DNA of 41,891 bases from Solobacterium sp. (lineage in GTDB: Bacteria > Bacillota_I > Bacilli_A > Erysipelotrichales > Erysipelotrichaceae). Every line of letters begins with the position of its first letter. The first letter of the stretch is position 1. The DNA lies in contig JAFUGM010000026.1 of NCBI GenBank assembly GCA_017469355.1, positions 1 through 41,891 of the forward strand. The letters run 5' to 3'. The notes beneath the pieces are model-generated. The model saw only the letters and a program-made list of their open reading frames with translations, had not been told where the DNA came from and did no database searches. A program made the position numbers and the translations under genes. Shown here piece by piece: positions 1 through 41,891 of the stretch.

Positions 1-145
1 AAACCCACCCATCGGCGGGATTAGTATCAGATTCTGAAGGAGTAAACGCAACTGGAAGTTCCTGAAGACTAAATTCAACTTCGCCTGCCCTGAAGTGGAA
101 TTTACTTTTCCACTTCAGCGTACAGAAAAAGGTTAATTTTGGGTA
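1..145. other. Unassigned window edge
   Basis: No gene could be assigned here. One plus-strand frame is open from the edge to a TGA at 63-65 and could be the last 20 codons of a gene that starts outside the window, but I do not recognise the residues. A perfect 11-bp inverted repeat follows at 90-118. Beyond it the sequence leads into the tRNA promoter. Confidence 0.3.
90..118. other. Hairpin upstream of the tRNA operon
   Basis: Arms CTGAAGTGGAA (90-100) and TTCCACTTCAG (108-118) are perfectly complementary around a 7-nt loop. No T-tract follows on either strand, so this is not a canonical intrinsic terminator. It may mark the end of a gene beyond the left edge of the window. Confidence 0.4.
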
Positions 146-175
146 TTGACCATCTTGAAAATCGTGTGGTATATT
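146..175 (+). promoter_or_regulatory. Promoter of the tRNA operon
   Basis: A -35 box TTGACC (146-151) and a -10 box TATATT (170-175) are separated by 18 nt. Transcription would start about 30 nt before the first tRNA, which fits a stable-RNA promoter. Confidence 0.65.
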
Positions 176-214
176 AGGTAAGCACTGTTGAAGAGAACAT
201 GCGCTTGGCAGAGT

Positions 215-305
215 GAAGCAGTACTCAAGAGGCCGAAGAGGTGCCCCTGCTAAGGGCATAGGTCGGGCAACCGGCGCGAGGGTTCAAATCCCTCCTGCTT
301 CGCCA
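215..305 (+). tRNA. tRNA-Ser (anticodon GCU)
   Basis: The acceptor arm GAAGCAG pairs with CTGCTTC, followed by discriminator G and an encoded CCA. The anticodon stem TGCCC/GGGCA encloses the loop CTGCTAA, giving anticodon GCT, which reads AGC/AGU. The long variable arm and 91-nt length are typical of a class II serine tRNA. It is the first gene of a three-tRNA operon. Confidence 0.95.
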
Positions 306-311
306 TTCTGT

Positions 312-387
312 GGTTCCGTGGTGTAGTGGCTAACATGCCTCCCTGTCACGGAGGAGATCGCGAGTTCGATCCTCGTCGGAACCGCCA
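312..387 (+). tRNA. tRNA-Asp (anticodon GUC)
   Basis: The acceptor arm GGTTCCG pairs with CGGAACC, followed by discriminator G and an encoded CCA. The anticodon stem CCTCC/GGAGG encloses CTGTCAC, giving anticodon GTC. The T-loop GTTCGATCC is intact. It lies six nucleotides after tRNA-Ser. Confidence 0.95.
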
Positions 388-390
388 TAT

Positions 391-461
391 GCGAACGTAG
401 TTCAATGGTAGAACGCCACCTTGCCAAGGTGGACACGGGGGTCCGATTCCCCTCGTTCGCT
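391..461 (+). tRNA. tRNA-Gly (anticodon GCC)
   Basis: The acceptor arm GCGAACG pairs with CGTTCGC, followed by discriminator T. The anticodon stem CCACC/GGTGG encloses TTGCCAA, giving anticodon GCC. Unlike the two tRNAs before it, the sequence continues CCT, so the terminal CCA is not fully encoded and must be completed by CCA-adding enzyme. The terminator follows directly. Confidence 0.94.
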
Positions 462-469
462 CCTAAGGA

Positions 470-496
470 AAAACCTGTGGATTCCACAGGTTTTTT
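470..496. terminator. Bidirectional terminator between convergent operons
   Basis: The stem ACCTGTGG/CCACAGGT has a 3-nt loop, with T6 on the plus side and T5 on the minus side. It can end both the tRNA transcript and the converging transcript whose last gene stops at 511. Confidence 0.85.
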
Positions 497-510
497 CATG
501 TCTGAACTAA

Positions 511-1413
511 CTAATCGAGTGTGATCAAAGATGGATCTGTGATCAGCCGCATTGCACAATGACCATTGGTGATCGGATCTGCCAGATACAGTTGTGTTTG
601 ACTGGCAGAAGATGTGTATACAAAGGGAAATGGGGTGTTTGTCGCAACACCATAATTTCCCTTACGATCCAGAACGATCAACGAAATCGGCTGAATATCA
701 CTTCTTACCTTTGTCAGTCGATACAGATATACATTAAGGGCACACTCGGCAGCGGTCTGGGCATCCATCCCCTGCTTGAGATTCATACATGCCTGAAAGC
801 TCAATACACCCCGCATGATTTCTTCGCCAACTCCGGTACAGGCGGCAGCCCCAACTTCGGAATCCGCATAGAACCCGCTGCCAATGATGGGAGAATCACC
901 AATCCGGCCAGGCGTTTTCTTAAAAAGACCAGACGTACTTACTGCAGCGCAGAGTCGGTTCATTTCATCCTGTGCCAGAACACACACGGTATCATGACTG
1001 TCTTCTGCGTTAGATTCTTTCCATTTGTTCATGGAAGATTCCGTACGATTGTCACGCGTTTCATATCCATGCGCTAATGCATAGCGATATGCCCCTTCGC
1101 CAACCAGAACATTATTCAATGGTTCCTTGCTTAAGCCATAAGCTACAGCCACCGGTGAGGCAATTCCTTCCAGTGCGCCAACCGCACCATATTGAAGCGT
1201 ATCGCCATCCATAAATGCCGCATCCAATGTCACATGACCTTCCCGATCCGGAAGTCCGCCTCTTCCAACAGAAGTAACTAACGGTTCATCCTCTGCCATC
1301 TGGACGGCCTTGATTACCGCATCTGCGGCAGAACAGCCCGCTCCCAGCATGGCGGCTGCGGACTCATTCCCTTCTAAGGACAGTTTCCAGGTCGAAAGTA
1401 TTGCCCAGCTCAT
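511..1413 (-). CDS. Glycosylasparaginase-type Ntn hydrolase (asparaginase 2 family)
   Basis: A 300-residue protein that looks like a full-length N4-(beta-N-acetylglucosaminyl)-L-asparaginase, a threonine Ntn hydrolase that self-cleaves into two chains and hydrolyses Asn side-chain amides. The N-terminal blocks SVGRGGLPDREG and LDAAFMDG are family hallmarks. The HDTV motif places the autocatalytic nucleophile at Thr142, and GRIGDSPIIGSGFYAD follows in the beta chain. No signal peptide is visible, so it should be cytoplasmic. It starts 5 nt after the MurF-like gene stop without a clear Shine-Dalgarno site, so translational coupling is likely; it is the last gene of the operon. Family assignment is firm. 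Substrate (glyco-asparagine, beta-aspartyl peptide or asparagine) is not decided by the sequence. Confidence 0.88.
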   Translation of the reverse strand: MSWAILSTWKLSLEGNESAAAMLGAGCSAADAVIKAVQMAEDEPLVTSVGRGGLPDREGHVTLDAAFMDGDTLQYGAVGALEGIASPVAVAYGLSKEPLNNVLVGEGAYRYALAHGYETRDNRTESSMNKWKESNAEDSHDTVCVLAQDEMNRLCAAVSTSGLFKKTPGRIGDSPIIGSGFYADSEVGAAACTGVGEEIMRGVLSFQACMNLKQGMDAQTAAECALNVYLYRLTKVRSDIQPISLIVLDRKGNYGVATNTPFPFVYTSSASQTQLYLADPITNGHCAMRLITDPSLITLD

Positions 1414-1418
1414 AGGAA

Positions 1419-2990
1419 TTATCGATTAAATGCGTCGGGAAGATCATTCTCCAGAAGAATTGTATCTTCACCGCCGGTGATCTGATAGACAAGGTTAAAC
1501 GCTTCTACAACACGGTCCACTACCGTGACATGATCCATATCAAAACCAGAAAGCCGCAGTCCTTCATAAATCGGTTCCGTCTGATGCGAACCGACAAGAA
1601 TCACTTCATCTGCTTTCCCTTTCATCATTGCGCCAAATTCCCGGTTGACCGTTTCCTGACGGTCTCCCAGTTCAATCATTCCCGGTGTCACAACCACCCG
1701 TTTCCCCGGCATCATGGACAGCACTTCCAATGCCATGGCGGAGCCGCTTGGGTTAGAGTTAAACGCATCATCGATGAACATCCGTCCATTGATGATCCGC
1801 TGTTCCAGACGATGTTCTACCTGTTTCATCTGGCGGACACCCTTCCGAATGGATTCCCAGCTGATCTCAAGATGACGGGCCACCGCGATGGAACAGAGAA
1901 TATTGAGCACATTCAATTCTCCGAGAAGTTTTGTCTCCATGGGATGTTCTTCTCCCTGATATACAACGGTAAAGGTTGTGCCGGAGGGAGAATAGACAAT
2001 ATCCTTTGCGGTATAGTCCGCATCGGTATGAAGTCCATAAGTCGCTACCTGTACGGAAGACTGAATTGGATAATTGCGAATCAGTTCATTATCAAGATTG
2101 ATGACACCGAAGCCATCTTTGGGAAGAAGCTCGATTTCCTGCATCTTCTCCTTTGTGATGTTTTCCTGTGTTCCAAAGGTAGATAAGTGCTGGGGACCGA
2201 TGGAAGTCACAGCACCGATCGAAGGAGCTACGAAGTTCATCAGATAGGTAATGTCGCCAACGTGGTCAGCTCCCATCTCACATACAAATACCTGATGAAT
2301 CGGCTTCAACAGTTCTCTTACGGTACGGGTAATGCCCATTGGCGTATTATAACTGGCTGGGGTAATCAAGGTATTGTAATGTTCGGAAAGAATCGCACCC
2401 ATGATATTCTTCGTCGTGGTTTTTCCATAGGAACCGGTAATACCGATGGTGATCAGGCCATCATGTTCATTGAGAATCCGCTTTGCGTCATTCACATATC
2501 CCTGGTTCACCCGTTTTTCAATCGGGCCGGTAATCCAGGCCATCGGATAGATCAGAATCCATGGGCCAAAATAACATAATGCCAACATCAGCCAGAGGTT
2601 AAAGCGACGGAACCGATACAGCAGCCATAACTGAATCAGAAGATACAGAACAGCCATCACAAGAATCTGACGCTTGACCCGGTCACTGTAAACCAATGGT
2701 TTGATATAGGATGCCTTCCGCTCCCGAAGAATCAGAACAATCGAAAGCAGTAATCCGATGCCGATACATACCCATAGAACATGTTCCACAGATAGACGCA
2801 TACAGGACACCGCCACCGCAATAATCACAATCGTGGTAATCAGGGCCCGCTTTGCCCCACCTTCCACATTCTCCGAAATCCAGGAGGTATATCGTCCGAC
2901 TTCATAGCGGTTCTGCTGAAACATATGCAGGGCATGTTTTCCCGGCACAAGGCACGCAAGAATCACAATCAGGAAATAGATCACTTTCAT
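1419..2990 (-). CDS. murF: Membrane-anchored MurF-like Mur ligase
   Basis: A 523-residue ATP-dependent ligase. MurF adds D-Ala-D-Ala to UDP-MurNAc-tripeptide. The ATP-binding loop GITGSYGKTTTK lies at about 183-194, followed by Mur middle-domain blocks such as CEMGADHVGDI and a C-terminal domain with DDAFNSNPSG. Unlike the classical soluble enzyme of about 450 residues, the usual N-terminal uracil-binding domain is replaced by about 155 residues with four or five hydrophobic segments (around 2-16, 49-65, 70-88, 108-125 and 132-152), which should tether it to the membrane. The start overlaps the stop of the upstream hydrolase gene by ATGA. It could be the cell's MurF or a paralogue acting on another amino-acid acceptor; another murF elsewhere in the genome would favour the second. 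Confidence 0.8.
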   Translation of the reverse strand: MKVIYFLIVILACLVPGKHALHMFQQNRYEVGRYTSWISENVEGGAKRALITTIVIIAVAVSCMRLSVEHVLWVCIGIGLLLSIVLILRERKASYIKPLVYSDRVKRQILVMAVLYLLIQLWLLYRFRRFNLWLMLALCYFGPWILIYPMAWITGPIEKRVNQGYVNDAKRILNEHDGLITIGITGSYGKTTTKNIMGAILSEHYNTLITPASYNTPMGITRTVRELLKPIHQVFVCEMGADHVGDITYLMNFVAPSIGAVTSIGPQHLSTFGTQENITKEKMQEIELLPKDGFGVINLDNELIRNYPIQSSVQVATYGLHTDADYTAKDIVYSPSGTTFTVVYQGEEHPMETKLLGELNVLNILCSIAVARHLEISWESIRKGVRQMKQVEHRLEQRIINGRMFIDDAFNSNPSGSAMALEVLSMMPGKRVVVTPGMIELGDRQETVNREFGAMMKGKADEVILVGSHQTEPIYEGLRLSGFDMDHVTVVDRVVEAFNLVYQITGGEDTILLENDLPDAFNR

Positions 2991-3745
2991 ATACGGTCCT
3001 CCTTCAGAAATACATCGAGAACACGATTGAACCGATCTGCCTGATGCCAGTAGGCAAAATGGTCATCTCCCTCAAATACCGCAAGGCCCGCATCCGGCAG
3101 CAGCTGTTCCAGTTTTTTGCCCATCGCAAGCGGAACTGCCGCGTCAAATTCTCCCCATACCAGTAAAACCGGGCAATTCACGTCCTTTAAAAACGGTGTC
3201 ACATCGTCATTTACAACCTTCACAAATGTCTGACGCATCACCCCATGGGCATTACGATAATCTTCCGAACCAGAGCGGTCCTGAAGCTTTTCCAGCGCCT
3301 TATCCTGATGGGTTTTCTGCAGTACCCACTTCGCGGCTTTATATCCCTTGACCTTAAGGCTTACAGAAGAATTCTGTTCCGGCTTAATTCCAGCTGCCCC
3401 AGTCAACACCATTTTTCGTACTGGATTCTCCGCCGCATAGCGCAGCGCGCTGCGACAGCCAAAGGAATGACCGATCAGAATCGGTTCTTCGATTCTGTTA
3501 TGTCGAATGAACTCGGAAAGAAAGGATGTATATTCTTCCATTCCCCATGCGTCATGGGGCTCTTCGCTTTCTCCAAATCCTGGGAAATCCAGATTCCAGA
3601 CAGAAAATGATGGCGAAAGATGCCGTTCAATCGCTGACATCATTTCCATATTCTGTCCCCATCCATGAAGGAGTACCACATCCCTTCCGCTTCCGCTATG
3701 ACGGAATGCGGTCTGGACTCCATTAATTTCCTGTTTCTCGCTCAT
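2987..3745 (-). CDS. Alpha/beta hydrolase fold protein
   Basis: A 252-residue alpha/beta hydrolase. The oxyanion block VVLLHGWGQN comes near residue 25, the nucleophile elbow GHSFG near 93, the acid in VWGEFDAAVP, and the catalytic His in GDDHFAYWH. The triad is therefore complete. The substrate is unknown; the size and motifs fit esterases or C-C bond hydrolases of the MhpC type. It has no signal peptide. It overlaps the MurF-like gene by ATGA, so the two products should be made together. A possible weak promoter lies between it and the histidine kinase gene. Confidence 0.82.
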   Translation of the reverse strand: MSEKQEINGVQTAFRHSGSGRDVVLLHGWGQNMEMMSAIERHLSPSFSVWNLDFPGFGESEEPHDAWGMEEYTSFLSEFIRHNRIEEPILIGHSFGCRSALRYAAENPVRKMVLTGAAGIKPEQNSSVSLKVKGYKAAKWVLQKTHQDKALEKLQDRSGSEDYRNAHGVMRQTFVKVVNDDVTPFLKDVNCPVLLVWGEFDAAVPLAMGKKLEQLLPDAGLAVFEGDDHFAYWHQADRFNRVLDVFLKEDRI

Positions 3746-3755
3746 AACCGTGTCT

Positions 3756-3784
3756 ATTTTACAAAACCCTGCATGTTTCGTTAA
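3756..3784 (-). promoter_or_regulatory. Possible promoter of the hydrolase-MurF-like operon
   Basis: TTAACG (3779-3784) and TAAAAT (3756-3761) are spaced by 17 nt on the minus strand. The -35 box overlaps the stop codon of the histidine kinase gene. The match is moderate, and read-through from the two-component operon is equally possible. Confidence 0.35.
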
Positions 3785-5247
3785 GAAGGATTGTTCTTCT
3801 TTTCACTTTTTTCCTGACGCTCCATCTTTCGGAGTTCTTTGGCCTTTTCCCGTTCCTTGTTTTTCTTCTCCTTCTGGATTGCCCGAATTTCCTTCTTATC
3901 CAGTTCCTTGAAGATACGGAAACATACTCCATCCGCAAGGTTTTCCGCACTGATCCGATAACCATAGGTGGTTACGATCTTATAGACAATGGACAGGCCC
4001 AGGCCGAACTGCCCATCCGTCCCCTTTTCATAGGGACGGAACAGTTTCTCCAGACGGTCCTTTTCGATCTTGGAGCCATCATTGATGACTTTCAGTTCTC
4101 CTGGATGAAGTTCAATTCGAATTGTTGAGGTCGCATAACGAAGCGCATTATCGACAAGGTTTTCCACAACGATACGCCAGGGATCCTCATCACCATGGAA
4201 CCGCACACCGCGCTCGGTATCCCGCTCAAAGGTAATATCAGGACGAATGACCTTCAGTGATAACAACGCTTTTTCAATGACGTCATACATCTCCAGGGTA
4301 TCCCCCTCCGGACAGTCATCCAGCAGATAGTCCATCTTATTTAATGCGATCAGAGAACGCACCTTCTTATCCAGCCGATCCGCATGTTCGATGATGACAT
4401 CAATGGATTTTTCGAGCGTACCGTAGGGATAAATACCATCCTTGATGGATTCCCCATAGCTTCGTATCGTTGCGATGGGCGTCTTCAGGTCATGGGAGAT
4501 ATTCTGAATCATCTCCTGCTTTTCCCGGTTCTGTTTCTGTAACTGCGCTTCCATGTCAATTAACGCATCTGCCACCTGACCGATCTCATCCTGGCGGTCA
4601 ATTGTGAGTTCTGCCGGCTCATCATTTTTGATTTTCGTAATATATGCCTTGATCAGATTTAATGGATAAATAATCGTTGTAACCCAGACGGTAAGAATCA
4701 CGAAGAGTGCGATGGCGACCATCATATTCGCATTGACAATATTATTGACTAACAGAGAACGGAACTGCGCTTCTGCCTGGGCAGACATCATGGAAATCAG
4801 ATAGTCACCATTCTCCATCTGTGAGATGGTATACAGTACACCAGAAGAAGCGTTCTCTGGGAGGAAGGAAAAGTCCTGCAGTTCCCTGCCCGTCGTGATG
4901 GCATTTCTGCGGATTTCCGACTTTACCTCATCCCGCATCAGGTCTTCTTCACTTGCGCCATAGTAAGTAAAAGTGTCTGCCTCCGCATCATAAACAACCT
5001 GAATGATCCGGGTATCCTTTTCTTCAAAGGAAGATGGGAAGTCCAACGCTTCATTCGACACATAAAGTTCGGAACGGATATGAGCCTCATGTAAGGTTCG
5101 AAACATTTCCGAAGAAGTAAATTCATTAATTCCGGGAGAGAGGAACGCAAAAATGAATATCGTAAGCGACGATATTACGAGAAACAGAATTGAAAGCAGC
5201 TGCTGAGAAAGCGAGAGTTCCCGCAGCCATAAGCGCATCCGTTTCAT
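3781..5247 (-). CDS. Sensor histidine kinase (HAMP-HisKA-HATPase)
   Basis: A 488-residue membrane kinase of a two-component system. A first transmembrane helix lies near 14-38, an extracytoplasmic sensor domain at about 40-170, a second helix at about 173-195, then a HAMP linker. The H-box NISHDLKTPIA carries phospho-acceptor His252. The N box (ENLVDNALRYA) and G2 box (GQFGLGLSIV) of the ATPase domain are intact. The last 35 residues are a charged Lys/Glu/Arg tail predicted to be helical, not usual for the family. Its ATG shares one base with the response regulator stop (TGATG), so the pair is coupled. The signal sensed cannot be read from the sequence. Confidence 0.93.
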   Translation of the reverse strand: MKRMRLWLRELSLSQQLLSILFLVISSLTIFIFAFLSPGINEFTSSEMFRTLHEAHIRSELYVSNEALDFPSSFEEKDTRIIQVVYDAEADTFTYYGASEEDLMRDEVKSEIRRNAITTGRELQDFSFLPENASSGVLYTISQMENGDYLISMMSAQAEAQFRSLLVNNIVNANMMVAIALFVILTVWVTTIIYPLNLIKAYITKIKNDEPAELTIDRQDEIGQVADALIDMEAQLQKQNREKQEMIQNISHDLKTPIATIRSYGESIKDGIYPYGTLEKSIDVIIEHADRLDKKVRSLIALNKMDYLLDDCPEGDTLEMYDVIEKALLSLKVIRPDITFERDTERGVRFHGDEDPWRIVVENLVDNALRYATSTIRIELHPGELKVINDGSKIEKDRLEKLFRPYEKGTDGQFGLGLSIVYKIVTTYGYRISAENLADGVCFRIFKELDKKEIRAIQKEKKNKEREKAKELRKMERQEKSEKKNNPS

Positions 5248-5909
5248 CAGCCGAGACGGTATCCAAATCCGTAAATTGTATGAATATTCAGATCCGGAAG
5301 CTTCTTGCGAAGACGACGCATCGTATCATCGACGACACGGTCACTTCCGTAGTAATTGGTTTCCCAAACCTGTTCGAGAATCTGTTCCCGGGAGAATGCA
5401 GTACCGGTATTCTTCACAAACAGCATTAACAGTTCATATTCCTTGGTGGAGAGATCAATCGGATTCCCGTTGGAATCGGTCACTACACGTTTGGAATCAT
5501 CAATGGTATAGCCATTGGCAGTAATCGTTTCATTATCATTGCGATAGGTGCGCCGAATGATATTGTTTACCCGAAGCACCAGTTCCTTGGGTGAAAACGG
5601 CTTGGTGATGTAATCATCACTTCCCTTTTCCAGTCCGATAATGCGGTCAAATTCCTTGTCACGTGCCGACATGAAAATTACCGGCACATTGGGATTCTTC
5701 TGCCGGATTTCCTCAATCAGATCAAACCCGGACTTATCTCCCAGCATAATATCTAAAATCCAGAGATGAACGTCATCGTCACCTGTATGAACATACGCCT
5801 CATCAAAGGTCAGATATGCACGAACCTCATATCCTTCCTTCTCAAGATATCTTCGTACGAGCTCATTCAGATCCCGTTCGTCTTCCACGATACTGATTAC
5901 GCGTTTCAT
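5247..5909 (-). CDS. OmpR/PhoB-family response regulator
   Basis: A 220-residue regulator with an N-terminal receiver domain (acidic pocket ED/ER at 9-12, phospho-acceptor Asp53 in LDIMLGD, conserved Lys in YITKPF) and a C-terminal winged-helix domain ending in YGFGYRLG. I chose the ATG at 5909, preceded by GGGG and starting MKRVISIVEDE as receiver domains do; a GTG eight codons upstream would add an unrelated leader. It is the first gene of the pair with the kinase and lies just after the terminator of the flavodoxin-like gene. Targets are unknown; the kinase and hydrolase-MurF-like genes downstream are candidates. Confidence 0.93.
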   Translation of the reverse strand: MKRVISIVEDERDLNELVRRYLEKEGYEVRAYLTFDEAYVHTGDDDVHLWILDIMLGDKSGFDLIEEIRQKNPNVPVIFMSARDKEFDRIIGLEKGSDDYITKPFSPKELVLRVNNIIRRTYRNDNETITANGYTIDDSKRVVTDSNGNPIDLSTKEYELLMLFVKNTGTAFSREQILEQVWETNYYGSDRVVDDTMRRLRKKLPDLNIHTIYGFGYRLG

Positions 5910-5952
5910 GACCCCAATTTTATCACAAAGCACTGGATGGAAACGTATTGGA

Positions 5953-5980
5953 TAAGAAAAGAGGGCGTGTATTACCCTCT
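5953..5980 (-). terminator. Terminator of the flavodoxin-like gene
   Basis: The stem AGAGGG/CCCTCT is followed by TTTCTT on the minus strand. The stop codon TAA (5972-5974) of the flavodoxin-like gene lies in the loop side of the hairpin. Confidence 0.6.
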
Positions 5981-6361
5981 GTACCTGGCGCCGAATTCCC
6001 TGGCGGCCTGAACTCTTCCATTGATATGTAACATATGCGCATAGAAGTAGTCCTCTTCCACCGGTATTCCTTTTTTCTTTAACTCTTTCTTCAATGCGAG
6101 AACGGTTCGTCTTGACCAGTTGGATGTTGTGAAAAGTACAACTTTTCCAACCAGTTCCGGACGCAGCTTCTCCGCATACGCACGCAGCTCCGGTGCCATG
6201 ATATTGGCATAGGGAGCGCCTCCCAGAAACAGAATGTCTACCGGCTCCTTCAGCTCCGCCTCATCCGCAATGGATACCGCAGATACCCCGACGCCTTCAG
6301 CGATCGATTCGGCAATTGTCTTTGTGTTGCCGAGTTTTGAATAATAACGTACTGCCTTCAT
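5972..6361 (-). CDS. Flavodoxin-like protein
   Basis: A 129-residue protein with the flavodoxin fold. The N-terminal phosphate-binding loop for FMN is visible in YYSKLGNTKTIAESIA, followed by the second-strand block LFLGGAPYANIMAP and a third near VVLFTTSNWSRRT. It probably binds FMN and moves electrons or acts as a small reductase. Length is slightly short for a long-chain flavodoxin but normal for this family. It has its own terminator downstream, and 78 nt without a convincing promoter separate it from the CMD-cupin gene. Confidence 0.78.
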   Translation of the reverse strand: MKAVRYYSKLGNTKTIAESIAEGVGVSAVSIADEAELKEPVDILFLGGAPYANIMAPELRAYAEKLRPELVGKVVLFTTSNWSRRTVLALKKELKKKGIPVEEDYFYAHMLHINGRVQAAREFGARYRG

Positions 6362-6439
6362 ATCATTTCTTCCCCTGCCTTCACTACTATCTAATCATGC
6401 CTGAATGGGAAAACGAATTGATATGCCCACACGCATGGC

Positions 6440-7195
6440 TCAGCCAAGACGGTTGTAGTCTTCCTCCGATACTGGCTCCAGCCATTCATTCGATCCATTC
6501 TCACCCGGAATCTCAAGCGCAAGATGGGAGAACCAGGAATCTGCGGCCGCCCCATGCCAGTGTTTTACTCCGGTTGGAATGTTGATTACGGTGCCAGGAA
6601 GAATCTCCTGGGGGTCCTTTCCCCATTCCTGATACCAGCCTCGGCCACCAACTCCGATCAACATCTGACCGCCGCCCTGATCCGCATGATGAATATGCCA
6701 GTTATTCCGGCAGCCTGGCTCAAAGGTCACATTAAAGACCGGAACCTGTTCCTTCGATACCTGCGCAAGGTAACTCTGACCAACAAAGAACTGGCCATAC
6801 GGATTCGGTTCACCAATCGGGAAGAAGATCGTATTCTGATACCGGTCTTTCTCACTGTATTCCGGCTCCATTTCATTCCAGATTTCCTTCGCAAGGCGGA
6901 ACACAGCCCATCCCTTTGGCCATCCGGTATACATTGTCACATGGGTTATCACCGCCACGATTTCCTCTTTTGTGACTCCGTTATTCTTCGCATTCTGCAG
7001 ATGATATCCAAGAGACGAATCCGTAATTCCCGATGCCATGAGTGCGGTTACCGTAAGAATACATTTTGTCTTGATATCCAAAGCTTCCGTATTCCACACT
7101 TCCCCAAACAGCACATCATCATTGAGATGCGCAAACATCGGCGCAAACTCGCCCAGCTGGTCTCTCCCAGCGGTCTGTACAATTTTCTTACTCAT
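6440..7195 (-). CDS. Carboxymuconolactone decarboxylase-cupin fusion protein
   Basis: A 251-residue two-domain protein. Residues 1-105 form a carboxymuconolactone decarboxylase (AhpD-like) helical domain with conserved blocks near CILTVTALMASG and EEIVAVITHVTMYTGWP. Residues 140-240 form a cupin with metal-binding HIHH, a downstream Gly-rich turn and PTGVKHWHG. The start was set at 7195 because the ATG overlaps the stop of the GNAT gene by ATGA and follows a GGGAGA site; the upstream in-frame extension lies inside the GNAT gene. Such fusions are often annotated as quinone or aldehyde-related detoxification enzymes, but the reaction is not established here. The domain call is firm; the function is not. 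Confidence 0.87.
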   Translation of the reverse strand: MSKKIVQTAGRDQLGEFAPMFAHLNDDVLFGEVWNTEALDIKTKCILTVTALMASGITDSSLGYHLQNAKNNGVTKEEIVAVITHVTMYTGWPKGWAVFRLAKEIWNEMEPEYSEKDRYQNTIFFPIGEPNPYGQFFVGQSYLAQVSKEQVPVFNVTFEPGCRNNWHIHHADQGGGQMLIGVGGRGWYQEWGKDPQEILPGTVINIPTGVKHWHGAAADSWFSHLALEIPGENGSNEWLEPVSEEDYNRLG

Positions 7196-7650
7196 GTCTC
7201 TCCCTCTCTTTCCTGGATCTGTTTTTCCATCCGGATACACCGGAATGTTTCGCCTTCAATCAGCGTATCGTCTGTAATCTGATATCCAAGCTGCTCATAA
7301 AACGCAGTCTTGTTTTCCCTGCTTTCCACAACCGCAGTATCACATCCAAGTTCTTTCGCCCAGGCCTCACATTCCTTCATCAGCTTCGTGCCGAGCCCCT
7401 GATGACGATACTCCGGAAGCACGACAACCCTTCCGATCATAGCCGTGGTTTCATTGAGGAGATACATCCGTGCAGTCGCAATCGGAAATTCATCTTCCAG
7501 CAGCAGTACATAGTTTGTGGAATCTCCATCCTGTTCATCAAATTCCTGGGCAAGTGAAATATGATGTTTTTTCGCCATTGCCTGAATCCGTACATAATAG
7601 GCCCCGGCACGCAGCGCCAGGGTATCTGCACGCACTGATCGAATCGTCAT
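7192..7650 (-). CDS. GNAT-family N-acetyltransferase
   Basis: A 152-residue single-domain acetyltransferase. The acetyl-CoA binding motif is seen in RVVVLPEYRHQGLGTKLM (near residue 76), with the following helix containing ENKTAFYEQLGYQ. The N-terminal 30 residues are typical of small GNAT proteins of the YjcF/ElaA-like kind. The acceptor substrate cannot be inferred. The gene overlaps both neighbours by ATGA, so it is translationally linked to the reductase upstream and the CMD-cupin protein downstream. Confidence 0.88.
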   Translation of the reverse strand: MTIRSVRADTLALRAGAYYVRIQAMAKKHHISLAQEFDEQDGDSTNYVLLLEDEFPIATARMYLLNETTAMIGRVVVLPEYRHQGLGTKLMKECEAWAKELGCDTAVVESRENKTAFYEQLGYQITDDTLIEGETFRCIRMEKQIQEREGET

Positions 7651-8525
7651 TTCAGTTCCTCCAAGGCATATTCAAACAGTTCATGAAGCCGCTTCATTTC
7701 TTCTGGTGCCTTCATCGCATGCGCATACATGAACCGCATTCCAAACGCACTTCGATACACCACACCAAGCCCGATTGCGGTAACCGTTGTCGGAAGAAGA
7801 CGCAGCGCATTCAGCTTTACAGGTGAAATAGTAACTCCGCTCTTTTGTAGTTGGTTCAGATTTTTCCGAATTGTTCCTGCGGTATGTTTCATCAAGGACC
7901 AGTCATGTCCTGCACGCATTGGCTCACTCGTATTGTAATACGCATCCGCCAGCGGCACCACCAATCCCAGGTGGCATAACTGCCAGGCATGCATATCAGA
8001 TACTGCGGCACAGGGAATTCCAGCCAAGCGAAATAACTGCTTCAGTCTGCGGATACGCGGCGTATATGATCCATCGATCTCGCCAAACGTCGTAGGCTGA
8101 ATCCAGCCTGGGGTAAACGCCGCATCCAGCACGCCATCACGGAATCCTCCTCCCGCTCCTGGAAAGGCAGGAAGAATGCGCCCCTTCCCGACGATTTCCT
8201 CCATTGCCTGATAAGAGTCCAGGGTATTTACCATAGGGCAGACGGTATCACTTCTGCAGGTGCGCAGTGCTTCTAATGCGGACCTTAACTGATACTCCTT
8301 CACTGCCACAAGTACAACATCATAGGTGGTATCGGGATCCGGTACTTCTCTTACAGGAATCCTGCAGGTATGAATGGTTCCATTCCGATAATAACGTAGC
8401 CCATTGGTACGCAGCTCTTCCAGTCGCTTACCTCGGGCGATCAGCGTCACCTCATGTCCGTGTTCAAATAACCGTTCCGCATACAGTGAACCGATCACTC
8501 CAGCCCCAAAGATCAACAGTTTCAT
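7647..8525 (-). CDS. Ketopantoate reductase family protein (ApbA/PanE)
   Basis: A 292-residue NADPH-dependent oxidoreductase of the ketopantoate reductase family. The Rossmann loop GAGVIG is at residues 7-12, and LVAVKEYQL carries the Lys that usually lies at the active site. The C-terminal helical domain is present. The conserved Asn-Gly of true PanE enzymes appears altered (VNTLDS), and no other pantothenate gene is nearby, so it may reduce a different 2-oxoacid. Its start overlaps the stop of a possible 46-codon ORF by ATGA. It is first or second in a four-gene run with the GNAT and CMD-cupin genes. Confidence 0.82.
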   Translation of the reverse strand: MKLLIFGAGVIGSLYAERLFEHGHEVTLIARGKRLEELRTNGLRYYRNGTIHTCRIPVREVPDPDTTYDVVLVAVKEYQLRSALEALRTCRSDTVCPMVNTLDSYQAMEEIVGKGRILPAFPGAGGGFRDGVLDAAFTPGWIQPTTFGEIDGSYTPRIRRLKQLFRLAGIPCAAVSDMHAWQLCHLGLVVPLADAYYNTSEPMRAGHDWSLMKHTAGTIRKNLNQLQKSGVTISPVKLNALRLLPTTVTAIGLGVVYRSAFGMRFMYAHAMKAPEEMKRLHELFEYALEELK

Positions 8526-8662
8526 AACCGTTTCTCTTTCTGAAACGGCTGCCGGAACTGAGTGCGATATGACAAATATCGATTCATTGTGCAGACTGTT
8601 TTTGTTGGAAGCACAGCTCCAGGTTCTGTGCCATCTCTCAATATACTGTTTCGTTTCTTCAT
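8522..8662 (-). CDS. Possible small protein upstream of the PanE-like gene
   Basis: A 46-codon frame beginning ATG at 8662 after GAAGG with a 6-nt gap, and ending in a TGA that overlaps the PanE-like start by ATGA. The product begins MKKRNSILRDG, is basic, and has no transmembrane segment. The same overlap style links the next genes of the operon, which favours translation. I recognise no homologue. It could be a real small protein, a leader peptide coupling translation to the reductase, or a chance frame in the leader. Confidence 0.35.
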   Translation of the reverse strand: MKKRNSILRDGTEPGAVLPTKTVCTMNRYLSYRTQFRQPFQKEKRL

Positions 8663-8679
8663 CACGTACCTTCTAATCC

Positions 8680-8685
8680 ATTATA
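8680..8685 (-). promoter_or_regulatory. -10 box of the PanE-like operon
   Basis: A perfect TATAAT lies 18 nt before the small ORF start, just beyond the stop of the XRE regulator gene. No good -35 box is visible 16-18 nt upstream, so the promoter is tentative. Confidence 0.4.
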
Positions 8686-8701
8686 CGAAATGATGTATTC
8701 A

Positions 8702-9196
8702 TTAAGAGCGATGTGAATTCTTCTCCCGATCAAGGTTCAGATGATATATCGTGTACAGCACCATCACCATACTCATGCCAAAGGCGATTCCAGCAGCGGC
8801 GGAAGCGACCGCTTCACTCCAGCCAGAATCCGCCATCCCAAGCAGTTCCAGGCCAAGAAATACAATCCAGGCAAGGACACCAATACAAGCCAGAATCAAC
8901 TGCCGATGAAGCAGGCGATCCCGCTTTGTATTGTTATACTCCGCAATCTGACGCAGTGTTCGATCCATGGATACTTCATGATCTTCTGTCCGTCTTCCTT
9001 CAAGAAGTTCTTCAATGCTTACCTCATACATTCTTCCCAGTTCCAACAACAGATCAAAGTCCGGCATCGTCCGTGCCGTTTCCCAACGCGAAATACTACG
9101 ATTACTGACATTCAGCTTCTCCGCTGCCTGTTCCTGCGTGAGACCTTTTTCTTTCCGTAATTCCCGTAGAAACTTCCCGATATTTTCCTGATTCAT
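8702..9196 (-). CDS. XRE-family regulator with two membrane helices
   Basis: A 164-residue protein. An N-terminal helix-turn-helix of the XRE/Cro type covers residues 6-62, with the recognition region in QEQAAEKLNVSNRSISRWE. Residues 63-95 are a charged linker, followed by two transmembrane helices near 102-122 and 130-152. It should be a membrane-tethered DNA-binding protein. A good Shine-Dalgarno site (AGGAGA, 9-nt spacing) supports the start. Targets are probably adjacent: the EamA transporter upstream or the reductase operon downstream; this is inference from position. Confidence 0.88.
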   Translation of the reverse strand: MNQENIGKFLRELRKEKGLTQEQAAEKLNVSNRSISRWETARTMPDFDLLLELGRMYEVSIEELLEGRRTEDHEVSMDRTLRQIAEYNNTKRDRLLHRQLILACIGVLAWIVFLGLELLGMADSGWSEAVASAAAGIAFGMSMVMVLYTIYHLNLDREKNSHRS

Positions 9197-9280
9197 AGTT
9201 CAACTCTCCTGTTCAAGTACACAGAATAGCGGAACTGCGCTTCCTTTCCCACGACAGAATGTGAGAATTCTTCCATTTCC

Positions 9281-10126
9281 TCAACAATTCAACAAAATCA
9301 GACTGCCTACGATCATAAAGATTCCCACCATCTGAAGCCGATGATGCGATTCATGAAATAACACCTTCCCAGCGGTTAATACCAACAGCATCGATCCGGC
9401 ACTGAATAACGGATAGGCCAGTATGGCCGGAATAGAAGAAAGTGCCCGTAAAAGAAACAGCGACGAGCAATAGTTCGGTATCCCTACAGCGATGCCGGAA
9501 GCGATACTGCGCAGCCCTGCGTTCTGTTGATGGCGATGAGCATACCTCAGCCATAATCCAAAGGTGATTCCTGACGCAATCAGAAAGAGAATGAACAGAT
9601 AGACTTCCGCCTGTGAAGCGAAGCCAAACTCCCGAAAGATCTTCGCCATCGCTTCCGCCAATCCATTGGAAACCATGGTCAGAAACAACAGCCCGAAGGA
9701 TGCGGTTCCAAGAGAAGAAGCAGGAGAATGATAAATCAGGAAGATTGCGGGGATGACAAGAAAAATACCTATCCATTGAAACATGGAAGGAACTTCATGA
9801 AACAAAAGCACACTGATAAAAAGTGATACTAACATCCCAAGTTTGGAAAAAGCAGAAGTTAACGCAACTCCATGTGTTGAAATACTGCGCTGTATCGCAA
9901 TTAACCCAAGTGGATATAACGCCCCTCCAACAAGTCCTAACAGGAGTGTTGAACCATACGGATGAAGCAGTGCTGACCGTTCCGGTATCGAAACAAAAGA
10001 CAGGATCACGCAGGTCAGATAATTCCCCAACACAATACTGTAGGGGTTTTCATCCGCTGATGAACCCGCCTTCATCACAATCGTGATTAATGCGCTGCAT
10101 ACAATCGCCGCAAAAAGATATGCCAT
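9281..10126 (-). CDS. EamA/DMT-family transporter
   Basis: A 281-residue, strongly hydrophobic protein with about nine to ten predicted transmembrane helices in two repeats, typical of drug/metabolite transporters. The first repeat contains the block STHGVALTSAFSKLGMLVSLF, and the second ends near residue 280. Members export amino acids, sugars or metabolites; the substrate is not evident. It lies 84 nt upstream of the XRE regulator on the same strand without a clear terminator between them. Confidence 0.82.
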   Translation of the reverse strand: MAYLFAAIVCSALITIVMKAGSSADENPYSIVLGNYLTCVILSFVSIPERSALLHPYGSTLLLGLVGGALYPLGLIAIQRSISTHGVALTSAFSKLGMLVSLFISVLLFHEVPSMFQWIGIFLVIPAIFLIYHSPASSLGTASFGLLFLTMVSNGLAEAMAKIFREFGFASQAEVYLFILFLIASGITFGLWLRYAHRHQQNAGLRSIASGIAVGIPNYCSSLFLLRALSSIPAILAYPLFSAGSMLLVLTAGKVLFHESHHRLQMVGIFMIVGSLILLNC

Positions 10127-10188
10127 ACCATCATCCTATCATGGCACTCTCCCCAAAACGCCTTCCCTGCTTCATCAGTGCGCAAAAC

Positions 10189-10686
10189 TTACACTGAGGT
10201 GCAGATCCACGCCGCAAGCGCGGAGGCAGCCGGGAATAATACCAGCAATTTCAACAGCTGACTCTTCAGATTGTAACCATACTTCCGGCCATCATATACC
10301 GGTGCGACCTCAGGGTAGTAAAACTGGAAGAAACGGAACCGGCAGAGCAGAAACCAGTCAAAGAAAATCATGTCGTATAGTTTGTATATCGTAAAAATCA
10401 ATTCGAACCGAAGGAAGAACTGGCCAAAAGTAAATCCATTGTTCAACCCATCAACGATGGCGATGACGCCAACCCCAAGAATTACCAGAATACTGAGACT
10501 CAAAAGAACCCAGCCCATGGTCCGGGCTCCCAAGAACAGTTCTTTCTCTCTTGGAATAATCACCTCCAGGGCCTCTTTTGGGGCAGAGGAAAAGAACTTC
10601 TCATTCTGAACAAATGCGACTGCGGAGATCAGCAGTACAGTAATCGCCATACAAAATACTATTGATAGAAATAAAGTTAATAACAT
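10189..10686 (-). CDS. Unknown membrane protein
   Basis: A 165-residue protein I do not recognise. Four hydrophobic segments lie near residues 3-25, 57-80, 90-115 and 143-163. The segment around 105-130 is rich in Phe, Tyr and Arg (FDWFLLCRFRFFQFYY). An excellent Shine-Dalgarno site AGGAGG with 6-nt spacing supports the start. It follows the cdaR terminator, so it is probably transcribed separately from the c-di-AMP genes. The EamA gene lies 62 nt downstream. Confidence 0.7.
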   Translation of the reverse strand: MLLTLFLSIVFCMAITVLLISAVAFVQNEKFFSSAPKEALEVIIPREKELFLGARTMGWVLLSLSILVILGVGVIAIVDGLNNGFTFGQFFLRFELIFTIYKLYDMIFFDWFLLCRFRFFQFYYPEVAPVYDGRKYGYNLKSQLLKLLVLFPAASALAAWICTSV

Positions 10687-10737
10687 GTTCTGCCTCCTGA
10701 AAAATGAATTCTGTTGATTTGATCGATCCGATGATCA

Positions 10738-10775
10738 GAAAAAAGGAGACGATGCGATGAGCGTTGTCTCCTTTG
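10738..10775 (-). terminator. Terminator of the cdaA-cdaR operon
   Basis: The minus-strand stem AAAGGAGAC/GTCTCCTTT is extended by ACGC/GC(A)T-type pairs around a short loop and followed by a T-tract. It lies 5 nt after the cdaR stop. Confidence 0.85.
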
Positions 10776-10780
10776 CGTGA

Positions 10781-12208
10781 TCAGCCGTTATTGACGTCTG
10801 CCCCTTCCAGTCCTCCGGACTCGGTGGTTGTCTCCCCAAGTACGTTAAGTTCATAGGTGGACTCCGTCAATGAATAGCGTACCAAGCCTCCGGTTGGCTG
10901 TTCCACTTCAAGCGGGAATTCCTGAAGTCCTGGCTTGGCATCCTTCATATCGACATATACGTTGATATCATCTGCCGTAATGTTTTCGATATTCGCCTCA
11001 GTGCCAAAGACAATGACACTTGTTGTTGTTTTGTTTTCCGCATGTGGAGAAGCTTTGTAGTTATTGACATTGTTTCGATAATTGATCTTGACGTCGTCAA
11101 TTGTCCGGCTGGTTCCTTCACCCAGAGTCACCGACATCGTGATCTGGTTGATATTGGAAGAGTTGACCCCAGCCGGCAGTGTAATCGGCCGCATGATCGT
11201 GGAATCCTTTGTGATGGTAGATGCGTTCAGCGTTACTACCACCTGATCAATCTGACCAAGTACGGATTCCGGGCCGTAGATCGTTACCGACTGCTGATCC
11301 ATTTCAATACTGTCGATTGCCTGTCCATCCGGAACTTCACCACTGATTTCCACAGCGATCGCTACAGTTTTATTTGGTGAGGTGACTGGTACGGTTACAG
11401 AGATGGAAGACGGATAGATATCCGCATCCACCGGCATACCGCTTGCGTCATATGCGACTAGACGCGCATCCTGGGTAAACTCTGCGGTCTGCCCGCTGAC
11501 ATCAATCAGAGCCTTGATAAATGCGATGGAGTTCAGCGTATCCTTGGAAGCACGAACATTGACACGGTTATATTCAAATACCGGAGTTCCGACGGAATAA
11601 ATGCTTTCCATCTTATCAAGATTGATGAAGTCATAGCTCAGATCATACGCCTGTGTTGTCTTCTTTTTCAGGGTCACAATCACATTGCTGGGATTGATCT
11701 TCACCGAGACATTTGCGCCATAACCCTCTGCCTCAAGCTTTACCTCATGCGTTCCTTCGGTCAGACCTTCCAGATCAGCGAAGATCACACCGTCGGTATT
11801 GGCTGCGCTTGTGACACTGGTCGCATCACCGGTAATGGTGATATCCGCGGTTGCGGGCAATCCAGTTAATTCGAAGGTATCGGAGTTATATTTCGCGGTT
11901 ACCGGCACATTACTTTGTTCTTTCGAGGTACGAAGCGTGCTGGTATAAAGCGATGCCCTGCTGTTGTAGTTGACGATCGTATACATCAGAATCGCCAGAA
12001 TCAACGAGACGAGTCGGGAATACCGGCGGTTGAACAGTGTCTTATCGATCAGAGAAGAAAACCAGCGGAAGGCACGGATCGCACTGTCACCGATATGCTG
12101 GTACGTGGAAGCCATACGCCTTGACTGTCCGGCGATACGATTGGCAAGCTCTGTTTTTGTGGCCTGCTGTTCCTCGTCCTTTCTGTATTCTTTATTCTCT
12201 TCCGACAT
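10781..12208 (-). CDS. cdaR: CdaA regulator CdaR (YbbR domains)
   Basis: A 475-residue membrane-anchored protein. A basic cytoplasmic segment precedes one transmembrane helix at about 66-82 (LVSLILAILMYTIVNY), followed by four YbbR-like beta repeats outside the membrane (about 98-440) and a Thr/Gly-rich end. In Firmicutes CdaR binds and modulates the diadenylate cyclase CdaA. Its ATG shares one base with the cdaA stop (TAATG), so the two are coupled. The glmM gene that normally follows cdaA-cdaR is absent; a strong terminator ends the operon here. Confidence 0.9.
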   Translation of the reverse strand: MSEENKEYRKDEEQQATKTELANRIAGQSRRMASTYQHIGDSAIRAFRWFSSLIDKTLFNRRYSRLVSLILAILMYTIVNYNSRASLYTSTLRTSKEQSNVPVTAKYNSDTFELTGLPATADITITGDATSVTSAANTDGVIFADLEGLTEGTHEVKLEAEGYGANVSVKINPSNVIVTLKKKTTQAYDLSYDFINLDKMESIYSVGTPVFEYNRVNVRASKDTLNSIAFIKALIDVSGQTAEFTQDARLVAYDASGMPVDADIYPSSISVTVPVTSPNKTVAIAVEISGEVPDGQAIDSIEMDQQSVTIYGPESVLGQIDQVVVTLNASTITKDSTIMRPITLPAGVNSSNINQITMSVTLGEGTSRTIDDVKINYRNNVNNYKASPHAENKTTTSVIVFGTEANIENITADDINVYVDMKDAKPGLQEFPLEVEQPTGGLVRYSLTESTYELNVLGETTTESGGLEGADVNNG

Positions 12209-13791
12209 TACCGCTCACCTCCTTTCTTCCCGGAAGCGTTATCTTCCGGATCAAGGGAATCAAGCATCTGGAATGTCTTGTTCAATTCATCGTTCATGCC
12301 CATAATCTTGGACAGATCCAGTTTTGTTGTATCGAACTGATGGGAATCCTTATCAACAATGACCCCACCGGTGCTGACCGGAGGCTCTGATGGTGTGGAA
12401 GGAGTTACCGGAGCTTTGCCCGACAGCTGCAATCGAGCGGCTTCCCGCTGCGCCTTGACCTCTTCTGCGGTCATGCGGCGGTTTCCGTTATCATAGGTCT
12501 TTCCGCCATATAATTCCTTCATGCGCAGCTCATCTGCACGGCGAACCCGTTCTTCAGCCTCCTTACGAAGGGCATCCCGGGCCTCCTGCTCACGCTGACG
12601 CTGTTTCGCTTCCTGCTCTGCCTTCTTGGCACGTTCCAGTTCCGCCTGTGCTTCCAGTTCCGCCCGCTTGTTTTCTTCAAAGCGATGGGCAGCACTGTTT
12701 TCCGGGTAGCTGGGAACTGGGCGTTCCTTCTTTCGCGGGAGTTTGATATCATGTGCGCCTTCTTCCAGGCGTTCAATTCCTTCATCCACCTCTTCTTCAA
12801 CGGCTGGCGTAATATTCTCTTCACCTGTGACAACTTCTTCCGCCTGAATCCGATCCCGCTTAGCTTCCTGACGACGGATTGCCAGCTTGGAAATCGTGCC
12901 GGTAAGACCGGAAAGCGCTGGATTGTCTTCAGATTTATTGTCATCAATAATGACATCACGGGCAGATTCATTGTTCAGTCTGACCCGGTTGTTTACGACA
13001 ACTTCTGTCTCTTCTCCACAGATTACCCGTAGCAGATAATCACGGAGCTGTTTGCGGTTAACCGTAGTAATGGTTCCACCTTCGGTAATTGAGATCGCGC
13101 CGGTCTCTTCGGAAACTACGATCGTTACCGCATCGGTAATCTCAGAAATACCAATTGCGGCACGGTGCCGTGCTCCATACCGGGAAGGCAGATCAAGATT
13201 GGTTGGCGGGAAGTATGCGCTGGCACAGGCGATTTTGTCGCCGCGGATAATTACTGCACCATCATGAAGCGGGGTCGATGTCACAAACAGGGAAGTGAGC
13301 AGCTCTGCCGTCACATCCGAGTTCAGTTTCGTACCTGTCGCAATGAAATCTTCCAGCGTATGACTCTGCTCGATGGAAATGAGAGCTCCTGTCTGGTCAT
13401 TGCTTAATAACATCGTTGCGGTCACGATCTGATCAACGAGATTTTCCTTCTCGTTTCCGGTCAGAGTCGTAATACGGGTAAAGGCATTCGTCTTTCCAAG
13501 ACGTTCCAGAACGGATCGAATTTCCGGCTGGAAAATGATGATAATCGCAAGAAATCCCCAGTTGATGAAGATATTCGTAAGATAGGCGACTGTCTTGAAT
13601 CCAAGCACTGTCGCAAGACCGTCAATAATCAGAACCAGGAGAATTCCCTTAAAGATCTGGACTGTTTTGGAGTTGGAACGGACAAGCTGAATCGTATGAT
13701 ACAGCACCCACCACATGATAAAAATATCCAAAAACATAATCGTGATTGTCCGGATATTTTCCAAGGTCAGATTTACGTTATAAGTTGACAA
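12208..13791 (-). CDS. cdaA: Diadenylate cyclase CdaA with long charged C-terminal tail
   Basis: A 527-residue membrane diadenylate cyclase that makes c-di-AMP from two ATP. Three transmembrane helices lie within residues 12-90. The catalytic DisA_N domain has DGA at 177-179 and the RHR motif at 208-210, and ends near 262. Typical CdaA is about 270 residues. This one continues for about 260 residues with a Glu/Lys/Arg/Ala-rich, probably coiled-coil region (about 350-425), a Pro/Ser/Thr linker and a terminal acidic helix. The start is a TTG at 13791, chosen because AAAGGAG lies 9 nt upstream; the first in-frame ATG is 18 codons further in and has no such site. Confidence 0.93.
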   Translation of the reverse strand: MSTYNVNLTLENIRTITIMFLDIFIMWWVLYHTIQLVRSNSKTVQIFKGILLVLIIDGLATVLGFKTVAYLTNIFINWGFLAIIIIFQPEIRSVLERLGKTNAFTRITTLTGNEKENLVDQIVTATMLLSNDQTGALISIEQSHTLEDFIATGTKLNSDVTAELLTSLFVTSTPLHDGAVIIRGDKIACASAYFPPTNLDLPSRYGARHRAAIGISEITDAVTIVVSEETGAISITEGGTITTVNRKQLRDYLLRVICGEETEVVVNNRVRLNNESARDVIIDDNKSEDNPALSGLTGTISKLAIRRQEAKRDRIQAEEVVTGEENITPAVEEEVDEGIERLEEGAHDIKLPRKKERPVPSYPENSAAHRFEENKRAELEAQAELERAKKAEQEAKQRQREQEARDALRKEAEERVRRADELRMKELYGGKTYDNGNRRMTAEEVKAQREAARLQLSGKAPVTPSTPSEPPVSTGGVIVDKDSHQFDTTKLDLSKIMGMNDELNKTFQMLDSLDPEDNASGKKGGER

Positions 13792-13807
13792 GGCAGACTT
13801 CTCCTTT
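13789..13807 (-). promoter_or_regulatory. Ribosome binding site that selects a TTG start for cdaA
   Basis: AAAGGAG on the minus strand is followed by 9 nt and TTG (13789-13791). TTG is a weak start codon and may limit synthesis of the cyclase. Confidence 0.7.
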
Positions 13808-13816
13808 CAGACCGTA

Positions 13817-13825
13817 ATTATATCA
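13817..13825 (-). promoter_or_regulatory. Extended -10 promoter of cdaA
   Basis: TGATATAAT is an exact extended -10 element (TG, one base, TATAAT). The -35 region is poor, as is common with extended -10 promoters. Confidence 0.6.
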
Positions 13826-13881
13826 TTGAATGCGCTGAAAATGAGGACCCGGAGGGAAGTTTCCTAATGGAAACAAAAGAA

Positions 13882-14472
13882 TCAGCGGTTCTCTTTCTGC
13901 CAGGCACGGATCTCTTCTTCAATCATCGTATAATCCCGCTCAAACAGTATTGCAATCAACTCCTGCTGAAGCTGTTCTTCTGTCAGTTTTTCCAGAAGCT
14001 TTTTCTGAACAAACTTCTTGGATTTCTCTTTATATGCAGGTAAGGAATGGTTTCGTTGAATCAGTGCCAGCTCGGGCCGCCATAACATCGCCACTTTAGC
14101 CTCAAGTTTCACCTTTGGATTTGGCTGAGGCTGACGCATGGTATAGAAATCAATCGCATCCCCTTCCCGTTCCACCGTGATAATGCCCCACCAGTCCGGC
14201 ACATGTTCAGTAACGTGATACGCATGACGGGTTCCGGCAACCAGGTAATTATAGTCAAAGCAGCGGTCATAATCCTTCACCTGGCGGGATAAACGCGCAT
14301 AGGTGTCCGCATCACTTTTGATTTCGATGCCAAAGAGTCCTTTGGAACTTACCATGACCACATCAGCCCGGCTTTTCCCGGCTGTCTTTTCTTCCAGTAT
14401 TCGTATTGTGCCGTATTGTTCTTCCAGATAGTCAAACAATGGCTCGCGGATGTCCTTATCGTATAGTCGCAT
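13882..14472 (-). CDS. sce7726-like protein with PD-(D/E)XK nuclease core
   Basis: A 196-residue protein. The N-terminal half has a nuclease-like core: Asp37 in RADVVMV and Glu50-Ile-Lys52 in FGIEIKSD match the PD-(D/E)XK spacing, and DTYARLSRQVKDYDR follows as in sce7726/MmcB-like proteins. The C-terminal half contains a helical Lys/Glu-rich segment ending WQKENR. It may process DNA, but no partner nuclease, methylase or helicase is adjacent. It lies 9 nt after the ABC exporter and is probably co-transcribed with it. Function beyond the fold is unknown. Confidence 0.72.
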   Translation of the reverse strand: MRLYDKDIREPLFDYLEEQYGTIRILEEKTAGKSRADVVMVSSKGLFGIEIKSDADTYARLSRQVKDYDRCFDYNYLVAGTRHAYHVTEHVPDWWGIITVEREGDAIDFYTMRQPQPNPKVKLEAKVAMLWRPELALIQRNHSLPAYKEKSKKFVQKKLLEKLTEEQLQQELIAILFERDYTMIEEEIRAWQKENR

Positions 14473-14481
14473 GATCTGCGA

Positions 14482-16377
14482 TCAGTCTTCCCCTTCCGTA
14501 TAGCTGGCATTCCAGCCTGCGATCCTGCCTTCTTCACTTCGCTCATCCTGTGGTTCGCTGGCTTTGCCAAACTGGGTGTTATACAGTTCGGTATAAACTC
14601 CTCCCTGTTTTACCAGATCCGCATGTTGGCCACGCTCGACAATCACGCCGTCTTTCAGTACCAGAATTTCATCTGCCGCAAGAATCGTCGAAAGACGATG
14701 GGCAATCAGAATGGAGGTACGGCTGGCAATCAATGGATCAATTGCGTCCTGAATCTTCTGTTCGGAGATGGAGTCCAGCGCCGAAGTCGCTTCATCAAAG
14801 ATCAGCAGTGCTGGGTCTTTCAAAAGAATACGGGCAATGGAAAGACGTTGTTTTTCACCGCCGGACAGCTTCAATCCACGATTTCCAACCATGGTATTGA
14901 ATTTGTCAGGCTGCTTTTCAATGAAGTCATAAATATTGGCTTTCTTACACGCTTCAATCAATTCTTCTTCCGTCGCATCCGGCTTTGCGTAAAGCAGATT
15001 GTCACGAATCGTTCCATTGAAAAGATAGGTATCCTGGGTAACGACACCGATCTGCGAGCGCAGCCACGAAAGGTCAAGACGCTTCACATCGACATCATCA
15101 AAATAGACAACCCCTCCCCTTGCGTCATAAAGACGGGGAATCAGATTGATCATCGTGCTCTTGCCGGAACCGGATGGGCCGACAATCGCCACGCTGTGTC
15201 CTGCCTTGAGCTCAAAGCTGACATTCTTGAGAATCGTATGAGGATAGTCGTAATAGAATCCCACATGATCAAACTTTACCGAACCGGTAGAGGTTTCCGG
15301 GATGATCGGATTTGGCACATTCTTGACTTCCGGCTCCATATCAAAGTAATCAAAGATACGGGTAAATAACGCCATGGAACGGATCCAGTCGACCTGAATG
15401 TTCAATAAGGAATTCACTGGGCCATACATTCTGGAAAGCAGTGAAACAAGAACGGTAATATCACCTACCGTCAGATCACTGTCATATTTCATCATGAGAA
15501 TTCCACCCACCAGATACAACAACATCGGTCCGATGGAAGAAACAGTGCTTAACACAACCCGGAACCAGCGGCCAGCCATGGATTCACGAATATTCAGGTT
15601 AATCATTCTTCGATTGGCATCTTCATAGCGCTGGTATTCCACTTCTTCCTTATTGAACAGCTTGACCAGGGTCTGCCCGCTGACGGAAAGGGTTTCATTC
15701 AGAATTCCGTTAATCTCGTCATTGCATTCCTGTGCTTCGTTGGTGAGTGACCAGCGGGTCTTACCGGCTTTTCTTGTTGGAATTGTAAATAAAGGAACGA
15801 TGACAATACCGAGTAATGCCAGTACCCAGTTGCGCTGAAACATCGCAACCAGAGCCACCGTAAGAGTAATAACATTGGAGAGAATACTGGTAAAGGTATC
15901 TGTGATAATCCGCTGTACACCATCAATATCTGAAGTCATGCGGGTAACGATATCACCTTGATTATTTGAGGTGAAGAATCGCTGTGACATGCTTTGAAGA
16001 TGACGGAACATCTGATTGCGCATATCAAACGTAATATGCTGGGCAATCCAGGAGTTCAGGTAGGACTCTGCCACACCGATCAGGTTGGATCCGAAGGTTA
16101 CCGCAAGCGAAAGAAGAATTAAGCGGATGAGCAGCGGAAGATTTCTTCCGTAAAGTCCCTTATCAATGATTTCACCGGTTAATACCGAAGGAAGTATGGA
16201 AAGTATAGAGGAAACAATAATACAGAGCAGGGTCAGACATAACTGTTTCCAATAGGGCTTCAGCCAGGAAAAAATACGAATCAACAATTCTTTACTTACT
16301 TTAGGTGCCTGCGCTTTCTCCTCTTCTGACATGAAGTTGCGCATTCCCCGGCCCATTCCGCCGCCTGGCATACTCAT
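14482..16377 (-). CDS. ABC exporter, fused permease and ATPase
   Basis: A 631-residue half-transporter. The transmembrane domain covers about residues 38-330 with six helices. The nucleotide-binding domain follows with Walker A GPSGSGKST, signature LSGGEKQRLSIAR, Walker B LLIFDEATSALD and the switch His in IAHRLS. All catalytic residues are present, so it could work as a homodimer. The extreme N-terminus is Met/Gly-rich (MPGGGMGRGMRNFM), often seen in multidrug or lipid-type exporters of Firmicutes. A strong GGGGGGAG site precedes the ATG. The substrate is unknown; no partner half-transporter is adjacent. Confidence 0.93.
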   Translation of the reverse strand: MSMPGGGMGRGMRNFMSEEEKAQAPKVSKELLIRIFSWLKPYWKQLCLTLLCIIVSSILSILPSVLTGEIIDKGLYGRNLPLLIRLILLSLAVTFGSNLIGVAESYLNSWIAQHITFDMRNQMFRHLQSMSQRFFTSNNQGDIVTRMTSDIDGVQRIITDTFTSILSNVITLTVALVAMFQRNWVLALLGIVIVPLFTIPTRKAGKTRWSLTNEAQECNDEINGILNETLSVSGQTLVKLFNKEEVEYQRYEDANRRMINLNIRESMAGRWFRVVLSTVSSIGPMLLYLVGGILMMKYDSDLTVGDITVLVSLLSRMYGPVNSLLNIQVDWIRSMALFTRIFDYFDMEPEVKNVPNPIIPETSTGSVKFDHVGFYYDYPHTILKNVSFELKAGHSVAIVGPSGSGKSTMINLIPRLYDARGGVVYFDDVDVKRLDLSWLRSQIGVVTQDTYLFNGTIRDNLLYAKPDATEEELIEACKKANIYDFIEKQPDKFNTMVGNRGLKLSGGEKQRLSIARILLKDPALLIFDEATSALDSISEQKIQDAIDPLIASRTSILIAHRLSTILAADEILVLKDGVIVERGQHADLVKQGGVYTELYNTQFGKASEPQDERSEEGRIAGWNASYTEGED

Positions 16378-16408
16378 AACAAGCTCCCCCCTTTTATCTA
16401 TCCCATTA

Positions 16409-16417
16409 ACTATAGCA
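16409..16417 (-). promoter_or_regulatory. Extended -10 promoter of the ABC exporter
   Basis: TGCTATAGT matches an extended -10 element and lies 31 nt before the start codon, downstream of the GNAT stop. Confidence 0.5.
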
Positions 16418-16432
16418 GACCATCATGCATGG

Positions 16433-16957
16433 TTATTCAAAAAGACTTCTATGAAACCAGAAAAGATCGGATCTTTCTTCCATCTGATAGATACGATGCG
16501 GAATTTCTTTCGTCAATGTAAATAGATTGTTTTCTAATACACGCATGCTGGAATGGTTGGATGGCGCACAGCTGCCATAAACCTCACGTATGCCTTCGTT
16601 CCTCAATCCTTCGAGTAATCCCGTAACTGCCTCACTGGCGAATCCATTCCCACGAAAGGCAGGCCCGATGGCATAGCCAAGCTCTGCACAATCCGGTTTC
16701 ACATAGGCCGCATTAATCTCTCCGATGAGGCGGTCAGTTTCTTTATGAACAATGACATAATCATAAAAACGGGCCCGATGGGACAGGTCCGCCCTGATTG
16801 AGACATACGACTGTGCCTGAGAGAATTTCGGAGATGCGTCCAGTTCGAATAACTCCCATAAATCCGGATGGCGAAACACATCCTCATAAAACCCCGCCGC
16901 ATCTTCATACTGAAATGACCGCAGAACGAGACGATCTGTTACCTGAAAATCAGACAT
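16433..16957 (-). CDS. RimJ/RimL-type GNAT acetyltransferase
   Basis: A 174-residue acetyltransferase of the Acetyltransf_3 group, starting TDRLVLRSFQYEDA as this group does. The acetyl-CoA loop is in GPAFRGNGFASEAV, and the Asn of SCAPSNHSSMRVLE is in its usual place. These enzymes acetylate N-terminal amines of proteins or small molecules. I chose the ATG at 16957, which overlaps the upstream gene end by 8 nt; a longer frame upstream lies inside that gene. No terminator separates the two. Confidence 0.87.
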   Translation of the reverse strand: MSDFQVTDRLVLRSFQYEDAAGFYEDVFRHPDLWELFELDASPKFSQAQSYVSIRADLSHRARFYDYVIVHKETDRLIGEINAAYVKPDCAELGYAIGPAFRGNGFASEAVTGLLEGLRNEGIREVYGSCAPSNHSSMRVLENNLFTLTKEIPHRIYQMEERSDLFWFHRSLFE

Positions 16958-17864
16958 GTTCCTGTTCCGCCTGTTCAAGAATCCGGGAGAGATCTTCCAC
17001 GGTGAGCGGTTCGATAAGAGAGTCTGCCGCATCAAAGTAGGATACCTTCTCCTGCGGTAAAAAGCGCTTCAGCTGCTGAAAGGAAACATTTCCCAGCACT
17101 TTCTTCTGCGTATGGTCAACCAGTTCCACCAGCCAGTCAGAAACCTGATATCTTGGCTTTCCGGTGCTCAGATCATAGAAACGGATCGGCAGTTCTTCCC
17201 GATCGGGGAAGATCACCGGACGATTGGAAGGAAGCGTAAAGACGGCCGTCTGTTCTTCTTCACTTTCTGGAGAAGACAGCCGGGCTTCAGAAAAGTATGC
17301 GTCCGTCGATTGAGATTGATGCATCCAATCGCGGAATACATCGGTCGATACGCCGGCCCACATCCGATCAGCTTCTTTCATCCCTGCCGCAAGACGGTGG
17401 AACACGCAGCCGATGGAAACCATGTCACTTTCTTCATTCAGGATATTTCCCATCATTTCATGAAGCAGCTTGAGGTTATATACTTTCACCTTTTCCACCA
17501 CATCATGATAGGTTTTCGGCGCAAACGGCTCTCCGTTTAATGTAACTTCACTGAGATCCTGACGGGCCAGGCGGGCAGACATCAGGAAAAAATCATCAAT
17601 TTCTTCCGAACTGGCCGGAAGATTCAGCTTCAGCTCTGTAAAGCGGATATTATGATCGTCCCAGCGGATGAGAATTCCCCGGCCGATATGATCGTTATGA
17701 TAGGCAATGACCGTATCCTTCCCATATTCTCCAGGAAGAAAGCGGCCCTCTCTGGAACAGCCAAAGCTCATCCCATCCAGCAGGATCATCTTCGGCGTAA
17801 CAACGCGCGGAAAAAAGGATCTTCGGGTTACGGTAACGGTAATCGACATTCCTTCTGTGCTCAT
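16950..17864 (-). CDS. Protein of unknown function (possibly DUF4299-like)
   Basis: A 304-residue soluble protein without a signal peptide or transmembrane helix. From memory the block FGCSREGRFLP and the stretch IGRGILIRWDD recall the DUF4299 family, but this was not checked. The N-terminal 110 residues look beta-rich, the middle (130-200) helical, and residues 215-290 resemble a second beta domain. Start at 17864 is supported by GAGGA with 7-nt spacing. It overlaps the following GNAT by 8 nt. It sits where rplS would follow trmD in many Firmicutes, but in the opposite transcriptional position (upstream of the GNAT-ABC run). Confidence 0.6.
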   Translation of the reverse strand: MSTEGMSITVTVTRRSFFPRVVTPKMILLDGMSFGCSREGRFLPGEYGKDTVIAYHNDHIGRGILIRWDDHNIRFTELKLNLPASSEEIDDFFLMSARLARQDLSEVTLNGEPFAPKTYHDVVEKVKVYNLKLLHEMMGNILNEESDMVSIGCVFHRLAAGMKEADRMWAGVSTDVFRDWMHQSQSTDAYFSEARLSSPESEEEQTAVFTLPSNRPVIFPDREELPIRFYDLSTGKPRYQVSDWLVELVDHTQKKVLGNVSFQQLKRFLPQEKVSYFDAADSLIEPLTVEDLSRILEQAEQEHV

Positions 17865-17920
17865 TCTCAGTTCCTCAAAGCACGTTCATCGTAACACGGA
17901 AGCGAAAAAATGCAACGGAA

Positions 17921-18637
17921 TCACATTTCATCCGCTGCACGTAACAGTTTTTCTTCTTCTTTTGTTAATTCATGCGCCTGAAACAGGTCCGGACGAACTG
18001 CTCTTGTTTTAAGCAGTGACTGCGTTAGCCGCCACTTCCGGATGTTTTCATGATGACCGGACAACAATACTTCCGGCACCGCTTCCCCTTCATATTCCGC
18101 AGGCTGGGTATACTGGGGATATTCCAGAAGTCCATGTTCATAAGATTCTTCATCCGTGCTGGCAGAGCGAATCACTCCTGGTAACAGCCGAATCACCGAA
18201 TCCGCAATTACCATTGCCCCAAGCTCTCCACCGGTTAACACATAATCACCGATGGAAATCTCTTCATCACAATGTGAGACAATTCGTTGATCCACCCCTT
18301 CATAATGGCCGCAGATCAGAATCAGATGTTCATATGCCGTAAGCGTATGGGCATGGCGCTGCGTATATGGAGTTCCTGAGGCAGAAAGTAAAACCACATG
18401 GCTGCTTTCCTCTTTGATGGAAGCCAGAGCATCGAGCACCGGCTGACATTTCATCACCATACCAGCACCACCGCCAAAAGGCGTGTCATCCACGTGACGG
18501 TGATTGTCGGTTGAAAAATCACGGATCTGTACCAGTTCCGAGGTAACAATCCCCTTTTCAACACTGCGGCCGATAATACTGGAAGAGAAGAATCCCTCAA
18601 ACTGTTCAGGAAACAGTGTCAGTATGGAAATCTTCAT
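17921..18637 (-). CDS. trmD: tRNA (guanine-37-N1)-methyltransferase TrmD
   Basis: A 238-residue SPOUT-class methyltransferase that makes m1G37 in tRNAs reading codons starting with C or G, preventing frameshifts. The conserved blocks GGGAGMVMKCQP (near 57), LICGHYEGVD and IGDYVLTGGELGAMVIADS, which form the trefoil-knot SAM site, are intact. Length is normal. Its ATG overlaps the rimM stop by ATGA. rplS, commonly next, is not present within the window. Confidence 0.97.
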   Translation of the reverse strand: MKISILTLFPEQFEGFFSSSIIGRSVEKGIVTSELVQIRDFSTDNHRHVDDTPFGGGAGMVMKCQPVLDALASIKEESSHVVLLSASGTPYTQRHAHTLTAYEHLILICGHYEGVDQRIVSHCDEEISIGDYVLTGGELGAMVIADSVIRLLPGVIRSASTDEESYEHGLLEYPQYTQPAEYEGEAVPEVLLSGHHENIRKWRLTQSLLKTRAVRPDLFQAHELTKEEEKLLRAADEM

Positions 18638-19143
18638 AGCAGCCCCTCAATCACATGAATCGTGATGACCTTTACCTCAAGATCCACATGTTTTACAAAT
18701 TCGGGAATATTTGGAATTAGCGCATCACTGTTGCCAGGACGCTCCACCCGCAGATTATCCTGTGCCCCATTGGTTTCCTCTACCGCAATGACCTGGCCGA
18801 TATGCCGGCCGTCTTCATCTTCTACCATCAATCCGATCAGCTGGTCAAAATAGTATTCTCCCTCCGGAAGATCCGGGCGGTCCTTTTCATCAATACAAAC
18901 GATCCATCCCTTATACGGTTCCACCGCATTGATATCAGGAAGTTCTTCAAACGCGACTAATGCATACCCCTTATGAGGACGGTAACTGCGCACGGTAAAG
19001 GAATGATATTCCTCCTCATTGGTCAGGGTAATCGTATTTCCTGTCTGATAGCGGATCTCATCAAAGTCAGACCAGCTTTCAATTTTCAATTCTCCCTTCA
19101 AGCCATGAGTATTCACAGCTCTTCCGATTTCGATATATGCCAT
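18634..19143 (-). CDS. rimM: 16S rRNA processing protein RimM
   Basis: A 169-residue protein with an N-terminal RimM beta-barrel (starting IGRAVNTHGLKGELKI) and a C-terminal PRC barrel (GEYYFDQLIGLMVEDEDG to the end). It assists 30S subunit head maturation. It has its own extended -10 promoter directly after the khpA terminator, and overlaps trmD by ATGA, so rimM-trmD form a two-gene operon. Confidence 0.96.
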   Translation of the reverse strand: MAYIEIGRAVNTHGLKGELKIESWSDFDEIRYQTGNTITLTNEEEYHSFTVRSYRPHKGYALVAFEELPDINAVEPYKGWIVCIDEKDRPDLPEGEYYFDQLIGLMVEDEDGRHIGQVIAVEETNGAQDNLRVERPGNSDALIPNIPEFVKHVDLEVKVITIHVIEGLL

Positions 19144-19165
19144 AGTACGTCCCTCAATTGAAGTA

Positions 19166-19174
19166 AGTATAACA
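19166..19174 (-). promoter_or_regulatory. Extended -10 promoter of rimM-trmD
   Basis: TGTTATACT is an extended -10 element whose TG is the end of the T-tract of the preceding terminator. No good -35 is visible. Confidence 0.55.
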
Positions 19175-19204
19175 AAAACGGAGTGTCATCTGACATCTCC
19201 GTTT
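19173..19204 (-). terminator. Terminator of the rpsP-khpA operon
   Basis: The long stem AAACGGAG-TGTCA/TGACA-CTCCGTTT has a single bulged base and a T-tract. It begins 3 nt after the khpA stop. Confidence 0.85.
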
Positions 19205-19207
19205 CGC

Positions 19208-19459
19208 TCAGTCGATCTCTTCGAATTTGATCGTTACTTTCTTGTCGTCTGTATGTGAAGCGACAGACATCACCTGGCGCAGCGCGGATGCCATGGATCC
19301 TCTGCGGCCGATGAGACGGGCAATATCATCATTCTTCGCATAAACGTGAAGAACGACTTCCCTTGCGTTGTCACTCGGTAATTCCTTTACCGAAAGAGAA
19401 GCTTTGTCTTCGACCATCGGGCTGACCAGGTCCAACAGTACCTTATCAAGCTCTGCCAT
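19208..19459 (-). CDS. khpA: KH-domain RNA-binding protein KhpA
   Basis: An 83-residue protein with a single KH domain; the RNA-binding GxxG loop is seen in ARLIGRRGSMA. KhpA (YlqC) forms homodimers or heterodimers with KhpB and affects small-RNA function and cell elongation in Firmicutes. It starts 5 nt after the rpsP stop, the conserved order. The operon is terminated directly after it. Confidence 0.94.
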   Translation of the reverse strand: MAELDKVLLDLVSPMVEDKASLSVKELPSDNAREVVLHVYAKNDDIARLIGRRGSMASALRQVMSVASHTDDKKVTIKFEEID

Positions 19460-19464
19460 TCGAC

Positions 19465-19749
19465 TTACTTCTTCTCTTTGCCGACATTCTTCTCATCATT
19501 GAACTTCTTCATGATGCCCTGATGGGAGAGAATGTTACGAACGGTATCGGAAGGCTGTGCACCCTTCTTCATCCAGTCGATTGCCTTTTCCGCATCAACC
19601 TTTACGGTTTCCGGTTCTGTGGTCGGATCATAATACCCGAGAGTATCAATGACGCGTCCGTCTCTAGGACTTCTCGAATCTGCCGCAACGATACGGTACT
19701 TCGGAGCCTTCTTGGCACCCATACGGGTCAGTCTCAGTCTTACTGCCAT
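19465..19749 (-). CDS. rpsP: 30S ribosomal protein bS16
   Basis: A 94-residue ribosomal protein of normal length with the family start [19 protein letters not shown] and the block [10 protein letters not shown] strong AAGGAGG site precedes the ATG. The promoter begins inside the terminator stem of the upstream PTS gene. Confidence 0.98.
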
Positions 19750-19777
19750 TTGAATGTTTCCTCCTTATTGCATGACG

Positions 19778-19806
19778 ATTATCACAGAATAAAAAAAGAC
19801 TGTCAA
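19778..19806 (-). promoter_or_regulatory. rpsP promoter overlapping the crr terminator
   Basis: A consensus -35 TTGACA (19801-19806) lies in the 3-prime arm of the crr terminator stem. The 17-nt spacer includes the terminator T-tract, and the -10 box is GATAAT (19778-19783) preceded by TGT. Confidence 0.75.
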
Positions 19807-19825
19807 GTATTTTTGCTTGACAGTC
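19791..19825 (-). terminator. Terminator of the PTS EIIA gene
   Basis: A perfect 10-bp stem GACTGTCAAG/CTTGACAGTC with an 8-nt loop is followed by T7. It lies 11 nt after the crr stop. Confidence 0.9.
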
Positions 19826-19836
19826 CATGAAATGCA

Positions 19837-20343
19837 TTATTCAACGATCTGCTGACCTTTGGTTACTGCGCCCGGAGCCTTGAAGGTAATGGTCTTATCC
19901 TTCGGATCTGTGATAATCAGCATTGTGCTGACATCATAGGTCTTCGCAAGCTTTTCGAAGTCCGCAGTAACAATCGGATCCCCTGCACGAACCACATCAC
20001 CCTGCTTCTTTCCGCAGAGCTTGAATCCGTCGCCCTTTGCATTGACGGTTTCAATACCGATATGAACGAGTACTTCAACGCCATTGTTCATGGTTACACC
20101 AAACGCATGGCCAGTCGGGAACAGAACAGACAGTGTTCCGTTTGCCGGGGCGCATACAGTGACTTTGGACAGAGGGAACTTGAATGCAACTCCGTCGCCC
20201 ATCATCTTTTCTGCGAATACCGGATCGCTGACAGTAGAGATGTCAATCTGTTCTCCGTCTGCCGGTGCTACGATGACGTCATCCCCGACACTGATTGTGT
20301 TTGCCGGTTCATCCTTCTTTTTCAAAAAATCAAACAGTCCCAT
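19837..20343 (-). CDS. crr: PTS glucose-type EIIA component
   Basis: A 168-residue single-domain EIIA of the glucose family. The phosphorylated His is expected at His94 (VLVHIGIETV) and the supporting His at 79 (FPTGHAFGV). It passes phosphate from HPr to an EIIBC permease and can signal sugar status. It stands alone, monocistronic with a strong terminator, and lies inside the ffh-rpsP interval, which is uninterrupted in many Firmicutes. No EIIBC is nearby. Confidence 0.94.
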   Translation of the reverse strand: MGLFDFLKKKDEPANTISVGDDVIVAPADGEQIDISTVSDPVFAEKMMGDGVAFKFPLSKVTVCAPANGTLSVLFPTGHAFGVTMNNGVEVLVHIGIETVNAKGDGFKLCGKKQGDVVRAGDPIVTADFEKLAKTYDVSTMLIITDPKDKTITFKAPGAVTKGQQIVE

Positions 20344-20402
20344 AATTTTTCTCCTATATCTTTATTATGCAATATCTTTCGGTATTCTGTGTATTACTTT
20401 TT

Positions 20403-20408
20403 TGTCAA
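20403..20408 (-). promoter_or_regulatory. Probable -35 box of the PTS EIIA gene
   Basis: A perfect TTGACA starts 9 nt after the ffh stop codon on the minus strand. No convincing -10 box is found at 16-18 nt, only AATACC or ATACCG, so the promoter is uncertain. Confidence 0.35.
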
Positions 20409-20416
20409 AATCCACA

Positions 20417-21838
20417 TCAGAATTTATATGGATTCCGACCCGGTTTGCCATAGCGGGTCTGTGGAGTACGGCGAACCTGTTCTTCGAGACCTCCCATCAT
20501 CCGCTCCAGGCTCTCTTCATTCAGAGATCCGTTTTTCTGCATGGAAGAAAGTGCTCCCATCATCTTCTTCATCTTTTCAAACTGATTGATCAGACGATTG
20601 ACTTCCGTTACCGTCGTTCCTGATCCTGCAGCAACGCGTTTCTTCATGGAACCGCGCATCCGGGAAGGATTTTCCCGTTCTGCCGGGGTCATGGACTGAA
20701 TGATCGCCTTGGTTTTCTTCAAAGAGTCATTCGCCTTGTTTTCATCCACCATGTCAGCGATCTGGCTGTATCCCGGCAACATCTTGAGAATACCGCTTAA
20801 CGGCCCAAGCTTCTGGAACTGTTCCAGCTGTCTCAACATGTCATCCATCGTGAACACGCCTTCCATCATTCGTTTGGCAGCGCGTTCCGCCTCTTCCATG
20901 TCCATCTTTTCCTGGGCCTTCTCAACCAGAGATACCACATCTCCCATGCCGAGAATTCGATCTGCCATACGGTCCGGATAGAAGGCATCCATATCATCGA
21001 TCTTTTCGCCTTCACCGACAAACTTCACCGGTAATCCGGTAATCGCCTTAACAGACAGTACTCCACCGCCTCGGCTGTCACCGTCAAACTTCGTAACAAC
21101 AAGTCCAGTCAAAGGAAGCTGATCCGCGAAGGAGCGGGCCACATTGACAATATCCTGACCCGTCATAGCGTCAACGGTAAGGAGGATTTCATCCGGATGA
21201 ACTGCTTCGTTGATATCCGACAGTTCCTTCATGAGTTCTTCGTCCACATGAAGACGTCCGGCAGTATCGATTAATACCGTGTCATAATGATTGGCTTTGG
21301 CATATTCCATTCCCTGGATTACAGTATCCAGTGCCTTGACTTCCGGGCCAAGGGAGAATACCTCCACCCCGATGGAAGCACCCAGTGTCTTTAACTGGTC
21401 AATGGCGGCTGGTCGAATGATATCCGCCGCAATCAACATCGGCTTACGTCCGTATTTATTGAGACAAAGCCGGGCGATCTTGGCAGCGCTGGTTGTTTTA
21501 CCAGTACCCTGAAGACCAACCATCATAATGGTGGTCATCCCCGTTTCTTTGAACTGCAGGGTTGCCTGTTCTTTTCCAAGCAGAGAGATGATTTCATCAT
21601 GGACGATCTTGACGAGCATCTCACCCGGTTCTACGGAATTGAGTACATCCTCACCTCTCGCCTTCTCTCTTACCTTGTTCAGAAAGTCTTTTACGACTCG
21701 GTAATTGACATCCGCTTCCAGCAGTGCAAGACGCACTTCCTTCAGCATGTCCTCCATATTCGCATCGGTCAGTTTTCCCTTTCCGATGATATTGCGCATG
21801 GTTTTATTCAAACGTTCGCTAAGTGAATCAAATGCCAT
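20417..21838 (-). CDS. ffh: Signal recognition particle protein Ffh
   Basis: A 473-residue SRP GTPase. The N domain is followed by the G domain with GLQGTGKTTSAAK, DTAGR and TKFDGDSRGGG, then a C-terminal M domain that binds 4.5S RNA (PSRMRGSMKKRVAAGSG) and signal peptides through Met-rich helices. It targets ribosomes making membrane or secreted proteins to FtsY. YlxM, usually encoded just upstream, is absent; a short SSB gene with its own terminator is there instead. The promoter seems to arise from that terminator. Confidence 0.97.
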   Translation of the reverse strand: MAFDSLSERLNKTMRNIIGKGKLTDANMEDMLKEVRLALLEADVNYRVVKDFLNKVREKARGEDVLNSVEPGEMLVKIVHDEIISLLGKEQATLQFKETGMTTIMMVGLQGTGKTTSAAKIARLCLNKYGRKPMLIAADIIRPAAIDQLKTLGASIGVEVFSLGPEVKALDTVIQGMEYAKANHYDTVLIDTAGRLHVDEELMKELSDINEAVHPDEILLTVDAMTGQDIVNVARSFADQLPLTGLVVTKFDGDSRGGGVLSVKAITGLPVKFVGEGEKIDDMDAFYPDRMADRILGMGDVVSLVEKAQEKMDMEEAERAAKRMMEGVFTMDDMLRQLEQFQKLGPLSGILKMLPGYSQIADMVDENKANDSLKKTKAIIQSMTPAERENPSRMRGSMKKRVAAGSGTTVTEVNRLINQFEKMKKMMGALSSMQKNGSLNEESLERMMGGLEEQVRRTPQTRYGKPGRNPYKF

Positions 21839-21862
21839 AGTAGTTCTCCATCTATCCCTACT

Positions 21863-21871
21863 ATCTTAACA
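21863..21871 (-). promoter_or_regulatory. Extended -10 promoter of ffh
   Basis: TGTTAAGAT follows the ssb terminator T-tract, with the TG provided by the tract end. The layout is the same as at rimM. Confidence 0.45.
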
Positions 21872-21901
21872 AAAAAAGAACGATGATTCTCACACCGTTC
21901 T
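21871..21901 (-). terminator. Terminator of the ssb-like gene
   Basis: The stem AGAACG/CGTTCT with a 13-nt loop is followed by T7 on the minus strand. It overlaps the last base of the ssb-like stop codon. Confidence 0.75.
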
Positions 21902-22221
21902 CAAGCTGATAATCCACGAAGATAATCAATATGTTCTGCGACGAGTTCCACAAACCGGTAAGTTTTTCCATCCTTGAATACAGATCGGCCATTCATCCGT
22001 CCCCGGATTGCGACCATACTGCCGGGCTTCAGCACTTCCCGGGCGGTTTCTGCCTCCCCGCGCCATACCGTAACACTGAAGATATCCGTCCCAACCATTC
22101 CGTCTTCATCCCGGAAGTTCTTCTCACATTCCAGAAGGATGGTCGCTACCGTATTTCCCTTGGCGGTCTTCTTTATTTCCGGCAGTTCCATCACTTTGCC
22201 AACAACTACGCATTCATTCAT
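21901..22221 (-). CDS. Short single-stranded DNA-binding protein
   Basis: A 106-residue OB-fold protein of the SSB family (NECVVVGKVMELPEIKKT, then TDIFSVTVWRGEAE and VAIRGRMNGRS). The OB fold is complete, but the protein ends LRGLSA and lacks both the flexible linker and the acidic tip that recruits partner proteins in standard SSB. It is therefore probably a second, specialised SSB rather than the replication SSB. A strong AAGGAGG site precedes it, with its own terminator after it. Confidence 0.85.
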   Translation of the reverse strand: MNECVVVGKVMELPEIKKTAKGNTVATILLECEKNFRDEDGMVGTDIFSVTVWRGEAETAREVLKPGSMVAIRGRMNGRSVFKDGKTYRFVELVAEHIDYLRGLSA

Positions 22222-22332
22222 CTATACTGTTCCTCCTTGTGCGCAACTGCATTATTTCAAAGCAATCTTCACCGCACAACTGAGGAAACATGGCCTGTAA
22301 TGAGCCAAAACGCCAGTTTTCTATAAGAGAAA

Positions 22333-23616
22333 TCAGGCATTTTCACCTTCCTGCACCAAGGTTACACAGGAAATGCAGGAGCGATCCAGACTGCGAATCA
22401 GAATCGTGCAATCCTCAGCAGTAAGCTCATGAACCAGATCACATTCCTCATATGGAGTTACCCCGCGTATTTGTGCTCTTGCCCAGGTAGAAATGAGATC
22501 AGAAGGATGTTCAGAAGAACGGACAACCGCACCGATGACCCTCCGTTTGAGCTGTTCGAGATCCGCCTCCTTCACGCCTTCTTCGCAAAGCCCATCCAGC
22601 TGTTCCATCACAAACTGCTTTAACTTCTCCGCATCACTCTGCGCATCTTCAAAATAGAGAAACGCATAATCTGGCGTACAGTCTGCTTCATAGCTGAAGT
22701 AGGCAGTGATGCGCCCCTCATCAATCCAGGACTGGTACAGCGGATGAATCGGTGTAAACACCGTTTCCAGTCCCAGCCGCAGCGCCCACTCCATTCGAAG
22801 ACACTCTTTCAATGATCCTTGAGGAATCGGTAAGCGGATGGTAACGGAAGTCTTTGGCTGCGCCAGTTCCATCGGTATCCTAACCATGGTATGAGCTGGA
22901 TGCGGCGGTTCTTCGCGGAACCAGCGGACCAGCCGCTCTCCGCTTGAACGGTGCTTCGCTGCCTGATTAGCTCGGATACACTCAAGCACCTCCTCCTTTG
23001 GGGCAGAAGTCACCGCGATCAATGTCATAGTTGAAGGATGATAGTTGCGCCGATACGCTTCTTCCAGATGGCTTAATGTAATCGCACGAATGGATGATTC
23101 ATCGCCGACGATATCACTCCCTAACGGATGAAAGGAATAGACCGCGCGCATGCTTTCAAGGAACAGACGGGCATCCGGGTCCTGTTGATACATTGCCAGC
23201 TCTTCCAGTATGATCGGTTTTTCCTTCTCTACAGAAGCTTCCGTGATGGAAAAGTGCTGCACAAAATCAAGCAGAAGTGTCAGTGGTGTCAGTACATCCT
23301 GCGATGTGGTCGTGAAATAGTAAGCGGTGGAATCATAGGAGGTATAGGCATTTACATTAGCACCTAACCTGCTGAACTTCCGCATCACATCCTCCGCATC
23401 GGATTCAAACAGTTTATGTTCGAGAAAATGCGCGGTTCCCGGCTCATATGTGATCGTTTCTCCCTGCGCATTTTTCTGAATGACATCGAGACTTCCAAAC
23501 GGCGTCATAAAAAGAAAGGCAGAAGTACAATACGCTGGCTTGGGAAGAAAGATAACCTTCAATCCGTTTTCCAGTGTAACTTCATCATATGGTTCCCGAA
23601 TGTGGTCGTAGTTCAT
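22333..23616 (-). CDS. ymfH: M16-family zinc peptidase (YmfH-like)
   Basis: A 427-residue inverzincin. The active-site HxxEH is His63-Phe-Leu-Glu66-His67 (TAHFLEHKLFES), and the distal Glu region KEKPIILEELAMYQQDPD follows at the expected distance. It should be catalytically active. The second half is the substrate-closing M16_C domain. It overlaps its inactive partner by ATGA, so the two probably form a heterodimer, as in the Bacillus YmfF/YmfH pair. Substrates are unknown. No clear terminator follows; only a weak AT-rich hairpin is seen. Confidence 0.92.
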   Translation of the reverse strand: MNYDHIREPYDEVTLENGLKVIFLPKPAYCTSAFLFMTPFGSLDVIQKNAQGETITYEPGTAHFLEHKLFESDAEDVMRKFSRLGANVNAYTSYDSTAYYFTTTSQDVLTPLTLLLDFVQHFSITEASVEKEKPIILEELAMYQQDPDARLFLESMRAVYSFHPLGSDIVGDESSIRAITLSHLEEAYRRNYHPSTMTLIAVTSAPKEEVLECIRANQAAKHRSSGERLVRWFREEPPHPAHTMVRIPMELAQPKTSVTIRLPIPQGSLKECLRMEWALRLGLETVFTPIHPLYQSWIDEGRITAYFSYEADCTPDYAFLYFEDAQSDAEKLKQFVMEQLDGLCEEGVKEADLEQLKRRVIGAVVRSSEHPSDLISTWARAQIRGVTPYEECDLVHELTAEDCTILIRSLDRSCISCVTLVQEGENA

Positions 23617-24863
23617 TCACCCTCCTTGTTCTGATGCAGGATTGAGATCGTGGTTAAGCGCAGTGATGCGATACTGTCACATAACTCCTGCTTTGTGATT
23701 GTGCCAAGGGTCTTACACAGTTCCTCTATACTTTGAACTTCCCAAATCAATGCCTGACGATAGTTATATGACAAAAGACTGTCAGGGTCATCCAGTGAGG
23801 CGCGATAAACATTGATGATCATCTGCTTGGTCATCTCAAGATCTTCTTCCTCAAAGGATCCATTACGTATCGCTTCTGCCTGTTCCGTTATCGAAGTAAT
23901 TGTTTCTTCAAGATGTTCCGCTTCCACTGCAGTCATCACACGAATCAACCCATCCATGGAAAGAAGGGCTGAGTCGATGGAATAACATAAGCCCTGCGCT
24001 TCCCGTACTTCACGGAATAAAAGACTCGAAGGAAGCCCGCCAAACAAGCCATTCGCCAGCACCAGCGCAGGATACCGGCTGTCGTTCAGCCTAACCCCTG
24101 TTTCAAACAACATGGTTAAATGCGTCTGGGGAAGGTCTCGGCTTGTCTCCACCCGTAATTCACTGGATTGATATGGGCAAATCACAGCACCTTGTTTGAC
24201 CCGCGCTTCAAAGGGAAAATACCGCCTGGTCAATTCAACAATCCGCTCCGTCGATTCGCAGGAAAGCACCTGAATATCCACCCTGGCATTTCTTCGAATA
24301 AACTCCCATACCTCCGCGCATTGACTTGAAGTAAGGGATTCAAGCTCTTCCACCGTTGGAAGTGCCCGCATCCCCGCAGCACCTCCATAAGCTCGGATTG
24401 CGGCTTCGGCACACTCCGTTGCGGGATCATCCATTGCCATACGGACACTGAGTATCGCCTGTTCCCGGCATTCCATAAACATTGCTTCAGGAAATACCCC
24501 ATCCTCTAATCGTGCATAAAACAACAGTTCCCCTACCAGTTCAAACCCCGCCTCAAGAAGATCTTCGCCTTCTTCCAGCGAATGGATTTCACTTAAGGAA
24601 AATCGAAGGGAATCACAAGCTCCCCGAGGTGTATTCAGCACATTCAATGAGGCCCCATACAAGCGATCCTGCTGTTCTAGCAGCTGCTTCTTGGTCGGAT
24701 AATGGAATGTAGTATCTGCCAGAAGATAAGACAAAAGAAACGACGCTGCCCACTTAGACTGATCCATCGACCATAACAGATTCACATGAATCGCATGGGT
24801 TTTAAATTTCGTTCCGTCAATCACATGAAGATTGACGCCGGAACACAGTTCATAAGGTTTCAT
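23613..24863 (-). CDS. ymfF: M16-family inactive partner (YmfF-like)
   Basis: A 416-residue protein with the M16 fold but no HxxEH motif: the corresponding region reads LSYLLADTTFHYPTKK. It is therefore a non-catalytic partner of the following peptidase. The C-terminal half keeps the block LFREVREAQGLCYSIDS that positions substrate in M16 proteins. The start lies 21 nt after the terminator of the small Cys-rich gene. The promoter was not resolved. Confidence 0.9.
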   Translation of the reverse strand: MKPYELCSGVNLHVIDGTKFKTHAIHVNLLWSMDQSKWAASFLLSYLLADTTFHYPTKKQLLEQQDRLYGASLNVLNTPRGACDSLRFSLSEIHSLEEGEDLLEAGFELVGELLFYARLEDGVFPEAMFMECREQAILSVRMAMDDPATECAEAAIRAYGGAAGMRALPTVEELESLTSSQCAEVWEFIRRNARVDIQVLSCESTERIVELTRRYFPFEARVKQGAVICPYQSSELRVETSRDLPQTHLTMLFETGVRLNDSRYPALVLANGLFGGLPSSLLFREVREAQGLCYSIDSALLSMDGLIRVMTAVEAEHLEETITSITEQAEAIRNGSFEEEDLEMTKQMIINVYRASLDDPDSLLSYNYRQALIWEVQSIEELCKTLGTITKQELCDSIASLRLTTISILHQNKEGE

Positions 24864-24884
24864 GATTCAATTCTCTCACAAGAG

Positions 24885-24911
24885 AAAAAAGTTCCTGAGG
24901 TCTCAGGAAAC
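24885..24911 (-). terminator. Terminator of the FeoB-associated gene
   Basis: The stem GTTTCCTGAG/CTCAGGAAC has a 2-nt loop and is followed by T6. The gene's stop codon TGA (24903-24905) lies inside the 5-prime arm. Confidence 0.85.
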
Positions 24912-25085
24912 TTTCTCCCGCGCAATATCTGCACGTGCCTGTTTAATATCTTCTGTCCACTTGCAGGTGCCGCCGCACTCGCCGCAGTCACCTCCGCAGG
25001 AATTACGATTTCGCAAAAGATAACGGATATCGAGCACAACGATCGCAACTAACGCAAGAAATACTAAGATCGATCCTAAATTCAT
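24903..25085 (-). CDS. FeoB-associated Cys-rich membrane protein
   Basis: A 60-residue peptide with one N-terminal transmembrane helix (residues 5-20) and a Cys cluster CGGDCGECGGTC at about 30-41, followed by a charged tail with KWTEDIKQARADIA. This matches the small FeoB-associated family that usually accompanies the iron transporter FeoB. Start at 25085 is set by AGGAGG 6-7 nt upstream; an upstream in-frame extension has no such site and runs into the promoter. No feoA or feoB is nearby. It has its own promoter with a palindrome next to it. Confidence 0.85.
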   Translation of the reverse strand: MNLGSILVFLALVAIVVLDIRYLLRNRNSCGGDCGECGGTCKWTEDIKQARADIAREKVS

Positions 25086-25107
25086 CTTCCGCCTCCTGTT
25101 CGTTACT

Positions 25108-25136
25108 ATCATAATGAAGTCATTTCTGTTTTTCAA
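25108..25136 (-). promoter_or_regulatory. Promoter of the FeoB-associated gene
   Basis: TTGAAA (25131-25136) and TATGAT (25108-25113) are separated by exactly 17 nt and each match consensus in five of six positions. The gene starts 22 nt downstream. Confidence 0.75.
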
Positions 25137-25150
25137 TTAGTTTGAACTAA
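25137..25150. promoter_or_regulatory. Palindromic operator candidate
   Basis: TTAGTT-TG-AACTAA is a perfect 6-bp inverted repeat directly abutting the -35 box of the FeoB-associated gene. Its general form recalls binding sites of DtxR-type metal regulators. Whether it binds a metal regulator is inference. Confidence 0.45.
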
Positions 25151-25179
25151 CCGGATGTATTACAGCGATCTTCGCATAG

Positions 25180-25208
25180 AAAAAGGTATGAGGTTTCCCC
25201 CATACCTT
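25180..25208 (-). terminator. Terminator of ftsK
   Basis: The stem AAGGTATG/CATACCTT has a 10-nt loop and is followed by a T-tract. It begins 4 nt after the ftsK stop. Confidence 0.88.
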
Positions 25209-25212
25209 ACGG

Positions 25213-27846
25213 TCATTCATCCTTTTTCAGATATACTTCCCGGGGTTTACTTCCCTGGGCTGGGCCAATGACACCCTTTTCTTCCAGAAGGTCAATCATG
25301 CGGGCAGCACGGTTATAGCCAATGCCAAACCGGCGCTGCAGTAATGAAGTGGAAGCCTTCTGTACGTCGACTACGTATTCCTTGACTTCATCAAACAGCG
25401 GATCGTCACCGGCAGAGGCTACTCCGCCGATTCCCCCTTCTCCGTCATTCACACCTTCCAGACGTATGAAGCTGTCATCATACATCGGAACCGCTTCTGA
25501 GGAGACATAATCTGTAATCCGCTTCACTTCATCATCGGTAATGAAGACACCCTGTACACGGGTCGGGTTGGATACACCAATCGGCATATACAGCATATCG
25601 CCGTTTCCAAGCAGGCGTTCCGCTCCTACATGATCCAGAATCGTACGGGAGTCAATTCCAGAGGAGACCGCAAACGCGATACGGCTTGGAATATTGGCCT
25701 TGATGACACCGGTAATAACATCGGTGGAAGGACGCTGCGTAGCGATGATCAGATGAATTCCGGCTGCCCGGGCAAGCTGGGTAATTCGCTGAATGGAGCT
25801 TTCCACATCCTTTCCCGCAACGTTCATAAGATCTGCCATCTCATCTACGATAACGACGATATACGGCATCTTCTTCGGTGCAGGACTTCCATCTTCATTC
25901 GTCGCTGGCATATTTGCGACGGCAGTATTGAATCCCTGAATGTTTCGAACCCCTGCCTTGGCAAAGGCATCATAGCGCTCATCCATGATCTTGACGATTA
26001 CCTTCAGGGCATTGCTGGCCTGCGAAGGATCGTTAATGACCGGTCCGATCAGATGCGGAATCCGCTGATACGGGGTGAATTCTACCTTCTTGGGATCTAC
26101 CAGAAGAAGTTTTACTTCATCCGGTTTGGTGCGCATCAGAATGGATGTGATGATGGAGTTCATACAGACCGATTTACCGGAACCGGTCGCTCCGGCAATC
26201 AACAGATGCGGCATCTTATCAAGACGGCAGGTCACAGTATTGCCAAGCAGATCTTTTCCCAGCACGATTACAAGCGGCTGTTCCTTATCTGCTTCCGGCA
26301 GAGTCTGGAAGAGTTCCTTCATCTTAACCGGAGTCGCCTTCTGGTTCGGGATTTCCACACCAACTGCGTTATGACCAGGAATCGGAGCCTCAATACGGAC
26401 ATCCCGTACTGCCAACTGCATCTTGATATCATCCGCAAGGCCAAGAATTCTCGATACCTTCACATTAGCGTCCGGACGGATTTCAAACTTTGTGACAGAG
26501 GGACCGATATGTGTATCGATCAGGCGGGCTTCAATATCGAAGTTCCGTAATGCCTGAATCAGCAGTTCTCCCTTTTCCGCTGCGGCTGCTTCGTTCACGT
26601 CATCCTTTGGTTTAGGCGGAATCGGATCGAGCAGTGTTGTCTTAGGAAGATGATACGGGCGATTCGTCCGACGCGGTTTGACCGGTTCAGGGGCAGGCGT
26701 CGGAGTAGTCTCTACCGGAGGTTCCATCTCCATCACTTCCTCTTCTTCATAGGAAGGCGCTTCCTCATATGGCTCCTCGTATTCCACCTCTTCCTCTTCT
26801 TCGGATTCATATTGTGGTTCTGTCACTGCCTGACGGGCCACAACCGTATTGTCATAGAGCTCATCGACGGTCATGAAGGACATCTTTGGCTGCGGAGCTT
26901 CTTCGGGTTCTTCAGAGATCACTTCCATTTCTTCTGTCCAGCCATGCGCCATATCCTCTTCTTTAGGCTCCCCATCCGCAAGGATCCCCATGCGGGAATT
27001 CGGGTCATAAGGAAGTTCTTCCTGGAATCCGGACAGGGGTTCCGGGGTATCGTCAAATTCATCGTTTGGAATCGGACGCACCGGAATTGCGGCAGTCGCC
27101 TCATCTGCCTGAATCATGCGGATCTTAGGCTGTGCCTTACGGGAAGGAAGCTCCCGAACCGGCTCAATCATCTCCGGTTCAAATGTATCTTCTTCAAAGA
27201 TGTCGTCATCGTCTTCCTCGTCTTCTTCATCCTCATCTTCTTCCTCATCCTCTTCATCCCGTGTGGAGAGGTATGTCCATACGGTGCGGAAGGCCTGTTT
27301 GTACACTTCAAGGTTTACGAGGAGTAACGCGGCGATGATGAAAAGTACGATAATCACAAGTACCGTACCGGTACGGTCAATTAACGCCGTCGTCAAAGAG
27401 AATAACAGCGCACCGATGATTCCTCCGCCTGCTTCAATGGAAGGTTCATCGGTAAACAGAGAACGGGTCGCATGAAGATATTCCTGTACGATCTCACCAC
27501 CGGTCAGATCCTTGGAGGTATCGGTATACGCGCATAGCAGCAATACCGCCAGAATGATACAGATAATCGCAATCGGATTCTTGGACAGCGTATTTCCGGA
27601 ATTCCGGTTCAGTATCGTAATCAGAATCTGAATGACAATCGCTCCGGTAATGACATAGTAAAACTTACCGAAGAGATATCGGATCAGCCGGCTGAGGTAG
27701 GTTCCTACCAGCCCCATCTGCATATACGCCACAACCGTAATTGCGGCTAACAGAACGATCCAGATCCATTCCTTTACTTCATTCGATACCGATTTCTCCG
27801 CACGCTTGCGGGATGTTGTTTTCTTGTTTGTTTTCTTAGCAGCCAT
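25213..27846 (-). CDS. ftsK: DNA translocase FtsK/SpoIIIE
   Basis: An 877-residue DNA pump that clears chromosome ends from the division septum. Four transmembrane helices lie in about residues 25-180. A linker of about 270 residues follows, with an unbroken acidic stretch near 195-220, then the RecA-like motor with Walker A GATGSGKS and Walker B VVIVDEMADL, and a C-terminal winged-helix gamma domain (STSLLQRRFGIGYNRAARMIDLLEE) that reads KOPS-type sites. I chose the ATG at 27846; an upstream GTG adds six residues, but the -10 box overlaps it. Whether it acts at vegetative septa or in sporulation cannot be told. Confidence 0.95.
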   Translation of the reverse strand: MAAKKTNKKTTSRKRAEKSVSNEVKEWIWIVLLAAITVVAYMQMGLVGTYLSRLIRYLFGKFYYVITGAIVIQILITILNRNSGNTLSKNPIAIICIILAVLLLCAYTDTSKDLTGGEIVQEYLHATRSLFTDEPSIEAGGGIIGALLFSLTTALIDRTGTVLVIIVLFIIAALLLVNLEVYKQAFRTVWTYLSTRDEEDEEEDEDEEDEEDDDDIFEEDTFEPEMIEPVRELPSRKAQPKIRMIQADEATAAIPVRPIPNDEFDDTPEPLSGFQEELPYDPNSRMGILADGEPKEEDMAHGWTEEMEVISEEPEEAPQPKMSFMTVDELYDNTVVARQAVTEPQYESEEEEEVEYEEPYEEAPSYEEEEVMEMEPPVETTPTPAPEPVKPRRTNRPYHLPKTTLLDPIPPKPKDDVNEAAAAEKGELLIQALRNFDIEARLIDTHIGPSVTKFEIRPDANVKVSRILGLADDIKMQLAVRDVRIEAPIPGHNAVGVEIPNQKATPVKMKELFQTLPEADKEQPLVIVLGKDLLGNTVTCRLDKMPHLLIAGATGSGKSVCMNSIITSILMRTKPDEVKLLLVDPKKVEFTPYQRIPHLIGPVINDPSQASNALKVIVKIMDERYDAFAKAGVRNIQGFNTAVANMPATNEDGSPAPKKMPYIVVIVDEMADLMNVAGKDVESSIQRITQLARAAGIHLIIATQRPSTDVITGVIKANIPSRIAFAVSSGIDSRTILDHVGAERLLGNGDMLYMPIGVSNPTRVQGVFITDDEVKRITDYVSSEAVPMYDDSFIRLEGVNDGEGGIGGVASAGDDPLFDEVKEYVVDVQKASTSLLQRRFGIGYNRAARMIDLLEEKGVIGPAQGSKPREVYLKKDE

Positions 27847-27854
27847 TACCCGAT

Positions 27855-27863
27855 ATTGTATCA
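27855..27863 (-). promoter_or_regulatory. Extended -10 promoter of ftsK, very close to the start
   Basis: TGATACAAT is an extended -10 element. Only 8 nt separate its last base from the ATG, so transcription should begin at or next to the start codon. There is no room for a Shine-Dalgarno site. Confidence 0.5.
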
Positions 27864-27919
27864 CGAAGTTCCGCCTGCTTCGTTGTTAACATACTCGTAT
27901 TCCGCCTGTTCACTTCATG

Positions 27920-27952
27920 AAAAAAGACACCGGAAGTAATCCAAGTGTCTTT
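27920..27952 (-). terminator. Terminator of the RNase J2-like gene
   Basis: The stem AAAGACAC/GTGTCTTT with a 14-nt loop is followed by a T-tract, 11 nt after the stop codon. Confidence 0.8.
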
Positions 27953-27963
27953 GTGTTTTACGA

Positions 27964-29631
27964 TCAATCCTTGGTGTTGATTTCCACAATCGCAGGCAGG
28001 ATCATGGGCCGCTTCCCGGTTTCCTTCATGACATATCTTGCGATCTTTTCCCGAGCCTCTGCCCGGCAGTCCAGATTGTCATACCGGTGTTCCGCAACCG
28101 CAGTATTGATGGTATCCTCAATGATCAGACCAACTTCACGAATGATGTAGTCCGCATCCTTGAGATAGATGACACCCCGGCTCTGCACATCCGGTCCGCC
28201 GATGATTTCCTTGGTGGTGTGGTTCACAACGACTCCGACAATGATCGCACCATCCGTACTGAGTGTTTCTCTATCCTTCAATACCATTCCTGCCGCATCG
28301 AGACTGTCGCCGCCAGACACCATCACATCCCCAATCGGCACCTTCTTCAGCTCCCGCTGTAACTGACCGGAGTCAATACATGCGGCCTGGCCGTTTTCCA
28401 GAACAATGATATTGTTTGCCGGATAGCCCATCCCAAGGGCGATATTCGCATTGGAGATCAGCTGCCGGTATTCACCCTTCACCGGTACGTAGTACTGAGG
28501 ATTCATCAGATAGATCATCATCTTCAGATCTTCAATTGACGCATGCATGGAGAAGGTGCGCTTGGTATCGACGCCGAATACCCGGGAGGTTTCCTTATAC
28601 AGGTCATCTTCCATGGTGGATGCGTTGCGCTCGGTGCCTGGAACCGCAGGAGAAGCGACGATGACAGTATCGGTATCCCGCAGCTGAATCACATCATCTT
28701 CCCGGCTGGCAATCTTATGAACCTTACGGAATATCGTACTTCCAGTTCCGCCGATAATCACAACCACATTATCCAGATCATTCGAGAAATTCTGCGGCGC
28801 AATTTCAAGACCCGCCGGAATCCGGTAATAACCAAGTTCTGCCATATCCGCCATTAAGGACCGCAGCTCTGTGTCGTAAATCATGACTTTCCGGTTGAAC
28901 TTATTCGCTAATTCGATCAGTTCAATAACGCGATACAGATTCTGACTGTAAGCCGTACATACAATTCTCCCCTGCGCCCCATCAAAGATCGGTTCCACCT
29001 GGGAGGTGATGCGATGATTAGGGGAGGAGTGCCCTTCTCGTGTGGAACCCACAGATTCGGTCAATAACGCCAGCACACCTCTAGCGCCAAGCTCGGTAAC
29101 TTCCGTAAGATCAAACCGGAACGCATCCATCTTGACGTCATAGTCAACGATGAATTCACTGGAATATACCACATAGCCATCTTCCGTCCGGATTGCGATG
29201 CCAAAACCATCTGCGATGGATTGGGTTGTGCCGAAGGTACGGATCTCGGTATCACCGATCTTAAAGGAAACATTACGGCGGATGCGGTGAATCTGAATAT
29301 CCTTCAGACCTTCCTTACGGGCTTTGCGTTCAAACATCTTGGCGGTCAATGGTGCCATATAAACCGGTACCTTCACCTGTTTCAGAAGATGTACGAGCGC
29401 CCCCATGACATCATCATGACCATGGGTGACAAAGACACCTTTGACCCGATCCACATTCTCACTTAAATACTGAAAATCAGGAATGATCATTTCCACCCCG
29501 AGCTGTTCATCCGATTCGGGATAGCGCATTCCGCATTCAATCACAAAAATATCTTTATTGTTTTCTACGACATACATGTTCTTGCCGTCTTCATCGAGGC
29601 CGCCCAGAGCAAAAATACGTACCTTACTCAT
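27964..29631 (-). CDS. rnjB: RNase J2-like protein with degenerate metal site
   Basis: A 555-residue protein with the full RNase J layout: metallo-beta-lactamase domain, beta-CASP domain and C-terminal domain ending TGKRPMILPAIVEI. RNase J enzymes degrade and mature RNA from the 5-prime end. Here the metal ligands are widely changed: HxHxDH reads HGHDDV (70-75), the usual His of HSIPD is Gln137, the Asp of TGDF is Glu159, the Asp of SDST is Glu192, and the His of HGEYR is Lys385; His363 remains. It resembles the weakly active or inactive J2 subunit more than J1, and goes further. It probably acts as a structural partner of an active J1 elsewhere. The start follows GGAGG and a good -10. Confidence 0.88.
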   Translation of the reverse strand: MSKVRIFALGGLDEDGKNMYVVENNKDIFVIECGMRYPESDEQLGVEMIIPDFQYLSENVDRVKGVFVTHGHDDVMGALVHLLKQVKVPVYMAPLTAKMFERKARKEGLKDIQIHRIRRNVSFKIGDTEIRTFGTTQSIADGFGIAIRTEDGYVVYSSEFIVDYDVKMDAFRFDLTEVTELGARGVLALLTESVGSTREGHSSPNHRITSQVEPIFDGAQGRIVCTAYSQNLYRVIELIELANKFNRKVMIYDTELRSLMADMAELGYYRIPAGLEIAPQNFSNDLDNVVVIIGGTGSTIFRKVHKIASREDDVIQLRDTDTVIVASPAVPGTERNASTMEDDLYKETSRVFGVDTKRTFSMHASIEDLKMMIYLMNPQYYVPVKGEYRQLISNANIALGMGYPANNIIVLENGQAACIDSGQLQRELKKVPIGDVMVSGGDSLDAAGMVLKDRETLSTDGAIIVGVVVNHTTKEIIGGPDVQSRGVIYLKDADYIIREVGLIIEDTINTAVAEHRYDNLDCRAEAREKIARYVMKETGKRPMILPAIVEINTKD

Positions 29632-29665
29632 TTAATTATTCCTCCGTAGTTGTTGCGTTGGTTTC

Positions 29666-29671
29666 ATTATA
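29666..29671 (-). promoter_or_regulatory. -10 box of the RNase J2-like gene
   Basis: A perfect TATAAT lies 34 nt before the ATG. The -35 region is weak (TTCCGA at 16-nt spacing). Confidence 0.5.
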
Positions 29672-29696
29672 ACGTGAAATTGAAAAATCGGAAGAG

Positions 29697-31130
29697 TCAG
29701 ACTGCCTCTCCAAGCAGACTGAAACTGCGTGCTTCCGTAATTTTCACATTCACCACATCCCCTTCACGAGCCGTATCGCTGTGAAAGTTCACAAGTCGGT
29801 TTTCTTCGCTGTACCCGCAAAGTACCGATGGATCCTTCTTACTGGCGCCATCACACAGAACTTTCCGAATCTGCCCGACTTCCGCTTCATTATTCCTCCG
29901 GGCATAGTTTCCTACCCGCTCATTGAGCTGCGCAAGCCGCTGTTTCTTTACCGCAAGCGGCACATTGTCTTCAAAGGAAGCCGCCGGGGTTCCTTCCCGG
30001 GGACTGTAAACAAAGGTAAACGCGCTGTCAAACTGGCAATGATCCACTAATGACAGGGTCTCTTCAAACTGCGCATCGGTTTCGGAAGGAAAGCCGACAA
30101 TCAGATCCGTGGTAAAGGTAATTCCCGGAATCTTCTCCTTCATCCGCTCATATAAAGTAAGAAACTGCGAAGACGTATAACCGCGGTTCATTCGTTTCAG
30201 TATTTCATCAGAGCCGGATTGAACGGGAAGATGCAGTGCCGGCATGACATTGGGGTGCTCCACCATCACATCAATCGTGGATTCCCGGTAATCCCGTGGA
30301 TGAGATGTATAGAACCGGATTCGCTCAATTCCTGTATCCGCTGCTTCCCGAAGAAGCTCACTGAACCCATCTTCCATTCCAAGATCCTTGCCATAGGCGT
30401 TGACATTCTGCCCAAGCAGCGTCACTTCCTTTGCGCCCTGTGCCTTTACCGCAAGAATTTCCCGGATGACATCCTCACTTCTACGCGAGCGTTCCTTCCC
30501 TCTGGTATAGGGAACGATACAGTAAGTGCAGAACTTATCGCACCCATACATAATATTCACGAATGCCTTATAGTGCCGGCTGCGTTCCACCGGCATACCT
30601 TCTACGACGGAACCGCTTCCTTCCGATTCCACCTGAATCGTCCGCTCCCCTGCCATGACTCTTGAAAGAAGATGCGGAAACTGTTCCATATTATGGGTTC
30701 CAAATAACAGATCCACCTGTGGATAGCGTTCACTGACGAGCGCAACCATGGATTCTTCCTGGGCCATACAGCCGCAGATACCGAAGATCTTTTCCGGATG
30801 CGCCTGCTTTAATGGCTTCAGACTGCCGATTTCCCCAAGCACATGATCCTCTGCAGCCTTACGTACCGCACAGGTATTGAATAAGGAAATGTCTGCTTCC
30901 TCTGGCGAAGCGACAGGATTGAATCCCATCATCTCCAACATGCCCGCAAGCGTCTCACTGTCCCGCACATTGGCCTGGCAGCCATACGTACGAATATAAT
31001 AGGTTTTTCCAATGCCAAGGGTACGAAGGTCATCTTCCAGACAGAAGTCGACTCTTCTTGCCTCATTACGGCGGTTTCGTTCCGCCTTGGGATCGGGTAA
31101 CTGATAATTTTTCTTCATGGTTATACTCAT
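29697..31130 (-). CDS. miaB: tRNA-2-methylthio-N6-dimethylallyladenosine synthase MiaB
   Basis: A 477-residue radical-SAM methylthiotransferase that modifies A37 of tRNAs reading UNN codons. The N-terminal MTTase domain has its three cluster Cys in YGCQAN, NTCAVR and GCMAQ. The radical-SAM triad is CDKFCTYC (YGCDKFCTYCIVPYTRG). A TRAM domain ends the protein. Start is either the ATG at 31130 or 31118; neither has a clear Shine-Dalgarno site, and the promoter is so close that the leader would be only about 8 or 20 nt. It is probably transcribed alone; the next gene has its own -10. Confidence 0.96.
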   Translation of the reverse strand: MSITMKKNYQLPDPKAERNRRNEARRVDFCLEDDLRTLGIGKTYYIRTYGCQANVRDSETLAGMLEMMGFNPVASPEEADISLFNTCAVRKAAEDHVLGEIGSLKPLKQAHPEKIFGICGCMAQEESMVALVSERYPQVDLLFGTHNMEQFPHLLSRVMAGERTIQVESEGSGSVVEGMPVERSRHYKAFVNIMYGCDKFCTYCIVPYTRGKERSRRSEDVIREILAVKAQGAKEVTLLGQNVNAYGKDLGMEDGFSELLREAADTGIERIRFYTSHPRDYRESTIDVMVEHPNVMPALHLPVQSGSDEILKRMNRGYTSSQFLTLYERMKEKIPGITFTTDLIVGFPSETDAQFEETLSLVDHCQFDSAFTFVYSPREGTPAASFEDNVPLAVKKQRLAQLNERVGNYARRNNEAEVGQIRKVLCDGASKKDPSVLCGYSEENRLVNFHSDTAREGDVVNVKITEARSFSLLGEAV

Positions 31131-31145
31131 TGCTTAACGGCGCTA

Positions 31146-31174
31146 ATTATACAAGTCAAAGCGGAAACCGGCAA
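31146..31174 (-). promoter_or_regulatory. Promoter of miaB
   Basis: TTGCCG (31169-31174) and a perfect TATAAT (31146-31151) are separated by 17 nt. The expected start site leaves a leader of about 8 nt before the first ATG. Confidence 0.65.
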
Positions 31175-31189
31175 TTTTTACCTTCTGGC

Positions 31190-31220
31190 GAAGAAAAAGC
31201 CCCGGTTTTCACCGCAGGCT
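31190..31220 (-). terminator. Terminator of the ferredoxin gene
   Basis: The stem AGCC-CGGT/ACCG-GGCT with a small internal bulge and a GAAA tetraloop is followed by T5. It lies 26 nt after the ferredoxin stop, just upstream of the miaB promoter. Confidence 0.75.
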
Positions 31221-31246
31221 GTTTCATTTCCTGTAATCAGTTCAGA

Positions 31247-31426
31247 TTACTCACCTTCTGTGATTGCACCGACAGGGCATGTGCCGACGCAGGACAGACA
31301 GGAGATGCAGGAATCTGCATTGCACTCCGACTTTCCGTCACCATCCAGGGACAGAGCGGATACCGGGCAAACACCTGTGCAAGCGCCGCATCCGATGCAG
31401 GCATCCTTATCTACTACAACTGCCAT
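31247..31426 (-). CDS. 2[4Fe-4S] ferredoxin
   Basis: A 59-residue bacterial ferredoxin with two complete cluster motifs, CIGCGACTGVCP and CISCLSCVGTCP. It carries low-potential electrons in anaerobic metabolism, for example for pyruvate-ferredoxin oxidoreductase or hydrogenase. Start at 31426 follows AAGGAG with a rather long gap; a longer in-frame extension runs back through the promoter and is rejected. It is monocistronic, with its own strong promoter and terminator. Confidence 0.95.
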   Translation of the reverse strand: MAVVVDKDACIGCGACTGVCPVSALSLDGDGKSECNADSCISCLSCVGTCPVGAITEGE

Positions 31427-31453
31427 ATGTTCTCTTTTCTCCTTCTGCCTCAA

Positions 31454-31482
31454 ATTATAGCACCCGCAAAGTTCGGGTTCAA
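31454..31482 (-). promoter_or_regulatory. Promoter of the ferredoxin gene
   Basis: TTGAAC (31477-31482) and a perfect TATAAT (31454-31459) are spaced by exactly 17 nt. Confidence 0.78.
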
Positions 31483-31494
31483 TCATTCCCGAAG

Positions 31495-31523
31495 GAAAAC
31501 ACCTGCCCAAACAGACAGGTGTC
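31495..31523 (-). terminator. Terminator of the rny-ymdB operon
   Basis: The stem ACACCTG/CAGGTGT with a 10-nt loop is followed by TTTTCC, a short T-tract. It lies about 20 nt after the ymdB stop. Confidence 0.7.
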
Positions 31524-31541
31524 ATAAGCTGTGAATGCGTT

Positions 31542-32309
31542 TCAGGGACGCTCCTGAATCCGTGTGATTCTGATGGCACGATTGGTGGCGTCATCGATTT
31601 CGATAACTACTCCGCAAAGGATTGCCGGAGTTTCCGCTGGCGTATAACGCGTCGCTTTTCCATGCGTTCGTGCGATCATCTCATCTACGTCTCTGCCAAG
31701 AATGGAATCAAACGAACCACACATCCCGACATCCGAGATATAGGCAGAGCCATGCGCGATTCGCTCATCCGCGGTCTGCACATGCGTATGCGTTCCAACC
31801 ATTGCGGTAATCCGATCCCGATACAGATACCAGAAGAGTTCCTTCTCCCCGGTAGCCTCCCCATGGAAGTCCACCAGAATAATATCTGCGTCAATGGAAT
31901 TCAGAAGCCGTTCCCCAACGGGATAAGACTCTCCCAGGGCGTTATTCATGAAAACGCCGCCAAGAATATTTACCACCGCAATCCGTTTCCCCTGACACTC
32001 CCGGATGACCACACAGTTTCCCGGTTCTTCGGGATCCATGTTTGCCGGACGTACCAGGTACGGACACTCATTCAGTTTTCCCAGAATTTCATGTTTCGAA
32101 AAGGAATGATTTCCCAAAGTAATCACGTCAGCGCCTGCTTCCATCAGTTCGTTGTAGATGGAAGAGGTAATCCCCTTGCCATGCGCTGCGTTTTCCCCGT
32201 TGATGACTGTAAAGTTGGCCCCAACCTCCTGTTTGAGGTCAGCCAATCTGCGTTTCACGGCAATTCTGCCGCTTCTGGAGACCACATCACCGAGGAATAG
32301 AATCTTCAT
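31542..32309 (-). CDS. ymdB: YmdB-type metallophosphoesterase
   Basis: A 255-residue phosphoesterase of the YmdB family (TIGR00282 type). Metal-binding blocks GDVVSRSGR, NGENAAHG, GNHSFSK and THTHVQTADE are present. In Bacillus it hydrolyses 2',3'-cyclic nucleotides and influences biofilm and motility choices. It lies 3 nt after rny, the conserved order, suggesting a link to RNA turnover. Ends at its own terminator. Confidence 0.94.
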   Translation of the reverse strand: MKILFLGDVVSRSGRIAVKRRLADLKQEVGANFTVINGENAAHGKGITSSIYNELMEAGADVITLGNHSFSKHEILGKLNECPYLVRPANMDPEEPGNCVVIRECQGKRIAVVNILGGVFMNNALGESYPVGERLLNSIDADIILVDFHGEATGEKELFWYLYRDRITAMVGTHTHVQTADERIAHGSAYISDVGMCGSFDSILGRDVDEMIARTHGKATRYTPAETPAILCGVVIEIDDATNRAIRITRIQERP

Positions 32310-32312
32310 CGG

Positions 32313-33866
32313 TTACTGGGCCAGTTCCTGTACCCTCACTTCACGAATCAGGGTTACTTTAATCTGACCAGGATAGGTCATTTCGTTTTCAATCCGATCC
32401 TTCAGATCATGCGCAACCTTAACCATGGTTTCGTCATTGATCTTTTCCGGCTGAACCATAACCCGGATTTCACGGCCTGCCTGAATGGCGAAGGCCTTCT
32501 CAACACCATCGAAGCTTGTGGCGATCTTCTCCAGCTGTTCCAGACGTTCGATGTAGTTCTCCATCGATTCGTATCGCGCTCCCGGACGGGCTGCACTTAA
32601 GGTATCAGCTGCTGCTACAAGCACCGCGATGATGTCATCCGCCGGCTTATCGCCGTGATGGCTCTCAATCGCATTGATGACGATATTGTTTTCGCCATAC
32701 TTCTTAGCGACCTTGGCACCCAGTTCCACGTGGGAGCCTTCCTGTTCAAAGTCAATGGCTTTACCGATGTCATGAAGCAGACCAGCACGTTTGGCCAGCT
32801 GCTGGTTGAGTCCCAGCTCTGCCGCCATGATGCCGGCGAAGGTTGCGACTTCCATCGAGTGTTCCAGAACATTCTGACCATAGCTGTAACGATAGCGAAG
32901 CCGTCCAACCAGTTTAGTGAGTTCACGGTTCAGACGATTGATTCCGAGTTTGAATACCGCCTCATCACCGATCTTGGCAATCGTATCATCCAGTTCTCTT
33001 GTGACCTTATTTACAACTTCCTCAATCCGTCCCGGCTGAATCCGGCCGTCCTTCATGAGCTGTTCCAATGACTGTCTTGCGATCTCTCTGCGAATCGGAT
33101 CGAAGCAGGAAACGGTAATGACATCCGGTGTATCATCGATGATCAGGTCAACCCCGGTTGCCTGTTCAATCGCCTTGATATTCCGTCCCTCACGGCCGAT
33201 GATCCGACCCTTCATATCCTCATTGGGAAGTGTCACAACCGAAACCGTTCGGTCAATGGTCTCTTCCTGCGAGTAGCGCTGAATCGCCGTAGCGATAATG
33301 TTTCTCGCGTTATCCGCCGCCTTTTCCTGAGCGATTTCATCCTGTTCGTGGAGGTAAGCCGCGATATCCTTTTCGGACTTCTTGGCAACCGCATCCATCA
33401 GTTCGGCTTTAGCGTCTTCACGGGACAGCCCGGCTGCTTTTTCCAGCACCTCAATCTGACTGTCAATCCGCTGCTTGAGTTCCTCTTCCATCTTGCTGAG
33501 ATGCTTGAGTTTATCATCAGCGAGTCTGGTCTTTTCGTCGAGCTTCTTCTCTTTTGCGCTCAAATTTTCCTCACGGAAGCCAATATTATCCTCCCGCCGC
33601 ACAAGTTTGTTCTCCTGTGCCTGGATGCGGTCCCTCTGGCTCTTAATCTCACGTTCAGCCTGCTGCTTCATTTCCATGACCTGCTGCTTACCGTCGAGAT
33701 TCGCCTGACGAACAATATTCTCCGCTTTAGCATTCGATTCGTCGAGAATGGACTGTGCCTCATTCCGTGCCCGGTCGAGGCCAGCCCGGCTCGAAATCGT
33801 CATGATCACGACTCCGATTACAATGCCGGCAATCCCAGCGAGAATGGGGATCAGTACATTATTCAT
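32313..33866 (-). CDS. rny: Ribonuclease Y
   Basis: A 517-residue membrane-bound endoribonuclease that starts mRNA decay in Firmicutes. An N-terminal transmembrane helix (4-24) is followed by a long coiled coil (about 30-190), a KH domain (GRIIGREGRNIKAIEQATGV) and an HD domain with the catalytic HD in LLHDIGKA. Length and order are normal. It has its own promoter and a GGAGGG site. Together with YmdB and the RNase J2-like protein it makes this region rich in RNA-decay functions. Confidence 0.98.
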   Translation of the reverse strand: MNNVLIPILAGIAGIVIGVVIMTISSRAGLDRARNEAQSILDESNAKAENIVRQANLDGKQQVMEMKQQAEREIKSQRDRIQAQENKLVRREDNIGFREENLSAKEKKLDEKTRLADDKLKHLSKMEEELKQRIDSQIEVLEKAAGLSREDAKAELMDAVAKKSEKDIAAYLHEQDEIAQEKAADNARNIIATAIQRYSQEETIDRTVSVVTLPNEDMKGRIIGREGRNIKAIEQATGVDLIIDDTPDVITVSCFDPIRREIARQSLEQLMKDGRIQPGRIEEVVNKVTRELDDTIAKIGDEAVFKLGINRLNRELTKLVGRLRYRYSYGQNVLEHSMEVATFAGIMAAELGLNQQLAKRAGLLHDIGKAIDFEQEGSHVELGAKVAKKYGENNIVINAIESHHGDKPADDIIAVLVAAADTLSAARPGARYESMENYIERLEQLEKIATSFDGVEKAFAIQAGREIRVMVQPEKINDETMVKVAHDLKDRIENEMTYPGQIKVTLIREVRVQELAQ

Positions 33867-33916
33867 TGTTCAACCCTCCATTCGTCTGTACATATTCAGG
33901 ATTTCTCCCATCGGAC

Positions 33917-33945
33917 ATTATATAAAAAAACGAGATATTTCACAA
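33917..33945 (-). promoter_or_regulatory. Promoter of rny-ymdB
   Basis: TTGTGA (33940-33945) and a perfect TATAAT (33917-33922) are separated by 17 nt. Confidence 0.75.
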
Positions 33946-33973
33946 CTACAGGATTCCTCGTGAAACATGCAGT

Positions 33974-33998
33974 AAAAAAGCACCGAACTGGTGCTTTT
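33974..33998 (-). terminator. Terminator of recA
   Basis: The stem AAAAGCACC/GGTGCTTTT with a 5-nt loop is followed by a T-tract. The recA stop codon adjoins the stem. Confidence 0.85.
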
Positions 33999-35056
33999 CA
34001 GGCTTCACTCTGTGCTTCTTCCGGAGCGACTTCTCCGGTCCCGAACAGTTTTTCCTTTACGGCTGCAGTCACTTCCGCATCAATTTCCGGATGTGTCTTC
34101 ATGAATTCCCGCACAGCCTGGAAACCCTGGCCGATCTTATCTCCCTTATAGGAGAACCAGGCACCAGACTTATCAATGATGTCATGTTCAACCGCCATAT
34201 TGATCACTTCATCCAGGTGACTGATGCCTTCGCCATAGATCATATTTACGGTAGCGGTCTTAAACGGAGGCGCGACCTTGTTTTTTACAACCTTAATCTT
34301 TACGACATTTCCATAGGCATCCTGACCAGTCTTGAGGGTTTCTCCCTTACGCACATCCAGACGAACGCTGGAGTAGAACTTCAGAGCACGGCCACCCGGG
34401 GTCGTTTCCGGATTGCCGAACATGATTCCAACCTTTTCACGCAGCTGGTTGATAAAAATCGCTGTGCAGTTGGAGCGGTTCATGACACCCGCCAGTTTCC
34501 GCATTGCCTTGGACATCAGGCGGGCCTGAAGGCCAACGCTGGCATCGCCCATTTCCCCATCCAGTTCCGCCTGGGGCACCAGTGCCGCAACAGAGTCAAT
34601 GACAATCAGGTCAATCGCACCGGATTTAATCAGTACTTCAGTGATCTCGAGGGCCTGTTCGCCTGAATCCGGCTGCGAGAGAATCAGTTCATCAATGTCA
34701 ACTCCAAGGTTTCTCGCATAGGTTGGGTCAATCGCGTTTTCCGCGTCAATAAATGCGCAGCGGCCGCCTTCCTTCTGGCATTCGGCAATCGCATGAAGCG
34801 CAAGTGTGGTTTTACCGGAAGATTCCGGTCCGTAGATCTCGATGATACGTCCTTTCGGGTATCCTCCGATCCCAAGTGCAGCGTCCAGTGTCAGGCTTCC
34901 AGTCGGAATCGCGTCCACCGATACATCAGCCCGGTCACCCAGGCGCATGATGGAACCCTTTCCGTATTCCTTTTCAATGGCACGCAGTGCCTCCTGCAGG
35001 AGCTGATCTTTCTTATCATCACTTACAGGAACGTTTTTTGTGTCTTTCGCAGGCAT
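33998..35056 (-). CDS. recA: Recombinase RecA
   Basis: A 352-residue recombinase. Walker [10 protein letters not shown], Walker [13 protein letters not shown] and the L2 loop area [22 protein letters not shown] are intact. It pairs homologous DNA and activates LexA self-cleavage. I chose the ATG at 35056, which is 9 nt after GGAG; the other in-frame ATG three codons upstream touches the Shine-Dalgarno site. No LexA/DinR box (CGAAC-N4-GTTCG) is visible in the 55-nt gap to pgsA. It is probably expressed with pgsA or from a weak promoter not resolved here. Confidence 0.98.
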
Positions 35057-35120
35057 AACTTTCATCTCCTTACACTTACTATTTATCCACCGGAATCCAA
35101 ATCCCCCGGAAAACTTACAT

Positions 35121-35714
35121 TTATTTTGATTCGAGAATATCTTCTTTCAGCTGATTGAAATAGGATACTCCGCTGGCCACACTGACGAAGGTGCTGAACC
35201 ATAACATCAATTCACTGACCGGAAGCTGCCATAATTCAAACGGAAGATTATTCAGCAGAATGAGTGCGATCGTAATCATCTGAGACGCGGTCTTCACTTT
35301 TCCAAGCATCTGTGCCGAAACCACTTTCCCATTCCCAGCCGCAATCAGCCGACATCCGTCCACAATAATATCACGGCATACCATGATGATGACCGGAATC
35401 GGGGAGATCACCCCTCTTGAGACAAAGAGGATGAACATCGCCGATGTCAACATCTTATCCGCAATCGGATCCAGGAATTTTCCAAAGGTCGTCTGAAGAT
35501 TGCGGGATCGGGCAATCTGTCCATCCAGAAGATCCGTCACCGCCGCAACCGCATAGATGACCAGGCAGATCAAATTCACTGCGGAAATACGCACCGCCCC
35601 GATGGAAAAGACCGTCAGTTCCACGCCGAACTGGGCATAAGGAAACAAATAGGCCAATACCGCCAGAGGGATCAGAACAATCCGAAACAGCGTCAGACGA
35701 TTAGGAAGATTCAT
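35121..35714 (-). CDS. pgsA: CDP-diacylglycerol-glycerol-3-phosphate phosphatidyltransferase
   Basis: A 197-residue membrane enzyme making phosphatidylglycerol phosphate. The CDP-alcohol transferase motif is complete: DG..AR........G...D...D in [20 protein letters not shown] and the following FLDPIADK. About six transmembrane helices are expected. Start at 35714 follows GGAGG and an extended -10; a longer frame would run into rnpB and is rejected. cinA, often found between pgsA and recA, is missing. Confidence 0.95.
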
Positions 35715-35745
35715 ACTGTGCGTTCCTCCGTATACAACAGTTAAC

Positions 35746-35754
35746 AGTATAGCA
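35746..35754 (-). promoter_or_regulatory. Extended -10 promoter of pgsA
   Basis: TGCTATACT is an extended -10 element 31 nt before the pgsA start, directly after the rnpB terminator. Confidence 0.55.
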
Positions 35755-35763
35755 TGACCGAAC

Positions 35764-35788
35764 AAAAAGAGAGGCATTCCGCCTCTCG
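35764..35788 (-). terminator. Terminator of rnpB
   Basis: The perfect 7-bp stem GAGAGGC/GCCTCTC with a 5-nt loop is followed by T5. Confidence 0.88.
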
Positions 35789-35789
35789 T

Positions 35790-36157
35790 TACGAACACAC
35801 TCTGTAAGCCATGTTCTGTCTCCGGTTTCCCGGATGGCAGCCATTTATCTCTGCCCGAAGGCACCTCCCGTCCCCTTCAGTTCGGGTCGGGGAATTCTCC
35901 TACCAAATTTGGATTTCTCGCTTGCGGGGTTTACCTCGTTCCACCCGGTATGTTTCCATACCAGCTTCGTCACTGTGGCACGTTACGGGCACGCCTCATG
36001 AGAGAAAGCTCTCTTTTAGATTTGCGCTCCGCCGTCAGCTTTCGCTGCCCGGTCTTATTGATTGGGCCGGCACAAACACTACAGGCATCGCAGCCTGTGC
36101 GAGCATGGACTTTCCTCTGATCTGTATCTGACCAGCGACTGCCCGAGTATCTTCGTA
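35790..36157 (-). ncRNA. rnpB: RNase P RNA, Bacillus (type B) class
   Basis: The catalytic RNA that trims 5-prime leaders from tRNA precursors, about 368 nt. Conserved pieces are visible in order: GAGGAAAGTCCATGCTCGCAC (universal P4 5-prime strand), GTGCCACAGTGACGAAG, GGTAAACCCC, GCGAGAAATCCAAATTTGG, and the 3-prime P4 strand ACAGAACATGGCTTAC. The order and these blocks agree with the Bacillus subtilis type B RNA. The P1 helix pairs TACGAA (36152-36157) with TTCGTA (35790-35795), fixing both ends. It starts directly after the gpsB stop codon and ends at a strong terminator. A separate promoter was not found. Confidence 0.95.
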
Positions 36158-36493
36158 TTAACGCTGTTTCTGTTCAAACACCTGTTCTTCCAGGCGGGAC
36201 AGACGCTTGAGAATATCGACATTGGCAGCGCCCTGCGCAGCCGGGGTGATGTTCTGTTCCAGCGCCCGGGTACGGCCCTCTTCTTCAATCAGCTTCGCCC
36301 GTAAGGAAGCGTTGGTGCGCTCCAGCTCCGCGATCTTCTGGTTGAGTTCCGCCGTGATTTCCTGGTAGGTCTGATAATCCTCCATCACAAGATCCAGAAA
36401 CCCGTCCACTTCTGAGGGGCTGTATCCTTTGAAATCGATATCAAACTGCTTATCCAGTATGGTCTGAATATCAAGATTTACCTTTCCTGCCAT
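36158..36493 (-). CDS. gpsB: Cell division protein GpsB (DivIVA-like)
   Basis: A 111-residue DivIVA-family protein. The N-terminal lipid-binding block GYSPSEVDGFLDLVMEDY (about 23-40) is followed by a coiled coil (40-75) and a C-terminal helical segment. GpsB links cell division with elongation by binding PBP1; the ponA gene encoding that enzyme lies in the divergent operon here, matching the known partnership. The stop codon directly touches rnpB, the same order as in Bacillus. Shine-Dalgarno GGGAGAG supports the start. Confidence 0.93.
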   Translation of the reverse strand: MAGKVNLDIQTILDKQFDIDFKGYSPSEVDGFLDLVMEDYQTYQEITAELNQKIAELERTNASLRAKLIEEEGRTRALEQNITPAAQGAANVDILKRLSRLEEQVFEQKQR

Positions 36494-36631
36494 TGACTCA
36501 CTCTCCCGTTACCTGCCTATTTTCGCATGAAAACAGCGTTTTGTGAACTGAATCAACACACAAAATCTTAACCTTATAAAATATGCGCACACTTTGTTTA
36601 TGAACCTGAGACCGTTATAATAGTAACCGTT
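36494..36631. other. Divergent gpsB / recU control region
   Basis: This 138-nt region carries the recU promoter on the plus strand and the gpsB leader on the minus strand. A 7-bp inverted repeat TTTTGTG/CACAAAA (36539-36565) lies near the middle and could be a regulator site. No confident gpsB promoter was found. Confidence 0.5.
36594..36621 (+). promoter_or_regulatory. Promoter of recU-ponA, very close to the start
   Basis: TTGTTT (36594-36599), a 16-nt spacer and a perfect TATAAT (36616-36621). Only 10 nt separate the -10 box from the recU ATG, so a nearly leaderless mRNA is expected. Confidence 0.65.
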
Positions 36632-37210
36632 ATGGTCAACTATCCAAACGGGAAAAAGAATACCTTCCATACCGCCGCTGCCTCCCAGGCAGACCGAGGT
36701 ATGGCTTTAGAAAAAGATATCAATGCGACCAACGAGTATTACCTGTCTATTGACCGGGCAGTGATACACAAAAAGCCGACTCCCGTTACCATCGTCAAGG
36801 TAGATTATCCAAGGCGCAGCGCCGCCAAAATCACCGAGGCCTATTTCAAGCTCCCCTCCACCACTGACTATAACGGGATTTATCGGGGGAAGTATATCGA
36901 CTTTGAGGCGAAGGAATGCGCACAGAAGACTTCCTTCCCACTCAAGTCCATTCACGAACATCAGATCAAACATCTTTCCTCCGTCCTGAATCACGGGGCG
37001 ATTGCCTTCCTGATTATCCGTTTCACCAAACTTGGTGAAACGTATCTTGCGGATGCGGAGGAAACGATACGCTATATCAACACCTGTGACCGCCAATCCA
37101 TTCCTTATGAATGGTTTACGGAGCACGCCCACCTGATTCCCTATAACTATGTACGTCCGGTGGATTACCTACAGGTCGTTGATCGTCTCTATTTTAAGGA
37201 GAACCAATGA
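36632..37210 (+). CDS. recU: Holliday junction resolvase RecU
   Basis: A 192-residue resolvase that cuts four-way DNA junctions. The catalytic core STTDYNGIYRGKYIDFEAKE (about 76-95) and the C-terminal WF..H region are present. The start MVNYPNGKK aligns with the known Bacillus start MIRYPNGK, which confirms it although no Shine-Dalgarno site exists; the transcript probably begins within a few bases of the ATG. The stop overlaps the ponA start by ATGA, the conserved recU-ponA pairing. Confidence 0.96.
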   Translation: MVNYPNGKKNTFHTAAASQADRGMALEKDINATNEYYLSIDRAVIHKKPTPVTIVKVDYPRRSAAKITEAYFKLPSTTDYNGIYRGKYIDFEAKECAQKTSFPLKSIHEHQIKHLSSVLNHGAIAFLIIRFTKLGETYLADAEETIRYINTCDRQSIPYEWFTEHAHLIPYNYVRPVDYLQVVDRLYFKENQ

Positions 37211-39933
37211 GTACACCTTCGCAGTCACGGAAGAAGAAACCGACCCGCAGTTCATCAAAGAAACCTGCGGTTCAGAATTCCTCTTCAAAACGCAAAAAAC
37301 AGAAACGACGGGTCAACCATCAGGCCGTATGGACGCTGATTCTGATCTTTTTCATCGTCATTGAGCTTGTGGTGGGAGCCTTGGGGGCAGTATTCCTGCA
37401 CCGCATGAGTGCCGGGAAACCGGAGCTGGTCATTGATGACTTCTTCTCTGCGGAAAGTTCCCATATCTATGACCGCAATGGCAGCCTGATTGCGGATGTT
37501 GGACTCCAGCTGCGGGAAAATGTCTCCTATGATGAGATTTCCGAATCGGTCGTCGATGCGTTCCTTGCGGTGGAAGACAGCCGTTATTTCGACCACAACG
37601 GGTTTGACCTGCCACGGTTTACCAAATCCGCAATTGACAATGTCTTAAACAAGATCCGGGGCCGCAGCGGTCTATCTGGCGGATCGACCTTCACGATGCA
37701 GTTGGTGAAGCTGACTTACTTCCAGAATGATGAAACCGGGCAGACAGCCAATCGGAATATCGAATATAAAGTCCAGCAGATCGCCCTGGCACGGGAACTG
37801 GAAGAAGTCGCGGATAAGAAGACCATCTTCGAAATGTATCTGAATAAGATGAATTTCGGTGGAACGGGAAACATTCGGGGAATCGAAATGGCCGCCCAGT
37901 ATTACTACGGAAAGAGTGCCGGAGAACTGAATCTTCCGGAAGCTGCGATGCTTGCGGGAGTGATCAACGCTCCATACACTTATGATCCCCATAACTTCCT
38001 GGACAACGCTATAGCACGACGGAATACCGTACTTTCCCTGATGGTTCGCCATGGCTATATTACCGAAAAGGAATACAACCTTGCCCGTATGGTCAAGGTG
38101 GAAGATACCCTGATTGATCCATCATCCCGCCAACGCAGTGGAGAAGCCTATGCGTATCAGTCCTATATTGATACTGTGATCGAGGAAGCCAGTGCCGTCA
38201 CTGGTCTTGATCCCCTCTCGGTTGCGATGGATATCTATACCTTCATGGATCCTGAAGTACAGTCCGTCATGGATGATATTCAGGCAGAGCGCACTGAAGA
38301 AGTCGTCTTCCCGGATGAACTGATGGAAATCGGCATCATCGCCGAAAACAATCAGACCGGGGAAATCGTCGCGATCGGCGGCGGAAGAAACTATGGCCGG
38401 GGCGGATCGATGTTGTTGAATCACGCAACAAATCAGTACAAGCAGCCCGGGTCCAGCGTAAAGCCGTTCCTTGACTATGCATTAGCATTTGAATATCTCG
38501 GATGGGCAACCAGCCATGTCGTTACTGACCGGCCGATTTCCTACCAGGGAACCAATATGATCATCAAGAACGCCAACGGTGTCTATAACGGTCAGGTCAC
38601 CCTGTCCTATGCGATTTCCGCTTCCCTCAATACGCCAGCCATCCAGGCCCTGCAGGATGTCATCAACACCGCCGGATGGGATACGGTAGTTTCCTACATC
38701 AATTCCCTTGGCTTCTCTCAGGTTACTTATGACAACTTCGATATCGGATTTGCGATTGGTGGTTCGAACTTTACCGCCTCTTGCCAGGAAGTCATGGCAG
38801 CCCACGCAATCCTGATGAACGGAGGCAACTACATCAAACCGCATACCATTGAACGGATTGAATACCGCAATGGCATGTCTGCTCCGCTCACGCCTTACTA
38901 TGAGCCGGTAAATGTGCTTTCCCCGCAGGCCGCCTACCTTGCGGCACAGTTGATGTATACCGCAGTTCATGGCGGTGTGTTCAACTACCTGGATATCCTG
39001 ACCCGAAGTTACGCGACCTATGGAAAAACCGGAACATCCGATTGGGGAGATGAAGGTCTGCAGTATAACATTCCTCAGGGCGCATCCAAAGATAAGTGGA
39101 TGGTTGCAGATACCAGCGAATATACAATCTGTACCTGGGTCGGATATGAAAAAGGCGTCAAGGATAAAGACACCTACTTCTCAAGAGAAAAGTCAAATAT
39201 GAATATTCCGGGAAACATCTGTTCTCTGGTACTTGATGTTCTGAATCGAGACCATGAGCCAGAAGCACTGGAGATGCCGGAAGGAATCTCCAGCATCACA
39301 CATGTTCTCGGCACCTGGCCCTACACCTCTCCAGTATCGGGAATGGACGGAAGTCTGATCACGTCCGGTCTTATCAAGAGTCAATACGCCTCTCTTGCGA
39401 GTCCCGAATCCGCAGACAAGGTTTCCTCGTTGAACAGCTTTAACGCTTCGTTAAACAACGATGGCACCGTTCACTTCTCATGGACGAAATATCCGGATAC
39501 CGACAAGCTGGAAGTTGCGGAGAATACGATGGATATCTCCCTGCGGGATGGGGCTGGAAATATTCTTGTCGAAGCCTATGGCAACCGCATGTTTGACTGG
39601 AGCTGGGTCTATGGACCGATCCGTTATCAGGCCCGTCTTTATCAGAATGGCGTTGAGCTGGATACAATCAGCACCGATGAAGATGAATGGGATGAGGATA
39701 TCGAACTCAAGGAAGATGCCGATATTCGTGCCTGCGGTTTCTACGCTTACGAGGAAACCGGAGACGCTTCCAATGAGATCTGCGTCACATTCCATACACC
39801 AAAGGAGGAAAAGGAACCGGAACCGACGGTAAGTCCAAGTCCCAGTCCTGAACCGGAACCGGAGGAACCTGCAGCTGCACCCGAAGAACCGGAAGAAAAC
39901 AGTGAGGAGTCCTCGGAAACCGATGATAACTAA
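37207..39933 (+). CDS. ponA: Bifunctional penicillin-binding protein 1A
   Basis: A 908-residue class A PBP that polymerises and cross-links peptidoglycan. A Lys/Arg-rich cytoplasmic tail (1-37) precedes a transmembrane helix (41-64). The glycosyltransferase domain has catalytic Glu123 in AVEDSRYFDH and GGSTFTMQLVK. The transpeptidase has SxxK with Ser416 (GSSVKP), SxN at 473-475 (SLN) and KTG at 607-609. A fibronectin-type-III-like domain (about 735-855) and an acidic Pro/Glu/Ser tail (about 860-908) follow. The recU overlap and the divergent gpsB, whose product partners PBP1, fit the Bacillus arrangement. It ends at a bidirectional terminator. Confidence 0.97.
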   Translation: MSTPSQSRKKKPTRSSSKKPAVQNSSSKRKKQKRRVNHQAVWTLILIFFIVIELVVGALGAVFLHRMSAGKPELVIDDFFSAESSHIYDRNGSLIADVGLQLRENVSYDEISESVVDAFLAVEDSRYFDHNGFDLPRFTKSAIDNVLNKIRGRSGLSGGSTFTMQLVKLTYFQNDETGQTANRNIEYKVQQIALARELEEVADKKTIFEMYLNKMNFGGTGNIRGIEMAAQYYYGKSAGELNLPEAAMLAGVINAPYTYDPHNFLDNAIARRNTVLSLMVRHGYITEKEYNLARMVKVEDTLIDPSSRQRSGEAYAYQSYIDTVIEEASAVTGLDPLSVAMDIYTFMDPEVQSVMDDIQAERTEEVVFPDELMEIGIIAENNQTGEIVAIGGGRNYGRGGSMLLNHATNQYKQPGSSVKPFLDYALAFEYLGWATSHVVTDRPISYQGTNMIIKNANGVYNGQVTLSYAISASLNTPAIQALQDVINTAGWDTVVSYINSLGFSQVTYDNFDIGFAIGGSNFTASCQEVMAAHAILMNGGNYIKPHTIERIEYRNGMSAPLTPYYEPVNVLSPQAAYLAAQLMYTAVHGGVFNYLDILTRSYATYGKTGTSDWGDEGLQYNIPQGASKDKWMVADTSEYTICTWVGYEKGVKDKDTYFSREKSNMNIPGNICSLVLDVLNRDHEPEALEMPEGISSITHVLGTWPYTSPVSGMDGSLITSGLIKSQYASLASPESADKVSSLNSFNASLNNDGTVHFSWTKYPDTDKLEVAENTMDISLRDGAGNILVEAYGNRMFDWSWVYGPIRYQARLYQNGVELDTISTDEDEWDEDIELKEDADIRACGFYAYEETGDASNEICVTFHTPKEEKEPEPTVSPSPSPEPEPEEPAAAPEEPEENSEESSETDDN

Positions 39934-39965
39934 AACACTGAGCCAGATCACTCAGTGTTTTTTCG
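39933..39965. terminator. Bidirectional terminator between ponA and nth
   Basis: The stem AAACACTGAG/CTCAGTGTTT with an 8-nt loop has T-tracts on both strands. It ends ponA and the converging nth transcript; the nth stop codon (39952-39954) lies within the stem. Confidence 0.9.
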
Positions 39966-40590
39966 TTTCATCGAATTTTCCGTATCGGCACTTTCCTTCA
40001 AACGGACATCTGGTGCATTCCGGATTCCGGGAATGACACATATAGCGGCCAAAGAAGATCATCTGATGATGGGTTTGAATCCATCGTTCTTTGGGGATCT
40101 TGCGCTTCAGTTTCTGTTCCACTTCCAGAAGAGAATCTTCCGGTTTTGCGAGTCCCAGTCGACGGGAAACCCGACTGACATGGGTATCAACCGCAAGTGC
40201 GGGAACCCCATAACATTCACTCATGATGACATTGGCACACTTCCGCCCGACACCAGGCAGTGTTGTAAGATCTTCCATGTTGTCTGGCACAATGCCATCA
40301 AACCGTTCTACAATCCCCTGCGCCATCCCTTTGATAGCTCTGGCCTTGTTTCGGTAAAGACCCAGTGAGGCAATCTTCTGTTCAATGTCAGAAAGCTTTC
40401 CTTCCGCCAATGCATAAACATCAGGATATGCCTCAAATAACGCAGGTGTTACCCGATTCACCGAGGCATCGGTCGTCTGGGCTGAAAGCACCACCGCCAC
40501 CGCCATCTGATATGGATCCGCATGTTCGAGTTCACAATGGGCATAGGGAAACAGCTTATCCAGTTCTTCCAGAACGATCTGAGCCTTCAT
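39952..40590 (-). CDS. nth: Endonuclease III
   Basis: A 212-residue DNA glycosylase/AP lyase that removes oxidised pyrimidines. The helix-hairpin-helix LPGVGRKCANV contains the catalytic Lys, and VDTHVSRV contains the catalytic Asp. The C-terminal [4Fe-4S] site C-x6-C-x2-C-x5-C is complete. I chose the ATG at 40590, inside the 3-prime end of dnaD with AGGGAAAGG before it, giving a 35-nt overlap. dnaD-nth is the usual Firmicute neighbourhood of ponA. Confidence 0.96.
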   Translation of the reverse strand: MKAQIVLEELDKLFPYAHCELEHADPYQMAVAVVLSAQTTDASVNRVTPALFEAYPDVYALAEGKLSDIEQKIASLGLYRNKARAIKGMAQGIVERFDGIVPDNMEDLTTLPGVGRKCANVIMSECYGVPALAVDTHVSRVSRRLGLAKPEDSLLEVEQKLKRKIPKERWIQTHHQMIFFGRYMCHSRNPECTRCPFEGKCRYGKFDETKKH

Positions 40591-41128
40591 AACGCACCTT
40601 TCCCTGCTCAATCATATCGGCAGTATAGTTCTTCTTTGTCCATTCTCTCAGAATGGTATCGATATACGGCATGGAAACTTTCTGATACATACTGGCTTCC
40701 CGAAGGGCGAGAATAATCATCCGCTTTTCGTAGATTCGATTCCATTCCGAGATCCGTTCCATATCCTTCTGCGTCAACGGACGTTTCAGTTCACTTTCAA
40801 ATAAGTCAAATACAGGTCGGTCAATAATCCCTGCCTCCTTTGCGACATCGGTATCATAAAGGCCATCCAGCCGGAATGATACCCGCTTGCCGGAAGCACG
40901 GATATCAAGATATTTCTTCGCACATAACAAGGAAATGGTCTCATCCACATCCTTGGGATCCATACCTGCCTTCTGCGCCAGAGCGTCAATGGAAATGGGA
41001 ATGCGGTGCTCACTCATAAAATCGATCATCAACACAATGATCAGTTCCTTCTCACTTAACCCAAGAAATTCCAGGTGATCGAGCACCCAGTCACGGCGGT
41101 TCACAAACCGCTGTTCATACCATTTCAT
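40556..41128 (-). CDS. dnaD: DnaD-like replication protein
   Basis: A 190-residue protein with an N-terminal winged-helix DnaD domain (about 1-90) and a short DnaD_B helical domain (PLTQKDMERISEWNRIY to TILREW). DnaD helps load the replicative helicase at oriC and restart sites. Start at 41128 is supported by GAGGG with 8-nt spacing; an in-frame TTG 12 codons upstream is less likely. It is shorter than Bacillus DnaD (about 230), mainly at the disordered C-terminal end. Confidence 0.88.
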   Translation of the reverse strand: MKWYEQRFVNRRDWVLDHLEFLGLSEKELIIVLMIDFMSEHRIPISIDALAQKAGMDPKDVDETISLLCAKKYLDIRASGKRVSFRLDGLYDTDVAKEAGIIDRPVFDLFESELKRPLTQKDMERISEWNRIYEKRMIILALREASMYQKVSMPYIDTILREWTKKNYTADMIEQGKVRYEGSDRSGRTG

Positions 41129-41153
41129 TCCACGTCCCTCAACTGTCCTTTCA

Positions 41154-41184
41154 TTGTACTCCAAGTCTAGCCTTGTTATATAAT
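41154..41184 (+). promoter_or_regulatory. Promoter of the thioredoxin-like gene
   Basis: A perfect TATAAT (41179-41184) lies 16 nt before the start codon. TTGTAC (41154-41159) is 19 nt upstream, a long spacer. The -10 lies in the palindrome GTTATATAATAAC. Confidence 0.5.
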
Positions 41185-41200
41185 AACGAAGGTTATTTTT

Positions 41201-41740
41201 ATGATTAAACGCATACTTATTTCACTGCTTACCCTCATGGTGGGATACTCAGCAGTTGTCATTGGAATCAAGCTGTTCGAACCGGACAGCGGCGAAGCGC
41301 AGTCCGATTCCTGGATTCATACATCCGCGCTTGATTATGATTCCTTACGTGAATATACCCTCAGCAGCGGCTCAGGAACATCTCACTTCTATCTGTTCTC
41401 CTCTTCGGACAACAGTGACTGCATTTATGTCGAAAGCACGGTTCTGAAAAACACGGCAACTGATACCGGAATGAATCTCGATGATCTGATTGAAATCGTA
41501 GATATTACGGATCTCGAACGGAATCTGAATACCAATCGGTTACGCACCGACTGGGGTATTCTCTCCTATCCGGCATTTCTAGCGTGTCATGTCAGTCAGG
41601 GAGAAATCATTATCGACAATACCCTGGAGTGGAATCCTTCCTCGCCAATTTCCGTAGATGATGTGGAACGGTGGCTCACCCGCAACGGCATCTATGAAGG
41701 GACCGGCATCGAAGAAGCGATCGACACCCCAGAATTCTGA
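41201..41740 (+). CDS. Membrane-anchored thioredoxin-like protein
   Basis: A 179-residue protein with an N-terminal transmembrane anchor (4-26), no lipobox, and an extracytoplasmic domain. The domain looks thioredoxin-like: the strand FYLFSSSDNSDC ends in Cys74 where CxxC would be, and SYPAF has a probable cis-Pro at 124. Only one Cys is at the active position; another lies at 129. This is not a standard CxxC oxidoreductase. It is a guess from fold-like signals; the sequence gives no clear family. It is monocistronic in view, divergent from dnaD. Confidence 0.6.
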   Translation: MIKRILISLLTLMVGYSAVVIGIKLFEPDSGEAQSDSWIHTSALDYDSLREYTLSSGSGTSHFYLFSSSDNSDCIYVESTVLKNTATDTGMNLDDLIEIVDITDLERNLNTNRLRTDWGILSYPAFLACHVSQGEIIIDNTLEWNPSSPISVDDVERWLTRNGIYEGTGIEEAIDTPEF

Positions 41741-41891
41741 ATGTCCACTCAAATTCGATAACTGAAATCAACCCCTAATTTAATGAAATTTAAGCCTCTT
41801 CCTGAATATCGAAATAGGCGTTATGAAAACACAGGCTTTTGGATTCCTGTTTAAGAAAATAATCAGATTATGCTTTGGGTTGTCGAATCCT
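41741..41891. other. Right edge of the window
   Basis: No confident gene was found. A frame beginning ATG at 41823 after a weak AGG is open through the edge for 23 codons (MKTQAFGFLFKKII and on) and may be the start of a gene beyond the window. A weak inverted repeat ACAGG/CCTGT lies inside it, which could instead be a terminator for the preceding gene. Confidence 0.25.

Follow-up and report, generated by a model that had tools for sequence, protein, structure and literature searches.

A predicted RNase J2 of an Erysipelotrichales bacterium with a reduced active site in which four residues are held by purifying selection

The stretch of DNA analysed here (henceforth referred to as 'the window') is 41,891 nucleotides long and carries, on the reverse strand at positions 27964–29631, an open reading frame of 555 amino acids plus a stop codon, with no internal stop, which we call rnjB. 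On its upstream side lie miaB (29697–31130, minus strand; over the TIGR01574 cut-off), a small ferredoxin-like open reading frame, ymdB, the RNase Y gene rny (32313–33866, minus strand; over the TIGR03319 cut-off) and recA, and on its downstream side lie a gene for an FtsK/SpoIIIE-type DNA translocase (25213–27864, minus strand; assigned by domain matches and locus comparison) and then the yfmF/yfmH pair. Loci of the named relatives were counted where enough flanking sequence was available: given 1 kb or more upstream, miaB adjoins rnjB in 68 of 77; given 5.5 kb or more upstream, RNase Y is encoded within 6 kb of rnjB in 43 of 49; and given 1 kb or more downstream, FtsK follows in 49 of 72, the rule for calling FtsK being a strict one. 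Thus, rnjB sits in a conserved recA-rny-ymdB-miaB-rnjB-ftsK cluster. In B. subtilis, too, rnjB is presumably located close to spoIIIE and in the neighbourhood of rny and recA. The small open reading frame between ymdB and miaB (window 31247–31594, minus strand) contains two CxxCxxC-type cysteine clusters, and several of the named relatives carry a similar sequence in this position. The M16-type peptidase pair YfmH/YfmF occupies 22333–24863 (minus strand), with YfmH above its NCBIfam cut-off and YfmF below; the window also encodes an ABC exporter (14482–16377, minus strand) whose best NCBIfam match, MsbA, is under the curated cut-off.

The rnjB product matches the RNase J family profile TIGR00649 at 413 bits (cut-off 400) over profile positions 1–545 of 546, and the Pfam domain RNase_J_C over 102/102 profile positions at 85.7 bits; the MBL, beta-CASP, RMMBL and RNase J C-terminal domains are all present in the expected order. 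An AlphaFold2 model built with 17 aligned homologues had a mean pLDDT of 82 and a pTM of 0.73. The original prediction of an RNase J homologue with a complete fold and C-terminal domain was therefore borne out, and the homologue is full-length. By VIA-align, the model came closest to S. epidermidis J2 (6k6w_C), with a Z of 47.2 and an rmsd of 2.1 across 436 residues, compared to a Z of 44.5 for S. epidermidis J1, and the top Foldseek match was an integrative J1-J2 model in the PDB; judged from the model, the fold alone would discriminate little between J1 and J2. The closest sequence with a solved structure is likewise S. epidermidis RNase J2 (E 1.7e-92), with the J1 proteins of S. epidermidis and B. 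subtilis narrowly behind. A tree of 74 rows from which the site columns had been removed separated J1 (7 rows) from J2 (67 rows, including S. epidermidis J2) with an SH-aLRT of 100, and the split recurred, also at 100, in a second tree built from 66 rows; both were quick trees without bootstrap, in which long branches were flagged (L196, L192 and L203 in the first, L270 and L242 in the second). The second tree took in seven rows of family f1, the divergent f1 rows being absent from its alignment. S. epidermidis J2 is the sole characterised J2 in both trees, and the comparison beyond the class rests on this one sequence, a phylum-wide search having added no visible Bacillales or Lactobacillales. 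On these sequence comparisons, we assign rnjB as the RNase J2 (RnjB) orthologue of an Erysipelotrichales gut bacterium (Solobacterium/Bulleidia-like). Its product is of a known protein type, and the more interesting part is the series of J2 proteins, from near-complete to abolished sites, into which it falls.

The source genome (2.69 Mb in 92 contigs) encodes exactly two RNase J proteins above the family cut-off. The other one, on a separate contig (C6), is a J1 in which all J1 catalytic residues are present, with HGHEDH and the equivalents of H142, D164, D195, TGH and H390. We therefore rejected the possibility that the rnjB product is J1 itself, the original having been lost and replaced. 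With its position in the J2 clade and an intact J1 in the genome, a J2-type protein that acts as a partner or regulator of J1, as originally predicted, appears to be the best reading. A match was found in 60/60 related genomes, and at least two RNase J matches in 383 of the 393 genomes searched; eight had one, and two unreadable genomes (G286 and G482), which gave no RNase J match but no RecA match either, were not counted as losses. In the one-contig genome G498 (contig C1, L225–L228) both RNase J genes are apparently split into two open frames, which suggests either assembly mistakes at single bases or genuinely broken genes.

Substitutions in the rnjB product were numbered by alignment with B. 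subtilis J1 (PDB 3zq4 sequence). All five changed positions that had been predicted were recovered: V75 corresponds to H79, Q137 (codon 29221–29223, minus strand, as for all codons given here) to H142 of metal site 1, E159 (29155–29157) to the bridging ligand D164, E192 (29056–29058) to D195 of motif A, and K385 (28477–28479) to H390 of metal site 2. V75 stands in place of the last His of motif 2 (HxHxDH in J1), which reads H70-G71-H72-D73-D74-V75 (29407–29424, coordinates counted from the start at 29631). Three substitutions had been overlooked, namely E32 for D37 (motif 1), T359 for H364 and Q230 for S233. The residues S361-M362-H363 (28543–28551) do align with S366-G367-H368, the SGH motif of J1, although this motif is described as serving in phosphate recognition (PMC7864078) and not, as had been stated, in sugar binding. 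In J1 numbering, the changes are D37E, H79V, H142Q, D164E, D195E, H364T, G367M and H390K, together with S233Q, and H74, H76, D78, S366 and H368 are unchanged. The product does not have the full set of seven metal ligands of a two-metal J1-type nuclease: three are kept (H70, H72 and D74) and four are altered (V75, Q137, E159 and K385), one of the four changes, D164E, being a conservative swap. Metal site 2 is dismantled (V75 and K385) and site 1 weakened, the latter being short of one standard ligand because H142 is replaced by Q137. A sequencing or frame error was rejected as the source of these changes, since the pattern is shared by dozens of genomes and dN/dS is about 0.05.

Two proteins of known structure help to place this site. 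B. subtilis J1 (PDB 3zq4) shares the domain order and length of the rnjB product and is 29–30% identical to it in structural alignment, but has all seven metal ligands and belongs to the J1 clade. S. epidermidis J2 (PDB 6k6w), the best fold match and a member of the same clade, likewise has 4/7 ligands changed (D78H, H79A, D164E and H390Q) and has in common with the rnjB product the Glu for D164 and the loss of H79 and H390. However, S. epidermidis J2 retains H142, D37, D195 and H364, whereas the rnjB product keeps D78, carries H142Q, D37E, D195E, G367M and H364T, and has Lys rather than Gln at 390. The view that the rnjB product has more changes than known J2 proteins thus fails for the metal ligands but stands over 13 catalytic and phosphate positions (D37, H74, H76, D78, H79, H142, D164, D195, H364, S366, G367, H368 and H390), of which 8 are changed in the rnjB product and 5 in S. 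epidermidis J2.

The substitution pattern recurs with small variations in 80/80 named relatives, which range from 90% down to 56% identity and comprise Solobacterium sp., other Erysipelotrichaceae assemblies, Bulleidia extructa and Holdemania. Of these 80 loci, 79 have V at position 75 and one has A; position 137 holds Q in 73, H in four and E in three, positions 159 and 192 both hold E throughout, N occurs at position 72 in three, and K is found at position 385 in all but one, which has H (row L154, counted as J2). His at 385 was seen in four f1 J2 rows (L154, L173, L184 and L220), of which L173 also has Gln at H70; these are either reversals or an older mixed state. For the wider comparison, 154 f1, 19 f2, 23 J1 and 17 other rows were reduced to 75, 18, 22 and 17 by dropping rows with more than 5% gaps or with at least 90, 95, 95 and 95% identity, respectively, to a kept row; the 74 and 66 rows of the two trees were smaller selections again. 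The second J2 family of the order (f2) has H at 137 and D at 32, each in 18/18 non-redundant rows, and H142Q and D37E therefore look like later changes in family f1. Among the 17 rows of the other J2 families of the class (S. epidermidis J2 included), 15 have H at 137, 15 have D at 159, 9 still have H at 75, 13 have E at 192, and not one has H at 385.

Against relatives at 90, 88 and 86% protein identity, rnjB gave dN/dS values of 0.050, 0.057 and 0.064, with dS about 1.5 and hence near saturation; the gene evolves under strong purifying selection. This and the conserved synteny led us to reject a recent pseudogene. Among 93 non-redundant Erysipelotrichales J2 rows, H70 is present in 92, H72 in 90 (N in the other three), D74 in 93, E159 in 92, E192 in 92, M362 in 92, H363 in 93 and K385 in 88, and the equivalent of H142 is Q in 55, E in three and M in one. 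The quartet H70, H72, D74 and E159 had a mean entropy of 0.16, the mean over all columns being 1.52 (P 0.0003 from randomly drawn columns), a rough value, as are all constraint P values here, since relatedness was handled by sequence weighting only and the quartet was picked after the residues had been seen. All seven ligand columns, a less selective test on the same 93 rows, gave P 0.001, and the trio V75, Q137 and K385 was not more conserved than the background (entropy 1.04, P 0.19). Purifying selection thus maintains H70, H72, D74 and E159 in Erysipelotrichales J2.

The pocket might have been re-tooled for another ligand, as had been raised originally, or for a regulatory metal. In favour of this, J1 and J2 each have a fixed residue (at least 90% in each), but not the same one, at 23 positions, including E159, E192, Q230, M362 and K385 at motif positions. 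However, the same list includes conservative swaps outside the motifs, V75, Q137 and K385 are at background conservation, and we found no candidate ligand nor any sign pointing to one, so that we regard re-tooling as very improbable.

J2 rows of genomes in which TGA codes for Trp (families f5, f16, f23 and f25; L196, L230–L240 and L262–L273; henceforth referred to as 'mollicute-type') served as a control. These 18 distinct rows form one clade inside J2 in the second tree (SH-aLRT 99) and resemble the rnjB product in their clade, in the intact J1 of the genomes examined and in having Lys at 390 in most cases. Unlike the rnjB product, they have lost the HxHxDH motif fully (NxSxYN, KxSxEC, DxKxxS and similar): nearly all metal ligands are gone, and both first His residues of the motif are absent in 18/18 rows. 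Far more eroded than the rnjB product, they set a further limit on its claimed distinction, and judging by their residues they would be truly site-less RNase J2 proteins. Their seven ligand columns showed no excess conservation (1.50 vs 1.58, P 0.40), nor did those of the 14 f5/f25 rows taken alone (P 0.19). J1 is intact in 12/12 of the mollicute-type genomes examined and is fully conserved at its seven ligand columns.

These rows bear on whether the rnjB product is a fully dead scaffold that binds no metal, keeps its residues for folding or RNA contact only and acts by shaping J1. Since mollicute-type J2 persists without a site alongside intact J1, the family can evidently live without one, and the dead scaffold stays a serious rival; the loss of H142 and H390, two metal ligands, in the rnjB product and the dispensability of the S. 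aureus J2 site for growth under the conditions tested (PMC3937233) also speak for it. However, in a fully dead pseudoenzyme the old ligands would be free of constraint, and H70, H72, D74 and E159 are constrained in Erysipelotrichales (P 0.0003) in a manner missing from the abandoned mollicute-type site (P 0.40). The description 'fully dead' is thus unsupported, and we consider the dead scaffold unlikely, if far from negligible.

Characterised J2 proteins range from active to apparently structural, roughly tracking the remaining site. In S. aureus, a J1 site mutant resembles the deletion, whereas a J2 site mutant grows like the wild type and a J2 deletion is sick (PMC3937233); S. aureus J2 resembles the rnjB product as a paralogue alongside an intact J1 with a degraded motif 2 (HGHEHA vs HGHDDV), although the genetic data are for S. 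aureus only. In S. epidermidis, J1 is stimulated by J2, and J2 combined with catalytically dead J1 is inactive (PMC6447361). S. epidermidis J2 binds a single Mn2+ on H76, H78, H80, H144 and E166, the Glu at the D164 equivalent being a real Mn ligand, and cleaves RNA weakly at 72 uM, with Ca2+ preferred in the assay (PMC7864078). E. faecalis J2 is weakly active and requires H69 and H71, its site mutants bind J1 with similar affinity, and pilus production depends on its activity (PMC5383250); S. mutans J2, with a J1-like motif, is described as potent (PMC6759994). The last two cases indicate that some J2 proteins catalyse in vivo. The RNase J mechanism is covered in PMC4652760.

The one-metal endonuclease mechanism proposed for S. 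epidermidis J2 (PMC7864078) offers a model for a weak but physiologically needed activity of the rnjB product. Of the four ligand positions altered in the rnjB product, three are altered in S. epidermidis J2 too, with the same Glu for D164, and S. epidermidis J2 is weakly active, so that the substitutions originally proposed to inactivate the protein have in part been found in an RNase J with some activity. However, H70, H72 and E159 are present in the rnjB product, whereas H144 and the extra H80 of S. epidermidis J2 are Q137 and D74, and the activity reported for S. epidermidis J2 is very low and an in vitro figure; we consider such an endonuclease improbable.

We find it reasonably probable that the rnjB product mainly serves a J1-J2 complex as a structural or stimulatory subunit, and that its centre is reduced, possibly holding one metal, and has little or no independent activity. 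J1 would supply the cutting site, as in staphylococci, and the rnjB product would shape and stimulate J1 within the complex. Its pocket would retain a reduced centre, probably one metal on H70, H72 and E159 with D74 and residue 137 nearby, K385 would occupy the place of the second metal, and its own nuclease activity would be at best weak. A remaining centre is suggested because the quartet H70, H72, D74 and E159 is kept. Against this preferred reading, the quartet might serve folding or contacts with RNA in a metal-free pocket, site 1 is without H142 and H72 is N in three rows; moreover, the need for catalytic His residues in E. faecalis J2 and the potency of S. mutans J2 argue for a more active role.

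We also considered a more elaborate version, in which H70, H72 and E159 would form a purpose-built mononuclear centre, Lys385, paired with the bridging acid, would permanently take the place of metal 2, and the non-cutting pocket would tune J1 through its occupancy by metal or RNA. Genomes of families f5 and f25 retain Lys385 and the acid at 159 together despite ligand loss, and among the 58 J2 rows of the second tree the residue at 385 is not basic in 5/5 of those without an acid at 159 (Fisher P 0.0014). However, the pairing was not significant on the tree, where three independent pairs gave one concordant and two with no difference; it may be taken as a hint only, and the elaborate version is improbable.

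Whether other J2 paralogues share a one-metal site is a question posed in PMC7864078. Our literature search, which left most subscription papers outside its reach, found no description of Erysipelotrichales RNase J or of ligand loss in mollicute J2, and the latter is also absent from the available part of PMC4014445; among the RNase J2 papers listed from 2021 on, no title was recognisable as the source of 8yyf–8yyk, the mutant structures of S. epidermidis J2 from 2025. Taken together, the J2 sites form a series from near-complete HxHxDH..H..D without H390, through the partly eroded Erysipelotrichales site, to the site-less mollicute-type proteins, with J1 intact wherever examined, and this series provides natural variants for separating the structural role of J2 from its own chemistry.
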